Under the pieces are notes generated by a model that saw only the letters and a program-made list of their open reading frames with translations, was not told where the DNA came from and did no database searches. Made by a program: the position numbers and the translations under genes. From contig NZ_JAVHUY010000034.1 of NCBI RefSeq assembly GCF_031085175.1, positions 1-64,000 of the forward strand: a stretch of DNA of 64,000 nt. Direction: 5' to 3'. Positions 1 through 64,000 of the stretch are shown here, in pieces; position 1 is the stretch's first letter; each line of letters starts with the position of its first letter. The DNA is from Phytohabitans maris. Its GTDB lineage: Bacteria > Actinomycetota > Actinomycetes > Mycobacteriales > Micromonosporaceae.

Positions 1-522
1 GTCAAGGCCCGTGACGTCAACCGCCGACTGTTGGACACTATCCGGGTCGGTCAGGGCTGTGTCCTGGCGAGCCCAGCCATCGAGCGGGTCGCCCAACCCA
101 CCCTCACCGAGGACGGCAAGAGGGCCCCAGCGCTTCGCTTCGGCGACCCGCCGGTCATGGCCCTGACCGGCGCCCTATGCCTGAACCTGTTCGCCGTCAC
201 CGGCATCACCAACAACAGCCTTCGCGCCTTGACCGCCCGGCTGCTCGGCACCAGCTACAGCACCAGCCAGATGACCTACGACCTACGCCGGCGACGCGCC
301 AACGGCCTAATCCACCGGATCGAACACACCCACACCTACACCCTGACCCCCGACGGGCAACGCCTAGCGATCTTCTACACCAAACTCCACAACCGACTCC
401 TACGACCACTCACCGCCGCCGACCAGCCTCAAGCCCCACCCACCCTCCGCCACGCCCTAGCCACCATCGACCAGCACGTCGAGGACTACATCACCCGCAC
501 ACGACTAAAAACCGCGGCCTGA
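1..522 (+). CDS. C-terminal part of an unrecognised actinobacterial protein with a winged-helix-like region (5' end outside window)
   Basis: The frame is open from the first base, so this is the end of a longer protein. A TTG at 31 is the first start-like codon but has no support as a real start. The visible part contains a short helix-turn-helix-like stretch (TSQMTYDLRRRRANGLIHRI, then a Tyr-rich strand HTYTLTPDGQRLAIF), which resembles a winged-helix wing and recognition helix, followed by a basic tail. From memory, similar proteins of unknown function are common in multiple copies in actinomycete genomes. I cannot assign a role. The codon use is less extreme in GC than the neighbouring genes, so transfer or mobile-element association is possible but unproven. 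Confidence 0.55.
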   Translation, partial: VKARDVNRRLLDTIRVGQGCVLASPAIERVAQPTLTEDGKRAPALRFGDPPVMALTGALCLNLFAVTGITNNSLRALTARLLGTSYSTSQMTYDLRRRRANGLIHRIEHTHTYTLTPDGQRLAIFYTKLHNRLLRPLTAADQPQAPPTLRHALATIDQHVEDYITRTRLKTAA

Positions 523-561
523 AAACCTGACTCCCGTGTTCAGATTCCCAAACCCAAGGAT

Positions 562-1446
562 CTAGGCGTGGCCCGCCGCTACCGGTCGGGCTGTGATGGC
601 AAGCTGCTGGGTCGGGTCGGTGGTGTCGGCGATCTCGTAGGTGGCGCGGAACAGCGCGCTGGTCGCGGCCGTCGGGCAGCCGAAGCCGCCGGTCACGCGG
701 ATCGGGACGTCGATACCGGCGGAGAAGTCGAGCCGCGGCGGGGTGTCCGCGCCGCCGTCCAGCAGCGGGCCGGTGATCGCCGCGGGGGCGTCCGGCGCGA
801 CCAGGACCGTGCAGGAGGCGAGGCCGGAGATCTGGGTGGTGACGCCCCCGGCCGGGATGGTGAGGGTGCCGGTGGAGCCGGCCGGGTCGAACTGGAGGCC
901 GATTGTCCAGTCGCCGGTGATGGTGGTCGTGGCGGTGGTGAGGAAGACGCCGGTCGGGCAGGCGCCGCCGTCGTTGTCGAACGTCGGCGGGCTCACCCCG
1001 ACCGTCACCGGGCCGTCGGGGCTGTGGTTGTCCGGCTCGGCGGGGACGGCGCCGCTGGTCGCGGACGTGTTGCAGGTGACCGTCACCGAGCCGACCTGGA
1101 AGTCGGCCGTGCTGCCCGGCGCCGGTGTGGCGGTGAAACCGTGACCGGCCGGCGTGACCGTCGTCGAGGACGCGACAGCGGCCGGCGCCGCCCCGCGCGC
1201 CGGGGCCGCGGCAAGGGCCGAGGACCCGGCAAGGGCCGAGGACCCGGCAACGACCGGGGCCGCGCCACGAGCGGCGGACGTGGCGAGTGCCACCGGCGCC
1301 CCGCGAGCGGCGGACGCGCCATGAGCGGGAGACGCGGCGAGAGCGGGAGACGCGGCGAGAGCGGGAGACGCCGCGAGGGCCAGGGCCAGGAGGACGGCGG
1401 CGGGCGGGGAGGGGGATGACCGGTCAAGGAGTCGGAGACGCGCCAC
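562..1446 (-). CDS. secreted Ala-rich protein with hexapeptide repeats
   Basis: A predicted exported protein of 294 aa if translation starts at the GTG at 1446. The frame is open further upstream to 1542. The chosen start gives a basic n-region followed by a hydrophobic AAVLLALALA core and an ALA cleavage site, a standard signal peptide. Next comes a stretch of about 80 residues made of short ALAASP, ALAGSS and AARGAP-type repeats, encoded by tandem 18-bp DNA repeats. The C-terminal ~190 residues look like a beta-rich extracellular domain with spaced Cys residues (VTCNTS, GACPTG, ASCTVL, FGCPTA). No enzyme motif is visible. It is probably an extracellular or cell-wall protein; function unknown. 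The start is uncertain because no clear ribosome binding site is seen. Confidence 0.7.
   Translation of the reverse strand: MARLRLLDRSSPSPPAAVLLALALAASPALAASPALAASPAHGASAARGAPVALATSAARGAAPVVAGSSALAGSSALAAAPARGAAPAAVASSTTVTPAGHGFTATPAPGSTADFQVGSVTVTCNTSATSGAVPAEPDNHSPDGPVTVGVSPPTFDNDGGACPTGVFLTTATTTITGDWTIGLQFDPAGSTGTLTIPAGGVTTQISGLASCTVLVAPDAPAAITGPLLDGGADTPPRLDFSAGIDVPIRVTGGFGCPTAATSALFRATYEIADTTDPTQQLAITARPVAAGHA
1211..1246. repeat. tandem 18-bp repeat, two exact copies
   Basis: Two identical 18-bp units (1211-1228 and 1229-1246) lie inside the secreted Ala-rich gene and encode two copies of a six-residue Ala/Gly/Ser unit in frame. Seen directly in the sequence. Confidence 0.9.
1323..1376. 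repeat. tandem 18-bp repeat, three copies
   Basis: Three 18-bp units (1323-1340, 1341-1358, 1359-1376, the last with one substitution) encode ALAASP-type hexapeptides just after the signal peptide of the secreted Ala-rich protein. The unit length is a multiple of three, so copy-number change would alter linker length without a frameshift. Confidence 0.9.
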
Positions 1447-1581
1447 GAAACGATGAGGTTCATCGATCCGCCTTAAGAGATCCTTAATTCCGCCGGACCG
1501 TCGATCCAACCGGCAGATCAGCGCCGTACCCGGGTGCGACAACGATCACGACTGGTTGGGGGACCTCGTGGAGAAGCTCTC

Positions 1582-2238
1582 ATGTCACCGCCGCGCCACC
1601 TAGAGGCGCGGCCGGTCACCGGCCGTGGGCGGCACTCCCGCTCGGTGCACGGTCCGGCCGGCCGCACGCTCGTCGACAGGCAGAGTCATCGCACCGGCAT
1701 CCACCGGGCCGAGGGTGGACTGCTGCGCAGCCTGTACGACGAGCACGCCGAACCGCTGTTCATGATCGCGCTGAGCCTGACCAACGGCGACCGCCGGATG
1801 GCCGAGGACGTGGTGCGGGAGACGCTGCTGACCGCCTGGCGCGACGTGGACCAGGTCGGCGTGGCGGCGCCGTCGCTGCGTCCCTGGCTGATCAGCATCG
1901 CCCGCCGGATCGTGGACGACATCCGCGGCGACCCGTACGAGCGGGACCAGTACCGGCGGGAGCCGTACGGCCGGGAGCGGCGCTACGACGACGAGCCGCC
2001 CGACGTGTACGCGGCCGACGTCGAGCCGGCGATGCAGCGGATGATGGTGCTGGACGGGCTCCGCTCGCTGCCCGGGCCGGACCGGGAGATCCTCGTCGAG
2101 GCGTACTTCAAGGGCCGCGGGGTGCGAAACGTCGCCGACGACCTGGGACTGCCGCCGGAGACGGTGAAGTGGCGGCTGTTCTTCGCGCTCCGCGCGCTCC
2201 AGAAGGTGCTGATGGGGAGCGGGACCGTCGATGCCTGA
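1582..2238 (+). CDS. ECF-type RNA polymerase sigma factor
   Basis: A 218-aa extracytoplasmic-function sigma factor. The ATG at 1582 is preferred because GGAGAAG (1570-1576) sits five bases upstream; the frame is open earlier without such a signal. Region 2 is seen as LLRSLYDEHAEPLFMIAL followed by RMAEDVVRETLLTAWRDV, and region 4 as GLRSLPGPDREILVEAYF with the helix-turn-helix NVADDLGLPPETVKWRL. A charged linker rich in Tyr, Arg and Asp joins the two. The next gene starts inside its last codons (8-bp overlap) and encodes a zinc-finger anti-sigma factor, so the two are translationally coupled and this factor is very likely held inactive by that partner. Confidence 0.93.
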   Translation: MSPPRHLEARPVTGRGRHSRSVHGPAGRTLVDRQSHRTGIHRAEGGLLRSLYDEHAEPLFMIALSLTNGDRRMAEDVVRETLLTAWRDVDQVGVAAPSLRPWLISIARRIVDDIRGDPYERDQYRREPYGRERRYDDEPPDVYAADVEPAMQRMMVLDGLRSLPGPDREILVEAYFKGRGVRNVADDLGLPPETVKWRLFFALRALQKVLMGSGTVDA

Positions 2239-3520
2239 CCGGCCAGGCCCCTGCGTCCACCCGGACGTGGGCGCGTACGCGTTGGGACTGCTCGAGGCGG
2301 AGGAACGCCACGCCTACGAGCGGCACCTGATCACGTGCGCCCACTGCCTGCGGACGCTGGAGGGCCTGGCCCCGCTGATCGAACTGCTCGGGCAGGTGGA
2401 CGCGGCGACACTCTTCGGCCAGAGCGACGCGGCGGCGCTGTTCGGACTGAACGACGCGGCCACGCTCTTCGGCCAGAGCGGCGCCGCGGCGCTGCTAGCC
2501 GACGCCGAGCGCGGGTGGGTGCGCCGGATCCCGCCGCATCCGCCCGGGGCGGTGATACCGCTCTTTCCGCGCCAGCGCGAGCCCGCGCGCGAGCGGCGCC
2601 GCCGCCCGCACCTGCGCGCCTGGAACGAGCTCGACGACCGCTTCCGCCCGCCGCCCGGACCGGCTCGCGCCGCACGGGAAGACCGCGAAGCGGAGCGCGC
2701 GCGGGAAGACCGCGAAGCAGAGCACACACGCGAGGACCACGAAGCGGAGCACACGCGGCAAGACCGCGAAGCGCAGCGCGCACAGCAAGACCGCGGAGCG
2801 GAGGAGAGGCACGCGCAAGCGGAGCGCCGGCGCGGACCCGTGCGGCGCCGGCGGAAGGGCAGCGGCGCCGTCGTGCGGCGGCTCGTGCTCGTCGCGGCGG
2901 CGGTGACCGTGGTGATGATGGTCAGCCTGGTCACGATCGTGGCGCGGTCCAGCGTGACCGGTCCCGGGGCCTCGGTCGCCGCGGCGCCGGCCAAGGCGCC
3001 CGGCACGGCCGCGGCCGCCGGCACGTCCACCACCGCCGCCGCTCCCCCGGCCACCGGCGCGTCGCCGGCCACGGCGCCCGCGCCACCATCCCCGCCACCG
3101 CCGGGGGTCACGCCTGCGACGACCGGGGCGCTTCCCGCGCGTACCAAGGAAAAGACGAAGCCGGCACCGGCGGCGACGAGGCCCGACACGATCAAGAGCG
3201 ACCCGGGTGGGGGCGCGGCGGGTGAGCGCCTCGCGGGGCGCGACCCGGCGACCGGCGCGGCGGCGGAGGTGCGGCTCAGCCGCACCGCGGCGGGCCTGGA
3301 CGTGTCGCTCAGCGTGACCGCGCTCCCGGGGCCGCGCGACTGCCTGCTCCGGGTGGTCACCGCGGACGGCGCGGCGCGGACGGCGCTGCGCTGGCGGATG
3401 GCGGCCGGGCAGGACGCCTTCACCGGGCTCGGAAGCACCACTGTGGAGCGTGCGGCGATCGACCGGCTCGAGGTGGTCGACGCGGGCGGCGCGGTGCTGG
3501 TGACGATCAGCTCCAGATAG
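2231..3520 (+). CDS. membrane-anchored zinc-finger anti-sigma factor with repeat regions
   Basis: 429 aa, overlapping the sigma gene by 8 bp. The N-terminus carries the zinc-binding anti-sigma signature: His32-x3-Cys36-x2-Cys39 within RHLITCAHC. This is followed by four degenerate copies of an octapeptide like DAATLFGQ. A long charged region with about six repeats of the form REDREAEHT, probably a helical coiled segment, precedes one membrane helix near residues 216-237 (VVRRLVLVAAAVTVVMMVSL). Beyond it lie a Pro/Ala/Thr-rich extracellular linker and a C-terminal domain of about 100 residues of unknown role. Expected topology is cytoplasmic sigma-binding N-terminus and outside sensor domain. 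The repeat-rich cytoplasmic linker is unusual for this family. Confidence 0.85.
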   Translation: MPDRPGPCVHPDVGAYALGLLEAEERHAYERHLITCAHCLRTLEGLAPLIELLGQVDAATLFGQSDAAALFGLNDAATLFGQSGAAALLADAERGWVRRIPPHPPGAVIPLFPRQREPARERRRRPHLRAWNELDDRFRPPPGPARAAREDREAERAREDREAEHTREDHEAEHTRQDREAQRAQQDRGAEERHAQAERRRGPVRRRRKGSGAVVRRLVLVAAAVTVVMMVSLVTIVARSSVTGPGASVAAAPAKAPGTAAAAGTSTTAAAPPATGASPATAPAPPSPPPPGVTPATTGALPARTKEKTKPAPAATRPDTIKSDPGGGAAGERLAGRDPATGAAAEVRLSRTAAGLDVSLSVTALPGPRDCLLRVVTADGAARTALRWRMAAGQDAFTGLGSTTVERAAIDRLEVVDAGGAVLVTISSR

Positions 3521-4457
3521 TCACGTACACCGGCGGGCGGAAGCGCGACGGTGGCACGCCCGCGCCCGGCGCGCACATCAGCTGCATCGCGTCCGGTGTG
3601 CCGAGGAAGTTGCGCAGCCGCCGGGCCGCGTCCGGCCGCCGGTCCGGCGCGAGCGTCGTCACGTGCCAGCAGGCCTGCACCGGCGTCCGCTCGGTCTCCA
3701 CGACGGAGAGCTCGCCGCGCCGCAGCTCGCGGCTGACCAGCGTCGAGACGGCCGGTGCCACACCGGCGCCGTCGGCCGCCGCCGACCACGCCGCGGTCTG
3801 GTTGGGAAAAACCTGGATCCGACCCTCGGGTACGCGGAACGCGCGCAGCAGCCGCCCGGTCTCGCTGTCCGGGTCGGTGCCGGTCGGGTCGACCAGCCAC
3901 GGCCAGCGGCTTGGCGGGCCGGCCGGGCGGTGGCGGGGCGGGCCGACCACGACGAGGCGGTAGCGGAGCACCGGCTCCGAGGCGAGCGCGGGGTCGCCGC
4001 TCAGGTCGGGGCCGAGCGCGACGTCGGCGAGGCGGTTGGGCAGGAGGACGCGCATCTCGGCCGCGTTGGCGACGCCGGAGGAGGTCTCGATCTGGCCGCT
4101 CCACCGCTTGCCGAACGCCTCGACCAGCGGCGCCGCGATGAACTCGGCGATCGTGCTGGTCACCAGCAGCCGCAGCTGGGCCGCCGCGCCCTGGGCCGCG
4201 CGGACCGCCGCCTCGGCCTCGGCGCCGAGCGCGACCATCTGCGAGGCGATGCCGAAGAGGCGGTTGCCCCCCTCGGTCAGGGTCATCTCGTTGCCGTCGC
4301 GGACGACGAGCTGGTCGCCGAGGTGCTGGCGGAGTGCGGCGAGCGAGCGGGACACCGCCGGCTCGCTGACCCCGAGCACGTCGGCCGCCGCCCGCACCGA
4401 GCGCAGCCGCGCGACGAGCACGAACACCCCGAGCTGGGTGAGGGTCATCGCGGCCAC
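3507..4457 (-). CDS. LysR-family transcriptional regulator divergent from the CO dehydrogenase genes (CutR-like)
   Basis: 316 aa. The N-terminal winged helix is clear: LTQLGVFVLVARLRSVRAAADVLGVSEPAVSRSLAALRQHLG, then a substrate-binding domain with typical LTEGGNRLF. It is transcribed away from coxM, with about 60 bp between the two starts, the usual arrangement for a LysR activator and its target operon. In Mycobacterium sp. JC1 the LysR regulator CutR controls the cutBCA CO dehydrogenase genes; by position and family this gene is a good functional counterpart, but that is inference. Its 3' end overlaps the anti-sigma gene by 14 bp tail to tail. An inverted repeat at 4462-4475 between the genes is a candidate binding site. 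Confidence 0.88.
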   Translation of the reverse strand: MAAMTLTQLGVFVLVARLRSVRAAADVLGVSEPAVSRSLAALRQHLGDQLVVRDGNEMTLTEGGNRLFGIASQMVALGAEAEAAVRAAQGAAAQLRLLVTSTIAEFIAAPLVEAFGKRWSGQIETSSGVANAAEMRVLLPNRLADVALGPDLSGDPALASEPVLRYRLVVVGPPRHRPAGPPSRWPWLVDPTGTDPDSETGRLLRAFRVPEGRIQVFPNQTAAWSAAADGAGVAPAVSTLVSRELRRGELSVVETERTPVQACWHVTTLAPDRRPDAARRLRNFLGTPDAMQLMCAPGAGVPPSRFRPPVYVTIWS

Positions 4458-4461
4458 CCCT

Positions 4462-4475
4462 TAACCATTCGGTTA
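4462..4475. promoter_or_regulatory. inverted repeat TAACC-N4-GGTTA in LysR/coxM divergent promoter
   Basis: A perfect 5-bp inverted repeat with a 4-bp spacer lies 5 bp upstream of the LysR start and about 45 bp upstream of coxM. The context and symmetry fit a LysR-type operator. A second palindrome, ATCGTC-AC-GACGAT (4500-4513), overlaps the coxM start region. Binding is inferred. Confidence 0.5.
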
Positions 4476-4520
4476 TCGCGGCATTGCCAGCTTCTCACAA
4501 TCGTCACGACGATGGGCCCC

Positions 4521-5393
4521 ATGCAGGTGCCGGCGCATTTCGAGTACGAGCGGGCGACCAGTGTGGACCACGCCCTCGCGCTGCTGGCCAAGTGGGGCAG
4601 CGAGGCGCGCGTGGTGGCCGGTGGGCACAGCCTCATCCCGATGATGAAGCTGCGGCTCGCCCGGCCCGAGGCGCTCGTGGACATCAACGACCTCGAGGAG
4701 CTGGCGTACGTCCGGCTCGACGGCGACGTGCTGGCCGTCGGCGCCATGACCCGCCACGCGGACCTGCTCGCCTCGCCGCTGGTGGGCGAGCACTACCCGA
4801 TCTTCCACGACGCCGAACGGGTGATCGCCGACCCGGTCGTGCGCAACCGCGGCACGGTCGGCGGCTCGCTCTGCCAGGCCGACCCGTCCGAGGACCTGTC
4901 GGCGGCGTTCGCGGCGGTCGACGCGGCGGCGGTGGTCCGCGGCCCGGACGGCGTGCGCCGGGTGCCGGTGCGGGAGTTCCACACCGGGCCGTACGAGACG
5001 GTGGTCGCCCCGGGCGAGCTGCTCGTCGAGGTCGTGGTGCCGGTCCGACCGGGTGGCGGCTCGGCGTACGAGAAGGTGGAGCGGCGGGTCGGCGACTGGG
5101 CCGTGGCCGCCGCCGGAGCCGCCGTGTGGCTGGCCGGCGACACGATCGCCGACGCCGGCATCGGGCTGACCGCGGTCGGGGCGGCGCACTTCCACGCGCC
5201 GGCGGCCGAGGAGTTCCTGCGCGGGTCGGCCGCGACCGACTCGGTCCTGGTCGAGGCGGGTCGGATCGCCGCCGAGCGGTGCGAGCCGGTCGCCGACCAG
5301 CGCGGCCCGGCCGACTACAAGAAGCACCTGGCCGGCGAGCTGACGGTCCGCGCGCTGCGCCGGGCCGTGGCGCGGGCGCGAGGCGTGGCGTGA
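4521..5393 (+). CDS. coxM: aerobic carbon monoxide dehydrogenase, medium (FAD-binding) subunit
   Basis: 290 aa from the ATG at 4521, which gives the family-typical beginning MQVPAHFEYERATS; an in-frame ATG three codons earlier is the alternative. The FAD-binding motifs of the CoxM/xanthine dehydrogenase family are present as AGGHSLIPMMKLRLARP near residue 35 and TVGGSLCQADPSED near residue 112. The subunit passes electrons from the iron-sulfur subunit to its FAD and then to the respiratory chain. It is first in the order M-S-L, characteristic of form I CO dehydrogenase operons. No strong ribosome binding site is visible. Confidence 0.92.
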   Translation: MQVPAHFEYERATSVDHALALLAKWGSEARVVAGGHSLIPMMKLRLARPEALVDINDLEELAYVRLDGDVLAVGAMTRHADLLASPLVGEHYPIFHDAERVIADPVVRNRGTVGGSLCQADPSEDLSAAFAAVDAAAVVRGPDGVRRVPVREFHTGPYETVVAPGELLVEVVVPVRPGGGSAYEKVERRVGDWAVAAAGAAVWLAGDTIADAGIGLTAVGAAHFHAPAAEEFLRGSAATDSVLVEAGRIAAERCEPVADQRGPADYKKHLAGELTVRALRRAVARARGVA

Positions 5394-5430
5394 GCCGGCG
5401 GCCGCGCCGACCTAGGGCTGGGAGGGCCTG

Positions 5431-5907
5431 ATGCAGATCACCGTCACCGTCAACGGCGACGAGCACACCGCCGACGTGGAGCCGCGCCTGCTGCTGGTCC
5501 ACTTCCTGCGGGACAAGCTCGGCCTCACCGGCACCCACTGGGGCTGCGACACCTCCAACTGCGGCGTCTGCGTGGTCTGGCTCGACGGCACGCCGGTCAA
5601 GTCGTGCACCGTGCTCGCCGTGATGGCCGACGGCCACACGGTCCGCACCGTCGAGGGGCTCGCCGACGGGGCGGCGCTCGACCCGGTGCAGGAGGGCTTC
5701 GTGCGGTGCCACGGGCTGCAGTGCGGCTTCTGCACGCCGGGCATGATGATGACCGCCCGCTGGCTGCTCGACCACAACCCGGACCCGTCCGAGGACGAGA
5801 TCCGCGAGGCGATCTCCGGCCAGTCGTGCCGCTGCACCGGCTACGAAAACATCGTCCGTTCCGTTCGCTGGGCCGCTTCCCGCGGCACGGAGGTGAGCGC
5901 GTCATGA
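5431..5907 (+). CDS. coxS: aerobic carbon monoxide dehydrogenase, small [2Fe-2S] subunit
   Basis: 158 aa, the usual length. The plant-ferredoxin-like N-terminal cluster ligands are Cys39, Cys44, Cys47 and Cys59 (GCDTSNCGVC). The second [2Fe-2S] cluster uses Cys98, Cys101, Cys133 and Cys135 (QCGFCTPG and CRCTGY). It relays electrons from the molybdenum centre in CoxL to FAD in CoxM. It lies 37 bp after coxM. Its stop codon overlaps the start of a 27-codon mini-ORF (ATGA), not the start of coxL, because an 80-bp segment separates the two genes. Confidence 0.95.
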   Translation: MQITVTVNGDEHTADVEPRLLLVHFLRDKLGLTGTHWGCDTSNCGVCVVWLDGTPVKSCTVLAVMADGHTVRTVEGLADGAALDPVQEGFVRCHGLQCGFCTPGMMMTARWLLDHNPDPSEDEIREAISGQSCRCTGYENIVRSVRWAASRGTEVSAS

Positions 5908-5983
5908 GTGAGCGAAGCGAGCGAATCATTGGCCACAGTCCTTTGGTGAGCTCATGGCCGCCCGCAGCGAAGCGAGGACGGTC

Positions 5984-5987
<4 letters not shown>
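5904..5987 (+). CDS. 27-aa mini-ORF bridging coxS and coxL
   Basis: The ATG at 5904 overlaps the coxS stop (ATGA) and its TGA overlaps the coxL ATG (ATGA at 5984-5987). GGAGG at 5889-5893 lies ten bases upstream. The encoded peptide begins MSERSERIIGHS and has no recognisable domain. The segment 5904-5983 is bordered by the same seven bases GTCATGA on both sides, so it looks like an insertion that duplicated the start context. Translation through it could couple coxS to coxL. Whether the peptide itself matters is unknown. Confidence 0.4.
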
Positions 5988-8352
<2,365 letters not shown>

Positions 8353-8356
<4 letters not shown>

Positions 8357-9135
8357 TCCCGTCCGACCTGCTGCTGCGCGCCTCGGACCTGCGGGCCCGG
8401 CGGACGCCGTTCGTGCTGGCGACGGTGGTGCGCGCCCAGCGCCCGACCAGCGCCAAGGCGGGCGACTCCGCGCTGGTGCTGGCGGACGGCACGCTCGACG
8501 GGTTCGTCGGCGGTACCTGCGCCGAGGCGACGGTGTGCTCGCTGGGGCTGCGCCTGCTCGCGACCGGCGAGTCGACGCTGCTGCGGATCACGCCGTCGGC
8601 GGGCGCCGACGTGGAGGACGAGGGCTCGGTCACGGTCGCCAACCCGTGCCTGTCCGGCGGGGCGCTCGACATCTTCATGGAGCCGATGCTCCCGCCGCCG
8701 CTGGTGCACGTGCTCGGCGACGCCCCGGTCGCGCGGGCGCTGGTCGCGCTCGGCGGGCCGCTGGGCTACCAGGTGGACGCCGTCACCGACCCCGCCGCGC
8801 CGATCCCGCCGGACGCGGCCGCGGTGGTGGTCGCCTCGCACGGCCACGACGAGGAGCCGGTGCTGGCGGCGGCGCTGCGGGCCGGCGTCCCGTACGTGGC
8901 GCTGGTCGCCAGCCGGCGCCGCGGCTCGGCGGTACTGTCCTCTTTGGACGTCGATGCCGCCGCGGTGCACTCCCCGGCGGGGCTGGACATCGGCGCCCGT
9001 ACCGCCCCGGAGGTCGCCCTCTCCATCCTCGCTGAGATCGTGGCGAGCCGCCCCCGGGCCGCTCCCCCACCGCCCGTGGTACCGCCCTCCGCTTCCCTGC
9101 TGCCCGTCTTGTCCCCGCTGCCCGTCTCGGAGTAG
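8353..9135 (+). CDS. XdhC/CoxF-family cofactor maturation protein
   Basis: 260 aa, starting within the coxL stop (ATGA). The N-terminal XdhC-CoxI-like domain (FVLATVVRAQRPTSAKAGDSALV, GFVGGTCAE) is followed by a Rossmann-like domain (VHVLGDAPVARALVAL, ALVASRRRG). Family members bind molybdenum cofactor and help sulfurate and insert it into xanthine dehydrogenase-type enzymes; here the client should be CoxL. The C-terminal tail is Pro/Ser-rich and ends in tandem 18-bp repeats that run past the stop codon. The AAA+ (CoxD) and VWA (CoxE) maturation genes often found in such operons are not present in this window. Confidence 0.85.
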
Positions 9136-9153
9136 CTGCCCATCTTGGAGTAG
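9100..9153. repeat. three tandem 18-bp units spanning a stop codon
   Basis: Units at 9100-9117, 9118-9135 and 9136-9153 start CTGCCC; the last two differ at only two positions (CTGCCCGTCTCGGAGTAG and CTGCCCATCTTGGAGTAG). The second contains the stop of the XdhC-like gene and the third supplies the GGAG that serves as ribosome binding site for the GTG start at 9156. Confidence 0.85.
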
Positions 9154-9155
9154 AA

Positions 9156-9926
9156 GTGCGCCTGGACAACGAGTTCGTCGTACCACGCCCGGTGGACGAG
9201 GCATGGGCCGTCCTGACCGACATCGAGCGGATCGCCCCCTGCATGCCCGGCGCCAAGCTGACCGAAGTGGACGGCGACGACTACCACGGCACCGTGAAGG
9301 TCAAGGTCGGCCCGGTCGTCGCCCAGTACGCCGGCGTGGCCCGCTTCCGGGAACGCGACGCCGGACGCCACCACGCCGTCATCGAGGCGAACGGCAAGCA
9401 GAGCGGCGGCACCGGCCGCGCGTCCGCGGTGGTGACGGCCGACCTGGCCGGCGAGGGCGACAGCACCCGGGTCACGGTGGTGACCGACCTGACCGTGGCC
9501 GGGCCGCTGGCGCAGTTCGGGCGCGGGGCGATCGCGCAGGTCAGCGGCAAGCTGCTGGACCAGTTCGTGGCCCAGCTCCGGGAGACCGTCCTGGCAGACG
9601 CCTCGTCGACCGCGGCCCCCTCCACCGCCGCCGGCGGTCCCACCGCCGCTGCCGCCAACGGCGCTGGCCCCGGCCCTTCGGGTGCCGGGCCCGCCGGAGC
9701 CGGCGCCGGCGCCGGCTCCTCCGGCGGTGGCCCCTCGGCCGCCGGCCCCGCCGGGGCCGGCGGCCCCGCCCCCGGGCACGAGGCGGGCGCCGACGACGTC
9801 CCGGCGGCCGGCGAGCCCGCCCCGGTCGACCTGCTCCGCGCGGCGGCCGCGCCGGTGCTGATCCGCCTGATCCCGGTCCTGGTCGCGATAGCGGTCGTGA
9901 TCGTCCTGATCGTCTGGCTCACCTGA
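9156..9926 (+). CDS. coxG: CoxG-family protein, SRPBCC domain with C-terminal membrane anchor
   Basis: 256 aa from GTG at 9156, with GGAG at 9147-9150. Residues 1-150 form the CoxG/SRPBCC (START-like) domain: MRLDNEFVVPRPVDEAWAVL, PGAKLTEVDGDDYHG, KVGPVVAQYAG. A low-complexity Ala/Gly/Pro linker of about 60 residues leads to a hydrophobic C-terminal helix (LIPVLVAIAVVIVLIVWL). CoxG of Afipia (Oligotropha) carboxidovorans anchors CO dehydrogenase to the membrane, and recent work on mycobacteria connects CoxG with quinone transport to the enzyme. The domain-linker-anchor layout fits. It is the last gene of the cox set here. Confidence 0.88.
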   Translation: MRLDNEFVVPRPVDEAWAVLTDIERIAPCMPGAKLTEVDGDDYHGTVKVKVGPVVAQYAGVARFRERDAGRHHAVIEANGKQSGGTGRASAVVTADLAGEGDSTRVTVVTDLTVAGPLAQFGRGAIAQVSGKLLDQFVAQLRETVLADASSTAAPSTAAGGPTAAAANGAGPGPSGAGPAGAGAGAGSSGGGPSAAGPAGAGGPAPGHEAGADDVPAAGEPAPVDLLRAAAAPVLIRLIPVLVAIAVVIVLIVWLT

Positions 9927-10043
9927 CCCGCGGCGGTGCGCGGATCCACCCGGGACGGACGCAGGGCCGGGGGGGGCGGCCCGGCCGGGGTTCATGTCCG
10001 AAAACGGCCAGACATCGGCGGCACCGGCTGGTGGGGTGGAGGC

Positions 10044-10874
10044 ATGACGAGCCACCTCGACAAGACGACCGCCTTCCGCGCGCTGCACGCCCCGGGCAGC
10101 CTCCTCGTCCTCCCGAACGCCTGGGACGCCGCCACCGCCCGCCTCGCCGAGGACGCCGGCGCGGCCGCGGTCGCCACCACCAGCGCGGGCGTCGCGTGGA
10201 GCCTCGGCGCGCCGGACGGCGACCACCTCGGCCGGGACCTCGCCGCCGGCCTCGTCGCCCGGGTCGTGGCCGCCGTGGCCGTGCCGGTCACCGCGGACGT
10301 CGAGGGCGGCTACGCGCCGGATCCGGCCGGTGTCGCGCAGACCGTTCGCGCGATCGCCGGCGCGGGCGCCAGCGGCATCAACCTCGAGGACGGCGACGGA
10401 GCGGGCCTGCGCGACACCGGGGAGCAGGTCGAGCGGATCGCGGCCGCGCGGGAGGCGGCCACCGCCGCCGGCGTACCCCTCTTCGTGAACGCCCGCACGG
10501 ACGTCTACCTGCGCGCGGTGGGCGACCCGGCGACCCGCCTGGGGGTGACGCTGGATCGCGCCGCGGCGTACCTCGCGGCCGGCGCCGACGGGATCTTCGT
10601 GCCGGGTGTGGCCGACCCGGAGACGATCGCCGCGCTCGCCGCCGGCATCGACGCGCCGCTCAACATCATGGCCGGCCCCGGCTCCCCCACCGTGCCCGAC
10701 CTGGCCAAGCTCGGCGTGGTCCGGGTGAGCGTCGGAGCGGCGATCGCGCTGTCCGCTTATGCCCATGCCGCTCGGGGCATGCGCGAGGTGCTCACCACCG
10801 GCACGTACGACTCCTTGGCGAGCGACCTGGACTACGGCCGGATGAACGGGCTCCTCGGTAAGCTCCAGGAATGA
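10044..10874 (+). CDS. isocitrate lyase/PEP mutase superfamily enzyme
   Basis: 276 aa. The ATG at 10044 gives the typical N-terminus of short PEP-mutase/ICL-like proteins; the frame is open upstream without conserved sequence. The TIM-barrel signatures are PNAWDAATARLAEDAGAAAV, the metal-binding VTADVEGGY, GINLEDG and LFVNARTDVY, then ADGIFVPGV. The catalytic Cys motif KKCGH of true isocitrate lyase is absent. Family members split or form C-C or P-C bonds next to a 2-oxo acid (for example methylisocitrate or oxaloacetate); the substrate cannot be told from sequence. A paralogue of the same subfamily lies at 20287-21132. Sixty-four bases separate it from the SDR gene. Confidence 0.85.
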   Translation: MTSHLDKTTAFRALHAPGSLLVLPNAWDAATARLAEDAGAAAVATTSAGVAWSLGAPDGDHLGRDLAAGLVARVVAAVAVPVTADVEGGYAPDPAGVAQTVRAIAGAGASGINLEDGDGAGLRDTGEQVERIAAAREAATAAGVPLFVNARTDVYLRAVGDPATRLGVTLDRAAAYLAAGADGIFVPGVADPETIAALAAGIDAPLNIMAGPGSPTVPDLAKLGVVRVSVGAAIALSAYAHAARGMREVLTTGTYDSLASDLDYGRMNGLLGKLQE

Positions 10875-10938
10875 TCGTCGTCACGGGGGCGAAAGGCAGC
10901 CACCGGGCGCTGGGCCCGGCGCACGCGGACCCGTTCCG

Positions 10939-11742
10939 GTGAACCGGTCCTATGTGGTCACCGGCGCCGCCCGCGGCATCGGCCGCGCCATCGCCGAACG
11001 CCTCCTGCACGACGGCCCGGTCGTCGGGGTCGACGCCGACTGGCGCGAGCCGCTGCCGCACGGCCACGCCGACGTCGACGTGGAGGTCGGGTGGCCCGGG
11101 GAGCGCCGGCCACACCGCCTGCTCACCGTGACCGGCGACGCCGGCGACGAGGAGGTGGCCGCCCGCGCCGCGGACCTCGCCGCGTCGGCGGCGCCGCTGG
11201 CCGGCTGGGTCAACAATGCCGCCGTCTTCCGCGACGCGTCCCTGCACAACGCCCCGGCCCGCGAGGTGCTCGACCTCGTCACGCTCAACCTCGGCCTGGC
11301 GGTGGCCGGCTGCGCCGCGGCGGTCAAGCATTTCCTCGCCGCCGGTACGCCGGGCGCGATCGTCAACGTCTCCTCCCACCAGGCCCAGCGGCCGGTGCCG
11401 GGCGCGCTGCCGTACGCGACGGCGAAGGCCGCGGTCGAGGGGCTGACCCGGGCACTCGCCGTGGAGTACGGCCGGCACGGCATCCGGGTGAACGCGGTGG
11501 CGCTCGGCTCGTTCGCCACCGAGCGCTACGACGCCTACCTCGCCGACGCCGGCCCGGCCGGCGCCACCCGGATCGGCGCGGAGATGCGGCGGCTGCACCC
11601 GCTGGGCCGGGTGGGGCGCCCCGAGGAGGTGGCGGCCACGGTCGCCCACCTGCTGTCGGACCAGGCCAGCTTCATCACCGGCGCCGTCGTCCCGGTCGAC
11701 GGCGGCCGCGCCGCCCGCGGCCTCGACCCCGAAGAGCGCTAG
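10939..11742 (+). CDS. short-chain dehydrogenase/reductase (SDR)
   Basis: 267 aa from GTG at 10939. The classical SDR signatures are present: nucleotide-binding TGAARGIG at residues 8-15, NNAAV, the catalytic Ser in IVNVSSH and YATAK (Tyr-x3-Lys), and a C-terminal ITGAVVPVDGG. It should be an NAD(P)-dependent oxidoreductase; the substrate is unknown. It follows the PEP-mutase-like gene in the same direction and may share its transcript. Its TAG stop codon lies at the edge of a long inverted repeat (11741-11839) which could act as its terminator. Confidence 0.9.
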   Translation: MNRSYVVTGAARGIGRAIAERLLHDGPVVGVDADWREPLPHGHADVDVEVGWPGERRPHRLLTVTGDAGDEEVAARAADLAASAAPLAGWVNNAAVFRDASLHNAPAREVLDLVTLNLGLAVAGCAAAVKHFLAAGTPGAIVNVSSHQAQRPVPGALPYATAKAAVEGLTRALAVEYGRHGIRVNAVALGSFATERYDAYLADAGPAGATRIGAEMRRLHPLGRVGRPEEVAATVAHLLSDQASFITGAVVPVDGGRAARGLDPEER

Positions 11743-11839
11743 TGCGGTGGCCACCAACGTTCACCGGGTGACCGGCGGCCTTCGGCCGCTGGTCACCCCG
11801 GGCCCGGCGAAGCCGGCAAGGGTCAGTGGCCACCGCACT
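11741..11839. repeat. 99-bp structured element: closing 14-bp inverted repeat enclosing inner hairpins
   Basis: Outer arms 11741-11754 and 11826-11839 (AGTGCGGTGGCCAC and its exact complement) enclose a hairpin of 14 paired bases with one G-T pair and a TTC loop (11767-11797) and a small CCGGC-GAA-GCCGG hairpin (11804-11816). The arrangement resembles a multi-branched fold. It begins at the stop codon of the SDR gene. No T-run follows, so a plain intrinsic terminator is not certain. Confidence 0.8.
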
Positions 11840-11880
11840 GATGTGGAATGCCATGCGGCCCCTTCGCCCCGTGACCGGGC

Positions 11881-11928
11881 GATCGTGGTATTTCAGTGCC
11901 CCTATCGGGGCACCCATGTACCACGATC
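11881..11928. repeat. 48-bp palindromic element, family B copy 1
   Basis: Outer arms GATCGTGGTA (11881-11890) and TACCACGATC (11919-11928) pair perfectly. An inner hairpin GTGCCCC-TATC-GGGGCAC occupies 11896-11913. The same design and length recur at 46710-46757. Both copies lie in intergenic DNA. Confidence 0.88.
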
Positions 11929-12003
11929 TGCCGCGAAGGTCGGCGCCGGCGCCAGACCGAGGGCGGCGCGGGTCGGCACAGCGGCCCGGCGCGTGCGAAA
12001 GCG

Positions 12004-12028
12004 CGACTCCGGCCGCAAGCCGGAGTCG
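12004..12028. terminator. 10-bp hairpin, candidate terminator
   Basis: CGACTCCGGC (12004-12013) and GCCGGAGTCG (12019-12028) form a perfect stem with a 5-nt loop about 100 bp beyond the MFS stop. There is no T-run, as is common for actinobacterial terminators, so the role is tentative. Confidence 0.4.
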
Positions 12029-12126
12029 TCCCACCGCGAAGGGTGAGGCCGCGGGAATGCACCCCGCGCGACGGTCCGGACCACCGCGGACGTCGCGGTC
12101 GCTCGAATCTTCCTCTTGAAGGCGCG

Positions 12127-13611
12127 CTAGGCGGCGGCGCGGGCCCGCCAGGCGTAGTCGGGGTCGGCCTCGTCGCGGGCCGGCTCGGTCGCCGGGTCGG
12201 GCTGCTCGGTCGCCAGCGCCACCACCGCGAGCAGCGCGAACGCCAGCCCCGCGGCGCCGAACGCCCAGGCGTAGCCGCTGGTCGTGGCGGCGGCCGCGTC
12301 GGCGCCGCCGACGTGGGTGCTGCGGGCGGCGGCCACGGCCATCAGCAGGGCGACGCCGAGGGTGGGGCCGATCTCCATGAACGTGTTCATCAGGCCGCCG
12401 GCCAGCCCCGCCTGCCGCGGCCGCACGTCGGCCATGGCCAGCACCGTCGAGCCGGCGAACGCGAGCGCCACGCCGGCCGGTACCAGCACGAGGCCGGGCA
12501 GCAGGCCGGTCAGGTAGGTGGTGGCCGGGTCGAGGCCGGACAGGTGCAGGAAGCCCGCCGCCGACAGCGCGAGGCCGGTGGCGACGACGGCCGGCGCGCC
12601 GTACCGCTCGATGGGGCGCCGCCCGATCCGGCCCATGACGATCAGCGAGACCGCGTACGGCACGAAGGCGAGCGAGGTGTGCAGCGTGGTCCAGCCGCGC
12701 ACCTGTTGCAGGTACAGGCCGAGGAGCAGGCAGATGATCGACGAGCCGGCGGCGGCGAGCCCGATGGCGAGCAGGGCGATCACGCGGCGCGAGTTGGCCA
12801 GGAAGGAGAGGGGCAGCAGCGGCGTGTTGCCGCGGAGCTCCACCAGCACGAACGCGAGCACCAGCGCCAGGCCGCCCACCAGCGGGCCGGTGACCTGGGG
12901 CGAGGACCACGGGTACTGGTCGGTGATCACGAAGCCGTAGCTGAGCATCGTGATGCCGCCGGTGGCGAGCACGGCGGCGGGCAGGTCGAGGCGGGGGCGC
13001 TGGCCATGGTGGGCGACGCCGCCGCCGGGCACGAGGCGGGGCGCGATCAGCAGCCCGAGCGTGGCGATCAGCGCCGGCACCGCGAACATCCACCGCCAGG
13101 ACACCCACGTGGTGGCGATGCCGGCGAGCACGACGCCGGAGGTGGCGCCGAGCACCGAGATGCCGCCCCACCTCGCCATCGCGTGGTGGTAGCTGACCGG
13201 GTCGGCGAAGACGCCACGCAGCACCGCGGTCAGCGCCGGCGCGATGATCGCGGCGCCGACGCCCTGGCCGAACCGGGCGCCGACCAGCATCTCGTAGCCC
13301 ACCGCGTAGCCGGCGGCGATCGACGTCGCGGCGAAGACGAACAGTCCGATGAGGAGCATGCGGCGCCCGCCGTACCGGTCGGCGAGCCTGCCGCCGAAGA
13401 GCAGCAGGCCGCTGAAGGAGAGCGCGTACGCGGCGCTGACCAGGATCAGCTGCGCCCGCTCCAGCCCCAGCTCACGACCGATCGCGGGCAGTGGCACCGA
13501 CACCACGGTGATCGTGAAGATGAGCGTGGCCTGCACGAACGCCAGCAGCGTGAACGCACGCCGGCGCCGGGCCACCACGCGCCTCGGCAACGGAACGATG
13601 GCTACTGTCAC
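12127..13611 (-). CDS. MFS drug efflux transporter, DHA2 (EmrB/QacA-like, 14 TM) family
   Basis: 494 aa from the GTG at 13611, chosen because GGGAGGAG lies a few bases upstream; the frame is open five codons further to a TTG. About 14 hydrophobic segments are visible. Motif A of the family appears as GGRLADRYGGRRMLLIG, and QGVGAAIIAPALTAVL matches the motif-C region of antiporters. DHA2 members expel drugs, dyes or secondary metabolites by proton antiport. It lies 208 bp after the FtsX-type permease gene in the same direction, with an AT-richer gap that probably holds its own promoter. Confidence 0.9.
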   Translation of the reverse strand: MTVAIVPLPRRVVARRRRAFTLLAFVQATLIFTITVVSVPLPAIGRELGLERAQLILVSAAYALSFSGLLLFGGRLADRYGGRRMLLIGLFVFAATSIAAGYAVGYEMLVGARFGQGVGAAIIAPALTAVLRGVFADPVSYHHAMARWGGISVLGATSGVVLAGIATTWVSWRWMFAVPALIATLGLLIAPRLVPGGGVAHHGQRPRLDLPAAVLATGGITMLSYGFVITDQYPWSSPQVTGPLVGGLALVLAFVLVELRGNTPLLPLSFLANSRRVIALLAIGLAAAGSSIICLLLGLYLQQVRGWTTLHTSLAFVPYAVSLIVMGRIGRRPIERYGAPAVVATGLALSAAGFLHLSGLDPATTYLTGLLPGLVLVPAGVALAFAGSTVLAMADVRPRQAGLAGGLMNTFMEIGPTLGVALLMAVAAARSTHVGGADAAAATTSGYAWAFGAAGLAFALLAVVALATEQPDPATEPARDEADPDYAWRARAAA

Positions 13612-13819
13612 GGCTCCTCCCGCCAAAGAGAACCGCGGATGTTTTCAGCTATACGTCGACGCTGCGTACCGGGTTCACTACCCGGCGCATCAATTCTCTG
13701 TGACAGATGTGGTGTATGTCCACTCACCCACCGTCACTGCCGTGCAGACCGTCCCGCTGGGCCCGGATGCCCGGATCCCGCCCGGTGGAGCGAGGCGAGG
13801 GCCGGGAGCCAGGCCCAGG

Positions 13820-15184
13820 TCAGGACGCCACCGACACCGCCTCGACGGCGGGTGTCCGGAGGGTGCGCCGCGCCGTGCCGACGAGGGCGGCCATCGTCAC
13901 CGTCACCGCCACCGCCACCGTGCCGAGCCAGATGCCGTACTCCGGGTCGGGCAGCCAGTCGTCCGTCTTGGCGTAGCTGAACGGCAGCACGGTGGGCAGG
14001 GCGGCGATGGTGCCGCAGACCAGCCCGGCGACGGTCAGCACCGCACCCTCCAGGACGACCATGCCCAGCACCTGCCGGCGGGTCGCCCCGGCGAGGCGTT
14101 GCTGGCCGAACTCCCGCCGCCGGTACGTGGTCGCGGCGACCAGCGTGTTGATCAGCATGATGCAGGTGAACAGCACGATCATCCCGGTGACCACGAAGTT
14201 CAGCGTCTCGATGGCGTCCTCCTGCGTCGTGGGGACCGCCCCGGCGCTGGTGTCGTTCTGGATGGCCTGCATCCACAGTGTGCCCACGCCGATGCCGACG
14301 AACAGGATCACCGGGGTCAGCGCGGCCGCCAACTGCGCGGTACGTTGCCGCAGGTTGAGCACCGCCAGGTAGCCGCTGGCGCCGCCGAACCGCCGCACCG
14401 GGCGGGCCAGCGCCGCGCTCGCCCCGCGCACGAGCATCGGCGCGAGACCGGCGAGCCCGATCCCAAACAGGATGTCCGCCGAGCCGGCGAACTGCATCGA
14501 GTCGAAGCCCTCGGGACCGGCCGTGGCGGCCATCACGCCCAGTTGGACGCCGCCGGCCAGAAACAGCGCGCTGAGGATGATCCGGCCCTTGCCCAGGCGC
14601 CCGCCGCCCGTACCCGCGTCCGCCGCGCTGCCCAACGCCGCCACCGCCCGCATCCTCGCCACCCGCCGCGCGGTCAGGAACGCGGCGCCGGCGGCGCCCA
14701 GCACCGTGACGCCGATCCCGGCGCCCAGGGCGACCGGCCCGTAGGCGAAAGGCACCCCGTCCGCGACCTGGTCGGTGGACTTCAGCAGGGCCAGCAACGC
14801 ACGCCCGGTCAGTGCCCCGGCCGGGATGGCCACGAGCGCCCCGGCCAGCGCCAGCAGCAGCGCCTCGCCCAGGACCATCCGCCGCAACTGGGCCGGGGTG
14901 GCGCCGACGCATTTGAGCAGCGCCATCTCGGTGGCCCGCTGCCGCACGCTCAGGGTCAGCGTGGAGGTGACCGCGAACGCCACCAGGACCAGGCTCCACC
15001 CGCCCACCACGGTCGACATGGTGGAGAGGGTCTGCCGGTCGGTCTCCGCGACCCCTTCGGCGGCGCCGGTGTCGGAGAGCGAGCCGAAGGCCATCACCAG
15101 CACCGCGCCGAGGAACGCGGCCAGGAAGGTCGCGGTGAAGGCGGCCACTCGCCGCCGCAAGGATCGCACAGCCAGCATGAACAT
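13820..15184 (-). CDS. ABC transporter permease, MacB/FtsX family
   Basis: 454 aa from the ATG at 15184, with GGAGG nine bases upstream; a TTG at 15193 is the alternative. An N-terminal membrane helix is followed by a FtsX core (TSTLTLSVRQRATEMALLKCVGATPAQLRRMVLGEALLLAL), a middle region with more helices and a second FtsX core (MLINTLVAATTYRRREFGQQRLAGATRRQVLGMVVLEGAVLTV). It is shorter than usual two-domain permeases (about 800 aa) because the large extracellular domain is nearly absent. It starts 5 bp after its ATPase gene. Probable role: export or membrane extraction of a lipid, peptide or drug. Confidence 0.9.
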   Translation of the reverse strand: MFMLAVRSLRRRVAAFTATFLAAFLGAVLVMAFGSLSDTGAAEGVAETDRQTLSTMSTVVGGWSLVLVAFAVTSTLTLSVRQRATEMALLKCVGATPAQLRRMVLGEALLLALAGALVAIPAGALTGRALLALLKSTDQVADGVPFAYGPVALGAGIGVTVLGAAGAAFLTARRVARMRAVAALGSAADAGTGGGRLGKGRIILSALFLAGGVQLGVMAATAGPEGFDSMQFAGSADILFGIGLAGLAPMLVRGASAALARPVRRFGGASGYLAVLNLRQRTAQLAAALTPVILFVGIGVGTLWMQAIQNDTSAGAVPTTQEDAIETLNFVVTGMIVLFTCIMLINTLVAATTYRRREFGQQRLAGATRRQVLGMVVLEGAVLTVAGLVCGTIAALPTVLPFSYAKTDDWLPDPEYGIWLGTVAVAVTVTMAALVGTARRTLRTPAVEAVSVAS

Positions 15185-15189
15185 GGCCG

Positions 15190-15987
15190 TCAACCTCCGA
15201 TGCCCTGCTGCGCCGCGTCGCCCAGGTGCGTCAGCCGCTCCGCGACCGCCCGCGCGGTCGGGCTCGCCATCCGCCCGGCGAGCTGCCCGTCGGCCAGGAA
15301 CACCACCACGTCCGCGTAGGCGGCGGCCACCGGGTCGTGGGTCACCATCACCACGGTCCGCCCGTACCCGCGCACCGTCTCCTGGAGCAGTTCGAGCACC
15401 TCGCGGGCGCTGTGGCTGTCGAGCGCGCCGGTCGGCTCGTCGGCCAAGACGACACCGGGCCGGGTGACCAGCGCTCGCGCGATGGCGACCCGTTGCCGCT
15501 CCCCGCCGGAGAGCTGGCCGGGCAGGTGGTCGAGCCGCTGGCCGAGGCCGACCCGTTCCAGGACGGCGCGCGCCGCCGCGTGGTCGATCGGCCGCCCGGC
15601 CAGCTTCAGCGGCAGCGTGGTGTTCTGCGTCACGGTGAGCGTCGGCAGCAGGTTGAACTGCTGGAAGACGAAACCGATGTGCGCGCGCCGAAACCTGGTC
15701 AGCGCCGTCTCACTCCTGCCGCCCAGTTCGTGGCCGTCCACGAACACCCGTCCGGCGTCCGGCTCCTCCAGGCCGGCCGCGCAGTGCAGCAAGGTGCTCT
15801 TGCCCGATCCCGACGGGCCCATCACCGCGGTGAACGTGCCGTGCGGCAGGGACAGCGAGACGCCCGCCAGCGCGGTCACCCGCGTCCCCTCGTCGCCGTA
15901 GACCTTGCGCACCTCGACCAGCCGCAGGGCCTCGCCGCTCTCCGGGGGTGGGTGTGGCGCGTTCCGAGTGCTGCGTGATCTCCTCAT
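15190..15987 (-). CDS. ABC transporter ATP-binding protein, MacB/LolD type
   Basis: 265 aa from ATG at 15987. Walker A is GPSGSGKST, the Q-loop is FVFQQFNLLPTLTV, the signature is LSGGERQRVAIARAL, Walker B is VVLADEPTGALDS and the H-loop is VMVTHD. This is the canonical MacB/LolD-type ATPase paired with FtsX permeases, and it sits directly before one. The AfsR-like regulator gene ends 56 bp upstream on the same strand. By position the regulator may control this exporter. Confidence 0.92.
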   Translation of the reverse strand: MRRSRSTRNAPHPPPESGEALRLVEVRKVYGDEGTRVTALAGVSLSLPHGTFTAVMGPSGSGKSTLLHCAAGLEEPDAGRVFVDGHELGGRSETALTRFRRAHIGFVFQQFNLLPTLTVTQNTTLPLKLAGRPIDHAAARAVLERVGLGQRLDHLPGQLSGGERQRVAIARALVTRPGVVLADEPTGALDSHSAREVLELLQETVRGYGRTVVMVTHDPVAAAYADVVVFLADGQLAGRMASPTARAVAERLTHLGDAAQQGIGG

Positions 15988-16043
15988 CGGGCGACCATCG
16001 GCCCCGGCGCCTACCGCGCGCTGACAGTTCGCTGACCGTGTCG

Positions 16044-19000
16044 TTACCGTGGGCGGCTCCACCGGATGGCGTCGGTCGCCGCCGTGACCCCGAGCCCGGC
16101 CAGCGCCGCCTCCACCGTCATGGACGCGCCCCGCCGGTGGGCCTGGTCGAACCGGTGGGCGCCGACCAGCTCCCGCGCCCGGGCCGCTGTCCGCGCCGTG
16201 GCTGGCTCCGTCTCCGCCCCGACGCCCGGCTCCCCGCCGCGTACCGCCCGCCCGAGCCCGAGCAGCCACGCGGCCCGTTCGCCGTCGCCGGCCACCACCG
16301 CGACCGCGGCCAACGCCGCCACGACGCCGGCCGCCTCGTCGAGGTCGCCGCCCCGCAGCGCCGTGTCCAACGCCTCGCGGTGCGCGGCGAGCGCGCCTTC
16401 CAGGTCGCCGTCCGCCTCGGCCACCCGGCCCAGGCCCACCAGCGCCCGCACCCGCGTCACCTCGCCGAACGTGGCCTCGGCGGGCGCCTCGCGCAGGGCC
16501 AGTTCGAACTGCCGGCGGGCCTGCGCCAGGTCGCCGTCCAACCGGGCCACCTCACCCAGCCCGCAGCGGGCCGCGCCGAGCTCCTCGCGCAGGCCGCCGC
16601 GCCGGGCCCGCGACTGTGCCCAGGCGAAGTCGGCGCGCGCCGCGTCGAGATCCCCGGCGCCCAGCAGCCCGTACCCCCGGTTGCACCGCATGTTCACCGC
16701 GAAGGCCGCCGCCCCCAGCTCCACGGCGGCCGCGATCCCCTCCGCCCACAGCCGCAACGACCGCGCGTGGTGCCCGCGCCGCGAGGCCAGCGTCGCCACG
16801 GCGTCCAGGGTCTCCGCCGTGCCCAGCCGGTCCCCGACCGCGCGGAAGCCGCGCAGCGCCGCGTCGAACTCCCGCTCCGCCGCCTCGCCGACGTCACCGG
16901 CGAAGAGGGCCACGTAGCCGTTCCCCATCCGCTGCAACGCCTGCGACCAGGGGTCGGCGCCGACGTGCGTCTCCGGGCGCCGCTGGCTGGCCGCGGTCGG
17001 CCCGGCCGCCACCGCCCACAGGAAGCTGAGGTAGGGGTACCGCGGCGGCGTGCTCCGAGCCGACATGATCGACTCGGCTCGCCGCCACCACTCGCGCTGC
17101 CCGGGGCGCTCCCGGCCGTCCGCCCTGGCGGCCAGGACACATAGGACGTACTCGTCCTCCAGCCCGTCCGGTACCTCCTGGCCGAGGGTGTGCAGCAGCG
17201 CCGCGGCCAGCTGCGCGACCTCGGCGCGCAACCCGCGCAGCAGCCAGTATCCGCTCAGCAGGGCGACCAGGCGCAGCGCCCGATCGGGCGCGGCGGCCAC
17301 GGAACGGTTCAACGCGGCCAGCAGGTTGGCGTGCTCGGCGTCCAGCCGCCGCAGCCACTCCAGCTGCTCGGACCGGCGCAGGAACGGCTCCGCCTCGGCC
17401 GCCAGCCGCAGGAACCACTCGGCGTGCGCCTCCCGCGACCGGGCCTCCTCGCCGGACTCCGCGAGCCGCTCGGCACAGAACTGCCGGACGGTCTCCAGCA
17501 TCCGGTACCGGCCGGACGCGTCCACCTCCGCCAGTGACCTGTCGACCAGCCCGGCGGCGGCCTCGACCGGGTCGTCCACGCCGTCCCCGGCGCAGACCTC
17601 TTCGACCGCCGCCAGCGGCGCACCGCCGGCGAAGACCGTCAGCCGCCGGGCCAGGGCCTGCTCCCGCCCGTCCAGCAGGTCCCAGCTCCACTCCACCACC
17701 GCGCGCAGGGTGCGGTGCCGCGGCACCGCCGTCCGCTCGCCGCGGGCCAGCAGCCGGAACCGGTCGCCGAGGCGGGCCTCCACTTCGGACAGTGGCAGCG
17801 CGCGCAGCCGCGCCGCCGCCAGTTCGATGGCGAGCGGCAGTCCGTCCAGCGTGGCGCAGATCCGCAGGACCGATCCCGCTTCGGCGCCGCCCAGGGCGAA
17901 GTCCGGCCGGACCGCCACCGCCCGGTCCACGAACAGCCGTACCGCCGCGAACCCGAGCGCCCACTCGGGGGTGACCGTCGCCGGGTCCGTGCCGGTCCCC
18001 ACCGGAACCTCCAGCGGGGCCACCGGACACAGCGACTCCCCGGTGATCCCCAGCGCCTCCCGGCTGGTGGCCAGCACCCGCACCCGCCGGCAGGCCCCGA
18101 GCAACCGCCGCACCAGGTGGGCCGTCCGCGCCACGACGTGCTCGCAGTTGTCGAGGACCAGCAGCGCCTCGCGCTCGGCGAGCGCGGCGACCAGCCGGCC
18201 GGCCGGGTCCGGGCGGGTCGCGCCGCCGCCCGCCGGCGGCCGCTTGGCCGGGTGCAGCGATCCCGCGTCGTGCAGCCCCAGCGCCGCGACCACGGCCTCG
18301 GCGACGCCGCCCGCCGGCGCGTCGGCGTCCACCAGCGCCAGGTCGACGAACCAGGCCTCGACCCCGGTCCGCTCCACCGCCCGCCCGGTCACCTCCAGCG
18401 CCAGCCGGGTCTTTCCCACGCCGCCCGGGCCGACCAGGGTCACCAGCCGCCCGGAGGCCAGCAGGTCGCCGACGCGGGCGAGCTCCCCTTCGCGGCCCAC
18501 GAAGCTGCTCACCGGCGCCGGCACCACCGCCCCGGCCCCATCCGGCCCCGGCGCGGTCCGCCGGGGGCGGGGCCGCACCTCCCCCCGCAGCACCGCCAGA
18601 TGAACCTCCGCCAGCTCCGCCGACGGATCGGCCCCCAGCTCGTCGGCGAGCAGCCGCCGCGCGTCCTCGAACACCGCGAGCGCCTCGGCCTGACGCCCCG
18701 CTCCGGCCAGCGCCCGCATCAGCTGCCCGCGTAGCCGCTCCCGCAGCGGGTGTTCCTCCACCGCCTCCCGCAGCGGCGTCACCAGCGCGGCGTGCCGCCC
18801 CACCGCCAGCTCGGCCTCGGCCAGGTCCTCCACGGCGGCGACGCGCCGCTCCGCCAGCCGGACCGCCTGGCCGGCGGCGAACGGTGCGCCCGCTACGTCG
18901 GCGAGCGCGGCTCCCCGCCACAGCCCGACTGCCTCGCGCAGCAGCGCCGCCGCGTGGCGGAACTCGCCCGCGTCGAGGGAGCGCCGCCCCTCCTCGGCGA

Positions 19001-19319
19001 GCCGGGCGAACCGGTGCACGTCCACCTGCTCCGGGTCGACCCCCAGCCGGTAGCCGGCGGACCGCATCTCGATCGGCGCCGTCACGCCCGCCGCCCGCAG
19101 GCCGCGGCGCAGTCGCGACACCTGCGACTGCAGCGCGTTCACCGCGCCGTCCGGCGGATCCTGCCCGTAGAGGCCCTCGATCAGCTGGTCCGTGGTGACC
19201 ACCCGGCCGGCGTTCAACGCCAGCAGGGCGAGGAGCGAACGCGGCCGCGGCCCGCCGACGTTGACCCCCGTGCCCTCGTCCGAGCGCACCTGGAGGGGCC
19301 CGAGCAGGCTGATCCGCAT
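16044..19319 (-). CDS. AfsR/SARP-type transcriptional regulator with NB-ARC ATPase and TPR-like C-terminus
   Basis: 1091 aa from ATG at 19319 (MRISLLGPLQV, the family-typical start). Residues 1-95 form the OmpR-like DNA-binding domain, and about 100-245 the bacterial transcriptional activation domain (BTAD). An STAND/NB-ARC ATPase follows with Walker A GPGGVGKT and the sensor-like LLVLDNCEH, FVDRAV and DGLPLAIELAA motifs. The last ~450 residues are Ala/Arg-rich helical repeats of TPR type. Such regulators activate secondary metabolite or resistance genes upon a signal sensed by the C-terminal half. The neighbours in line are an ABC exporter and an MFS pump, so a role in export control is plausible but inferred. 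Confidence 0.9.
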   Translation of the reverse strand: MRISLLGPLQVRSDEGTGVNVGGPRPRSLLALLALNAGRVVTTDQLIEGLYGQDPPDGAVNALQSQVSRLRRGLRAAGVTAPIEMRSAGYRLGVDPEQVDVHRFARLAEEGRRSLDAGEFRHAAALLREAVGLWRGAALADVAGAPFAAGQAVRLAERRVAAVEDLAEAELAVGRHAALVTPLREAVEEHPLRERLRGQLMRALAGAGRQAEALAVFEDARRLLADELGADPSAELAEVHLAVLRGEVRPRPRRTAPGPDGAGAVVPAPVSSFVGREGELARVGDLLASGRLVTLVGPGGVGKTRLALEVTGRAVERTGVEAWFVDLALVDADAPAGGVAEAVVAALGLHDAGSLHPAKRPPAGGGATRPDPAGRLVAALAEREALLVLDNCEHVVARTAHLVRRLLGACRRVRVLATSREALGITGESLCPVAPLEVPVGTGTDPATVTPEWALGFAAVRLFVDRAVAVRPDFALGGAEAGSVLRICATLDGLPLAIELAAARLRALPLSEVEARLGDRFRLLARGERTAVPRHRTLRAVVEWSWDLLDGREQALARRLTVFAGGAPLAAVEEVCAGDGVDDPVEAAAGLVDRSLAEVDASGRYRMLETVRQFCAERLAESGEEARSREAHAEWFLRLAAEAEPFLRRSEQLEWLRRLDAEHANLLAALNRSVAAAPDRALRLVALLSGYWLLRGLRAEVAQLAAALLHTLGQEVPDGLEDEYVLCVLAARADGRERPGQREWWRRAESIMSARSTPPRYPYLSFLWAVAAGPTAASQRRPETHVGADPWSQALQRMGNGYVALFAGDVGEAAEREFDAALRGFRAVGDRLGTAETLDAVATLASRRGHHARSLRLWAEGIAAAVELGAAAFAVNMRCNRGYGLLGAGDLDAARADFAWAQSRARRGGLREELGAARCGLGEVARLDGDLAQARRQFELALREAPAEATFGEVTRVRALVGLGRVAEADGDLEGALAAHREALDTALRGGDLDEAAGVVAALAAVAVVAGDGERAAWLLGLGRAVRGGEPGVGAETEPATARTAARARELVGAHRFDQAHRRGASMTVEAALAGLGVTAATDAIRWSRPR

Positions 19320-19411
19320 GGGCCGATTCTCGCGCACCGCCCTCCCCGCGCGGCGCCCACGCCGACCCGCCGGGACCTCCGCGCCGCGGGCCCGGGCGTG
19401 AGCGTGCGAGC

Positions 19412-20290
19412 CTAGGCGCGCATGGACGTGAGGGCGGTGGTGGCGGCCTGCTCGACGATCTCGATGCCCTTTTCCTGGGTGGCGTGGTGGTCGGAGAGGA
19501 CCGCCAGCAGCCAGTCGTGCCCCTCTTCGGCGATGCGACCGATGCTGTTGACCACCCAGAGACCGTCGTCGGCGGTGACCTGGACCCAGCCGTTCTTGAC
19601 CCAGACGCCGGACGCCCCCGTGGGCGCGGCGGCGGGCACGCCCCACCGCTGCTCGTCGACCACCTGGCCCATCAGGCCGAACAGGTAGCGCGCCGCGGCC
19701 GTCGACAGTGGACCGTCGGCGGTGGTGAGCGAGCGCAGCAGCCGCACCTGGTCGGCGGCGGTCGTCGTGGTGATGCCCCAGGCCGAGTTGGCCTTTGTCT
19801 CCTTCATCCCGAAGGTGGCATTCGCCTTGTTGAGCCCTGAAACGCCACCCACGGTCCGGAAGAGGCTGCTCGCCGCGTCGTTGTCGCTCACCGTGATCAT
19901 GTCGGTGGCGAGCGCCCGCTGCGTGGACGTGAGCGTGTCGTCCTCCAGCAGCAGCGCGGCGAGGATGTCGACCTTGACGATGCTCGCCGTGCGGAAGCGC
20001 CGCGTGCCCACCGACAGCCCTGCCCCGGTCGCCCGGTCGTAGAGCGCGACGCTGACCCGCCCGCCGTTGGCCTTGACGAACTTCTCCAGCGCCACCTTCG
20101 TCTCCGCCACCCGGTCGGGCGTCGGCGACGGGGTCGGTCTCGTGCTGGTGCCCGCACCCCCGGGCCCGGTGGTGGCTCCGGCGGGGCGATCAGAACGCAG
20201 TGTCACGACACCAGCACCAGCAGTAGCCAGGCCCGCGACACCGAACGCAGCGGCCAGGGAAAGCAACCCGCGTCGGGAGGTGGTCCTCAC
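19412..20290 (-). CDS. exported serine beta-lactamase-fold hydrolase (class A-like)
   Basis: 292 aa from GTG at 20290. A Tat-type leader (SRRGLLSLAAAFGVAGLA) is followed by a Pro/Thr-rich linker. The active-site motifs are Ser103-x2-Lys106 (TASIVKV) and Ser135-Asp-Asn137 (TVSDND). The usual KTG/KSG triad is KNG at 232-234 (WVKNGWV), and I do not see a clear omega-loop Glu166 equivalent (EPELN-type motif). It may therefore be a divergent beta-lactamase with weak activity or a related peptidase or penicillin-binding hydrolase. Its start overlaps the stop of the PEP-mutase-like gene (GTGA), so the two are likely co-translated. Confidence 0.82.
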   Translation of the reverse strand: MRTTSRRGLLSLAAAFGVAGLATAGAGVVTLRSDRPAGATTGPGGAGTSTRPTPSPTPDRVAETKVALEKFVKANGGRVSVALYDRATGAGLSVGTRRFRTASIVKVDILAALLLEDDTLTSTQRALATDMITVSDNDAASSLFRTVGGVSGLNKANATFGMKETKANSAWGITTTTAADQVRLLRSLTTADGPLSTAAARYLFGLMGQVVDEQRWGVPAAAPTGASGVWVKNGWVQVTADDGLWVVNSIGRIAEEGHDWLLAVLSDHHATQEKGIEIVEQAATTALTSMRA

Positions 20291-21132
20291 GTGTCAGTTG
20301 TACGCGCCCCGGCTGTGAGTTCGTTCAACGCCTGTACCTCCTCGTAGCTGACCAGGCCCTTCGCCGCCGACCCGGCCCGCGCGACCGCCGCGGCCGGCGC
20401 GGCGGCCGTCTCGACCGGCGCGGCCACCGCCGCCGCCGTCTCGACCGCCGCGGTCAGCGCGGCCCGGAAGAGCAGCGAGCCGGTGCTCACCCGCCGCACC
20501 CCGAGCGCCGCCAGCCGGTCGAGGCTCACTCCAGGTACATAAAGGACATTGAGCGGCACACCGGCCATCGCCACCAGCGCCCCGATGGCCGCGTCGCCGG
20601 TCACCCCCGGCACGAAGACCCCGTCGGCGCCGGCCTCCGCGTACCCCCGCGCCCTCCGCAGCGCCTCCTCCAGCGCCGCGGGGGTCGGCCGCCGCCGCCA
20701 GTGCGTGTCCGTGCGCGCATTCACAAACATCCCGGGTACGCGCGACTTGGCGGAGCCGATCACGGACTGCTGCTCGTCGATCGGGGCGAGGGTGCCGTCC
20801 GCCCGCCCGTCCTCGATGTTGACGCCGGCGACGCCGAGGCCGGCGAGCTCCGCCACGAGGTCGGCCACCTCGTCGGGGCGCTCGCCGAAGCCCCCCTCGA
20901 TGTCGACGCTCACCGGGCAGGGCAGCCGCCGCAGCCGCCGGGCGAGGTCCACCGTCTCGGCCCGGATCGCCCCGGTCCCGTCCACCTTCCCGGCGCCCGC
21001 CGCCACCCCGAGGCTCGTGGTACCGACGGCCGCGAACCCCCGTGCCGCGAGCGCGGCGGCCGACGCGTAGTCCCAGGCGTTGGGGAGCACGAGCGGCCGC
21101 TCCCCGTGGTGCAGCTCCCAGAAGGTCTCCAT
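20287..21132 (-). CDS. isocitrate lyase/PEP mutase superfamily enzyme, second copy
   Basis: 281 aa from ATG at 21132. Signatures are VLPNAWDYASAAALAARGFAAV, the metal site VSVDIEGGFGERP, GVNIEDG, MFVNARTDTHW and ADGVFVPGV. It belongs to the same subfamily as the protein at 10044-10874 and also lacks the isocitrate lyase KKCGH motif. The C-terminal ~45 residues are Ala/Val/Glu-rich low complexity (AAVETAAAVAAPVETAAAP) before a short helix. The substrate is unknown. It forms a two-gene unit with the beta-lactamase-like gene through a 4-bp overlap. Confidence 0.85.
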   Translation of the reverse strand: METFWELHHGERPLVLPNAWDYASAAALAARGFAAVGTTSLGVAAGAGKVDGTGAIRAETVDLARRLRRLPCPVSVDIEGGFGERPDEVADLVAELAGLGVAGVNIEDGRADGTLAPIDEQQSVIGSAKSRVPGMFVNARTDTHWRRRPTPAALEEALRRARGYAEAGADGVFVPGVTGDAAIGALVAMAGVPLNVLYVPGVSLDRLAALGVRRVSTGSLLFRAALTAAVETAAAVAAPVETAAAPAAAVARAGSAAKGLVSYEEVQALNELTAGARTTDT

Positions 21133-21213
21133 GGCCGCCGACGCTAAGCCCGAAACCCTTCGGCGCCCGCCGAAGTATCTCGGGCTCATCGTTTCTAGTA
21201 ACCTCCCCACGCC

Positions 21214-21269
21214 TGTGATCGAAGCTCCCTTCAAGTCGCTAGAACGACTTGGAGGGAGCTTCGATCACA
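21214..21269. repeat. long palindromic element, family A copy 1 (25-bp arms)
   Basis: Left arm 21214-21238 and right arm 21245-21269 pair over 25 bases with one G-T mismatch; the loop is CTAGAA. It is preceded by CCTCCCCACGC (21202-21212). The same element occurs at 59693-59748. Here the right arm is coding: it gives the last residues VIEAPSKSF of the dehydrogenase on the minus strand, and the TAG stop lies in the loop. Confidence 0.92.
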
Positions 21270-22258
21270 CGGGGCTCGATCTGGATCTTGCGGCCGACGC
21301 CTTCGCGGAACTGGGTCATCGCCTTCGCGTAGTCGTCGAGCGGGTAGCGGTGGCTGACGAAGACGTCGGCCGGGAGCAGGCCGCCGGCCCAGAGCTCGCC
21401 GGCCCGGTCGAAGCTGTGCAGCACCGCCATCGAACCGGTGATGGTGATCTCCTGGTTGTAGATCCGGTACGGCTCGATGACCGCGCGGGCGCCGTACGAC
21501 GCGACGCCGAACTGCAGGAACGTGCCGCCCTTGCCGACCCGGCCGAGCCCGTCGGTGATCGCCGCCTCCACGCCCGTGCAGTCGACGACCACGTCCCAGC
21601 CGCGCGGGGCGGTCAGCTCGTCGGCCGAGGTGACCGCGGCCGTGCAGCCGAGCAGCCGGGCGGTCTCCAGCCGGGCCGGGTTGATGTCCACCATGGACAC
21701 CGAGGCGGCGCCGGCCCGCTTGGCCAGCTCCATCATCATCAGCCCCATGGTGCCGGTGCCGTAGATGAGGTAGTGGTCGGCGAGCCGGCGGGGCAGCACG
21801 TCGAAGCCGCGTACCGCGCAGGAGAGCGGCTCGATCAGCGCGGCGTCCGCCACGTTGACCCCGTCGGGGAGGCGGAAGCAGTTGGCGACCGGGGCGAGCG
21901 CGTACTCGGCGGCCCCGCCGGGCTTGGTGACGCCGATCGCGTTCCAGTTCTCGCAGAGGTTGCCGCGGGCCCGCTTGCACTGGTAGCACTCTCCACAGTG
22001 CAGGGACGGGTCCACGGCGACCTGGTCCCCGACCGCGAGCTCGGTCACCGCGCTGCCCACCTCCACGACGCGGCCGGCGAACTCGTGGCCGGGGACGATC
22101 GGGTACGCCGGCGCGAACTCGCCGTCCATGATGTGCAGGTCGGTGCCGCAGATCCCGCACCCGGCCACCTCGACGACCACGTCGCGTGGGCCGGGCGTGG
22201 GGTCCGGCACCTTCTCGATCGCGATCTGCCCGGGGGTGACAACCACAGCGGCCTTCAC
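21239..22258 (-). CDS. zinc-dependent medium-chain dehydrogenase (polyol/L-iditol dehydrogenase-like)
   Basis: 339 aa from GTG at 22258, overlapping the permease stop (GTGA). Catalytic zinc ligands fit Cys in GCGICGTD and His in VPGHEFAG; the structural zinc loop is CGECYQCKRARGNLC. The NAD-binding motif is YGTGTMGLMMMEL. By family and operon it should oxidise a sugar alcohol brought in by the adjacent ABC importer. The last nine residues (VIEAPSKSF) are encoded by a repeated palindromic element rather than by family-conserved sequence, since the natural end would be near GRKIQIEP. The reading frame probably ran into an inserted element. Confidence 0.9.
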   Translation of the reverse strand: MKAAVVVTPGQIAIEKVPDPTPGPRDVVVEVAGCGICGTDLHIMDGEFAPAYPIVPGHEFAGRVVEVGSAVTELAVGDQVAVDPSLHCGECYQCKRARGNLCENWNAIGVTKPGGAAEYALAPVANCFRLPDGVNVADAALIEPLSCAVRGFDVLPRRLADHYLIYGTGTMGLMMMELAKRAGAASVSMVDINPARLETARLLGCTAAVTSADELTAPRGWDVVVDCTGVEAAITDGLGRVGKGGTFLQFGVASYGARAVIEPYRIYNQEITITGSMAVLHSFDRAGELWAGGLLPADVFVSHRYPLDDYAKAMTQFREGVGRKIQIEPRVIEAPSKSF

Positions 22259-23058
22259 TTGACAGCTCCCATCGACAGGCCCCGCACGAGCTGCTTCTGC
22301 GCCAGCCATCCGGCCAGCACGACGGGCAGGGACACCAGCGTGGCGGCGGCACAGAGCCGGGCCAGGAACAGCCCCTCGGAGGAGATGAACCCGACCAGGA
22401 AGATCGGCGCCGTGCCGGCGCGGGTCGCGGTCAGGTTGACCGCGAAGAAGAACTCGTTCCAGGAGAAGATGAAACAGATCAGCGCGGTCGCGGCCAGGCC
22501 GGGCGAGACGATCGGCAGCAGCACCCGCCGGATCGAGACGAGCAGCCCGGCGCCGTCCATCTCCGCGGCCTCCAGCACCGACGCCGGCACCTCCAGCAGG
22601 AACGAGCGCATCATCCAGATGGCCAGCGGGAGGTTCATGGCGGAGTAGAGGATCACCATGGTCCAGACGTTGTCGAGCATGCCGAGCTCCTTGACGACCA
22701 GGTAGATCGGGAGGAGCGCGGCGACGGCCGGCAGCATCTTGGTGGAGATGAAGAAGAACAGCGCGTCCCGCCACTTCGCCACCGGCCGCAGCGACAGGGC
22801 GTACGCGGCCGGGGTGGCCAGCACGAGCACGAGCAGCGTCGAGAAGAGGCTGGCCATCAGCGAGTTCAGCAGGTACGGCGTGAGGTCGCGGTCGAAGACC
22901 TGCCGGTATCCGTCCAATGTGGGCGTGAAGACCCAGGTGGGCGGGTTGGACGCGGCGTCGGCCTCGCGCTTGAAGCCGGTCAGCACCATCCAGAGCACCG
23001 GAAAGAAGAAGAACAGCCCGCACGCCCAGGCGAGGATCGTCCACGGTAGACGTCTCAT
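22255..23058 (-). CDS. ABC sugar/polyol transporter permease, MalG/SmoG type
   Basis: 267 aa, six membrane segments, starting at ATG 23058 inside the previous gene's stop (ATGA). The EAA loop that docks the ATPase reads EAAEMDGAGLLVSIRRVLLPIVSPG. The N-terminus LPWTILAWACGLFFFFPVLWMVLTGFK is typical of the CUT1-family second permease. It works with the permease at 23055-23987 and the lipoprotein at 23984-25342. No ATPase gene is in this operon; a shared MsiK-like ATPase encoded elsewhere is the usual solution in actinobacteria. Confidence 0.93.
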   Translation of the reverse strand: MRRLPWTILAWACGLFFFFPVLWMVLTGFKREADAASNPPTWVFTPTLDGYRQVFDRDLTPYLLNSLMASLFSTLLVLVLATPAAYALSLRPVAKWRDALFFFISTKMLPAVAALLPIYLVVKELGMLDNVWTMVILYSAMNLPLAIWMMRSFLLEVPASVLEAAEMDGAGLLVSIRRVLLPIVSPGLAATALICFIFSWNEFFFAVNLTATRAGTAPIFLVGFISSEGLFLARLCAAATLVSLPVVLAGWLAQKQLVRGLSMGAVK

Positions 23059-23987
23059 CTGGAGACCTCCATCTTGAACAGTCCGGAGATGACCCGCAGC
23101 GCGAACGTGGCGACCACGATCGTGCCGATCACCACGACGACACCGGCCGCGGCGGCCTCGCCGTACTCGAACTTGCGGAACGTGGTCAGGTAGATCTCGT
23201 ACGGCAGGTTGGTGGTCGCCGTGCCCGGCCCGCCCTGGGTGATGGTGAAGACCGCGTCGAACGTCTGCACCAGGTAGATCGAGCCGAGCAGGGCGCTGAG
23301 CTCCAGGTAGGGACGCAGGTACGTGAGCGTGACGTGCAGGAAGGTCTGCCACGCGGTGGCACCGTCCACCCGGGCCGCCTCGAGCGTCTCCAGGGACTGC
23401 GACTGGAGCCCGGCCAGGATGATCAGCATCATGAACGGCGTCCACTGCCAGACGAGCGTGGCGACGACCGCGACCATCGGGTACCGGGAGACCCAGTCGG
23501 TGTCACCGCCGAGGATCCCGTTGATCAGGCCGTACGCCGGGTTGTAGATGGCGTGCTTCCACAGCAGCGCGGCGGCCATCGGCATCACCAGGAACGGCGT
23601 GATCAGCAGCGTGCGCACGATGCCCCGGCCGGGGAACTTCCGGTCGAGCAGGATCGCCAGTCCTAGCCCGAGCAGCACCGACACGATGACCGCGCTCGCG
23701 GTCAGCACGACGGTGTTGAGGAGCGCGGCGCGCAGCCGCCCGTCGGAAAGTACGGTGCCGTAGTTGTCGAGCCCCACGAAGGAGCGTGACCCCGGCCGCA
23801 GCGCGTTCCAGCTCAATGTGGACAGGTAGAGCGTGACGAGGAACGGCACCTGCGTCACGACGATCGCGAAGACCAGCGCGGGCAGCAGCGGTGCCCGGCG
23901 GGACCACCGGTCCCGCCGGGAGGGCACCCGCCCGACCCGCCGTGTGGCGGGCCGAGCTGGTGCCTTCTCCAGCGTCGCGGAACTCAT
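23055..23987 (-). CDS. ABC sugar/polyol transporter permease, MalF/SmoF type
   Basis: 310 aa, with a basic cytoplasmic N-terminus, six membrane helices and the EAA loop LEAARVDGATAWQTFLHVTLTYLRP. It overlaps both its neighbours by ATGA, so lipoprotein, permease, permease and dehydrogenase form one tightly coupled translation unit. It is the first membrane component of a CUT1 importer, most similar in style to sorbitol/mannitol systems; the substrate is inferred from the adjacent polyol-type dehydrogenase. Confidence 0.93.
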   Translation of the reverse strand: MSSATLEKAPARPATRRVGRVPSRRDRWSRRAPLLPALVFAIVVTQVPFLVTLYLSTLSWNALRPGSRSFVGLDNYGTVLSDGRLRAALLNTVVLTASAVIVSVLLGLGLAILLDRKFPGRGIVRTLLITPFLVMPMAAALLWKHAIYNPAYGLINGILGGDTDWVSRYPMVAVVATLVWQWTPFMMLIILAGLQSQSLETLEAARVDGATAWQTFLHVTLTYLRPYLELSALLGSIYLVQTFDAVFTITQGGPGTATTNLPYEIYLTTFRKFEYGEAAAAGVVVVIGTIVVATFALRVISGLFKMEVSR

Positions 23988-25342
23988 TTCCGGTACTTCT
24001 CCGCGACGCCCTCGGCGAGCTTCTGCCCGTCGGCCAGGGCTTTCTCCACTGTGGTCTTCCCGGCGATCGCGGACGCCACCTCCTGCGACACCTTGGTACC
24101 GAGGTCGGCGAACTCGGGGATGCCGACGAACTGCACGCCGAGCGCGGGGCGCGGCTGCAGGCCCGGGTTGGTCGGGTCGGCCTCCTCGATCGCCTTGAGC
24201 GTGATGTCCGCGAACGCGGTGGCCGACTGCTTGTACTCGGGCAGGTTGTACGTCGAGGTGCGCTTGCCGGCCGGCAGCCGCGACCAGCCCAGCTTCTCGC
24301 CGACCAGCTTCTCGTACTCCTTGCCGGTCGCCCAGGAGATGAACTGCCACGCGGCGTCGGCCTGCTTGGTGGTCTTCGGCATCGCCCACGCCCAGGCCCA
24401 GAGCCAGCCGGACGCCTTGGTCTTGTTCACCGGCGCGTACGCGTAGCCGACCTTGCCGGCCACCTTGGACGCGGACGTGTCCTCCAGCGTGCCCGCGGCG
24501 GACGTCGCGTCGTACCACATCGCGGCCTTGCCCTGCCCGAACGTGTTGAGGCACTCGGTGAAGCCGGCCTGCGACGCGCCCGCCTCACCGTACCGGCGGA
24601 CGAGGTCCACATAGAACTTGGTCGCCTCGGTGAACTCCGGCGAGTTCACCTTGGGGGTCCAGTCCTTCTCGAACCAGGTGCCGCCGAACGTGTTCACCAC
24701 CGTCGTGAGTGGAGCGAAGACCTCGCCCCAGCCGGGCAGGCCGCGCAGGCAGATCCCGGCGACGCCGGCCCGCTTGTCGTTGAGCCTGGCGGCGAAGTCG
24801 GCGACCTGCTGCCAGGTGGGGCGCTCCGGCATCGTGATGCCCTTGGCGGCGAAGAGCTCCTTGTTCCACATCAGAAACGAGGACTCGCCGTAGAACGGGG
24901 CCGCGTACAGCTTTCCGTCCTCACCGGACAGTGACTTGACCATCGGCTGGAGCAGGTCGGCCTCGTCGTAGCCGGAGTCCTTGTCGGCGTACGACGACAG
25001 CTCGTGCAGCCAGCCGTTCTTCGCCCAGATCGGCGCCTCGTACGCCCCGATCGTGACCACGTCGTACTGCCCGCCCTGGGTGGCCACGTCCTGGGTGACC
25101 TTGTCGCGCAGCTCGTTCTCCGGGAGGATCGTGAACTTCACCGTGATGCCGGTCTCCTTGGTGAACGAGTCCGCGGTGAGCTTGGCGATGTCTTCCATCT
25201 GCGGGTTGCCGACCATCAGCGCGGTGATGGTCTTGCTCTCCCCATCACTGCTCGAGCCGGAGCCGCCGGCACCCGAGCAGCCGGTGGCGGCCAGCATCAT
25301 GACAAGTGCTGAAATACCAATAAATAAGGGGCGGCGTGACAC
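23984..25342 (-). CDS. extracellular solute-binding lipoprotein of the polyol ABC importer
   Basis: 452 aa from GTG at 25342, with GGGAGG upstream. The lipobox LAATGC places the lipid-modified Cys at about residue 22, followed by a Gly/Ser-rich tether. The body matches family 1 solute-binding proteins (ITVKFTILPENELRDKVTQDVATQGGQYDVV, AAFLDNK-like DKRAGVAGIC region). It captures the sugar or polyol outside the membrane for the two permeases that follow. It lies 33 bp after the DeoR gene in the same direction. Confidence 0.93.
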   Translation of the reverse strand: MSRRPLFIGISALVMMLAATGCSGAGGSGSSSDGESKTITALMVGNPQMEDIAKLTADSFTKETGITVKFTILPENELRDKVTQDVATQGGQYDVVTIGAYEAPIWAKNGWLHELSSYADKDSGYDEADLLQPMVKSLSGEDGKLYAAPFYGESSFLMWNKELFAAKGITMPERPTWQQVADFAARLNDKRAGVAGICLRGLPGWGEVFAPLTTVVNTFGGTWFEKDWTPKVNSPEFTEATKFYVDLVRRYGEAGASQAGFTECLNTFGQGKAAMWYDATSAAGTLEDTSASKVAGKVGYAYAPVNKTKASGWLWAWAWAMPKTTKQADAAWQFISWATGKEYEKLVGEKLGWSRLPAGKRTSTYNLPEYKQSATAFADITLKAIEEADPTNPGLQPRPALGVQFVGIPEFADLGTKVSQEVASAIAGKTTVEKALADGQKLAEGVAEKYRK

Positions 25343-25374
25343 GACAGACCTCCCGAAAAGCGATTCAGCGAAGC

Positions 25375-26148
25375 TCAGACCCGCAGCACCTGCGGGCCGA
25401 GCAGGGAGTAGCGGTGCGCCTCGGACGCGGGCAGTGACGCGTCCGTGACGATGGTCTCGAAGTCGGCGATCTCGGCGAAGCGGCAGAAGCTGCTCACCCC
25501 GAACTTCGTGTGCACCCCGGCGAACACCCGCCGCCGGGAGACGCGGACGACCTGCGACTTGACGTCGGCGACGGCCGGGTCGGGCGTGGTCAGCCCGTGC
25601 TCGCGGGAGATCCCGTTGGCGCCGACGAACGCCAGGTCGATGACGAAACCGGCCAGCATCGCGGTGGCCCAGTGGTCGACGGTGGCGAGCGTGCGCCCGC
25701 GCACCCGCCCGCCGAGCAGCAGGACGGTGGTGGCCGGGTTGGCGGCGAGGACCGCGGCGGTGCTGAGCGAGGCGGTGACCACGGTCAGGCTCCGGTCGCC
25801 GGGGAGCGCCTCGGCGATGAGCTGGGGCGTGAACCCCTCGTCGACGAAGATGGTCTCGGCGTCGCCCACGAGATCGGCGCAGGCGGCCGCGATCCGGCGC
25901 TTCTCCGGCACCCGGCGGGTGGTCCGCATCGCGAGGGTGGTCTCGAAACGGGCGGTCTCCACCGCGCGCGCCCCGCCGTGCGTACGCCGGACCAGGCCGT
26001 GCTGCTCCAGCGTGCGCAGGTCGCGCCGGATGGTCTCCGGTGCCACGGCGAGCTCGGCAGCGAGCTTGGCCACGTCGACGTCGCCGTTGCTGCGGGCCAG
26101 GACGAGGATGCGGTGCTGCCGCTCGTCGGCGTTCACCTGGTTCCCCAC
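25375..26148 (-). CDS. DeoR/GlpR-family transcriptional regulator of the polyol operon
   Basis: 257 aa from GTG at 26148; a GTG five codons later is an alternative. The DeoR winged helix is QHRILVLARSNGDVDVAKLAAELAVAPETIRRDLRTLEQHGLVRRTHGG, followed by the sugar-phosphate sensor domain (FVDEGFTPQLIAEAL, DLAFVGANGIS, FGVSSFCRFAEIADFETIVTD). Such regulators repress sugar and polyol catabolic operons until the phosphorylated substrate appears. It is the first gene of the operon and is followed by binding protein, two permeases and dehydrogenase, so it most likely regulates them and itself. Confidence 0.92.
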   Translation of the reverse strand: MGNQVNADERQHRILVLARSNGDVDVAKLAAELAVAPETIRRDLRTLEQHGLVRRTHGGARAVETARFETTLAMRTTRRVPEKRRIAAACADLVGDAETIFVDEGFTPQLIAEALPGDRSLTVVTASLSTAAVLAANPATTVLLLGGRVRGRTLATVDHWATAMLAGFVIDLAFVGANGISREHGLTTPDPAVADVKSQVVRVSRRRVFAGVHTKFGVSSFCRFAEIADFETIVTDASLPASEAHRYSLLGPQVLRV

Positions 26149-26383
26149 CCCCTCACTGCGTTTCCCGCTTCACCGGTCGGGTCGCGGACCGCGAAGCGAC
26201 AGTCCAGCCGCGCGTAACCAAGTTCTAACACCGGCGAAACGGTGTGAGCCGGTTCACAGCACGGGTTCCTGCGCCTGACTTTGCCCGTTCGGACTCACGG
26301 GAGCAACGCTTGCCCAAGGATTTTTCGGACATGCCCCTGAATTTCGGATGCCCGTTCGGGCGGCGTCGGTGCCCGTTCCATGC
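26149..26383. other. intergenic stretch upstream of the DeoR gene
   Basis: Holds the likely promoter of the DeoR-led polyol operon and the degraded downstream flank of the FecCD remnant. No other gene is supported. It is noticeably less GC-rich around 26220-26350 than its surroundings. Confidence 0.5.
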
Positions 26384-26745
26384 CCGGGTGCGGCGCCACT
26401 CGCGGGTGAGGAGCCAGGCCAGGTAGACGCCGCCGAGCGCGGAGGTGGCGAGCCCGACCGCGGTCAGGCCGGGCCCCGCCGACCGGGTCAGCCACCGCGC
26501 CACCCGCGGCGCCGCGAGCGCGACGAAGCGGTGTCGTCCCCCAACTCCAGCAGGGCCAGCTTCCGTCCATAGTGGAGCACCAGCAGCAGCACGGCCAGGG
26601 CGAGGGCGAGCGGCCGCACGTGGTCCCAGCGCCGGCCGTTCAGGCTGCCGATCAGCCACACCTGCCCGGAGAGCGTACGGCGGAACGCGATCCCGTACAC
26701 CAGCGCGAGCGCGGCCGTGGCGGCCGTCCCTCTCGCCATCCGCAC
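26384..26745 (-). pseudogene. decayed FecCD-family siderophore ABC permease
   Basis: Two pieces of a FecCD permease are recognisable in different frames. 26530-26745 encodes GQVWLIGSLNGRRWDHVRPLALALAV followed by ALLELGDDT, the central signature of the family. Directly after it, in another frame, 26384-26527 encodes RFVALAAPRVARWL and LGGVYLAWLLTREWRR, matching the later VGLVAPHIAR and C-terminal GGPYLLWLL regions. The N-terminal half and about 35 residues between the pieces are missing, so there have been deletions and a frameshift. It points divergently from an iron-box-controlled ABC exporter, which fits an ancestral siderophore uptake/export locus. Confidence 0.82.
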
Positions 26746-26750
26746 AACGG

Positions 26751-26769
26751 TTAGATTAGCCTCGCCTTA
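26751..26769. promoter_or_regulatory. iron box (IdeR/DmdR-type operator)
   Basis: TTAGATTAGCCTCGCCTTA matches 14 of 19 positions of the IdeR/DmdR consensus TTAGGTTAGGCTAACCTAA. It lies between the FecCD remnant and the divergent ABC exporter genes. It ends two bases before the ATG at 26772, so repression by iron-bound IdeR/DmdR of the exporter is likely. The consensus is established knowledge; function here is inferred. Confidence 0.78.
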
Positions 26770-26771
26770 CT

Positions 26772-28454
26772 ATGCGAGGTGATCGAGGTACCGCCCTGCG
26801 ACGGGCGATCGGCGGCCAGCGGCGACACGTCGGGCTCGCCGCCGCCCTGGCCGCCGGGCATCAGGCGGGCGAGGCGCTGGTCCCGGTGCTGATCGGCGTG
26901 GTCATCGACCAGGCCGTGGCGACCGGGTCGGCGACGAGGCTGGCGCTGTGGCTCGCGGTGCTGGCCGCCGTGTTCGCGGTGCTGTCGTCCAGTTACCGGT
27001 TCGGCGCCCGCGCCGCCGAGCGGGCCTCCGAGTGGGCCGGCCACGACCTGCGGGTACGGCTCACCCGCCGGATCCTCGACCCGCGCGGCGGCGCCGAGGC
27101 CGGGCGGCTGGCCGGCGAGCTCACCAACATCGCGACCGGCGACGCCCGCCGGGTCGGCGGTGTGAACGTGGTCCTCCCCTCGGCGGTCGCCGCGCTCACC
27201 GGCCTGCTGGTCAGCGCCGTCGCGCTGCTCTGGATCTCGATCCCGCTCGGCCTGGTCGTGCTGCTCGGCGCTCCCCCGCTGCTCTGGCTCGGCCACCTGC
27301 TCGGCCGCCCGCTGGAACGGCGCAGCGAGGTCGAGCAGGAGCGGGCCGCACACGCCTCCGGCGTCGCCGCCGACCTGGTCACCGGGCTGCGGGTGCTCAA
27401 GGGCATCGGCGCCGAGGGAGCGGCGATCGCCCGCTACCGCCGTACCAGCCGGGAGTCCTTGTCGGCGACGCTGCGCGCGGCCCGCGCGCAGGCCGTGCAC
27501 GACGGCGCCATCCTGGCCCTGACCGGGGTCTTCATCGCGGCGGTCGCGCTGGTCGGCGGCCGGCTCGCGGCCAGCGGCGAGATCAGCGTCGGCGACCTGG
27601 TCGCGGCCGTGGGGCTGGCGCTGTTCCTGCTCACCCCGCTGCAGATCTTCGCGTGGGTCAACGCCGAGTTCGCCCAGGGGCGCGCCTCGGCGAGGCGGAT
27701 CGACGCGGTGCTCGCCGCCCCGCCCGCGGTCACCGCCGGGGCGGGGTCGCTCCCCTCCCCGGTACGCGGGCGGGTCACCCTCACCGGCGTGCACCACGGC
27801 CCACTGTCCGGTGTGGACCTGGACGTGGCGCCGGGCGAGCTGCTCGGCGTCGTGGCCCCCGACCCGGCGGCGGCGACCGCGCTGCTGGCCGTGCTGGGGC
27901 GGGACGCCGACCCGGATGCCGGCACCGTGGCGCTGGACGGCGTACCACTGTCCACACTGGACCCGGCGCAGGCGCGCGGCGCGATCCTGGTCGCCGCCCA
28001 CCACGCCATCCTCTTCGCCGGCCCGCTGCTGGCCAACGTCACCGCCGCCGGCGGCGCGGCCCCGGCCGGCCGGGCGATGTCCGCCGCGACCGCCGACGAG
28101 GTGGCGCGGAGCCTGCCGGACGGCGCCGACACCGTGCTGGACGAGCGCGCCCAGTCGCTCTCCGGCGGCCAGCGCCAGCGGGTCGCGCTGGCCCGCGCCC
28201 TCGCCGCCGAGCCGCCGGTCCTCGTCCTGCACGACCCGACCACGGCGGTGGACGCGGTCACCGAGGCCCGGATCGCCACCGGTATCCGCGAGGTGCGGGC
28301 CGGCCGTACGACCCTGCTCGTCACCACGAGCCCGGCCCTGCTGGCCGCCACCGACCGGGTGGTGGTCCTGCACGGCGGCGCGGTCACCGCGGCCGGCAGC
28401 CACTTCGCCCTGGTCGACCTCGACCCGGCGTACCGCGCGGCGGTGCTCCAGTGA
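26772..28454 (+). CDS. ABC exporter half-transporter with degenerate ATP site (TMD-NBD), iron-regulated
   Basis: 560 aa. An N-terminal six-helix exporter domain is followed by an ATPase domain. The ABC signature LSGGQRQRVALARAL (about residue 463) is intact. The Walker A position instead reads VVAPDPAAATALL (about 358-370) without the Gly-Lys-Ser/Thr, and after Walker B the catalytic Glu is replaced (LVLHDPTTAVD). It can contribute a signature motif but not an ATP-hydrolysing Walker site. It overlaps the next gene by GTGA, whose product has the complementary defects; together they form a heterodimeric exporter. The iron box immediately upstream and the FecCD remnant suggest a siderophore-related substrate. 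The start is uncertain because the iron box abuts it; a leaderless transcript is possible. Confidence 0.85.
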   Translation: MRGDRGTALRRAIGGQRRHVGLAAALAAGHQAGEALVPVLIGVVIDQAVATGSATRLALWLAVLAAVFAVLSSSYRFGARAAERASEWAGHDLRVRLTRRILDPRGGAEAGRLAGELTNIATGDARRVGGVNVVLPSAVAALTGLLVSAVALLWISIPLGLVVLLGAPPLLWLGHLLGRPLERRSEVEQERAAHASGVAADLVTGLRVLKGIGAEGAAIARYRRTSRESLSATLRAARAQAVHDGAILALTGVFIAAVALVGGRLAASGEISVGDLVAAVGLALFLLTPLQIFAWVNAEFAQGRASARRIDAVLAAPPAVTAGAGSLPSPVRGRVTLTGVHHGPLSGVDLDVAPGELLGVVAPDPAAATALLAVLGRDADPDAGTVALDGVPLSTLDPAQARGAILVAAHHAILFAGPLLANVTAAGGAAPAGRAMSAATADEVARSLPDGADTVLDERAQSLSGGQRQRVALARALAAEPPVLVLHDPTTAVDAVTEARIATGIREVRAGRTTLLVTTSPALLAATDRVVVLHGGAVTAAGSHFALVDLDPAYRAAVLQ

Positions 28455-30205
28455 GCGCACTGCTGCCCACCGCGAGCGCCGGCGGGACCTGGGCCGCCGT
28501 ACGCGACCTGCTGCGCGGCCGCCGCCTCCTGGCGCTCGGCGCGCTCGCCGTACTCGTCACCGCCACCGCGGCCGGCCTGCTCACCGCGCCGCTGCTCGGC
28601 CGCGTGGTCGACATCGTCGCGAGCGGCCGCCCGGCGAGCGCGGTCACCTGGCCGATCGTGCTGATCGTCGGGGCCGCGGTGGTCCAAGGTGGACTGACCG
28701 CGCTCGGCGTGACGCTGGTCGCCCAGCTCGGCGAGGGGATGCTGGCCGAGCTGCGCGAGCGGTTCGTGTCCCGGGCGCTGCGGCTCCCCCTGGAACGCGT
28801 GGAGCGGGCCGGCTCCGGCGACCTCACCGCCCGGGTCACCGCCGACGTCTCCATCGTGGCCGAGGCGGTCCGCCGCGCCCTGCCCCAGCTCGCCCGGTCG
28901 GTGCTGGCGATCGCGCTGACCCTGGTGGCGCTCGCCGTGCTCGACTGGCGCTTCTTCGTCGCCGCCCTGCTCGCCGTGCCGATCCAGGCGCACACCGTCC
29001 GCTGGTACGTGCGGCACGCCGTCCCGCTCTACGCGGCGCAGCGGGTCAGCGTCGGCGCCCAGCAGCAGCAACTGCTCGACACGGTGGGCGGCGCCGCGAC
29101 GGTACGGGCGTTCCGGCTCGGCGACCACCACGTGGAGCGGGTGACCGAGCGCTCCACCGCCACGGTCACGCTCGCCCTGCGGGCGGTACGGCTCATCACG
29201 CGCTTCTACGGGCGGCTCAACCTCGCCGAGTACGCGGGGCTCTCCGCGGTGCTCGCGGCGGGGTTCCTGCTGGTCCGCGCCGACGCGGTGACGATCGGCA
29301 CGGCGACCGCGGCCGCGCTCTACTTCCACAACCTCTTCGGGCCGATCAACATCGCGCTCTCCCTCGTGGACGACGCGCAGGTGGCCGCCGCGGGGCTGGC
29401 CCGGCTGGTCGGCGTCGCGTCGCTGCCGCCGGTTGGGGAGGCCGAGGCGGAACGCCCGGTGGCGGTCGAGGCGTCGGTCAAGGCGGCCGGGCTCGGCCAC
29501 GCGTACCTCCCCGGGCACCTGGTGCTGCGCGACGTGGACCTGCATATCGCGCCCGGCGAGCGGGTGGCGCTGGTCGGCGCGAGCGGGGCCGGCAAGACCA
29601 CCGTCGCCAAGCTCGTCGCCGGCGTGCACCGGCCCAGCCACGGCACCGTCCACATCGCCGGAGTGGCGGTCGAGGAGCTGGGCGCGGCCGCGACCGGTGG
29701 CCTGGTCGCGCTGATCACCCAGGAGGTGCACGTCTTCGCCGGCCGGCTCGCGGACGACCTGCGGCTGGCCCGGCCGGACGCGTCGGACGAGCGGGTGCGC
29801 GAGGCGCTGGCCCGGGTCGGCGCGCTGGCCTGGGCGCGGGCGCTCCCGGACGGCCTGGACACGGTCGTCGGCGAGGGCGGGCACCAGCTGACCGTCACCC
29901 AGGCGCAGCAGCTCGCCCTGGCCCGCCTCGTCCTCGCCGACCCGCCGGTCGCGGTCCTGGACGAGGCGACCGCCGACGCGGGCAGCGCCGGCGCCCGGGT
30001 GCTGGAGGAGTCGGCGGCCCGCGCGCTGGACGGCCGCACCGGCCTGGTCGTCGCGCACCGGCTGACCCAGGCGGCCACGGCCGACCGGGTGGTCGTGCTC
30101 GACGCGGGCCGGGTGGTCGAGTCCGGCCCGCACGCGGTGCTGGTCGAGGCGGGTGGCGCGTACGCGCGGCTCTGGACCGCCTGGTCGGCCACCCGCGGCG
30201 GCTGA
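28451..30205 (+). CDS. ABC exporter half-transporter with active Walker motifs (TMD-NBD)
   Basis: 584 aa from GTG at 28451. An exporter membrane domain with six helices precedes an ATPase domain with intact Walker A GASGAGKTT (about 376-384), Walker B with catalytic Glu (VAVLDEATA, near 500) and a switch His (VVAHRL). The signature motif LSGGQ is replaced by VTQAQ (about 483). Paired with the protein at 26772-28454, one composite ATP site is complete and the other is degenerate on both sides, as in asymmetric exporters such as TM287/288 and TmrAB. The probable role is siderophore or metallophore transport under iron control. Confidence 0.87.
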   Translation: MSALLPTASAGGTWAAVRDLLRGRRLLALGALAVLVTATAAGLLTAPLLGRVVDIVASGRPASAVTWPIVLIVGAAVVQGGLTALGVTLVAQLGEGMLAELRERFVSRALRLPLERVERAGSGDLTARVTADVSIVAEAVRRALPQLARSVLAIALTLVALAVLDWRFFVAALLAVPIQAHTVRWYVRHAVPLYAAQRVSVGAQQQQLLDTVGGAATVRAFRLGDHHVERVTERSTATVTLALRAVRLITRFYGRLNLAEYAGLSAVLAAGFLLVRADAVTIGTATAAALYFHNLFGPINIALSLVDDAQVAAAGLARLVGVASLPPVGEAEAERPVAVEASVKAAGLGHAYLPGHLVLRDVDLHIAPGERVALVGASGAGKTTVAKLVAGVHRPSHGTVHIAGVAVEELGAAATGGLVALITQEVHVFAGRLADDLRLARPDASDERVREALARVGALAWARALPDGLDTVVGEGGHQLTVTQAQQLALARLVLADPPVAVLDEATADAGSAGARVLEESAARALDGRTGLVVAHRLTQAATADRVVVLDAGRVVESGPHAVLVEAGGAYARLWTAWSATRGG

Positions 30206-30275
30206 CCGACCCGGCCGGTCAGCCCCTGTTCGGCCATCGCCTCGCGGAGGCCGCGCGGGCGCAGGAATCCCCTAG

Positions 30276-30357
30276 TACCGGCCTCCCTTCGCTTGACACT
30301 CACTAGGGTCTATGTAACAAAGTGGAAACGCAGTCCTGACCGCCGGGGAGGCCGGTA
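30276..30357. repeat. 12-bp inverted repeat whose right arm is the ribosome binding site
   Basis: TACCGGCCTCCC (30276-30287) is the exact complement of GGGAGGCCGGTA (30346-30357), which contains the Shine-Dalgarno sequence and the first base of the start codon of the double-HTH regulator. A transcript reading in from upstream could fold and hide the ribosome binding site. Confidence 0.65.
30293..30320 (+). promoter_or_regulatory. candidate promoter of the double-HTH regulator
   Basis: TTGACA at 30293-30298 and TAACAA at 30315-30320 are separated by 16 bases in a locally less GC-rich patch. The -35 is perfect, the -10 is weak. A transcript starting here would exclude the left arm of the inverted repeat. 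Confidence 0.35.
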
Positions 30358-31643
30358 TGGGACAGGTTTCGGCACCGAGTGGGCACCTGGTGCGGGTGGC
30401 CATCCGCTCGCCCCGGCGCCTGTTCCGCGACACCCTGGCGGTCTGCTTGTCCGGGCAGCCGGAGTTCACGGTGGTCGGCCACGTCGCCGACGACATCGCC
30501 CTGCTCGGCCTCTGCGACCTGTGCGGACCAGACCTCGTCGTGTACGACGCGGGTCCCGCCGTGGGCGAGGCGCTGCGCGCCCTGCGCGCGCTGCGCACCC
30601 GCTTCGCCGGCATCCGGCTCGTGGTGATCTACGAGCGGCTCTCCCCCACCGACCTCTCCGGCACCCGCCAGGCCGGTGTGGACACGCTGATCCCCTGCTC
30701 GCACGGGCTGGACGCGCTGCTCATGCTGCTGCACCAGCACGCCGACGCGCTCCGCTCGGGCGCGGTGGTGCCGGTACCCGGTGGGCTGAGCACCCAGGAG
30801 CGGGAGATCATCACGCTGACCGCCGCCGGGCACCCGGTCAGCCGGATCGCCGAGCTGCTCACCATGACGCCGTTCGCGGTGGAGAACTGCAAGCGGCGGA
30901 TCTACCAGAAGCTCGCGGTCACCAGCCAGAGCCACGCGATCGCCCGCGCCATCACGCTCGGCCTGGTCAACCGCTCCCCGGTGCCCCGCCCGAGGGTGTA
31001 CGCGGCCGGCGGCCTCACCCTGGCTGTCCTCTGTGGACCGGACGGGCCCGCCCGGTACGACGTGGCGGTGGCGCTGCTCGCCCAGCACATCCCGTTCGTC
31101 ACCGACGGCGGCAACGGCGGGCTCGACCTGTGGGACCAGGCCGGCTCGGGCGCGGTACCGGTGATCCTCGTCGACCCGACGGCGGAGTCGTGGCAGCGGC
31201 TCGGCGACGCGCGGGCGCCGGTCATGGTGGTCACCACCCGCCCGATGGGACGCGGCGAGACGCTGGACGCGCTCGGCCGCGGGGCGGTGGCCATCGTGGC
31301 GGCGGAACGGATCGGCGAGGCGCTGGTGCCGGCGTTGACGCTCGCCGCCGCCGGCCACCTCACGATCGACCCGGCGGCGGCGAACTGGCTGATCGCGGCC
31401 GCCGGCACGCACGCCGGCGAGGCCGACACCGGCCTGCCGGAGCTCACCATCCGCGAGGGCGACATCCTCCGCTCGATCGCGGCCGGCCACAGCGTGCGGC
31501 AGACCGCGCGATCCCTCGGAATCGCCGAGAAGACGGTCGAGAACACCCAGGCGCGGCTCTTCCGCAAGCTGGGCGCGCGAAACCGGGCCGGCGCCCTGGC
31601 CACCGCCCACGCGCTCGGCCTGCTGGAGCTCCTCGACCCCTAG
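30357..31643 (+). CDS. LuxR-type regulator with two receiver-like and two HTH modules
   Basis: 428 aa from ATG at 30357 with GGGGAGG seven bases upstream. Residues 11-105 look like a NarL-type receiver without the usual acidic pair but with an Asp in LVVYDAG. A first LuxR HTH (about 141-200) reads LSTQEREIITLTAAGHPVSR. A second receiver-like part (about 218-330, VILVDPTAES) precedes a second HTH (about 362-424, LTIREGDILRSIAAGHSVRQ). It is effectively two NarL-like regulators in one chain. Both receivers lack phosphorylation-site residues, so control is probably not by a histidine kinase. Its target is unknown. It follows the iron-regulated exporter by 151 bp. Confidence 0.85.
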   Translation: MGQVSAPSGHLVRVAIRSPRRLFRDTLAVCLSGQPEFTVVGHVADDIALLGLCDLCGPDLVVYDAGPAVGEALRALRALRTRFAGIRLVVIYERLSPTDLSGTRQAGVDTLIPCSHGLDALLMLLHQHADALRSGAVVPVPGGLSTQEREIITLTAAGHPVSRIAELLTMTPFAVENCKRRIYQKLAVTSQSHAIARAITLGLVNRSPVPRPRVYAAGGLTLAVLCGPDGPARYDVAVALLAQHIPFVTDGGNGGLDLWDQAGSGAVPVILVDPTAESWQRLGDARAPVMVVTTRPMGRGETLDALGRGAVAIVAAERIGEALVPALTLAAAGHLTIDPAAANWLIAAAGTHAGEADTGLPELTIREGDILRSIAAGHSVRQTARSLGIAEKTVENTQARLFRKLGARNRAGALATAHALGLLELLDP

Positions 31644-31660
31644 CCGCGCCGCGGCGCGAG

Positions 31661-31694
31661 GGTGGGCCCGCCCAGCGGTACGGGCGGGCCCGCC
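31661..31694. terminator. hairpin between convergent genes, bidirectional terminator candidate
   Basis: 31661-31673 and 31682-31694 pair over 13 GC-rich bases with one G-T pair and an 8-nt loop. It lies 18 bp after the double-HTH regulator stop and just beyond the stop of the convergent HesB-like gene. No T-run. Confidence 0.6.
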
Positions 31695-31697
31695 CGG

Positions 31698-31982
31698 TCA
31701 ACCGGGCTGCTCGGCCACGGCGAACTGGACCGCACCGTTGGCGTCGACCGCGGCGTCCAGGGACTTGTCGTCCAGGATGCGGGCCGCCTCGGTCTCCAGG
31801 AACACGCGCGCGCCTGCCTCGTCGCGCACCTCGTCGCCCTCCATCGGCTCGGCGGCGAGCGTGAGCATGAGCGCGCCCTGGTTGCTGTCGGTGGCGATAC
31901 GCAGGCCGGCGCCCTCCGGCACCTGCGGCTGCTCGGTGAGGTTACGGATCACCGCCACCGCGTTGTCGGTCAGCGTGAGCAT
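31698..31982 (-). CDS. small HesB/IscA-like protein without cysteine ligands
   Basis: 94 aa from ATG at 31982 with GGAGGGAG upstream; the frame is open 21 codons further but without support. The sequence MLTLTDNAVAVIRNLTEQP, GLRIATDSNQGALML and ARVFLETEAARILDDKSLDA follows the A-type Fe-S carrier (HesB/IscA) pattern, yet it contains no Cys at all, so it cannot hold a cluster in the classical way. Such Cys-less paralogues are widespread in actinobacteria and of unknown function. It is a stand-alone gene, divergent from the sialidase gene. Confidence 0.8.
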   Translation of the reverse strand: MLTLTDNAVAVIRNLTEQPQVPEGAGLRIATDSNQGALMLTLAAEPMEGDEVRDEAGARVFLETEAARILDDKSLDAAVDANGAVQFAVAEQPG

Positions 31983-32057
31983 CGGGAGCTCCCTCCGGTT
32001 CTTCTGCATGCAGGGTCCCGCCCGCCATACCCAGGGATCCGCCAACCGAACCCCGTC

Positions 32058-32086
32058 TTGACGACATCGACATGCCCACCTACCGT
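32058..32086 (+). promoter_or_regulatory. sialidase promoter
   Basis: TTGACG (32058-32063) and TACCGT (32081-32086) are spaced by exactly 17 bases, a good fit to the actinobacterial housekeeping pattern TTGACN-N17-TANNNT. The operator-like CGGACGTCCTATG begins about 15 bp downstream, near the expected transcription start. Confidence 0.65.
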
Positions 32087-32100
32087 CGCCAAAGACACAG

Positions 32101-32113
32101 CGGACGTCCTATG
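32101..32113. promoter_or_regulatory. operator candidate CGGACGTCCTATG, sialidase copy
   Basis: The 13-bp sequence CGGACGTCCTATG, which contains the palindrome GGACGTCC, lies just downstream of the sialidase promoter and recurs exactly at 33376-33388 before the GntR/FCD regulator gene. It is likely the binding site of that regulator. Confidence 0.7.
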
Positions 32114-32143
32114 TCTGATCACCAACGAGCGAGTGGAGCCCCC

Positions 32144-33367
32144 ATGACCCACTTGACGAGACCCGCGGTACTCCTGCTGAGCGCCGCCATCCTCGCCACC
32201 ACCAGCGGCGCCGCGACGGCCACCACCAGCGGCGGCGCCGCGGGCGGGGCGCGCGAGGCGCAAAGGGCCCGGTGCGACGCCTCCGTCCCGTACGCCTCCG
32301 GCACCGAGGGGTACAGCGCGTTCCGCATCCCGGCGATCGTGGCCACCCGTTCCGGCGCGCTGCTCGCGTTCGCCGAGGGGCGGGTCGGCGGCCTCGGCGA
32401 CGCCGGCGACATCGACCTGGTCCTGCGCCGCTCCGCCGACGGCGGCTGCACCTGGGGTCCGCTCCAGGTGGTCGTCGACAGCGGCGCGAACACCTCCGGC
32501 AACCCCGCGCCGGTGGTCACGGCGAGCGGGCGGGTGGTGCTGCTCTCGACGTACAACGGCGGGACGGCCACGGAGGCGGCCATCATGCGCGGCGAGGTCC
32601 CCGCCGACCAGAGCCGGCGGGTCTTCGTCCAGGCCAGCGACGACGAGGGCGCGACCTGGTCGCCGCCGCGCGAGATCACCGCGACGGCCAAGGCGGCCAA
32701 CTGGCGGTGGTACGCCACCGGACCGGTGCACGGCATCCGCCTGGCCCGCGGCCCGCACCGGGACCGCCTCGTCGTCCCGGCCAACCACTCGATCGCGCCG
32801 CCGGCCGGCTCGACCGACGCCGGCACCGAGGCGAAGTACTACGGCGGCCACACCCTGTACAGCGACGACGGCGGCGGGACGTGGGCGGTCGGCGCGGTCG
32901 ACGACAACCCCAACGGGTACCTCAACGTGAACGAGACCACCGTCGCCGAGCTCCCCGACGGCCGCCTCTACCTCAACACCCGCGAGCACAACGGCACCGG
33001 GCCAGGCAACCGGGCGGACGCGTACAGCGCGGACGGCGGGGCCAGCCTCGAGCTGCCGTACCGGCCGCAGGCGACGCTCGCCGGCCCGGTCGTGCAGGGC
33101 AGCGTGCTCCAGCTCGCCGGGGCGGGCGCGCCGCTGGTCTTCGCCGGCCCCGCCGACCCGGCCGCCCGCGCGGCACTGACCCTGCGGGTGAGCACCGACC
33201 GGGGCGCCACCTGGCGGGCGTCGCTCGCGCTCTCCGGGCTGCCCGCGGCGTACTCGGACCTGGTCCAGCTCGGCCCGGCCACACTGGGCGTGCTCTACGA
33301 GACCGGCGACTTCGGGCCCAGCGAGCGGATAGCCTTCCGGCGGATACCCATCCAGCAGCTTCGATAG
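32144..33367 (+). CDS. secreted exo-alpha-sialidase, glycoside hydrolase family 33
   Basis: 407 aa from ATG at 32144 (GGAG six bases upstream), with a signal peptide LLLSAAILATTSGAATA. The FRIP motif at 60-63 carries the first Arg of the carboxylate-binding triad. Four Asp-boxes are visible: SADGGCTW at 97-104, SDDEGATW, SDDGGGTW and STDRGATW. These define the six-bladed sialidase propeller. It releases terminal sialic acids from external glycoconjugates. The gene is followed by a GntR/FCD regulator gene sharing the same operator motif; no sialic acid catabolic genes are in this window. Confidence 0.93.
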   Translation: MTHLTRPAVLLLSAAILATTSGAATATTSGGAAGGAREAQRARCDASVPYASGTEGYSAFRIPAIVATRSGALLAFAEGRVGGLGDAGDIDLVLRRSADGGCTWGPLQVVVDSGANTSGNPAPVVTASGRVVLLSTYNGGTATEAAIMRGEVPADQSRRVFVQASDDEGATWSPPREITATAKAANWRWYATGPVHGIRLARGPHRDRLVVPANHSIAPPAGSTDAGTEAKYYGGHTLYSDDGGGTWAVGAVDDNPNGYLNVNETTVAELPDGRLYLNTREHNGTGPGNRADAYSADGGASLELPYRPQATLAGPVVQGSVLQLAGAGAPLVFAGPADPAARAALTLRVSTDRGATWRASLALSGLPAAYSDLVQLGPATLGVLYETGDFGPSERIAFRRIPIQQLR

Positions 33368-33375
33368 GGTAACCT

Positions 33376-33388
33376 CGGACGTCCTATG
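33376..33388. promoter_or_regulatory. operator candidate CGGACGTCCTATG, regulator copy
   Basis: Exact repeat of the 13-bp motif found at 32101-32113, located in the 52-bp gap between the sialidase stop and the GntR/FCD start. It suggests autoregulation. Confidence 0.7.
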
Positions 33389-33419
33389 ACCTGACTGATC
33401 GAGGAAAGACAGAAGATCG

Positions 33420-34130
33420 ATGACCCAACCGCGGCGGGGAGCCAGCGAAAACCAGCGGGCGCTGCAAGAGGCGATCAAGGAGCTGATCGTGCGGCGCGGC
33501 CTCGCCCCCGGCTCCCTGCTGCCGACCGAGACCGAGCTGATGGCCGAGCTCTCGGTCAGCCGCCACCCGCTGCGCGAGGCGATCAAGGCTCTGCAGGCGC
33601 TCGGCATCGTCGACATCCGCCACGGCCTCGGCACGTACGTCGGCACCCCCTCGTTCTCGCCGCTCGAGGCCGGCCTGACGTTCCACACGCACCTGTCGCT
33701 CCGCGGCGACCTGCGCGACATCGGCGACCTGGTGCAGATCCGCGAGGTGCTGGAGACCGGCCTGGTCCGCCAGGTCCTCGCCCTGGTCGACGACGCCGAC
33801 CTCGACACCCTGGAGAGCGCGGTCGCCACGATGGAGAGCGAGGCCGCGCAGGGGCGCTACTGCCCCGAGGCCGACTGGCTGTTCCACAAGACGCTGTACG
33901 CGCCGCTGCGCAACGAGCTGATCAGCGACCTGCTGCGGGTCTTCTGGAGCGTCTTCGACAAGGTGAACGCGGAGCTGCCCCGCACCGCCGAGACACCGCA
34001 GGTCGCGGCCGCCGCGCACCGCGACATCCTGGACGCGTTGCGGGGTGGTGACGCGCAGGTGCTCACCGCCGCGGTGGCCGACCACTTCACCGAGATCCGC
34101 GAAAGGATCTCGCGAGTCCCGCGCCGCTGA
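33420..34130 (+). CDS. GntR-family regulator, FCD (FadR) subfamily, likely sialidase regulator
   Basis: 236 aa from ATG at 33420. The GntR winged helix reads QEAIKELIVRRGLAPGSLLPTETELMAELSVSRHPLREAIKALQALGIVDIRHGLGTYV, followed by an all-helical FCD ligand domain with the metal-site pattern IREVLETGLVRQ, ADWLFHKTLY and HRDILDALRGGD...DHFTEIRERI. FCD regulators bind organic acids or sugar acids. Position and the duplicated CGGACGTCCTATG motif mark it as regulator of itself and the upstream sialidase, with sialic acid or a product as a plausible ligand (inference). Confidence 0.9.
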   Translation: MTQPRRGASENQRALQEAIKELIVRRGLAPGSLLPTETELMAELSVSRHPLREAIKALQALGIVDIRHGLGTYVGTPSFSPLEAGLTFHTHLSLRGDLRDIGDLVQIREVLETGLVRQVLALVDDADLDTLESAVATMESEAAQGRYCPEADWLFHKTLYAPLRNELISDLLRVFWSVFDKVNAELPRTAETPQVAAAAHRDILDALRGGDAQVLTAAVADHFTEIRERISRVPRR

Positions 34131-34160
34131 TCAGCTGAGAGCCGGCGTAGCATCGGCCTC

Positions 34161-34478
34161 GTGAACCGCGGTGAGGTGTGGACCATCGGCGACCGCACCG
34201 ATCTGCGCTACCGGGTCGTCGTGCTCTCCGGCGACAGCCACAACGACCGCCCCAACGCCGCGCCGTACTGCGCGCCGGTCGTCCGCCAGCGCGGCAGCAT
34301 CACCGACCTGCCGCCGTTCGCCGTCCCACTCTCCGAGACAGACCCGGTCTCCGGCGTCGTCGTGGTCAACCGCATGCGCCGCCTCCCGGTGACGTCCGGC
34401 GCCGAGCGGCTCGGCATGATCACCGGGGCCAGCCTGGCCCGGGTCGACGACGCGCTGCGCAACCTCTTCGACCTCTGA
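34161..34478 (+). CDS. PemK/MazF-like protein without visible antitoxin
   Basis: 105 aa from GTG at 34161. The start MNRGEVWTI and the block YRVVVLSGDSHNDRPNAAPYCAPVV match the PemK/MazF endoribonuclease fold (RGEVW, RPVVVLS, N in the next turn). Later residues GVVVVNRMRRLP and ASLARVDDALRNLFDL fit the family C-terminus. No small antitoxin gene is adjacent: upstream is the GntR regulator and downstream a convergent gene. It may be a solitary or non-toxic relative. Confidence in the fold is good, in toxin activity low. Confidence 0.7.
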   Translation: MNRGEVWTIGDRTDLRYRVVVLSGDSHNDRPNAAPYCAPVVRQRGSITDLPPFAVPLSETDPVSGVVVVNRMRRLPVTSGAERLGMITGASLARVDDALRNLFDL

Positions 34479-34494
34479 CCCCGCGCCGGTCGCC

Positions 34495-35799
34495 TCAGCA
34501 GTGCCACATCAGCAGCTCGGTGGCGGGGCCGCCGTTCATGAGTCGCTGCTTCGCCGCCGAGTCGGCGTCCGTGCTTCGCGGGACGCGCTCGCCGTACAGG
34601 CGGCGGTTGTCGTCGCTCAGCGTGGTCGGGTAGCCGTCGGCGGGGCCGGGCAGCGCCGTCACCTCGCCGCCGGGCGAGACGACCGTCGGGCCGCCGTCGC
34701 CGGGGAGCGCGACCCAGCCGGAGGCGTTGACGGCGGTGGCCGGCGTCGCCCGCTCCGGCCAGTGGGTCACCTGTCCGGTACGCAGGTTCCAGCGGGCCGG
34801 CGCGGTCACCAGCTTGCCGCCTGCGGCCTTACCCAGCATGTCGAGCACCCGCTTGTCCGACTCGGTGACCTGGGCGCGCGGGGCGACCGGGCGGGCCGGC
34901 GGCGCGGAGGCCTCCGGGTGCAGGCCGACCCAGCCGGCGGCCCAGTCGCCGCGGACGGCGAGCGCCTGCCCGGTGGCCGCGCCCGGCGGGAGCCGCAGCG
35001 CGCGGCCGCTGCCGTCGGCGTGCCAGACGTACGGGTCGGCGCCCTCGCCGCGGGTGCCGACCACCGTGCCGTCGCCGCCGACGCCCGAGCCGCGTACGTC
35101 GCCGGGGCGGGTGAGCAGCACCGGGGACCCGGCGCGCGGCCAGGTGACGACCACGAACCGCAGGCCGCGCCACGCCTCGCCGGTCACGTCGCCGCGCTCG
35201 TCGACGGCCAGCGGGACCCACCACTCGTACCCGTCGACCGGGGCCAGCTTGGTGACCCGCCCGTCCCGGTAGACCCAGGCCAGCGGGGTGCCGCCGGCGG
35301 TGGAGGAGGTGCCGACGACCACGCCGGCGGAGTTGACCGCGCGGGGCTGGGCGCCGTCGCCGGCGGCGGGGAGCAGCGCGGGCTCGCCGTCGGTCCAGAG
35401 CACCGGGCGGACCGTACCGTCGGGCTGGACCAGGCTCGCCGCCGCGTACCGGCCGGTGGGATCCGCGACCACCTGCCCGGTCAGGACGCCCTTGCCGGCC
35501 GGGGGCGGCAGCGGCCGCACCGTGCAGGCGCTGAACGGGGCCGGCGTCCCGGTCACCGTCTCGCCGATCGGCACCTCCAGGCGCTCGCCCCCGGGGGTGC
35601 GGTCGAGCGCCTGCCCGACCGCGGCGGTGCCGGCGAGGGCGCAGACGGTGGCGGCCGCGACCGCCGCGTACCGGCGCCGGCGCCGCACCGCTCCCCCGGC
35701 CGCGATGGCCCGCGCCAGGTCCGCGTGGGCCGGCGGCACGTGGGCGGTCTCCAGCAGCACGCGAACGTCGTCCGCCCGCTCGTCGTACTCTTCGGTCAC
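34495..35799 (-). CDS. membrane protein with extracellular propeller-like domain, partner of SigE-family sigma factor
   Basis: 434 aa from GTG at 35799, overlapping the sigma factor stop (GTGA). A cytoplasmic N-terminus of about 45 residues is followed by one membrane helix (YAAVAAATVCALAGTAAVGQ) and a long outside region with repeated short blocks such as GRYAAASLVQPDGTVRPVLW, AVNSAGVVVGTSSTAGGTPLAWVYRDG and AVNASGWVALPGDGG that resemble a beta-propeller of the kind whose repeats start with Asn and Gly. Coupling to a SigE-family sigma gene suggests an anti-sigma or sensor role. No zinc anti-sigma motif is present. Confidence 0.75.
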   Translation of the reverse strand: MTEEYDERADDVRVLLETAHVPPAHADLARAIAAGGAVRRRRRYAAVAAATVCALAGTAAVGQALDRTPGGERLEVPIGETVTGTPAPFSACTVRPLPPPAGKGVLTGQVVADPTGRYAAASLVQPDGTVRPVLWTDGEPALLPAAGDGAQPRAVNSAGVVVGTSSTAGGTPLAWVYRDGRVTKLAPVDGYEWWVPLAVDERGDVTGEAWRGLRFVVVTWPRAGSPVLLTRPGDVRGSGVGGDGTVVGTRGEGADPYVWHADGSGRALRLPPGAATGQALAVRGDWAAGWVGLHPEASAPPARPVAPRAQVTESDKRVLDMLGKAAGGKLVTAPARWNLRTGQVTHWPERATPATAVNASGWVALPGDGGPTVVSPGGEVTALPGPADGYPTTLSDDNRRLYGERVPRSTDADSAAKQRLMNGGPATELLMWHC

Positions 35800-36326
35800 T
35801 CGGCCAATCCCCCACCCTTGCCCGTGCCCACCCCGGCGAGCGGCGCCTCGCCGAGGCGTGCGCGCAGCGTCGCGAGGCCGCGCGCGGTCTGCGCCTTGAC
35901 GTTTCCGGTGGAGCACCGCATCGCCGCGGCCACGCTCTCCACCGGCATGTCGCAGAGGAAGCGCATCACCAGCACCGTCCGCTGCCCCTTGGGCAGCTCG
36001 GCGAGCGCCCGCACGACAAGGTCGCGCTCCTCCACGCCGGTGTCGCCGGAGGCGCCCCGCTCGGGCGTCGCCGACATCAGCCACACCTTGGACCAGGCCA
36101 GCCGCTTCTCGTCGATGTACGCCCGGACCAGCATGCGGTGCACGTACCCGTCGAGGTTGTCCGCGCCCCGGGCCCGGGCCCAGTGCACGTAGAGCTTGGT
36201 CACCGTGGTCTGCACCAGGTCGTCGGCGCGGTGCTCGTCGCCGCAGAGCAGGTATGCGGCCCGGTGCCACCGGGCCAGCCGCGCCGAGACGAACTCGACG
36301 TACTCGGACGTGTCGTCCGCCCGCAT
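35796..36326 (-). CDS. SigE-family ECF RNA polymerase sigma factor
   Basis: 176 aa from ATG at 36326 with GGGGAGGAG upstream. Region 2 appears as EYVEFVSARLARWHRAAYLLCGDEHRADDLVQTTVTKLYVHW and region 4 as ALAELPKGQRTVLVMRFLCDMPVESVAAAMRCSTGNVKAQTARGLATLR. This matches the actinobacterial SigE (Streptomyces) family, usually found with a membrane protein gene directly downstream, as here. It probably directs a cell-envelope or similar stress response under control of the partner protein. Confidence 0.92.
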   Translation of the reverse strand: MRADDTSEYVEFVSARLARWHRAAYLLCGDEHRADDLVQTTVTKLYVHWARARGADNLDGYVHRMLVRAYIDEKRLAWSKVWLMSATPERGASGDTGVEERDLVVRALAELPKGQRTVLVMRFLCDMPVESVAAAMRCSTGNVKAQTARGLATLRARLGEAPLAGVGTGKGGGLAE

Positions 36327-36407
36327 GCGGTGTACTCCTCCCCGACAACCCTCACCCACGATGACGTCCCGGGACCGCGTCGAGGTTGCGCCGGTACCGG
36401 AAAAAGT

Positions 36408-36443
36408 GAGCGGGCCCGGCCTGCGTCGAGGCCGGACCCGCTC
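36408..36443 (-). terminator. intrinsic terminator of the LVIVD-repeat protein gene
   Basis: Arms 36408-36422 and 36429-36443 pair over 15 bases with one mismatch and a 6-nt loop. On the minus strand the stem is followed within three bases by TTTTT (36401-36405 complement). It lies 15 bp past the stop at 36458, a textbook rho-independent terminator. Confidence 0.88.
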
Positions 36444-36457
36444 GCCTGGTACGTGGG

Positions 36458-37876
36458 TCAGTAGCGCTGCTGGCTCTGCGCGTTGAGCACGTCGAACCGG
36501 TTGAACTCGGCACCGAAGAGCCGCCAGTCCCGCACCTGCAGGACGTCGAGCCCCTTCACGATGTCGTTGGAGTAGATGTGGCCGTTGTAGTAGTACGCCG
36601 ACCACGATCCGCCCAGCACCAGGCTCTCGGTCGAGAGCGGGCCGCGCTCCCAGTAGGCGATCTCCTTGGGGCGGGACGAGTTGGTGAAGTCCCAGACCGA
36701 GATGCCGCCCTGGTACCACGCCTGGACCATCACGTCGCGGCCGGGCACCGGGATCAGCGAGCCGTTGTGGGCCACGCAGTTCTCGGTGTCGGCGTTCGCC
36801 CGGGGGATCTTGTAGTAGCTCTTGAACACGAGCCGCCGGTGGTCGCCCCACCCGGCGATGTCGTAGATCGCGTCGGCGCCCTTGTCCGGACCGATCGCGT
36901 CGTTGCACTCCGCCCCGACGCCGCCGCCGAGCTCGTCGGTGAAGACGACCTTGGTGCCGGAGTTGTTGAACGTGGCCGAGTGCCAGAACGCGAAGTTGAC
37001 CGTGTCGCGGACCCGGGTGATCACGCGGGGCGACTCGGGCCGCTTGATGTCGAGCAGGATGCCGTCACCCATGCACGCGCCCGCGGCGATGTCCTTCTGC
37101 GGGTACGCGGTGATGTCGTGGCAGCCGGTGGTCTGCGCGCTGGGCCCGCCCGGCGGGTTGCCGGTGTCGCCCGGGAAGAGGTTGGGCGTCGCCACGACCG
37201 CCGCCTGGGTGGGGCGCTTGACCGGCACCTTGATGATCGAGATCAGGTCGTGCGGCGGCTGGCAGTCCGGGAACGAGGCCGACGGGGAGTACGACGACAC
37301 GTAGACGTACACCGTCTTGCGGTCCTTGCCCGGCACCACGGTGTGGGTGTGCGAACCGCAGTTGGTCTCGACCGACTTCACGTAGCGCGGGCTGCGCACG
37401 TTGCTGATGTCGAAGATGCGGATGCCCTCCCACGACTCCTTGACCGAGGCCGGCTGCGACACGCTGGTGCAGGAGTCGTCGCTGCGGGAGGCGTCGACCG
37501 ACATGAAGAGCAGGTTGCCGTAGACGCTGAGGTCGCCCTGGCCGCCGACGCAGGCCACCTGGGTGACCACCCGGGGCTGGCTCGGCCGGCTGACGTCGAA
37601 GACGGCGAAACCGTTGTAGTTGCCGGCGAACGCGTACTTCCCCTGGAACGCGATGTCGGAGTTGATGCCGCCGGCGAGCGGTCCCGACAGCGGCACGTTG
37701 GCGAGCTGGCGGATGTTGCCGCTGCTCACGATCTCGTCGACGCCCGGAATCTCGTTTGTGGACGGCGACTGGGCACTGGTCGGGGAGGCGGAGGCCGCGA
37801 CGGCCAGCGTGAGGGCGAACGCGGCGGCCGCGACGGCACCGAGCCGCCGTAACCCTTGTGGGGCGGATCTGAACAT
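36458..37876 (-). CDS. secreted LVIVD-repeat beta-propeller protein
   Basis: 472 aa with a signal peptide (LGAVAAAAFALTLAVAASASPTSAQ). Repeated blocks such as YAFAGNYNGFAVFDVSRPSQPRVV, GIRIFDISNVRSPRYVKSV, GILLDIKRPESPRVI and GGISVWDFTNSSRPKEI are LVIVD-type repeats that build a propeller. Several His residues (NCGSHTHTVVPG, CHDIT, FWHSATF) and Cys pairs suggest metal or disulfide sites. Function is unknown. It is divergent from a DUF305 gene with 182 bp between the starts. I recall these two families as neighbours in other actinomycetes, which suggests a shared extracytoplasmic role, perhaps metal-related. Confidence 0.85.
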   Translation of the reverse strand: MFRSAPQGLRRLGAVAAAAFALTLAVAASASPTSAQSPSTNEIPGVDEIVSSGNIRQLANVPLSGPLAGGINSDIAFQGKYAFAGNYNGFAVFDVSRPSQPRVVTQVACVGGQGDLSVYGNLLFMSVDASRSDDSCTSVSQPASVKESWEGIRIFDISNVRSPRYVKSVETNCGSHTHTVVPGKDRKTVYVYVSSYSPSASFPDCQPPHDLISIIKVPVKRPTQAAVVATPNLFPGDTGNPPGGPSAQTTGCHDITAYPQKDIAAGACMGDGILLDIKRPESPRVITRVRDTVNFAFWHSATFNNSGTKVVFTDELGGGVGAECNDAIGPDKGADAIYDIAGWGDHRRLVFKSYYKIPRANADTENCVAHNGSLIPVPGRDVMVQAWYQGGISVWDFTNSSRPKEIAYWERGPLSTESLVLGGSWSAYYYNGHIYSNDIVKGLDVLQVRDWRLFGAEFNRFDVLNAQSQQRY

Positions 37877-38058
37877 GGAAATACCCCGTCTTTCAGAGCC
37901 CTTTCACGGCCGAAAGGGCGCCAGATTGGTGCACACCTTACCGAGGCATCGTAACCGTCGATGTGACACCCGTCACTTTGATGGTCATCCTAGCGATATA
38001 CGATCGCCGGCACCCGGTCTGGAGCCGGCGACGCACGCGTTTTCGGAGGTAGGGGCTG

Positions 38059-38727
38059 ATGAGCCGTCGGGGGTATGCGATCGTCGCCGCCGTCGTGGTG
38101 GCGGTCGCCGGCGTCGCGGTCGCCCTCGGGGTGCGGGCGGCCGGCCCGGACGGCGAGCCGGTGGCGAGCGCGTCGCCGAGCCCGACCGGTTCGCCGGTAC
38201 CGGTGGTCGTGCCCGGACGTCCCGGCGAGAGTGCCTCGGTGATCCCCTCCGACCAGCTCCCCGCCCCGGACGGCAGCCTCTACAACGAGGCCGACGCCAC
38301 CTTCGTGCGGATGATGATCCCGCACCACGCCCAGGCCCTCGAGATGGCCGCCCTCGCCACCGACCGGGCCGGGCACCCGCAGATCCGCGCGGTCGCCTCC
38401 CGCATCACCGCCGCGCAGAAGTCGGAGATCGCGGTCTTCCAGGCCTGGCTGAAGGCGCGCGACCTCAGCGCGGACGAGGCCGGGCACAGCCACGCCGGCA
38501 TGAAGGGCATGCAGTCGCCCGAGGCGATCGAGGGCCTGGCCGGCCTGCGGGGCGCCGCGTTCGACGCGAGGTTCGTCGACATGATGGTCGCCCACCACGA
38601 GGGCGCCATCGCGATGGCCACCGACCTGCTGCACTCCGGCCGCGACGAGCGGGTCGGCGAGATGGCCACCGGCCTCCTCGCCGAGCAGCAGGCCGAGATC
38701 GCCCGGATGCGCCAGATCCCGCTGTAG
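38059..38727 (+). CDS. exported DUF305 (CopM-like) protein
   Basis: 222 aa. An N-terminal signal anchor (AIVAAVVVAVAGVAVALGV) and a Ser/Pro linker lead to a DUF305 four-helix domain with two internal repeats: FVRMMIPHHAQALEMA and FVDMMVAHHEGAIAMA, each with the Met-Met-x2-His-His pattern. DUF305 proteins are ferritin-like bundles; CopM members bind copper through Met and His. It is probably an extracytoplasmic metal-binding protein working with the divergent LVIVD protein. Confidence 0.9.
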   Translation: MSRRGYAIVAAVVVAVAGVAVALGVRAAGPDGEPVASASPSPTGSPVPVVVPGRPGESASVIPSDQLPAPDGSLYNEADATFVRMMIPHHAQALEMAALATDRAGHPQIRAVASRITAAQKSEIAVFQAWLKARDLSADEAGHSHAGMKGMQSPEAIEGLAGLRGAAFDARFVDMMVAHHEGAIAMATDLLHSGRDERVGEMATGLLAEQQAEIARMRQIPL

Positions 38728-38740
38728 GCCGGGCGGCGGC

Positions 38741-39496
38741 TCAGCAGCCGACCCGGGTCGCCGACAGGGCGACGTCGTCGAGCAGGAGGTCGTACGCCGC
38801 CGGGGTCGGGTCGCCCCGGTAGAGCTGCCAGCCGATCTTCACGGTGTCGAAGCGGGGGAAGACGAAGTCGACCGGGTTGCCACCGTGCTGCGTCGTGGTG
38901 ACCGTGAGGTCGGGCCGCGGGCGGCCGTCGATCCAGACCTCGACGCGGTTGTCGGTCGCGTCGGCGCGCCACTCCACGCACTGCCAGCGGCCGGCGACCG
39001 ACGGCGCGGACTCGCGCCAGTTGGTCCAGTCACCGGTCGGGCCGCCGTCGGCGCCGACGCCCCAGAGGGCGCGGTCCAGCGTGGGCACGTACTGGCCGCC
39101 GAGCGGGCGCACGATCTCCGGACCCTGGCCGGTCGCCTCGACCAGCGTGTAGTGCGCCCAGTCCGGCGCGGTCGGGAAGGCGGCGACCCGCAGCCGGACC
39201 CGGCCGTAGAAGCTGTTGCCGGGCGGCGCGAAGTCGTCCACCTTGAGGAACGCGCGCCCGTTGCCTTCGGTGTGCACGTGCAGGACGCGGTCGCCGCGGT
39301 GGCGCTCGACCGTGAGGGTGCCGTGCTTGGTGTCTATCCCCCACTCGAGGCTGGCGGCCCCGCCCAGCGGCAGCCGCTCGAAGTCCTCGCAGAACAGGAA
39401 GCGGTCGGCGCACCCGCCCCGGGAGTGGGCCGGCGCCGCGGCCGGCGCGACGAACAACAGCAGCACCCCGGCCGCGGCGGCCACAAGCCTCGTCAT
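38741..39496 (-). CDS. secreted carbohydrate-binding or lyase-like protein (Cip1-like, tentative)
   Basis: 251 aa from ATG at 39496 with a signal peptide (LVAAAAGVLLLFVAPAAAPA). The mature part FLFCEDFERLPLG, NSFYGRVRLRV, DWAHYTLVEATG, WECVEW-type RWQCVEWRA, NRVEVWIDG and FDTVKIGWQLY is a jelly-roll or concanavalin-like beta sandwich with four Cys. The nearest style I know is the Cip1-like core found in plant-biomass fungi and streptomycetes, which belongs to polysaccharide-acting proteins. Activity is not proven. It ends 13 bp from the convergent DUF305 gene. Confidence 0.65.
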   Translation of the reverse strand: MTRLVAAAAGVLLLFVAPAAAPAHSRGGCADRFLFCEDFERLPLGGAASLEWGIDTKHGTLTVERHRGDRVLHVHTEGNGRAFLKVDDFAPPGNSFYGRVRLRVAAFPTAPDWAHYTLVEATGQGPEIVRPLGGQYVPTLDRALWGVGADGGPTGDWTNWRESAPSVAGRWQCVEWRADATDNRVEVWIDGRPRPDLTVTTTQHGGNPVDFVFPRFDTVKIGWQLYRGDPTPAAYDLLLDDVALSATRVGC

Positions 39497-39612
39497 CACG
39501 TCGATATTCTTACATACCTCGATGCCTTTCGCGGACGGGACCAGCCCGCACGCCGCCACGCGGCGCCTGGCGAAAGCGCGGCCCGGCGCGGCCCGGCCCG
39601 GCGCGGCTCGGC

Positions 39613-40308
39613 TCAGGGGAGCGTGAGGCCGGCGTCGTGGGCGAGGAGCGCCACCTGTACCCGGTTGTTGAGCTCCAGCTTGGTCAGCACCCGGGACACG
39701 TGCGCCTTGACCGTGGCCACGCTCATGTAGAGCTCGCCGCTGATCTCCGCGTTGGACTTGCCCTGGCCGACCGCGACGGCGACCTCCCGCTCCCGGTCGC
39801 TGAGCCGGGCGAGCAGCGCCAGCGCGTGCCGCCGCCGCCCGTCGGCGCCGCTGTCGCTCACGTGGTCGATGAGGCGGCGGGTCACCGCGGGCGAGAGCAT
39901 CGGCTCGCCGAGCGCCACCCGGCGCACCGCGCGCAGGATCTCGGCCGGCGGGGTGTCCTTGAGCAGGAAGCCGCTGGCGCCGGCGCGGAGCGCGCGCAGC
40001 ACGTACTCGTCGGCGTGGAACGTGGTCAGCACGATCACCTCGGGCGGCTCCGGGCGGCGGCGCAGCGCCTCGGTGGCGGCGAGCCCGTCGAGGCGGGGCA
40101 TGCGGATGTCCATGAGCACCACGTCCGGCGCGTACGAGCGGACGGCGGCGGCCACCTCCGCCCCGTCGGACGCCTCGCCGACCACCGCGATGTCGGTGGC
40201 GCCGCCGAGGATCATCGCGAGGCCGGCCCGGACCAGCGCGTCGTCGTCGACGATCAACACCTTGATCGGCGCGCCGCCGGGCGCCTCCCCCGGGTCTACG
40301 CCGGCCAC
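39613..40308 (-). CDS. NarL/LuxR-family response regulator
   Basis: 231 aa if GTG at 40308 is used, overlapping the kinase gene by 13 bp; conserved sequence starts at IKVLIVDDDALVRAGL. Receiver motifs are the VDDD acidic pocket, the phosphorylatable Asp in VLMDIRMP and the Lys in LLKDTPP. The LuxR HTH is LSDREREVAVAVGQGKSNAEISGELYMSVATVKAHVSRVLTKL. It pairs with the histidine kinase directly upstream and likely controls the adjacent ABC exporter, which is divergent from the kinase gene. Confidence 0.93.
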   Translation of the reverse strand: MAGVDPGEAPGGAPIKVLIVDDDALVRAGLAMILGGATDIAVVGEASDGAEVAAAVRSYAPDVVLMDIRMPRLDGLAATEALRRRPEPPEVIVLTTFHADEYVLRALRAGASGFLLKDTPPAEILRAVRRVALGEPMLSPAVTRRLIDHVSDSGADGRRRHALALLARLSDREREVAVAVGQGKSNAEISGELYMSVATVKAHVSRVLTKLELNNRVQVALLAHDAGLTLP

Positions 40309-41528
40309 GGCAGCCACGCCCAGAGCCGGAAGTCGCCCCCGGCCGTACGCCCGTGCTCCAGCCGCCCGCCGGCGAGCGTGGCCCGCTCGGTGAGCCCCAC
40401 GATGCCGGTGCCGGTGCCCGGGATCGGCGGCCCGGCCGGCACGCCCACCGGCCACGGGTTGCGCACCTCGACCGAGAGCCCGTCGCCGGCCGCCCCGGCC
40501 ACGATCACGTCCACAGTGGAACCGTACGCGTGCTTGCGGGCGTTCGTCAGGCCTTCCTGCACGATCCGGTACGCGTTGCGCCCCACCGCCACCGGCACGG
40601 CGGCCAGGTCGTCCACCCGCCGGTCCAGGCGTACCCGCATGCCGGCCGCGCGCGACTCGTCGACCAGGCCGGGCAGGTCGGCGAGGGTCGGCTGGGGGCG
40701 GTCCGGGGCCTCGTCGGCCGGGTCGTCGCGGAGCACGCCGATCACCTCGCGCAGCTCCTGGAGCGCCTCGTGCGCGCTGGCCCGGATCACACCCGCGGCA
40801 CGGGCCACCTCCGGCGCCGGCGCGTCCGGCCGGAACTCCAGCGCGCCCGCGTGCAGGCTCAGCAGCGAGATCCGGTGGGCCAGCACGTCGTGCATCTCCC
40901 TTGCGATGCGGGCCCGCTCGGCCTGGCGGGCCTGGGCCACGCGCAGCCGCTGCTCGGCCTCGGCGCGGTGGGCGCGGTCGCGCAGCGAGTGGACGAGCTG
41001 GCGGCGGGCCCGGACCACCAGCCCCCAGGCGAGGATCAGCAGCGTCACCACGGCCGCCCAGACGATGTCCACCCAGTACGGGTCGCTGGACCACTCCGGC
41101 CGCAGCAGCGGGAAGACGAACCCGCCGGCGAACCCGGCCACGCCCAGCGCCGCCGCGACCGCGAAACGCCGGTGCACCACCACCGTGAAGAACGCCACGA
41201 TCGCCGCGCCGACGCTGGTCGCGGACCAGAGGCCGGCGGCCGTGACGGCGACGGCGAGCCCCACCGGCCAGCGCCGCCGCGCCCACAGCCCGAGGCAGCA
41301 CAGCAGGCCGACCGCGAGGTCGAGGGTGGTCCGCAACTCGTCGATGCCGCGCTCGTAGCTGTACGCGGCGAGCAGGAGTGCCAGCATCACCGAGAAGAGG
41401 AAGAAGACCACGTCCACGACCCAGTCGCGGGCCGTGCGCCGCACCGGCCCGCGGGCCTCCGGGTACGGCTCCGCCAGCAGGGCGCCGGGCAGCAGCGCAC
41501 GGTATTCGGGCGTCACCGCACCAACCAT
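40296..41528 (-). CDS. NarL-type sensor histidine kinase (HisKA_3)
   Basis: 410 aa from ATG at 41528. Four to six membrane helices occupy the first ~190 residues without a large outside loop. The dimerisation box with phosphorylated His is ERARIAREMHDVLAHRISLLSLHAGALE. The ATPase domain has the N-box AYRIVQEGLTNARKHA and G-box GTGTGIVGLTERA. Its stop is overlapped by the response regulator start. The short extracytoplasmic loops suggest sensing inside the membrane, as in kinases that guard against membrane-active drugs next to ABC exporters. Confidence 0.93.
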   Translation of the reverse strand: MVGAVTPEYRALLPGALLAEPYPEARGPVRRTARDWVVDVVFFLFSVMLALLLAAYSYERGIDELRTTLDLAVGLLCCLGLWARRRWPVGLAVAVTAAGLWSATSVGAAIVAFFTVVVHRRFAVAAALGVAGFAGGFVFPLLRPEWSSDPYWVDIVWAAVVTLLILAWGLVVRARRQLVHSLRDRAHRAEAEQRLRVAQARQAERARIAREMHDVLAHRISLLSLHAGALEFRPDAPAPEVARAAGVIRASAHEALQELREVIGVLRDDPADEAPDRPQPTLADLPGLVDESRAAGMRVRLDRRVDDLAAVPVAVGRNAYRIVQEGLTNARKHAYGSTVDVIVAGAAGDGLSVEVRNPWPVGVPAGPPIPGTGTGIVGLTERATLAGGRLEHGRTAGGDFRLWAWLPWPA

Positions 41529-41679
41529 GATCAAATGGTACGACCCGTCGCGGCCCCGGGCATCCGACCAAAGTCGAATGCCGCCCGTAGACCTCGGTCG
41601 CGCGGTAACCGACTCCGGTCACCCGCCGGCCGACCGCGGGCCGACGCGCGGGTACCGGCGGGAGCCGCAGGCTGGACGC

Positions 41680-42567
41680 ATGATCAGTGTGGAGCACCTG
41701 ACCAAGCGGTACGGCCCGCACACGGCCGTCGACGGCGTGTCGTTCCGCTGCGAGGCCGGCACGGTGACCGGGTTCCTCGGGCCGAACGGCGCCGGCAAGT
41801 CCACGACCATGCGCATGATCTGCGGCCTCACCCCGCCCACCGGCGGCGCGGCGACGGTCGACGGCGTGCCGTACCGGCGGCTACCGAACCCGGGCCGCCG
41901 CGTCGGCGTGCTCCTGGACGCCTCGGCCCAGCACCCGGGGCGTACCGGCCGCGAGACGCTCTCCCTCGCCGCGCAGGTCATGGGGGTGGACCGGGGCCGG
42001 GTGGACGCGCTGCTCGACCTCGTCGGGCTGGACGCGAAGGCCGGCCGCAAGCGGGTCCGCCAGTACTCGCTCGGCATGCGCCAGCGCCTCGGCCTGGCGC
42101 ACGCCCTCCTCGGCGACCCGCGCGTGCTCATCCTGGACGAGCCGGCCAACGGCCTGGACCCGGAGGGCATCTTCTGGATGCGTACCGTCCTGCGCGACTT
42201 CGCCGACCGGGGCGGCACCGTGCTGCTCTCCTCCCACCTGCTGCGCGAGGTGGAGGCGGTGGCGGACCGGCTGGTGGTCATCGGGGGTGGCCGGGTCGTC
42301 GCCGACGGCAGCAAGGAGGAGCTGCTGGCCGGCAGCGGCGTCCGGGTACGCGGCCTCGATCCGGAGAAGCTGGAGCTCGCCCTGGCCGAGGCCGGCGTGG
42401 CCGCCACCCGTACCCCGGACGGCGCGCTGGTCGCCCAGGCCGACGCGGAGACCGTGGGGCGTACCGCCGCCGCGGCCGGGCTCGTGCTGCTGGAGCTCCG
42501 CCCCGCCGACGGCGCCGGGCTGGAGCAGCTCTTCCTCGAACTCACCGCGAACGGAGCAGCCCGATGA
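41680..42567 (+). CDS. ABC exporter ATP-binding protein (DrrA/CcmA-like)
   Basis: 295 aa from ATG at 41680. Walker A is GPNGAGKST, the signature is YSLGMRQRLGLAHAL, Walker B is VLILDEPANGLDPEG and the H-loop is VLLSSHLL. A C-terminal extension (LDPEKLELALAEAGV, ELRPADGAGLEQLFLELT) is typical of drug and lantibiotic exporters. It overlaps its permease gene by ATGA and is divergent from the kinase gene, with 151 bp between starts. Confidence 0.93.
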   Translation: MISVEHLTKRYGPHTAVDGVSFRCEAGTVTGFLGPNGAGKSTTMRMICGLTPPTGGAATVDGVPYRRLPNPGRRVGVLLDASAQHPGRTGRETLSLAAQVMGVDRGRVDALLDLVGLDAKAGRKRVRQYSLGMRQRLGLAHALLGDPRVLILDEPANGLDPEGIFWMRTVLRDFADRGGTVLLSSHLLREVEAVADRLVVIGGGRVVADGSKEELLAGSGVRVRGLDPEKLELALAEAGVAATRTPDGALVAQADAETVGRTAAAAGLVLLELRPADGAGLEQLFLELTANGAAR

Positions 42568-43355
42568 ACACCGCCACTGTCGAAGCGCCGGTCCGCACGC
42601 CCACCCATGTCGAGGTCGGCCGCCCGTCGATCGGCCGGCTCACCCTCGTCGAGCTACGCAAGATGACCGACACGCGGGCCGGGTTCTGGCTGCTGGCGCT
42701 GACCGCCCTCGGGTACGCGGCGCTGGTCACGGTCGTGCTCTTCGCCGCCGACCCGCCGGACCGGACGTTCTACGGGTTCTTCCAGATCACGCTCCTCCCG
42801 TCCGGCGTGCTGCTGCCGGTGATCGGCATCCTCGCGGTCACCGGGGAGTGGACGCAGCGGGGCGCGCTCACCACGTTCACGCTGGTGCCCGAACGCGAGC
42901 GGGTCGCCGCCGCCAAGCTCCTCGCCGGGGTGGTGCTGGCCGCCGCCTCGGTCGTCGCCGGGCTGTTCTTCGCCGCGCTGGGCAACCTGGCCGGCATCGC
43001 CTTCGCGGACGGCGACGGCAGCTGGCAGCTGACCGTCGGCGCGCTGGGCAGCGCCGCGCTCTTCCAGGTCGTCAACATCACCATGGGCGTGGCGTTCGGC
43101 ATGCTGCTGATGAACTCGCCGCTCGCCATCGTCCTCTACTTCCTGCTGCCGACCGTGTGGAGCGTGCTCACCAGCCTGGTCGGCGCGTTGAAGACGCCCG
43201 CCCAGTGGCTCGACCTCAGCGTCACGTCGATGCCGCTGACCGAGAACGCGATGGCCGGCTCGGACTGGGCCAAGCTCGCCGCCTCCGTGGGGCTCTGGGT
43301 GGTGGTGCCCCTGGCGGCAGGTTTGGTGCGACTCCTGCGGCGCGAGGTGTCGTAG
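42564..43355 (+). CDS. ABC exporter permease (ABC-2 type)
   Basis: 263 aa, ATG at 42564 in an ATGA overlap with its ATPase. Six hydrophobic segments are visible after a short cytoplasmic N-terminus (GRLTLVELRKMTDTRAGFWLLALTALGYAALV), including PSGVLLPVIGILAVTGEWTQRGALTTFTLVP. Together with the ATPase it forms an exporter of unknown substrate, likely regulated by the neighbouring two-component system. Confidence 0.9.
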   Translation: MNTATVEAPVRTPTHVEVGRPSIGRLTLVELRKMTDTRAGFWLLALTALGYAALVTVVLFAADPPDRTFYGFFQITLLPSGVLLPVIGILAVTGEWTQRGALTTFTLVPERERVAAAKLLAGVVLAAASVVAGLFFAALGNLAGIAFADGDGSWQLTVGALGSAALFQVVNITMGVAFGMLLMNSPLAIVLYFLLPTVWSVLTSLVGALKTPAQWLDLSVTSMPLTENAMAGSDWAKLAASVGLWVVVPLAAGLVRLLRREVS

Positions 43356-43371
43356 GCGGTATACAGGGGGA

Positions 43372-44325
43372 ATGGCTGCTGACGGCGTACCCGATGAGAT
43401 GTCTGAGGCGGCGGAGGCGCTGCTGGCCGCGCTCGGCGGCGAGCAGCGCTCCCTCGCGTCGCGGCCCTTCACCGACGAGGCCGCGCGCCGCTGGATCGAG
43501 TACCGCCCGCGCCCCCGCCCCGGCGCCTGCCTGGCCGACCTGGACCGCACCGCCCGCAAGGCCGCGCACCGGCTGCTGGCGACCGCGCTGAGCCCGCCCG
43601 CGTACGCCCAGGCGATGGCGATCGTCGCCCTGGAGGAGGTGCTCGACCGGCGCGAGGGGTGGGCCCGCGGGCGGCACAGCGACGACTACTGGGTGGCGGT
43701 CTTCGGCGAGCCGGGGCGGGACGGACCGTGGGGCTGGCGGTTCGAGGGGCACCACGTCTCGGTGACCATGACGGTCGCGGACGGCGTGGTCTCCCCCGCC
43801 CCGATCTTCCTGGGCGCCAACCCGCACCGCGTCGGGTACGCCGGCGGCACCGTCCTGCGCCCGCTCGCCGCCGAGGAGGACCTGGCCCGCGCGCTGCTGG
43901 AGGCGATGTCCGGCGCCGACCGGCGGGCCGCGATCGTCGCCGACCTGGCCCCGGCCGACATCCGCACCGCCACGAGCCCGACCGCCGGCGAACCGATCGA
44001 GCCGCGCGGCGTGGCCGCCAGCCGCCTCGGGCCGGGCGCCCGGGCCGCGCTGGACCGGCTGGTCACGCTCTACCTGGACCGGCTGCGGCCGGAGCTGGCC
44101 GGGCGGGAGTACGCGCGGATCGCGAGCGGCGAGCAGTGGTTCGCGTGGGAGGGCCCGACCCGGCCGGGCGGCCGGCACTACTACCGGGTCCAGGGCGAAG
44201 ACCTCCTCATCGAGTACGACAACACGAGCGACGACGGCAACCACGCGCACACGGTGCTGCGCCGCCCGCACGGCGACTTCGGCGGCGACGTCCTCTCCGC
44301 CCACCGCGCCGCCGACCACGCCTGA
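43372..44325 (+). CDS. DUF3500 family protein
   Basis: 317 aa. Blocks AMAIVALEEVLDRREG, DDYWVAVFGEPGRDGPWGWRFEGHHVSVTMTV, SPAPIFLGANPHRV and EQWFAWEGPTRPGGRHYYRVQGEDLLIEYDNTSDDGNHAHTVLRRPHGDFGGD correspond to the DUF3500 family. The many conserved His, Glu and Trp residues (GHH, NHAH, HGDFGGD) suggest a metal-dependent enzyme, but no activity is known to me. No signal peptide is present. It follows the exporter permease gene by 16 bp and may be read from the same transcript. Confidence 0.85.
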   Translation: MAADGVPDEMSEAAEALLAALGGEQRSLASRPFTDEAARRWIEYRPRPRPGACLADLDRTARKAAHRLLATALSPPAYAQAMAIVALEEVLDRREGWARGRHSDDYWVAVFGEPGRDGPWGWRFEGHHVSVTMTVADGVVSPAPIFLGANPHRVGYAGGTVLRPLAAEEDLARALLEAMSGADRRAAIVADLAPADIRTATSPTAGEPIEPRGVAASRLGPGARAALDRLVTLYLDRLRPELAGREYARIASGEQWFAWEGPTRPGGRHYYRVQGEDLLIEYDNTSDDGNHAHTVLRRPHGDFGGDVLSAHRAADHA

Positions 44326-44346
44326 CCCGACCGGGGGCGGGGACGG

Positions 44347-44714
44347 TCAGGGCGGCCCGAAGAGGGGGGCCACTCCGGTGATCCGCAGGACCTCCTCGAC
44401 GATGCGGCGGGGGTTCGCACGCACATCCGTGCCCCCTGGCGCTGGGCGGCCTCGCGCCCGCGCAGCAGCGCGCGGATGCCGCTGGAGTCCAGGAACGGCA
44501 CGGCGGAGAGGTCCACCACGACCTCGCGGGGCGGGCCGGCGAGCGCCGCCTCGATCTCGGCCACCACGCGCTCCTCGGCCCGCATGTCCAGGTCGCCTTC
44601 GAGGTGGATCACGGCAACGCCGCCCACCTCTCCGCCGCCCGCCTCGCCCAGACCGCCACTCGTCCCGCCCGGACCGTCACCCGTCTCGCCCAGACCGTCG
44701 CGCGCGAGCGTCAT
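44347..44714 (-). pseudogene. STAS-domain anti-sigma factor antagonist, interrupted by a single-base frameshift
   Basis: From ATG at 44714 (GGAGGAGG just upstream) the frame encodes a Gly-rich N-terminus and a STAS domain: VAVIHLEGDLDMRAEERVVAEIE, VVVDLSAVPFLDSSGIRALLRG with the phosphorylatable Ser in LDSSG. Near residue 100 the match moves to another frame, which completes the domain (RRIVEEVLRITGVAPLFG) and stops at 44347. The switch lies at a run of five Gs (44409-44413, C on the coding strand). One missing base explains it. It is either a real pseudogene or a sequencing error. Confidence 0.8.
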
Positions 44715-44779
44715 CGCAGCCTCCTCCACGGTGATCAAAGTCTCTGGTACCCCCGGCCGCGCGTTCTCACACTTACGCC

Positions 44780-45238
44780 GTGACAGCCACCCGTGCGGTA
44801 ACCACCACCGGGTCGATCTCGCTGCGCGTGCTACGCCGGTTCCCCGAGGCCACCACGACCCTGCTCGACCTCGACCCGGTGCTCCGCCACATCGCGACTG
44901 GCTCGCTGGGTGCCGGGGCGGCGGTGGTGACGGCCGACCTGCGTACCCGGGACTGGCTGGCGTCGCTGCCTCACCGCGACTTCGACGCGGTGCTGACCGC
45001 GACGGCGCTGCATTGGCTGGCCCCGGAGCGCCTGGCGGAGCTCTACGGCGAGATCCGCGCGGCCCTGCGGCCGGGCGGCGTCTTCGTGAACGCCGACCAC
45101 ATGCCCGACGACGGCCTGCCGGGACCGTCGGCCAGGCTGGGCGAACGTGCCGACGCGCGCCGGCACGCCCGCTACGCGGCCGGCGCCGCCCTGTCCTGGG
45201 AGGGGTGCCCATCGACGGGGCCGGCCGTCACATATTGA
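44780..45238 (+). pseudogene. truncated class I SAM-dependent methyltransferase remnant
   Basis: 152 aa from GTG at 44780. The piece GSISLRVLRRFPEATTTLLDLDPVLRHIA corresponds to the end of motif I and to motif II, FDAVLTATALHWLAPERLAELYGEI to motifs IV-V, and LRPGGVFVNADHM to the next strand. The first ~40 residues, including most of the GxGxG SAM loop, and the last third of the family length are missing. The frame then runs into the 3' end of the convergent lpd gene. It is most simply a remnant. Confidence 0.72.
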
Positions 45239-46607
45239 TCATGTGGCCGGCCAGGCCGTGGATGGCTTCCTTGACCGCCTCGCCCAGGGTCGGGTGCGCG
45301 TGTACGTTGCGGGCGACCTCGTGCACCGTCAGGTCCCACTGCTGGGCCAGCGTCAGCTCGGGCAGCAGCTCCGTCACGTCCGGCCCGATCAGGTGTGCGC
45401 CGAGCAGCTCACCGTACCGGGCGTCGCTGAGCACCTTCACGAAGCCGACCGTGTCGCCGAGGCCGTTCGACTTGCCGTTCGCGGTGAAGGGGAACTTGGC
45501 GACGCGGACGTCGAAGCCCTTCTCCCGCGCCTGCGCCTCGGTCCAGCCGAAGCTGGCGATCTGCGGCTGGCAGTACGTGGCGCGCGGGATCATCACGTAG
45601 TCGAGCTCCATCGTCTCCGCGCCGGCGATGGTCTCGGCCGCCACGATCCCCATCGACTCGGCGGCGTGGGCCAGCATCAGCTTGGCGGTCACGTCGCCGA
45701 TCGCGTAGATGTGCGGGACGCTGGTGCGGCAGCGGCCGTCGACGTCGATGGCACCGCGCTCGGTGAGGCGTACACCGGTGTTCTCCAGGCCGTAGCCCTC
45801 GACGCGGGGCTGGAAGCCGATCGCCTGGAGCACCTTGTCGGCTTCGAGCACCTGCCGCTGCCCGTCGCGCGAGACGGTGACCCGCACGCCGCCGTCCGAC
45901 TCCTCGATCGACTCCACCCGGGTCGAGGTGAGCACGTCGACGCCGAGGCGGCGGTAGCGCTTGGCGAGCTCGGCGGAGACCTCCTCGTCCTCCAGCGGCA
46001 CGAGGCGGTCGAGGAACTCCACGATCGTGACCTGGACGCCGTAGTTGCGCAGCACGTACGCGAACTCGACGCCGATCGCGCCGGCCCCGGCGATCACGAT
46101 GCTCCTCGGCAGCTCGTCGGAGAGGATCTGCTCCTCGTAGGTCACCACCCGCGACGACAGCGAGGTGCCGGGGAGCAGCCGCGTGGTGGCGCCGGCCGCG
46201 ATGACGCAGTGGTCGAAGGTGACCGTCTCGTCACCCACCCGCAAGGTGTGCGCGTCGACGAACTCGCCACGGCCGTCGTACTGCCTGATCTTGTTCTTCT
46301 TCATCAGGTAGTGGACGCCCTTGACCCGGCCGTCGGCGACCTTGCGGCTGCGCTGGTACGCGGCGCCGTAGTCGAAGGTGACCCCGCCCTGGATGCCGAA
46401 CGTCTTGGCTTCCTGGGTGAAGATGTGCGCCAGCTCCGCGTTGCGCAGCAGCGCCTTCGACGGGATGCAGCCGACGTTGAGGCACACCCCACCCCAGTAC
46501 CTCTCCTCGACGACGGCGGTGGACAGGCCGAGCTGGGTGGCCCGGACCGCGGCGGTGTACCCACCCGGCCCGGCACCCAGCACCACGACGTTGAAGTGCT
46601 CGCTCAT
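45228..46607 (-). CDS. lpd: dihydrolipoyl dehydrogenase
   Basis: 459 aa from ATG at 46607 with GGGAGG upstream. FAD-binding [13 protein letters not shown] opens the protein. The redox disulfide is Cys42-x4-Cys47 ([13 protein letters not shown]). The NAD motif is [16 protein letters not shown], and the active-site His-Glu pair near the C-terminus is in [10 protein letters not shown]. This E3 enzyme re-oxidises lipoyl groups of pyruvate and 2-oxoglutarate dehydrogenase complexes and often the mycobacterial-type peroxidase system. It stands alone here, without E1 or E2 genes nearby. Confidence 0.95.
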
Positions 46608-46709
46608 GGACCGATCCTCCCGCGAACGGGAAGATCACAACCAGCCAACCCCGCCCCCGCCCTCGCCCGCCGCCCGTCGACCGGCCCCGCCGGGCCGGGC
46701 GGTCGTTGA

Positions 46710-46757
46710 GATCGTGGTATCCAGGTGCCCTCGGAGGGGCACCGGGATACCACGATC
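46710..46757. repeat. 48-bp palindromic element, family B copy 2
   Basis: Outer arms GATCGTGGTATCC (46710-46722) and GGATACCACGATC (46745-46757) pair perfectly over 13 bases. An inner hairpin GGTGCCC / GGGCACC (46724-46730, 46737-46743) follows. It has the same length and core as the element at 11881-11928. It lies in the 260-bp gap between lpd and secA2, upstream of lpd. Confidence 0.88.
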
Positions 46758-46867
46758 GCCCCGCGGCGACCGGTTTTGGGCGTCAGGCCGCCCACGACGG
46801 GCGCGCGCCGTGCGGAGCAGCACGAGCGACGCTCGCGCCGAAGGCGGCGGGTGGGTGGGAGCTGTGG

Positions 46868-49156
46868 TCAGCGGGAGGTCAGGCGGCGGCCCACGGCGGA
46901 GATCAGGCGGTCGAGCTCGGAGCCGAACGGGTTGTCGTGCACCAGGTAGGTCCAGGTGGCCGAGGGGCGGACCATCTCCGAGCGCGCCGGCTCCCAGTCC
47001 TCGGTCACCTCGATCGTCTCGAAGGTCTCCAGCGTCCGCTGCTCGATCTTCGGGAAGAGGTCGTTGAACGCGGGCACCGCCGAGCGGTGGAACTCGTCCA
47101 GCGGGTCGAGCCGCCCCAGCGCGCGCAGGTGTACGCCCTCGCGGACCTCGTTGAGCTCGGCCAGGTGCTCGGCCCAGAGCCGGTCGAGGTGGAAGAGGGC
47201 GATCGAGCGGGCCACCCGGGACAGCAGCTCGTCGTCGATCTCCTCGGTCTCGTCCGGGAAGCGGTCGCGCAGCAGATCGGCGGCGACGTCGGTGGTGAGG
47301 AGCCGCTCGCGCCGCTCGGCGAGCGCGATGCGCTGCTGCTCGATCACCACGCTGTACCGCCAGGTGTTGCGGTGGATCTCGTGATTGACGCCCTCGGCGA
47401 CCCGCTGGGCGTGCTCGACCGCGTACGTGACCTGGTCGTCCACCACCAGGCCGTCGGCGTGCATCTTGGGCGAGGCGGGGATGAGCTCGGGCGCGTGCCG
47501 TACGACCAGCTCGTCCTCGATGCTGACGAAGAAGACCGAGTGCCCGGGGTCGCCCTGCCGGCCGGAGCGGCCGCGGAGCTGGTCGTCCACCCGGCGGCTG
47601 TCGTGGCGGCCGGAGCCGATGATGTACAGGCCGCCCAGCTCGGCGACCCGGTCGTAGTCGGCCTGGTCGCTGCCGCCGAGGCGGATGTCGACGCCGCGGC
47701 CGGCCATCTGGGTGGAGACGGTCACCGCGCCGTACGTGCCGGCCTCGGCGATGATCGCCGCCTCCTCCTCGTCGTTCTTGGCGTTGAGCACGACGCAGGG
47801 GATGCCGGCGGCGGTGAGGCCGGCGGCGAGCTGCTCGGACTCCTTGACGTCGAGGGTGCCGACGAGCACCGGGCGTCCCACCTCGTGGGTGAGGCGGATC
47901 TCCTCGATCAGCGCCTCCTCCTTCTCGGCCCGGGTGGCGTAGATGCGGTCCGGGTCGTCCACCCGGACGCAGGGCGTGTTGGGCGGGATGACCGCCACCT
48001 CGAGCTTGAAGAACTCGCGCAGCTCGTTGCCGACCAGCACCGCGGTGGCGGTCATGCCGCAGAGCGTCTTGTAGAGCGCGATGTACGCCTGGACGGTGAT
48101 CGTGTCGAGCACCTCGCCCTCGGCGGTGGCGTTGAGCCCCTCCTTGGCCTCGACGGCCGCCTGGAGCCCATCCGGCCAGCGGCGGCGCTGGGCCACCCGG
48201 CCGCGCATCTCGTCGACGAGCTCGACCGCGCCGTTGCGGACGATGTAGTCGACGTCGCGGTGCAGCAGCGCCTCGGCGTGCAGGGCGACGTTGACGGCGG
48301 AGAGCTGCTCGACGTTCTCGTCCGCGTACAGGTCGATGCCGCCCAGCTTGGCCTCGACGGCCTGGAGCCCCTTGTCGGTGAGCGCGACCGAGCGCCCGTC
48401 GTCGGCGATCTCGTAGTGCCGCTTGTTGACCAGGCCCTTGACCAGGGCGGCCGCCTGGTGCACCGGGTCCTGCTCGCCGGGAACGGTGCCGGCCAGCACC
48501 ATCGGCACGCGGGCCTCGTCGATCAGGATCGAGTCGGCCTCGTCGACGATGCAGCAGGCCAGGTCGCGCTGCACCCGGTCGTCGATGTCGGTGACGAGCT
48601 GGTCGCGCAGGTAGTCGAAGCCGGCCTCGCTGACCGAGACGTAGGTGACGTCGTTGCCGTACGCGGCGCGGCGCTGGTCGTGGCTGGACGCCTCGGTGAC
48701 CCAGCCGACGGTGAGGCCGAGCAGCCGGTACACCGGCGCCATCCAGAGCGCGTCGCGGCGGGCGAGGTAGTCGTTGACGGTGAGCACGTGGACCGGGCCC
48801 TTGCCGCGGCGCACGTGTCCGTACGCGGCGATCGCGGCGGTCAGCGTCTTGCCCTCACCGGTGGCCATCTCGGCGACCTTGCCGGAGAGCAGCGCCATCG
48901 CGCCGAGCAGCTGCACGTCGTACGGCGTCTGGTCGAGCCCGCGCCGGGCCGCCTCCCGCCCGAACGCGCAGATGTCCACGTAGTCGGTGGCCTCGGCGGC
49001 CGCCTCGGTCAGCTCGGAGTCGCTGAGGTCGGCCAGCTCCTCCGCACGACTACCGATCTTGGGGAGCAGCTTTTCCAGCGGGCCGAGGTCGACCGTGGTA
49101 CCCGGGCGCTGGAGGAAGCGCTGCATCCTGCTTTTCAACCGCTGCGACACACCCAT
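46868..49156 (-). CDS. secA2: accessory preprotein translocase ATPase SecA2
   Basis: 762 aa from ATG at 49156, shorter than housekeeping SecA (about 900 or more). The motor motifs are MATGEGKT (Walker A), CIVDEADSILIDEARVP (Walker B with the SecA IDEAR segment), VSTQMAGRGVDIRLGG and GRSGRQGDPG. The C-terminal linker with the zinc-binding Cys cluster of SecA1 is absent, as in actinobacterial SecA2. It exports a subset of proteins, partly without signal peptides. It lies on the same strand as, and 18 bp after, the Zn-dehydrogenase gene, so it may be part of that transcript. Confidence 0.9.
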   Translation of the reverse strand: MGVSQRLKSRMQRFLQRPGTTVDLGPLEKLLPKIGSRAEELADLSDSELTEAAAEATDYVDICAFGREAARRGLDQTPYDVQLLGAMALLSGKVAEMATGEGKTLTAAIAAYGHVRRGKGPVHVLTVNDYLARRDALWMAPVYRLLGLTVGWVTEASSHDQRRAAYGNDVTYVSVSEAGFDYLRDQLVTDIDDRVQRDLACCIVDEADSILIDEARVPMVLAGTVPGEQDPVHQAAALVKGLVNKRHYEIADDGRSVALTDKGLQAVEAKLGGIDLYADENVEQLSAVNVALHAEALLHRDVDYIVRNGAVELVDEMRGRVAQRRRWPDGLQAAVEAKEGLNATAEGEVLDTITVQAYIALYKTLCGMTATAVLVGNELREFFKLEVAVIPPNTPCVRVDDPDRIYATRAEKEEALIEEIRLTHEVGRPVLVGTLDVKESEQLAAGLTAAGIPCVVLNAKNDEEEAAIIAEAGTYGAVTVSTQMAGRGVDIRLGGSDQADYDRVAELGGLYIIGSGRHDSRRVDDQLRGRSGRQGDPGHSVFFVSIEDELVVRHAPELIPASPKMHADGLVVDDQVTYAVEHAQRVAEGVNHEIHRNTWRYSVVIEQQRIALAERRERLLTTDVAADLLRDRFPDETEEIDDELLSRVARSIALFHLDRLWAEHLAELNEVREGVHLRALGRLDPLDEFHRSAVPAFNDLFPKIEQRTLETFETIEVTEDWEPARSEMVRPSATWTYLVHDNPFGSELDRLISAVGRRLTSR

Positions 49157-49174
49157 GGTGGGCAACGGTACTAT

Positions 49175-50263
49175 TCAGCATTCCAAGATCGTCGCCACCT
49201 CCTGCCGTGCCCGCGATGCGAGGTCGCGCAGCAGCTCAGGACCCTTGTCGAAGGGGACCACCGCGGTCACCACGTGCCGCCGGATCCCCTCGCCGCACTC
49301 GCGCACCATCGATACCGTCTCGGCGGAGAGCCGCTCCCGGTCCCAGGCGGCGGCCAGCCCGCGCGGCACCCGTCCGATCTGCGCGCAGCGCACCGAAAGC
49401 CCGTTGTGGTGAAACTCCTCCCCCAGCCGCATGTCGCCCGCCCCGCCCTGGTAGAACGCCAGGTCGACGACCGTCCCCTGGGGCCGCAGCAGGCGCAGCG
49501 CCAGGTGCAGCGCCGCCGGCTGCCCCCGGCACTGGAAGACCACGTCCGCGCCCCGGTCGCCCGGCCCGCGGCGCCACCGGCTCTTGACCGCGACCGCCGG
49601 GTCGCCGTCCGCCGGGTCGAGCACCGCGCACCCGAGGGCCGCAGCGACGGCCCGGCGCCGCGACGTCGCATCGAGTACGAGTACCGACTCGGCGCCGTGC
49701 CGGAGCGCGAACGCCGCGGTCAGCAGCCCGATCATGCCGGCGCCGACCACGGCGACACGCCGTCCCCGCACCCCGTCGCCGAGGTCGCGCACCGCCGGAC
49801 CGAAGGCGTCCGCCGCGGCGTGCAGCAGCCCGTTGGCGCAGATCGGGCCGGCGTGCGCCACGTAGACGCCGAGCAGCGGGTCGAGATCGGGCGGCAGCGG
49901 CACGAACCGGTCCACGAGCGGGTCGGCGAGGTGGCCGGTGCGGTGCCCGTACGCCATCGCGACGAGCGTGCCCCGCGCCACCGCCGGCGTGGCCGACTCG
50001 GTGACCCGGCCGACCTCCATGTAGCCGAGCCGGGTCACCGGGTACGCCTGCGCCGGCTCGCCGTCGACGAAGAGGCCGAGCTCCGGGTCGAGGCGGGCGC
50101 GGAGCAGCGGGTTGGTCCCCTTGACGTAGCTCAGCTCGGTGCCCGCCGACACTCCACTGTAGAGCGTTTCGACCCGGAACGTCCCCGCACGCGCGGGCGG
50201 TGACTGCTCCTCGCGGATCTCCACGCTCCCCGGCGCGGTGACCACGATCGCGCGCTCAGACAC
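49175..50263 (-). CDS. zinc-type medium-chain dehydrogenase of a glycoside locus
   Basis: 362 aa from GTG at 50263, overlapping the Gfo/Idh/MocA gene by 8 bp. The fold is recognisable from VTAPGSVEIREEQ, SGVSAGTELSYVKG, LGYMEVGRV, the nucleotide-binding GRRVAVVGAGMIGLLTAAFA and VVFQCRGQPAALHLALRLL. The classical GHE and structural Cys4 zinc motifs are not evident, so it belongs to the divergent group often seen in antibiotic sugar and cyclitol gene sets. It probably acts with the oxidoreductase upstream on a sugar or cyclitol. Confidence 0.85.
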   Translation of the reverse strand: MSERAIVVTAPGSVEIREEQSPPARAGTFRVETLYSGVSAGTELSYVKGTNPLLRARLDPELGLFVDGEPAQAYPVTRLGYMEVGRVTESATPAVARGTLVAMAYGHRTGHLADPLVDRFVPLPPDLDPLLGVYVAHAGPICANGLLHAAADAFGPAVRDLGDGVRGRRVAVVGAGMIGLLTAAFALRHGAESVLVLDATSRRRAVAAALGCAVLDPADGDPAVAVKSRWRRGPGDRGADVVFQCRGQPAALHLALRLLRPQGTVVDLAFYQGGAGDMRLGEEFHHNGLSVRCAQIGRVPRGLAAAWDRERLSAETVSMVRECGEGIRRHVVTAVVPFDKGPELLRDLASRARQEVATILEC

Positions 50264-51209
50264 CGACCGGCTCCGCGGTCGCGGCCGAGCGGGCGACCGC
50301 CGCGGCGAGGCGGTGGGTGCGCAGCGCCTCCCCGTACGGCACCCGCACGTCGTCGGCCACCCCCTGCACCGCGTCGACGAACGCCCGGTCCACCGCCACC
50401 CGCGCCGCGACCGGGTCACCGGCGTAGCGGTGTTCGCCCGCTTCGTCCCGTACCAGCAGGGCCTCCTCGCCGACCGAGACGGCGAGGCCGTCCGCGATCA
50501 CCTCGACCGCCGCCCGGTGCTTCCAGCCCAGCGCGCAGGTCGTGGTGAGCGTGCCGGGGACGCCGCTCTCGAACCGCACCATGGCCGCGGTGGCCGCGTC
50601 GACGTCGGCGCCCGCCACCGGCGGGCGCCCGCCACCGGCCGCGTGTACCTGGGCGACCTCGCCGCCGAGCAGCCGCATCACGTCGAGGACGTGCGGGGCC
50701 TGCTCGATCACCGGGCCGCCGGAGGACTCCCGCCGCACCCACCAGTCGACCGGCGGCACCTTGTCCAGCCAGGCGGCGTTGACCAGCCGCACCGGGCGGC
50801 CGGCGAGCAGGTCGCGGGCCCGCTCGACCACCGCCAGGTACCGCCAGTGCAGCCCCACGGCGGTGACCACGCGCTCGGCGAGCGGGGCGATCCGTTCGGC
50901 GGTGGCGAGGTCGATCGCCAGGGGCTTCTCCACGAACATCGGCAGTCCCGCCGCGAGCACCGCCTCCTCGGCCGGGCCGTGCGCGAACGGCGGGACGCAC
51001 ACGTACACCGCGTCCGGCTGGGCGTCGACGAGCGCGGCCACGTCGGGGTACGCGAGCGCGCCGTGCTCCGCGGCGAGGGCGCCGGCCGCGTCGGGCACCA
51101 CGTCGGTGACACCCACCAGCCGCACGTCCGCAAACCCGGCCAGCACGCCCGCGTGCCGCCGGGCGACGTTGCCCGCGCCGATCATCGCGACCGCGCACCT
51201 GCCACCCAT
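50256..51209 (-). CDS. Gfo/Idh/MocA family oxidoreductase
   Basis: 317 aa from ATG at 51209. The NAD(P) motif is VAMIGAGNVARRHAGVL, the conserved EKP motif is MFVEKPLAIDLATAERI, and the second domain has GGPVIEQAPHVLDVMRLLGGEV with the catalytic-type His. Members oxidise sugars, inositols or related compounds. It is divergent from the GpgS-like gene (88 bp between starts) and overlaps the dehydrogenase gene, so all four genes of this locus probably serve one pathway. Confidence 0.92.
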   Translation of the reverse strand: MGGRCAVAMIGAGNVARRHAGVLAGFADVRLVGVTDVVPDAAGALAAEHGALAYPDVAALVDAQPDAVYVCVPPFAHGPAEEAVLAAGLPMFVEKPLAIDLATAERIAPLAERVVTAVGLHWRYLAVVERARDLLAGRPVRLVNAAWLDKVPPVDWWVRRESSGGPVIEQAPHVLDVMRLLGGEVAQVHAAGGGRPPVAGADVDAATAAMVRFESGVPGTLTTTCALGWKHRAAVEVIADGLAVSVGEEALLVRDEAGEHRYAGDPVAARVAVDRAFVDAVQGVADDVRVPYGEALRTHRLAAAVARSAATAEPVGV

Positions 51210-51297
51210 CCGATACCGCTCCCAACGCCGATCCTCGCCGCGATGCCGGCCCATGCTGGCGGCGGTTGGATACCCGATCTTTGGGAAACCACGCGCC

Positions 51298-52299
51298 ATG
51301 TGGCATCCGCTTTCGGTGAGCCCTGTCGTGGAGGCCTGGTCCGCGTACCGGACCAGCACCGCCAGCCAGTGGAAACCGCGCGATCTGGTCCGGGCCAAGA
51401 GATCCAGCACGGTCTCCGTCGTGCTGCCCGCCCGCGACGAGCAGGACACGGTCGGCGCGATCGTACGGACGATCCGCCGGCACCTCGTCGAGCGCGTGCC
51501 GCTCGTCGACGAGGTCATCGTCGTCGACTCCCGCTCCGTCGACGAGACCGCGCGCGTCGCGGGCGAGGCCGGCGCGCGGGTGGTCGACCAGGACCAGATG
51601 ACCCGGGGCCTGCCCCGGCTGGAGGGAAAGGGCGACGCGCTCTGGGCCGGCCTCGCGGCGGCGCGCGGCGACATCGTGGCGTTCGTCGACGCCGACCTGC
51701 GCGAGTTCCGCCCGCACTTCGTGACCGGACTGCTCGGACCGCTGCTCACCGACCCGAGCGTCGTGTACGTCAAGGGCTTCTACCACCGGCCGCTGGAGTC
51801 CCTGGCCGACACCGAACGCGACGGCGGCGGCCGGGTCACCGAGATCATGGCCCGCCCGCTGCTCAACCTCTGCTGGCCCGAGCTGTCCGGCTTCGTGCAG
51901 CCGCTGGCCGGCGAGTACGCGGGCCGCCGGGACGTGCTGGAACAGCTCCCCTTCGTCTCCGGGTACGGCGTGGAGCTGGCGATGCTCATCGACCTGCTGG
52001 ACTCCGTGGGGCTCGACGCGCTGGCCCAGGTCGACCTCGGCGAGCGGCACCACCGGCACCAGAGCACCGAGGCGCTGGGGCGGATGGCCGCGCAGATCCT
52101 CTACACCGCCTGGTCCCGCCTCTACCGCGCCGGCATCGTGCCGACGCCCGAACCGGCGGCGGACGCGCTCACCCAGTTCCGCCGGGGCGGCGAGGACGCG
52201 CTGCCCGGCCTCGGCCGCGAGGTCGTCGTGCACGACGTCTCGGTGCGCGAGCGCCCACCACTGGCGCGGCTCCGCTCGGCGATGACGGTCGTCTCATGA
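51298..52299 (+). CDS. glucosyl-3-phosphoglycerate synthase-like glycosyltransferase
   Basis: 333 aa from ATG at 51298. The nucleotide-sugar fold begins TVSVVLPARDEQDTVGAIVRTI, then VDEVIVVDSRSVDETARVAGEAGARVV, GKGDALWAGLAAARGDIVAFVDADL with the DAD metal site, and the GpgS hallmark blocks GGGRVTEIMARPLLNL, QPLAGEYAGRRDVL and GYGVELAMLIDLLD. These align with mycobacterial GpgS (Rv1208), which makes glucosyl-3-phosphoglycerate for methylglucose lipopolysaccharide or glucosylglycerate. A different donor or acceptor is possible. It overlaps the GT4 gene by ATGA. Confidence 0.85.
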   Translation: MWHPLSVSPVVEAWSAYRTSTASQWKPRDLVRAKRSSTVSVVLPARDEQDTVGAIVRTIRRHLVERVPLVDEVIVVDSRSVDETARVAGEAGARVVDQDQMTRGLPRLEGKGDALWAGLAAARGDIVAFVDADLREFRPHFVTGLLGPLLTDPSVVYVKGFYHRPLESLADTERDGGGRVTEIMARPLLNLCWPELSGFVQPLAGEYAGRRDVLEQLPFVSGYGVELAMLIDLLDSVGLDALAQVDLGERHHRHQSTEALGRMAAQILYTAWSRLYRAGIVPTPEPAADALTQFRRGGEDALPGLGREVVVHDVSVRERPPLARLRSAMTVVS

Positions 52300-53435
52300 A
52301 GGTGCTGATGAACGCGGGCCCGTGGCTGCCGGTGCCGCCGGACGGCTACGGCGGCATCGAGAACATCGTCGCCACGCTCGTACCCCCGCTGCGCGAGCTC
52401 GGCGTCGAGGTGGTGCTCGCCAGCGTGGGCACCTCGACGCTGGCGGTGGAGGAGCTGGTGTCGGTCTTCCCGGAGGGGCAGTTCCGGCAGCTGCAGCGCC
52501 CGTACAACCAGGTGAACGGCGTCGTGCCGGCGCACCAGCACGCGGTCGTCCGGGCGGTGCGCGAGCGGTCCGACATCGACCTCGTGCACGACCACGTGGA
52601 GGCGGCCGGCCTGGCCACGCTGGCCGCGCTCGGCCCGGACGACCCGCCGGTGCTGCACACGCTCCACTGGGACCTGCTCAAGCATCCCGAGCTGTACGGC
52701 ACGTTCGACGGCGGCGGCCGGGTCTGGGTCAACGGCGTCTCCGCGGACCAGGTGGCCCGCGCGCCCGAGGCGCTGCGTGCCCACGCGGTCGGCCACGTGC
52801 ACCTGGCCACCCCGCTCGCCGAGGGCGCGGACCAGCGGCGCCCGCCGGAGAAGGGCGGCCACGTGGTGATCCTCGGCCGGATCACGCCCGGCAAGGGGCA
52901 GGACCTCGGGGTGCGGCTGGCCCACCGGTACGGGTTCGACCTGGTGCTGGCCGGGCCGGTGGGGCCGTACCACTCGCCGGCGGACCTGGCCGCGGTCTCC
53001 ACTTCGGACAATCCGGACGTGGCGTACTTCCGGGAGCGGGTCGAGCCCTATGTGGACGGTTGGCGGGTGCGCTGGCTCGGCACGGTACGCCCGCCGGCCC
53101 GGGACGACCTCGTGGCCGGCGCGCGGGCGGTGCTCGCCCCGCTGCGCTGGTCGGAGCCGGGCGGCACGTTCGTGGTCGAGGCGCTCGCGCTGGGTACCCC
53201 GGTGGTGGGCCTGGCCAAGGGCTGCCTGCCCGAGCTGGTCGACCACGGCCGCACCGGCTTCCTCACCGAAGACGAGGAGGAGCTGCCCGACCTGCTGGAG
53301 GCGGCCGCCAAGCTCGACCCGGCCGAGTCGATGCGCGAGGCGGCGGCCCGCTTCACGCCGGCGGTGATGGCGGCTCGCTACCTGGAGCTGTACCGCCAGG
53401 TGGTGGCGTCCGCGTCGTCAGATCGCGGTCGGTGA
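52296..53435 (+). CDS. glycosyltransferase family 4 protein
   Basis: 379 aa from ATG at 52296 inside the previous stop. GT-B fold signs are the N-terminal MKVLMNAGPWLPVPPDGYGGIENIV, DLVHDHVEAAGLATLAAL, HTLHWDL, HVVILGRITPGKGQDLGVRL and the donor-site block LAPLRWSEPGGTFVVEALALGTPVVG with the E-x7-E-like pair. It is a retaining glycosyltransferase of unknown specificity, translationally coupled to the GpgS-like enzyme. Its 3' end overlaps the convergent MFS gene by 18 bp. Confidence 0.92.
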   Translation: MKVLMNAGPWLPVPPDGYGGIENIVATLVPPLRELGVEVVLASVGTSTLAVEELVSVFPEGQFRQLQRPYNQVNGVVPAHQHAVVRAVRERSDIDLVHDHVEAAGLATLAALGPDDPPVLHTLHWDLLKHPELYGTFDGGGRVWVNGVSADQVARAPEALRAHAVGHVHLATPLAEGADQRRPPEKGGHVVILGRITPGKGQDLGVRLAHRYGFDLVLAGPVGPYHSPADLAAVSTSDNPDVAYFRERVEPYVDGWRVRWLGTVRPPARDDLVAGARAVLAPLRWSEPGGTFVVEALALGTPVVGLAKGCLPELVDHGRTGFLTEDEEELPDLLEAAAKLDPAESMREAAARFTPAVMAARYLELYRQVVASASSDRGR

Positions 53436-54626
53436 CCGGGCGGGCTCGGTGTGGCCGGCCGGGGTGGCGACCCGTGGTGGGCGCAGCGCCGGTACGAGGG
53501 CGAGGGCGGGGACGATCAGCAGCGGTACGACGAGCAGCGCCCGGAGCACGCCCACCCGGTCGCCGAGCAGCCCGACCAGGGGCGGGCCGGCCAGGAACGA
53601 GGTGTACCCGATCACCGCCACCACGCTCACCCGGTCCGGCGCCCGGCTCTCCTCGTCGGCGGCGGCGCTCATCCCGACCGGGAAGCCGAGGCAGGCGCCC
53701 ACGCCCCAGAGCGCCACGCCGGCCAGCGCGAGCGGGAGCGAGTCGGCGTACACGGTGACCGCGGCGCCCGCCGCCGCGAGCGCCATCGTCGCCCAGAGCA
53801 CCTTCGGCCGGCCCCACCGGTCCAGCGCGACCGTGCCCGCCGTACGCCCCACGGTCATCGCCGCCACGAACACGCCGAAGCTCGCCGCGCCGGCCGCCTC
53901 GCCCACCCCGTGCCCGTCCACGAAGGCGACCGCGAGCCAGTCGTTCGCCGTACCCTCGGTGAACGCCATCACCAGCACCAGCAGTCCGATGAGGACGGTG
54001 CGCGGCTCGCGCCAGGCGGCGAGCAGCCCGCCGCCCTTGCCGGCGCCCCCGGCCGCCGCCCGCTCGTCCGGCAGGAACGAGCGGACCGCCATCAGCGTGC
54101 CCCCGCCCACGATCGCCGCGATGACCGCCAGGTGCGCGGCGATCGGCACCCCGAGGCGGGCGGCGGCCGCGCCGAGGCCGGCCCCGGCGACGGTACCCAG
54201 GCTCCAGGCGGCGTGGAAGCGCGGCATGATCGTGCGTCCCAGCCGGCGCTCGACGGCGGCCGCCTCGACGTTCATCGCGACCTCGCAGCTGCCCGCGCCG
54301 AACCCGATCGCGAAGAGCCCCACGCCCACGGCCGGGGCCCAACCCCAGGCGCCCGCGGCCCTGCCGGCCAGGACGAGGCCGGCGGCCATGGCGAGGGCGG
54401 CGGTGGCGACGGTACGGGCGGCGCCGAGCCGGTGCGCGACCAGCCCGGCCACCGGCAGCGCGAGCACCGCCCCGGCGGAGAGGGAGAGCATCAGCAGGCC
54501 GAGCTCGCCCGCGGTGAGGCCGAGCGCGTCCCGGGCGGCCGGTACGCGGGCGAACCACGACGCGACCGCCAGCCCGTTGAGGCCGAAGGTCGCGGCGACC
54601 CCGTTGCGGGCGGCTACGACGTTCAC
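53418..54626 (-). CDS. MFS transporter, 12 TM
   Basis: 402 aa from GTG at 54626. Twelve hydrophobic segments; the loop 2-3 motif reads PVAGLVAHRLGAARTVATAALAM and a repeat-like GRTAGTVALDRWGRPKVLWATMALAA follows in the second half. The family resembles Fucose/YbjJ-like permeases (EVAMNVEAAAVERRLGRTIMPRFHAAWSLGT is characteristic). The substrate is unknown. It converges on the glycosyltransferase gene. Confidence 0.88.
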   Translation of the reverse strand: MNVVAARNGVAATFGLNGLAVASWFARVPAARDALGLTAGELGLLMLSLSAGAVLALPVAGLVAHRLGAARTVATAALAMAAGLVLAGRAAGAWGWAPAVGVGLFAIGFGAGSCEVAMNVEAAAVERRLGRTIMPRFHAAWSLGTVAGAGLGAAAARLGVPIAAHLAVIAAIVGGGTLMAVRSFLPDERAAAGGAGKGGGLLAAWREPRTVLIGLLVLVMAFTEGTANDWLAVAFVDGHGVGEAAGAASFGVFVAAMTVGRTAGTVALDRWGRPKVLWATMALAAAGAAVTVYADSLPLALAGVALWGVGACLGFPVGMSAAADEESRAPDRVSVVAVIGYTSFLAGPPLVGLLGDRVGVLRALLVVPLLIVPALALVPALRPPRVATPAGHTEPARSPTAI

Positions 54627-54835
54627 GGGTGCTCCTGTCTCACCCGGGCATCACATCCCTGGGAGCGTTCTCACCTCAAGCGGGTGCATGCACCCCACCC
54701 GGTCGAGCAGATCGCCGCGGGCGCGGCCGGCGCCGTCCTGTCCGGCTCGCGCGTCCCGCCGGTCACCGCCTACCCGTCGCACATGGTCCTCCGGGCGGCC
54801 GCCTGACCCCACGCCCGGCCCGGCGGCGAAACGGG
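54627..54835. other. 209-bp gap between MFS and small membrane protein genes
   Basis: Contains the promoter region of the MFS gene. A short open + frame (about 54672-54806, LKRVHAPHPVEQIAAGAAGA...) looks protein-like but has no start or homologue that I recognise. Nothing else seen. Confidence 0.4.
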
Positions 54836-55369
54836 TCAGGCGAGCAGCGTGCAGGCGGCGACCGTGCCGAAGACCAGTACGCCCAGGACCGCCTGGGTCA
54901 GCAGCGCCGGGCCCAGGTGTGACCAGAGGTTCGGCGGGTGCGGGGTGAGGAGCTGGGCGGTCGTGAGGTTGACGATCTTTTCGACCCGCGGTGCGAGGTC
55001 CGGGTCCTTCTGGCGGCGTACCGTCACCTGCACGTGGTCCCGCGGCTCGAGCGCGCTCTGTGGCAGGTGGCCGTGGATCTCCATCTCGCACAGGACGCCG
55101 TCCGTGGCCCGGATCCGCAGCGGGGTGACGAGGTACTCGGGGCCCTTCTTGAGCTCTTTCCACTTGCGCCCGCCGCCCCCCGAGCCGGCCCGCAGCACCG
55201 AGACGACAAGGCGGACCACACCGGCGGCGGCGAGCACCGCGACCAGGATCGGCTGCCCCACCTTGACCTCGCGCGAGTAGCCGCCCTCCAGCTTGACCAC
55301 GTGTCCGTTGATGATCGGGCCCGGCCGGTGCGCCACGGGCTCGGGGAAGAGCTCCCGGTCCCAGGTCAT
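54836..55369 (-). CDS. small membrane protein of unknown function
   Basis: 177 aa from ATG at 55369 (GTAGGA upstream); an ATG five codons earlier is possible. A first hydrophobic segment (VGQPILVAVLAAAGVVRLVVSVL) lies at about residues 38-60 and a second at the C-terminus (ALLTQAVLGVLVFGTVAACTLL). Between them is a soluble part with RIRATDGVLCEMEIHGHLPQSALEPRDHVQVTVRRQKDPDLAPRVEKIVNLTT, which resembles an OB-fold-like or NfeD-like beta domain. I do not recognise a named family. Confidence 0.7.
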   Translation of the reverse strand: MTWDRELFPEPVAHRPGPIINGHVVKLEGGYSREVKVGQPILVAVLAAAGVVRLVVSVLRAGSGGGGRKWKELKKGPEYLVTPLRIRATDGVLCEMEIHGHLPQSALEPRDHVQVTVRRQKDPDLAPRVEKIVNLTTAQLLTPHPPNLWSHLGPALLTQAVLGVLVFGTVAACTLLA

Positions 55370-55481
55370 GACAGTCCTACCCATTGTTTATCAGGCAAGC
55401 ACTCAGCGTATCGACAATGGCGCATTCCCACGAGGGGGCGGCGGGTGAGTGAATGCGCTGTCACGGGGTATGGCTTTCGCC

Positions 55482-56603
55482 ATGGATCTCTCATTCCTGC
55501 GGTCGCTGTACGCCCACCCGGGCCCGTGGGCGTCGGCCTACCTGGACGCCACCCCGGACACCGAGGACGCGGCGCGGGCACTGGACCTGCGCTGGCGCGG
55601 GCTGCGGGAGAGCCTCGCCGCGCAGGGCGCCGCCGCCGGCGTGCTGGTCGCCATGGACCGGGCGCTGGACGGGGCGCCGGCCGAGCCGGACCGGCGGGGC
55701 GTGGCCATGTTCGCCTCCGAGGCCGCGCCGGACGACGTGACCGTCGAGCGGCTGCCCACGCCCCCGCGCGCCGACCTCGCCAGCTTCGGGCCCCTGCCGC
55801 ACACCATGCCCCTGGTCGCCCAGCGCGGCGAGGAGGTCGAGTGGCTACGGGTGGTGGCCGACCGGACCGGCGGCGAGGTGTCGGAGTTCGACGCGGGCGG
55901 GGTCCGGCGGAGCGAGACCGTACGGGGCCACGAGTCGTACCCGATCCGCAAGCTCAAGCCCGGCGGCTGGTCGCAGGCGCGGTACCAGCGGGAGGCGGAG
56001 ACCACCTGGCAGCGCAACACGGGCGACGTGGCCGCCGCCGCCACGGAGCTGGCCGACGCGACCGGGCCGGACGTGCTGGTCCTGGCCGGGGACGTGCGGG
56101 CCCGGCAGCTGCTTTTCGAGCAGCTGCCCAAGCGCTGGCGGGAACGGGCGGTGGTGACCGACGCCGGTACGCGGGCGGGCGGCGCCGACCCGGAACCGCT
56201 GGACGAGGCGACGACGATCGCGGTGGCGGACGTGGCCGACCGGCGTACCCGGGACGCGGTGGACCGCTTCGGCGCGCAGGAGGGGCTCGGCAACGGGCTC
56301 GCCGCCGTCGTCACCGCCCTGCAGCGGGAGCAGGTCGAGGCCATGCTGATCGTGGACGACCCGTCCTCCACCGACGCGCTCTGGATCGGGCCGGAGGCGG
56401 CGCAGCTCGCCATGGACCCGGCCCAGCTGCGGGAGATGGGCGTCGAGGAGCCGGTCCGGGTGCGCGCCGACGCCGCCCTGGTCCGCGCGGTCGCCGGCAG
56501 CGGGGCGGACCTGGTCCTGGTCGGCCCGGACGACGCCGACCTGCGGCACGGCGTGGGGGCGGTGCTCCGCTACGCCGACGAGGGCACCCGCCGCGAGGGT
56601 TAG
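55482..56603 (+). CDS. Vms1/Rv2629-like protein (archaeo-eukaryotic release factor-type fold)
   Basis: 373 aa from ATG at 55482; GTG at 55449 and ATG at 55470 are in-frame alternatives. The sequence FLRSLYAHPGPWASAYLDATPDTEDA followed by LDLRWRGLRESLAAQGA, and later HESYPIRKLKPGGWSQARYQREAETTWQRNTGDVAAAATELA and VLVLAGDVRARQLLFEQLP, corresponds to the Rv2629 / bacterial aeRF1-like (baeRF, Vms1-like) family. Related eukaryotic Vms1 cuts peptidyl-tRNA on stalled ribosomes; in bacteria a role in ribosome stress is suspected. The last codons overlap the convergent ligase gene by 4 bp. Confidence 0.85.
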   Translation: MDLSFLRSLYAHPGPWASAYLDATPDTEDAARALDLRWRGLRESLAAQGAAAGVLVAMDRALDGAPAEPDRRGVAMFASEAAPDDVTVERLPTPPRADLASFGPLPHTMPLVAQRGEEVEWLRVVADRTGGEVSEFDAGGVRRSETVRGHESYPIRKLKPGGWSQARYQREAETTWQRNTGDVAAAATELADATGPDVLVLAGDVRARQLLFEQLPKRWRERAVVTDAGTRAGGADPEPLDEATTIAVADVADRRTRDAVDRFGAQEGLGNGLAAVVTALQREQVEAMLIVDDPSSTDALWIGPEAAQLAMDPAQLREMGVEEPVRVRADAALVRAVAGSGADLVLVGPDDADLRHGVGAVLRYADEGTRREG

Positions 56604-57949
56604 CGGAGCTGCTGCTTCTGCACCTTGCCCATGCCGTTGCGGGGCAGCTCGGGCAGGAAGCGGACCTGGCGCGGGCGCTTGTGCGCGGAGAGCTGGGTGG
56701 CCACGAAGCCGATCAGCTCGTCCGCCCCGACGCCCTCCGCCACCACGTACGCGACGATCTCCTGCCCCAGGTCGTCGTGGGGCGCCCCGACCACGGCGGC
56801 CTCCCGTACGGCGGGGTGGGCGAGCAGCGCGTTTTCGACCTCGCCGGCCCCGATCCGGTACCCGCCGCTCTTGATCAGGTCGGTGGAGGAGCGGCCGACG
56901 ATGCGGTGCCAGCCGTCCGGGCCGATCGTGGCCACGTCACCGGTGCGAAACCACCCGTCCCCCGCGTACGCGGCGGCGGTGGCCTCGGGCCGGTTCAGGT
57001 ACCCGCTGAAGAGCGTGCTCCCGCGGACCCGCAGCTCGCCCACGGTCTCGCCGTCGTGCGGCGCCGGCGCGCCGTCCTCGCCGACCAGGCGGGTCTCCAC
57101 GCCGGCCACCGGACGCCCCACCGCGCCCGGCCGCCGCTCCCCGTCGGCGCGGGCGGCGACGGTGATCAGGGTCTCGGTCATGCCGTACCGCTCGACCGGC
57201 TCGTGCCCGGTCAGCTCGCGCAGCGCCGCGAAGACCGGTACCGGAAGCGCCGCGCTGCCGGAGACGAGCAGCCGGGCCGGGGCGAGCGCGCGGGCCGCCG
57301 CGGGTGCGGAGGCGACGCGGTGCCAGACGGTGGGCACCCCGAAGTAGAGCGTGCCGCCGGCCGCCGCGTACGCCTCGGGGCGGGGCCGGACCGTGTGCAC
57401 CAGCCGCGAACCGGTACGCAGGGCGCCGAGCACGCCGAGGACGAGGCCGTGCACGTGGTACAGCGGGAGGCCGTGCACCAGCGTGTCGCCGGCGGTCCAG
57501 GCCCAGGCGTCGGCGAGCCCGTCCAGGCCGGCGGCGATGGCGTCCCGGCTGAGCAGTACGCCCTTGGGCGCGCCCGTCGTCCCGCTGGTGTAGAGGATCA
57601 GCGCGGTGGCGTCGCCGGGCACCTCGGCGGCGTACGACCCGCGCGCGTCCAGGTCGACGCCGTCGAGCAGCTCGGCCCCCGCGTCGCCGAGGATGTGCGA
57701 ACGCTCCATCGGCCCCGAGTCGGGCGGGACGGGGACGACCGGGACGCCGGCGACCAGACCGCCCAGCACGGCCACGACGGTCTCCAGCGAGGCGGTGGCG
57801 GTGACCGCGACGGCCGGAGCACCCGCGATCCGCGCCGCGAACGCGCCGGCGGCACCGGCCAGGTCGCCCCAGGACATGGCCCGCTCACCCACCCGCACCG
57901 CGTCGGGTGGATCTCCGAAATGGCCGCTCAGCGCGGGCAGCAGCTCCAT
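56600..57949 (-). CDS. acyl-CoA synthetase/ligase (malonyl-CoA ligase-like)
   Basis: 449 aa from ATG at 57949, short for the ANL superfamily. The P-loop is LILYTSGTTGAPKGVLLS, followed by HVHGLVLGVLGAL, ERYGMTETLI, GDGWFRTGDVATIGPDGWHRIVGRSSTDLIKSGGYRIGAGEVE and the C-terminal lysine in RNGMGKVQKQQLR. It activates a carboxylic acid to its acyl-CoA via acyl-AMP. Length and motif style are close to FadD36/MatB-type enzymes (malonate or methylmalonate), but specificity is not proven. Confidence 0.88.
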   Translation of the reverse strand: MELLPALSGHFGDPPDAVRVGERAMSWGDLAGAAGAFAARIAGAPAVAVTATASLETVVAVLGGLVAGVPVVPVPPDSGPMERSHILGDAGAELLDGVDLDARGSYAAEVPGDATALILYTSGTTGAPKGVLLSRDAIAAGLDGLADAWAWTAGDTLVHGLPLYHVHGLVLGVLGALRTGSRLVHTVRPRPEAYAAAGGTLYFGVPTVWHRVASAPAAARALAPARLLVSGSAALPVPVFAALRELTGHEPVERYGMTETLITVAARADGERRPGAVGRPVAGVETRLVGEDGAPAPHDGETVGELRVRGSTLFSGYLNRPEATAAAYAGDGWFRTGDVATIGPDGWHRIVGRSSTDLIKSGGYRIGAGEVENALLAHPAVREAAVVGAPHDDLGQEIVAYVVAEGVGADELIGFVATQLSAHKRPRQVRFLPELPRNGMGKVQKQQLR

Positions 57950-57973
57950 GCGGGACACACTAGGCTCAGGTGT

Positions 57974-58627
57974 ATGGCGAGGAAACCCACGGTCGTCGAC
58001 GTGGAGGTCGGGCAGAAGAAGGTCTTCGCCTGGGCGGTCGACTGGCCCGGGTGGTGCCGCTCGGCCCGCACCGAGGAGCAGGCGCTCGCCGCCCTCGCCG
58101 ACTACGTCCCGCGCTACGCGGTGGTGGCGCAGAAGGCGGGGCTGAGCTTCCCGGCGACGATCGGCGACACGTTCGAGGTCCGGGAGCGGCTGCCCGGCGA
58201 CGGCGGCACCGAGTTCGGCGTTCCCGGCAAGGTCTCCGCGGGCGACCGCGAGCCGGTCAAGGCGGCCGAGGCGACCCGCGCCGCCAAGCTGATGACCGCG
58301 GCCTGGGAGCTGCTCGCCGAGGTCGCCGCGAAGTCCCCGGCCGAGCTGCGCAAGGGTCCGCGCGGCGGCGGCCGCGACCGGGACAAGATGCTCGACCACG
58401 TGGTGGGCGCCGAGGTGGCGTACGCGCGGCAGGTCGGCATCAAGCACAAGCAGCCGCCGTTCGACGACGGGGCGGCGGTGGGCGCCCTCCGGGCGGATCT
58501 GCTGGCGCGGCTGGGGAGGCCGACCAGGGCCGGCGCGGAGTCGAAGTGGCCCGACCGGTACGCGGTCCGCCGGATCGTCTGGCACGTGCTCGACCACGTC
58601 TGGGAGATGGAAGACCGCGCCGCCTGA
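57974..58627 (+). CDS. fusion of HicB-like N-terminus and DinB-like C-terminal bundle
   Basis: 217 aa from ATG at 57974, 24 bp from the divergent ligase start. Residues ~8-50 (VEVGQKKVFAWAVDWPGWCRSARTEEQALAALADYVPRY) look like a HicB/RNase H-like strand-helix unit. From about residue 95 the sequence has four helices with His residues spaced as in DinB-like metal-binding bundles: DKMLDHVVGAEVAYARQVG and VRRIVWHVLDHVWEMEDRA. The family is common in actinobacteria as an uncharacterised protein. Function unknown; a mycothiol-dependent or other metal-enzyme role is possible for DinB-type domains. Confidence 0.75.
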   Translation: MARKPTVVDVEVGQKKVFAWAVDWPGWCRSARTEEQALAALADYVPRYAVVAQKAGLSFPATIGDTFEVRERLPGDGGTEFGVPGKVSAGDREPVKAAEATRAAKLMTAAWELLAEVAAKSPAELRKGPRGGGRDRDKMLDHVVGAEVAYARQVGIKHKQPPFDDGAAVGALRADLLARLGRPTRAGAESKWPDRYAVRRIVWHVLDHVWEMEDRAA

Positions 58628-58785
58628 GGGTTCGGGCCGGTTGGGGCTCGGGCCGCTTGGGGTTTTCGGGGCCGCGCATCCCTCTTGAGGAGGAGGCGGG
58701 ACGCCCGCCCTACCGCGCATGACGTAGCGCACAAACCAACTGGTGGTGGACGCCGGACGACGCTTTCCGAGCGATCATCGTTGGT

Positions 58786-59676
58786 ATGGGTGCGTGGGCG
58801 CTGGCGGTGATCTTCGCGATCGCGTCAGCAGCGGCGTACGCGGCGGGGGCAGTGGTGCAGGAGCGACTGGCCGCCGACGCTGTGCGCATTACCGTCCTGG
58901 CGCTGCTGCGCCGGGGGCGGTGGTGGTTCGCGGTGGCTCTCAACGGGGCCGGTGGGGCGCTGCACGTCGCCGCGCTCGCCTTCGGCCCGCTCTCGCTGGT
59001 GCAGCCGCTCGGCGTGCTCACGCTCGTGCTGGCGCTGCCGATGGGCGCGGCGCTCGCCCGCCGCCGGGTCTCCGGCCGGGCCTGGCGCGGCGCCGGGTAC
59101 ACGGTCGCCGGCCTCGTCGTGCTCCTGCTGCTGATCAGCCCCGCGACCGGCGCCGAGGCGCTGGACGGGCGCGACGCCACGGCGCTGGCCATCGCCGCCA
59201 CCGCGACGGTCGCCGTCCTGATGGCGGCCGCCCGCCTCTCCCGCCCGCTGGTGGTCCGCAGCCTGCTCAACGCGGTCGCGTCCGGCGTGGCGTTCGCGGT
59301 GGCCTCCGCCCTGACCCAGACCGTCGCCCTGCGCACCAGCGAAACCGGCCCGACCGCGATGTTCAGCCCGATCGCGCTGGTGCTCGGCGTGATGGCGGTC
59401 GGCGGCCTGCTCCTGTCCCAGATGGCCTACCGCAACTCCGGCCTCGGCGCCCCGCTCGCCACCGTCACCCTGTCCAACCCGATCGCCTCCGCGGTCATCG
59501 GGATGGTGCTGCTCGGCGAGCGCTTCGTCGGCGGCACCCCCGGCGCGCTGGCCGCCCTCGCCGCCGCCCTGCTCGCCTCCTGGGGCGTGGTCGTGCTCGC
59601 CCAGCCCGAGCCGCTCGACCCCCGGGCACCCTCCGACCCCGGCACCACCCCGAAGCGCCAGCCCGCCCTCGTGTAG
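58786..59676 (+). CDS. DMT/EamA-family membrane transporter
   Basis: 296 aa with about nine to ten hydrophobic helices, starting WALAVIFAIASAAAYAAGAVVQERLA. Two EamA-like halves are visible: the first around FGPLSLVQPLGVLTLVLALPMG and the second around LGAPLATVTLSNPIASAVIGMVLLGERFVGG, the latter a hallmark of the drug/metabolite transporter superfamily. The substrate is unknown. The stop lies 16 bp before the second long palindromic element. Confidence 0.88.
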   Translation: MGAWALAVIFAIASAAAYAAGAVVQERLAADAVRITVLALLRRGRWWFAVALNGAGGALHVAALAFGPLSLVQPLGVLTLVLALPMGAALARRRVSGRAWRGAGYTVAGLVVLLLLISPATGAEALDGRDATALAIAATATVAVLMAAARLSRPLVVRSLLNAVASGVAFAVASALTQTVALRTSETGPTAMFSPIALVLGVMAVGGLLLSQMAYRNSGLGAPLATVTLSNPIASAVIGMVLLGERFVGGTPGALAALAAALLASWGVVVLAQPEPLDPRAPSDPGTTPKRQPALV

Positions 59677-59692
59677 CGGGCCTCCCCACGCT

Positions 59693-59748
59693 CGTGATCG
59701 AAGCTCCCGTCAAGTCGTTCTAGCGAGTTGACGGGAGCTTCGATCACG
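59693..59748. repeat. long palindromic element, family A copy 2 (25-bp arms)
   Basis: Arms 59693-59717 and 59724-59748 pair over 25 bases with one mismatch; the loop is TTCTAG. It is preceded by CCTCCCCACGC at 59681-59691, as in copy 1 (21214-21269), with which it shares the core GTGATCGAAGCTCCC and TCAAGTCG. The loop is inverted relative to the flank when compared with copy 1. Confidence 0.92.
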
Positions 59749-59901
59749 GCCCATCACCGGGCTCTCGTCCAGCGGGCCGGGCGCGGTTTTCGGGCCGAGC
59801 GCCGCTGGAACGGGTCGCGGACGGGTATCGAGCGTACGACCGCACCGCGATCGAGGTGCTGCCGCGCCCGCGCGGCGCAGACACGAGGAAGGAGCATCGC
59901 G

Positions 59902-60279
59902 ATGAACGGCTGGAACACCGACGAGCTGAGCGCGATCGAGGAGGCGGACGAGCTGCGCGTCGCGCCCCGGCGCCGGGACGGCACGCTGCGCGCCCCGACC
60001 ACCATCTGGGTGGTCCGGGACGGCGACGACCTGTACGTCCGGTCCTTCCGGGGCGCCGGCTCGCACTGGTACCGCGGCACCCGCGCCCGCCACGAGGGGC
60101 ACATCCAGGCCGGCGGCGTCGACCGGGACGTCACCTTCGTCGACGAGGCCGACCCGGGGGTGAACGCCCGGCTCGACGACGCGTACCGCGGCAAGTACCA
60201 CCGCTACGGCCCGCAGTACGTCGACCCGATGGTCACGCCGACGGCCCGCGGGGCGACGCTCCGGCTCGTACCCCGCTGA
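59902..60279 (+). CDS. DUF2255 family protein
   Basis: 125 aa from ATG at 59902 with GAAGGAG upstream. The pattern WNTDELSAIEEADELRVAPRRRDGTLRAPTTIWVVRDGDDLYVRSFRGAGSHWYRGTRARHEGHIQAGGVDRDVTFV matches the DUF2255 family, which has the split-barrel fold of flavin- or F420-dependent reductases. Function is unproven. It is convergent with the AraC-type regulator gene, with only 8 bp between their stops. Confidence 0.85.
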   Translation: MNGWNTDELSAIEEADELRVAPRRRDGTLRAPTTIWVVRDGDDLYVRSFRGAGSHWYRGTRARHEGHIQAGGVDRDVTFVDEADPGVNARLDDAYRGKYHRYGPQYVDPMVTPTARGATLRLVPR

Positions 60280-60287
60280 GTCGCCGC

Positions 60288-61049
60288 TCAGGGACGGATC
60301 AGCGTGCCCACCGGCGCGCCACCCAGCGCGCGGGCGTCGCGGGACAGGTGCGCCTGGTCGGCGTAGCCGGACTCCGCGGCCACCGCGGCGAGCGGCGCGC
60401 CGGCACGGGCCAGCGCCAGCGCGCGTTCCAGCCGGAGGATGCGGGCGAGCGTCTTCGGCCCGTACCCGAACGCGGACAGCGACCGCCGGTGCAGCTGCCG
60501 CTCGCTCAGCCCCACCTCGCCGGCGACGGCGGCCACGGAGGCGCCGGCGCGCAGCAGCGGTACGACCGCCGTGACCGCGCGGTCGGGGCCGCCCACCTCG
60601 GCCAGCCGCCCGGCGGCGATCTCCTCCAGCGCCCGCCCGGGTGCGGCGGCGACGCCCGCCCGAACCGCGCGGGCGGTGGCGGCGTCCCCGAGGACCGCGC
60701 CGGAGGGAACGCGCCCGCGAGCGGCGGCGACGCGGTCGACGGCCTCGCGGACCGCGCGGGCGGGCCAGAGCGCGGCCAGCCGCACCCGGCTGTCCCGAAG
60801 CTCGTCGGCGGGTACCCCGAGGGCGGCCGGTGCCACGCCGGGCGCGAAGCGGAGCCCGACGATCGTCTCGCCCGGCTCCAGCCGCGACTCGTACGCCACC
60901 GTGTCCGGGCCGGCCACCACCAGGTCGCCGCGCCACCAGAGCAGGTCCATGCAGCCGTCCGGCAGCACCCGCCCGGCGCGCGGCTCCCGCTCGGCGGTGC
61001 GCCGCCAGACGAAAGCGCCGGGCAGCCGCGAGGGCCGCTCCTGGTACAC
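60288..61049 (-). CDS. AraC-family transcriptional regulator with DUF6597-like N-terminus
   Basis: 253 aa from GTG at 61049. The C-terminal HTH pair is AVAGEVGLSERQLHRRSLSAFGYGPKTLARILRLERALAL followed by AESGYADQAHLSRDARALGGAPVGTLI. The N-terminal domain (GRVLPDGCMDLLWWRGDLVVAGPDT, GLRFAPGVAPAALGVPADEL) is the common ligand part of this AraC group. It lies 9 bp downstream of the VOC gene on the same strand, so both are one operon and the regulator may control the VOC protein. Confidence 0.88.
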   Translation of the reverse strand: MYQERPSRLPGAFVWRRTAEREPRAGRVLPDGCMDLLWWRGDLVVAGPDTVAYESRLEPGETIVGLRFAPGVAPAALGVPADELRDSRVRLAALWPARAVREAVDRVAAARGRVPSGAVLGDAATARAVRAGVAAAPGRALEEIAAGRLAEVGGPDRAVTAVVPLLRAGASVAAVAGEVGLSERQLHRRSLSAFGYGPKTLARILRLERALALARAGAPLAAVAAESGYADQAHLSRDARALGGAPVGTLIRP

Positions 61050-61058
61050 ACGGCGAGG

Positions 61059-61451
61059 CTACAACCTCGCGAAGAGGTCCACCCCGTTCCCGTCCGGGTC
61101 GTGGACCATCGCGTACCGCTGGCCCCAGAACGCGTCCCACGGCTCCTTGTGCCCCTCGAACCCGGCGGCCACCAGGTCGGCGTACACCTTGTCGACCTCG
61201 GCCGGGCTGTCGCAGGCGAAGGCGAGCGCGGCCCGCGGCCCGCCGCCCTCCGGCGCTTGCCAATCGGGATCGAACGAACGGACCGTCCGCTCCGTGTCCA
61301 GCAGCAGCCGCAGCCCGCCCGGCAGCGCGGCCTCCACGTGAGGTTCGGACTCGGCTCCCTCGGGAAAGTGGATACCGAGGCGGCGGTAGAAGGACAGGGA
61401 ACGGCTCATGTCGGCCACTACCAGGCCGATCGCGTCTACTCGAGGTGCCAT
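61059..61451 (-). CDS. VOC (glyoxalase/bleomycin resistance) superfamily protein
   Basis: 130 aa from ATG at 61451. The fold is seen from VDAIGLVVADMSRSLSFYRRLGIHFPEGAES, VEAALPGGLRLLLDTERT and the C-terminal QRYAMVHDPDGNGVDLFARL, where the final Glu metal ligand of many members is Asp (GNGVDLF). It may be a dioxygenase, glyoxalase or binding protein; no substrate can be given. Confidence 0.88.
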   Translation of the reverse strand: MAPRVDAIGLVVADMSRSLSFYRRLGIHFPEGAESEPHVEAALPGGLRLLLDTERTVRSFDPDWQAPEGGGPRAALAFACDSPAEVDKVYADLVAAGFEGHKEPWDAFWGQRYAMVHDPDGNGVDLFARL

Positions 61452-61614
61452 GGCCACCACGCTAGGAGGCCGCTGGGTAGGGGTCTTGAAGGAATCGGAC
61501 AAGCCTTAGTGACGCATTCCTCAGCGCCAGTTGCGATCAGGTCTATCAACCCCGGAGGGATTACGGTTGAGTAAAGCCGTTCACGAAGAATCTGCGGGCG
61601 AAGCGAGGCACCCC

Positions 61615-62898
<1,284 letters not shown>

Positions 62899-62944
62899 CG
62901 CACGGTACGATCCGCTCCGGTCTATCAGACGACGGGGCGGATAC

Positions 62945-64000
62945 GTGACAGAGCAGCGCATCGCGACACGGCGGGTCAGCCTCGATCCCGCCGTGTTCGC
63001 GGTCGCGGCCGGCACGCTCTTCGGGCTGCTGCTCCTGCGCAACCCGGTCACCTTCGGCCGCGTCGTCTACGAGCGTGGCGACTTCGCCGCCAACTCGGTC
63101 ATCACGGCCGACGCCAAGCACTTCGACCTGCTGGTCGGCAACTACTCGCGGCTCGGCTTCCACCACCCCGGGCCGGCCTTCTTCTACGTGCAGGCCTTCG
63201 GCGAGTGGCTCCTCTACGACCTGCTCGGCGCCGTACCCACCCCGTGGAACGGGCAGTGGGTCGCGCTGCTCGCCCTCAACTCCGTACTCCTGGCGCTGGT
63301 CCTGAGCGTCGTCCACAGCTGGACCGCGTCGCGGGCCGCGACCGCCCTCTGCGGCGCCGCCATGATCCTGTACTTCGCGACGCAGCCCGCGATCCTCGCG
63401 TCGGCGTGGATGCCCAACCTGTACGTGGCGCCCTTCCTGCTCCTGCTCACCGCCGCCGCCTCGGTAGCCGCCGGCCGGGTCGCCCACCTGCCGCTGCTCG
63501 CCCTCGCCGCCGGGCTGCTGATCCACGGCCACGTCAGCTTCCTGCTCTTCGCCCCGGTCCTGTCCGGCGCGGCGGTGGTCGCCTCGCTCTGGACCGGCCG
63601 CCCGGCGTGGCGGGAGTCCGGTGTCGCGGTGGCCGGGGCGGTCGCGGTGCTCGCCGTCTTCGCGCTGCCGATCGCGCTCAACCTGCTGCTGCACTGGCCG
63701 GGCGACCTGCTGCGGTACTTCGAGTACGACGGTGCGCGCGCCACGCCGGCCGCCGCCGACGTCGCCCGCTACGTGCTGCGCTACTACGCGTCCTCACCCC
63801 CGCTGGGTGCGCTGGCCGCGGCCGCGTTCCTCGGCAGCGCCGCGTTCCTCACCCGCCGCCTTCCGGCCGGACCGCCGCGCCGCTTCCTCACCGCGGCCGT
63901 CTGCGCCGCCGCGCTGGCCACGATCCTGTTCACCGGGTACGTCGCGCGCGCCGTCGACGACCTCCGCTTCACCTACGTCGGGCAGTTCACCCGGGCGATA
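62945..64000 (+). CDS. large polytopic membrane protein (3' end outside window)
   Basis: The GTG at 62945 starts an open frame of at least 352 codons that runs off the window. It begins MTEQRIATRRVSLDPAVFAV, followed by many hydrophobic helices. The first outside-facing loop contains GDFAANSVITADAKHFDLLVGNYSRLGFHHPGPAFFYVQAFGEWLLYDLLG, including an acidic residue and HHPGP, a layout resembling GT-C fold glycosyltransferases or similar lipid-linked sugar enzymes. I do not recognise a named family, so the glycosyltransferase idea is tentative. It follows gltA by 46 bp. Confidence 0.75.
   Translation, partial: MTEQRIATRRVSLDPAVFAVAAGTLFGLLLLRNPVTFGRVVYERGDFAANSVITADAKHFDLLVGNYSRLGFHHPGPAFFYVQAFGEWLLYDLLGAVPTPWNGQWVALLALNSVLLALVLSVVHSWTASRAATALCGAAMILYFATQPAILASAWMPNLYVAPFLLLLTAAASVAAGRVAHLPLLALAAGLLIHGHVSFLLFAPVLSGAAVVASLWTGRPAWRESGVAVAGAVAVLAVFALPIALNLLLHWPGDLLRYFEYDGARATPAAADVARYVLRYYASSPPLGALAAAAFLGSAAFLTRRLPAGPPRRFLTAAVCAAALATILFTGYVARAVDDLRFTYVGQFTRAI

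Follow-up and report, generated by a model that had tools for sequence, protein, structure and literature searches.

The best-studied REPs are tied to Y1/HUH transposases, and a high-copy REP-like family of an actinomycete genus for which no such enzyme is found raises the question of how it spreads. REPs of Proteobacteria are also known from the so-called type 1 association, in which all copies of an insertion sequence (IS) are found at one point of the REP, sometimes at its axis of palindromy (PMC1525189, in the part dealing with this association). As far as the pertinent part of PMC3733652 goes, the phyla given for the GTAG repeats exclude Actinobacteria.

The family considered here, family B, has two copies in the stretch of 64,000 nucleotides that was analysed (the window), which belongs to a Phytohabitans genome of 9.87 Mb in 95 contigs. 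Taken in the general sense, a REP is a short palindrome occurring more than 100 times per genome and outside the genes, and B answers this description with 48 bp and 152 exact copies, 72 of the 77 copies sampled lying between genes, one inside a called gene and four at sequence edges. Like the GTAG REPs with their RAYT transposases, as characterised in the relevant part of PMC3733652, the B copies are short, high-copy and mostly extragenic palindromes, but they are devoid of the GTAG tag by which GTAG REPs and REPINs are defined (directly adjacent in 0 of 77, within 8 nt in 2 of 77) and of a Y1 transposase in six genomes. With the CGTC REPs, in the corresponding part of the same source, B shares the state of a high-copy palindrome apparently without a dedicated transposase, whereas the defining CGTC tag adjoins none of the 77 copies (it falls within 8 nt of 15) and the host phyla given for the CGTC repeats are different (PMC3733652). 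Family B works like a REP, yet it lacks the defining marks of both the GTAG and the CGTC classes. No Rfam match at the gathering threshold was obtained in the window and five loci, and no paper on family B was found in the open-licence literature.

Anatomy, copy number and placement of family B

Two 48-bp elements with a common core had been reported in the preliminary description, and both were recovered; their GATCGTGGTA / TACCACGATC arms are exact, and they contain the inner GTGCCC / GGGCAC. Copy 1 (11881..11928), recognised by sequence, fold and context, occupies the spacer between two convergent genes whose products, read from the translations, we take to be a short-chain dehydrogenase and a membrane transporter. 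It comprises the exactly matching left arm GATCGTGGTA (11881..11890, plus strand), the left inner stem GTGCCCC (11896..11902, plus strand), a 4-bp centre, or dyad (11903..11906), the right inner stem GGGGCAC (11907..11913, plus strand) and the likewise exact right arm (11919..11928, minus strand; TACCACGATC as read on the plus strand), the stems being taken from the DNA fold and the centre from the fold together with the junctions of insertions in other copies; the equivalent of these central 4 bp falls inside the IS-duplicated stretch of interrupted copies elsewhere. Copy 2 (46710..46757), identified on the same three grounds, lies in a spacer between tandem genes, presumably for a dihydrolipoamide dehydrogenase-like and a SecA-like protein, judging from the translations; its arms are again exact, GATCGTGGTA at 46710..46719 on the plus strand and, at 46748..46757 on the minus strand, the arm that reads TACCACGATC on the plus strand, with the 4-bp centre of the DNA fold at 46732..46735. 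Folded as single-stranded DNA, the two copies are much more stable than their shuffles (z of -7.66 and -9.54). Copy 2 is paired nearly end to end, and in copy 1 a 5x5 internal loop, unpaired, separates the arms from the inner stem, so that the assertion that pairing is kept is fully true of just one of the two. Beside copy 1, at 12038-12100, there is another intergenic repeat of the form CCGCGACGTCCGCGGTGGTCC...CCGCGGCCTCACCCTCCGCG, which recurs in several spacers of the window genome, P. suffuscus and P. flavus.

The search for exact arm pairs gave the 152 copies in the window genome and none with a reversed-pattern control, while P. suffuscus has 337 copies, P. flavus 94, and three further congeners 10, 0 and 0. 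Matches were found in 5 of 150 sampled Micromonosporaceae genomes, namely four Phytohabitans and one of another genus; outside Phytohabitans, 1 of 144 sampled Micromonosporaceae genomes was positive, with a single copy in a genome that is 69%-complete. A match in a Desulfomonilaceae MAG was taken as chance, its interior being non-palindromic and its flanks unrelated. The possibility that no further copies exist, which had been set as grounds for giving up the family, is thus rejected by the many copies in the window genome and two relatives, which establish that the repeat family B is real.

The separation of B from another palindrome of the window, family A (GTGATCRAAGCTCC...GGAGCTTYGATCAC, 54-bp core, window 21214-21269 and 59693-59748), is upheld by the different sequence, the length of 54 bp, and 202 exact copies of A in the window genome against 0 in five congeners. 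Family A is like B in its fixed length, invariant outer arms, variable inner positions, more than 100 copies and location near intergenic gene ends; it is unlike B in sequence and in being confined to the window species among the six. The stretches L190-L209, L170-L189 and G005/G002 contain additional palindromes, about 45-60 bp long, in which GATC occurs close to the ends (AGATCTAGAACG..., AGATCTTGGAGAGTTAGGGC..., CGATCAAGGGCGAACGG..., TTGATCAGGGAGTTCGTGG...).

For the anatomy of the element, 1.27 Mb of its own genome was sampled, chosen partly around known copies, and with at most one arm mismatch allowed it gave 77 copies, 76 of them 48 bp and one 47 bp long. A tolerance of three mismatches added one B-like copy whose two arms are changed identically (L002), a cousin of 45 bp, and one match within a called gene. 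The arms carry 7 substitutions per 1520 positions, and the interiors of any two copies differ on average at 8.95 of 28 positions. Single arms of the uptake-sequence kind were rejected as an explanation, because 148 of 161 exact arms in this sample are paired; of the 13 unpaired ones, 7 face a partner that differs by one mismatch, and the IS1182 element severs 2.

The preliminary description took the differing loops with kept pairing as a sign of selection for structure, and for the window genome this is not supported by the comparison of natural with re-paired halves. At positions 11-16 of the halves, 201 matching cells were counted against 201.8 in re-paired halves, and the folding energy (-32.28) equals that of hybrids (-32.27) and is no better with 35-nt flanks either; only positions 16-22 show a weak excess (462 against 451.9, reached by 39 of 2000 shuffles), and the centre of the element is palindromic less than chance. 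The stem changes without compensation that had been named as a refutation are found in this genome for the inner segment. Interior pairing in P. suffuscus is like that of the window genome (z 0.36, 43 distinct copies), so compensatory interior pairing was discarded for these two, though it exceeds chance in P. flavus (z 3.23, 19 distinct copies). Since inner pairing and folding energy stay at about the level of re-paired and hybrid halves, the element in the window species resembles a pair of conserved half-sites, inverted about a centre of 4 bp, rather than a fold held by pairing. As regards the flanks, said earlier to be unrelated outside the arms, this holds between the two window copies; in the sample from the own genome, however, short shared subfamilies take in 82 of 152 flank sides, copy 2 included, and the other 70 of 152 are without a relative there; in P. 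suffuscus the core is embedded in longer shared repeats.

With genes called by a purpose-built codon model, the 77 copies were assigned to convergent (47), tandem (23) and divergent (2) spacers, the remainder being the copy inside a called gene and the four at sequence edges. In stretches longer than 8 kb, convergent spacers make up 22% of the intergenic bases but take in 38 of the 59 copies classified there (p 4e-12), and 9 of 10 copies are convergent in a sample that was not selected around copies, a 387-kb contig plus the window. The gap to the flanking stop codons ranges from 1 to 963 nt. Copies sit mostly past the 3' ends of genes, above all in convergent spacers, and in annotation the B-bearing spacers are not to be taken for genes or plain terminators. 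A recurrent gene beside the copies was considered and set aside, as the 25 largest clusters formed by the 778 neighbouring proteins seem to be large families of an ordinary kind, and a transposase is absent among these 25.

The position of B changes rapidly between related genomes, as judged by 11 comparisons of orthologous spacers in which one side or both carry a copy; window copy 2 supplies 3 of these comparisons. A homologous copy common to both sides was found in 0 of the 11: nine have a copy on one side, and two have copies on both sides with unrelated flanks (best flank identity 0.37 and 0.33). Two more locus pairs, L115 and L149, compared by eye and kept outside the 11 for having anchors not on both sides, gave no aligned copy. 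Both P. suffuscus (filled L099 against empty L070 and L141) and P. flavus (filled L139 against empty L091 and L135) have repeat units in two states, with the 48-mer or lacking it, the filled ones being longer by about 51-53 bp with an ambiguous junction. A target-site duplication of 2, 3, 4, 5, 6, 8 or 9 nt, the mark of a DDE MITE, was found beside the 48-mer in 0 of 77 copies. The ends TTGATCGRCG were tried as termini of a longer autonomous element and rejected, with few pairs and no such element seen.

Insertion sequences at the dyad

Unpaired arms pointed to B copies interrupted by insertions. Strong IS1182 matches occur at 13 loci of the window genome, and the type scoring 309.8 bits has 8 junctions, every one of which borders on a half-element at a distance of 27 nt from where the arm starts. 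All eight are contig ends, and because the contigs (C1, C4, C23, C32, C36, C62, C85) end inside near-identical copies of the B-targeting element, they count as four insertions, into which they pair with opposite IS ends on either side. Each insertion has a 6-bp duplication (CTGGAG, CTATCG, TTGTAG, ACGCAG), and the 48-bp element could be rebuilt each time; the four rebuilt elements differ, therefore the IS entered resident B copies. One of them, the C32/C62 48-mer, is identical to the intact copy C1:365137 and has similar flanks, and accordingly it is one unit at two loci. The dyad element belongs to the IS1182 family by NF033551 (308.6 bits, cut-off 270); the other 5 strong loci of the window genome are of another subtype and lie outside B.

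Similarly, out of 7 IS1182-like regions examined in P. flavus, 4 of the 4 with GAGCCTGTCGCA ends are in B and the other 3 are not; the duplications are of 4 bp (CAGA, TCTG, TGGA, TATG), with rebuilt lengths of 47, 47, 48 and 48, and these P. flavus relatives give partial matches of about 144 bits, under the NF033551 cut-off. Every copy of the IS type is thus found at one point of the repeat, as in the type 1 association, in the window genome (4 of 4) and among the regions examined in P. flavus (4 of 4). The dyad also received two 139-bp inserts with GAGCCTGTCGCA-type ends (duplications TCCA, TATG), a 1040-bp IS5-family element (TATA; NF033580, 208.6 bits), a 228-bp insert (CAGA) and one of about 898 bp (CCAGAG). 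In L097, an interrupted B copy has an IS4-family gene in its vicinity, but the gene could not be linked to that insertion.

Family B is a dedicated target of one IS1182-family type here and, through a relative, in P. flavus, while P. suffuscus speaks against exclusivity: its two regions with the strongest IS1182 matches lie outside B. IS ends of the GACTCTGCTGGC type adjoin a B arm in 8 of 40 cases over all data. P. suffuscus also has a related arm, GTCCGTGGCGA (e.g. in L130, L132, L126 and L116), which adjoins GACTCTGCTGGC IS ends in 15 of 23 cases and seems to represent a sister family of palindromes, interrupted almost without exception. The IS1182 type confined to B makes a testable case of an IS specialised on one repeat family, and with such specialisation the damage to genes would be limited.

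Explanations for the spread

We consider B to be, with fair probability, a lineage-specific REP-like extragenic palindrome of some Phytohabitans species, that is, a short non-autonomous 48-bp element which occurs alone or within longer repeat units and has spread to intergenic sites. It would consist of two half-sites in inverted orientation, each with GATCGTGGTA, some 5 variable bases and approximately STGCCCC, around the 4-bp centre, and a candidate sequence-specific enzyme may read the arms at each copying event, so that the arms would remain uniform, being recognised at every copying, while the interior drifts. The element would be copied into many intergenic sites and retained mainly past gene ends, chiefly convergent ones, copies close to promoters presumably being weeded out, and the palindrome may present transposases with a two-fold symmetric or cruciform target. 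Transposition of a structured unit, the other reading offered in the preliminary description, is favoured by the patchy species distribution, the absence of shared homologous copies in the 11 spacers and the repeats with and without the 48-mer; the proposed association with a RAYT-like transposase fell away, for the Y1 transposase profile PF01797 had matches in 0 of 6 Phytohabitans genomes and in 5 of 14 controls. Several points weigh against a mobile REP-like element. A job done by every copy in its place would equally explain the uniform arms, the approximately 51-53 bases gained in the filled units give no single clean junction, there is no Y1 transposase in the six genomes and no duplication around the 48-mer (0/77), no fresh insertion was seen, and part of the unit-level spread in P. 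suffuscus may be due to the longer repeats and not to the core.

A cis-acting site at each locus, such as a bidirectional terminator, a roadblock or a 3'-end RNA hairpin for convergent genes, with the arms kept by in-place selection, would agree with the strong convergent bias and nearly empty divergent spacers, the nearly invariant arms and the stable hairpin. However, the composition of the outward flanks shows no run of T such as an intrinsic terminator has, the distances to stop codons are spread from 1 to 963 nt, the 11 spacer comparisons include no shared homologous copy, two congeners have no copy at all and the inner pairing is not conserved in the window genome; moreover, a terminator requires no fixed 10-base arm. 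Such a site is therefore regarded as unlikely.

The transposase of the IS1182-family element confined to B might also multiply B in trans, or B might be a by-product of its transposition, as one could suppose from the confinement of this IS type to B (4/4 here, 4/4 for the P. flavus relative) and from the strong IS1182 matches in the copy-rich genomes (152, 337 and 94 copies), the genomes with 0-10 copies having none above 40 bits. This co-occurrence comes from six related genomes and cannot prove a link, and it is equally expected if the IS merely exploits B; besides, P. suffuscus is richest in copies yet its IS1182 matches are broken, the two regions examined are outside B, and the GACTCTGCTGGC ends there adjoin the GTCCGTGGCGA arms (15/23) more often than B, all of which makes this origin very unlikely. 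Old repeats might also have spread without any dedicated enzyme, solely through gene conversion or homologous recombination between longer intergenic repeats. This would suit the core within longer shared units in P. suffuscus and the free combination of halves of differing types in the window genome, but it is highly improbable given that in the window genome the 48-mer is always complete, even at the flank sides for which the sample contains no relative (70/152), and that conversion by itself seeds no new sites.

Beyond the REP-like reading of B itself, it may be speculated that Phytohabitans has several lineage-specific palindromes of fixed length (B of 48 bp, A of 54 bp and others) spreading without HUH/Y1, and that elements of about 48 bp are multiplied in trans by a DDE transposase with sequence specificity, which might be that of the IS1182-family element landing only in B; we hold this broader scheme to be doubtful.

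Comparison with REP-directed and palindrome-directed IS

The nearest parallels to the insertions at the dyad are the type 1 REPs and IS1272. Like the type 1 REPs in the pertinent part of PMC1525189, B is a high-copy extragenic palindrome with a fixed insertion point and a short direct repeat; unlike them, it has an actinomycete host and a different repeat sequence, and the five IS families given there for type 1 REPs, namely IS3, IS110, IS4, IS256 and IS5, do not include the IS1182 family (PMC1525189). The IS1182-family element of B is like IS1272, as described in the corresponding part of PMC5678879, in belonging to the same family and being aimed at palindromes or inverted repeats. IS1272, however, replaces stem-loops of varied sequence without duplication, whereas the IS of B hits the dyad of one family and duplicates its central 4-6 bp (PMC5678879).
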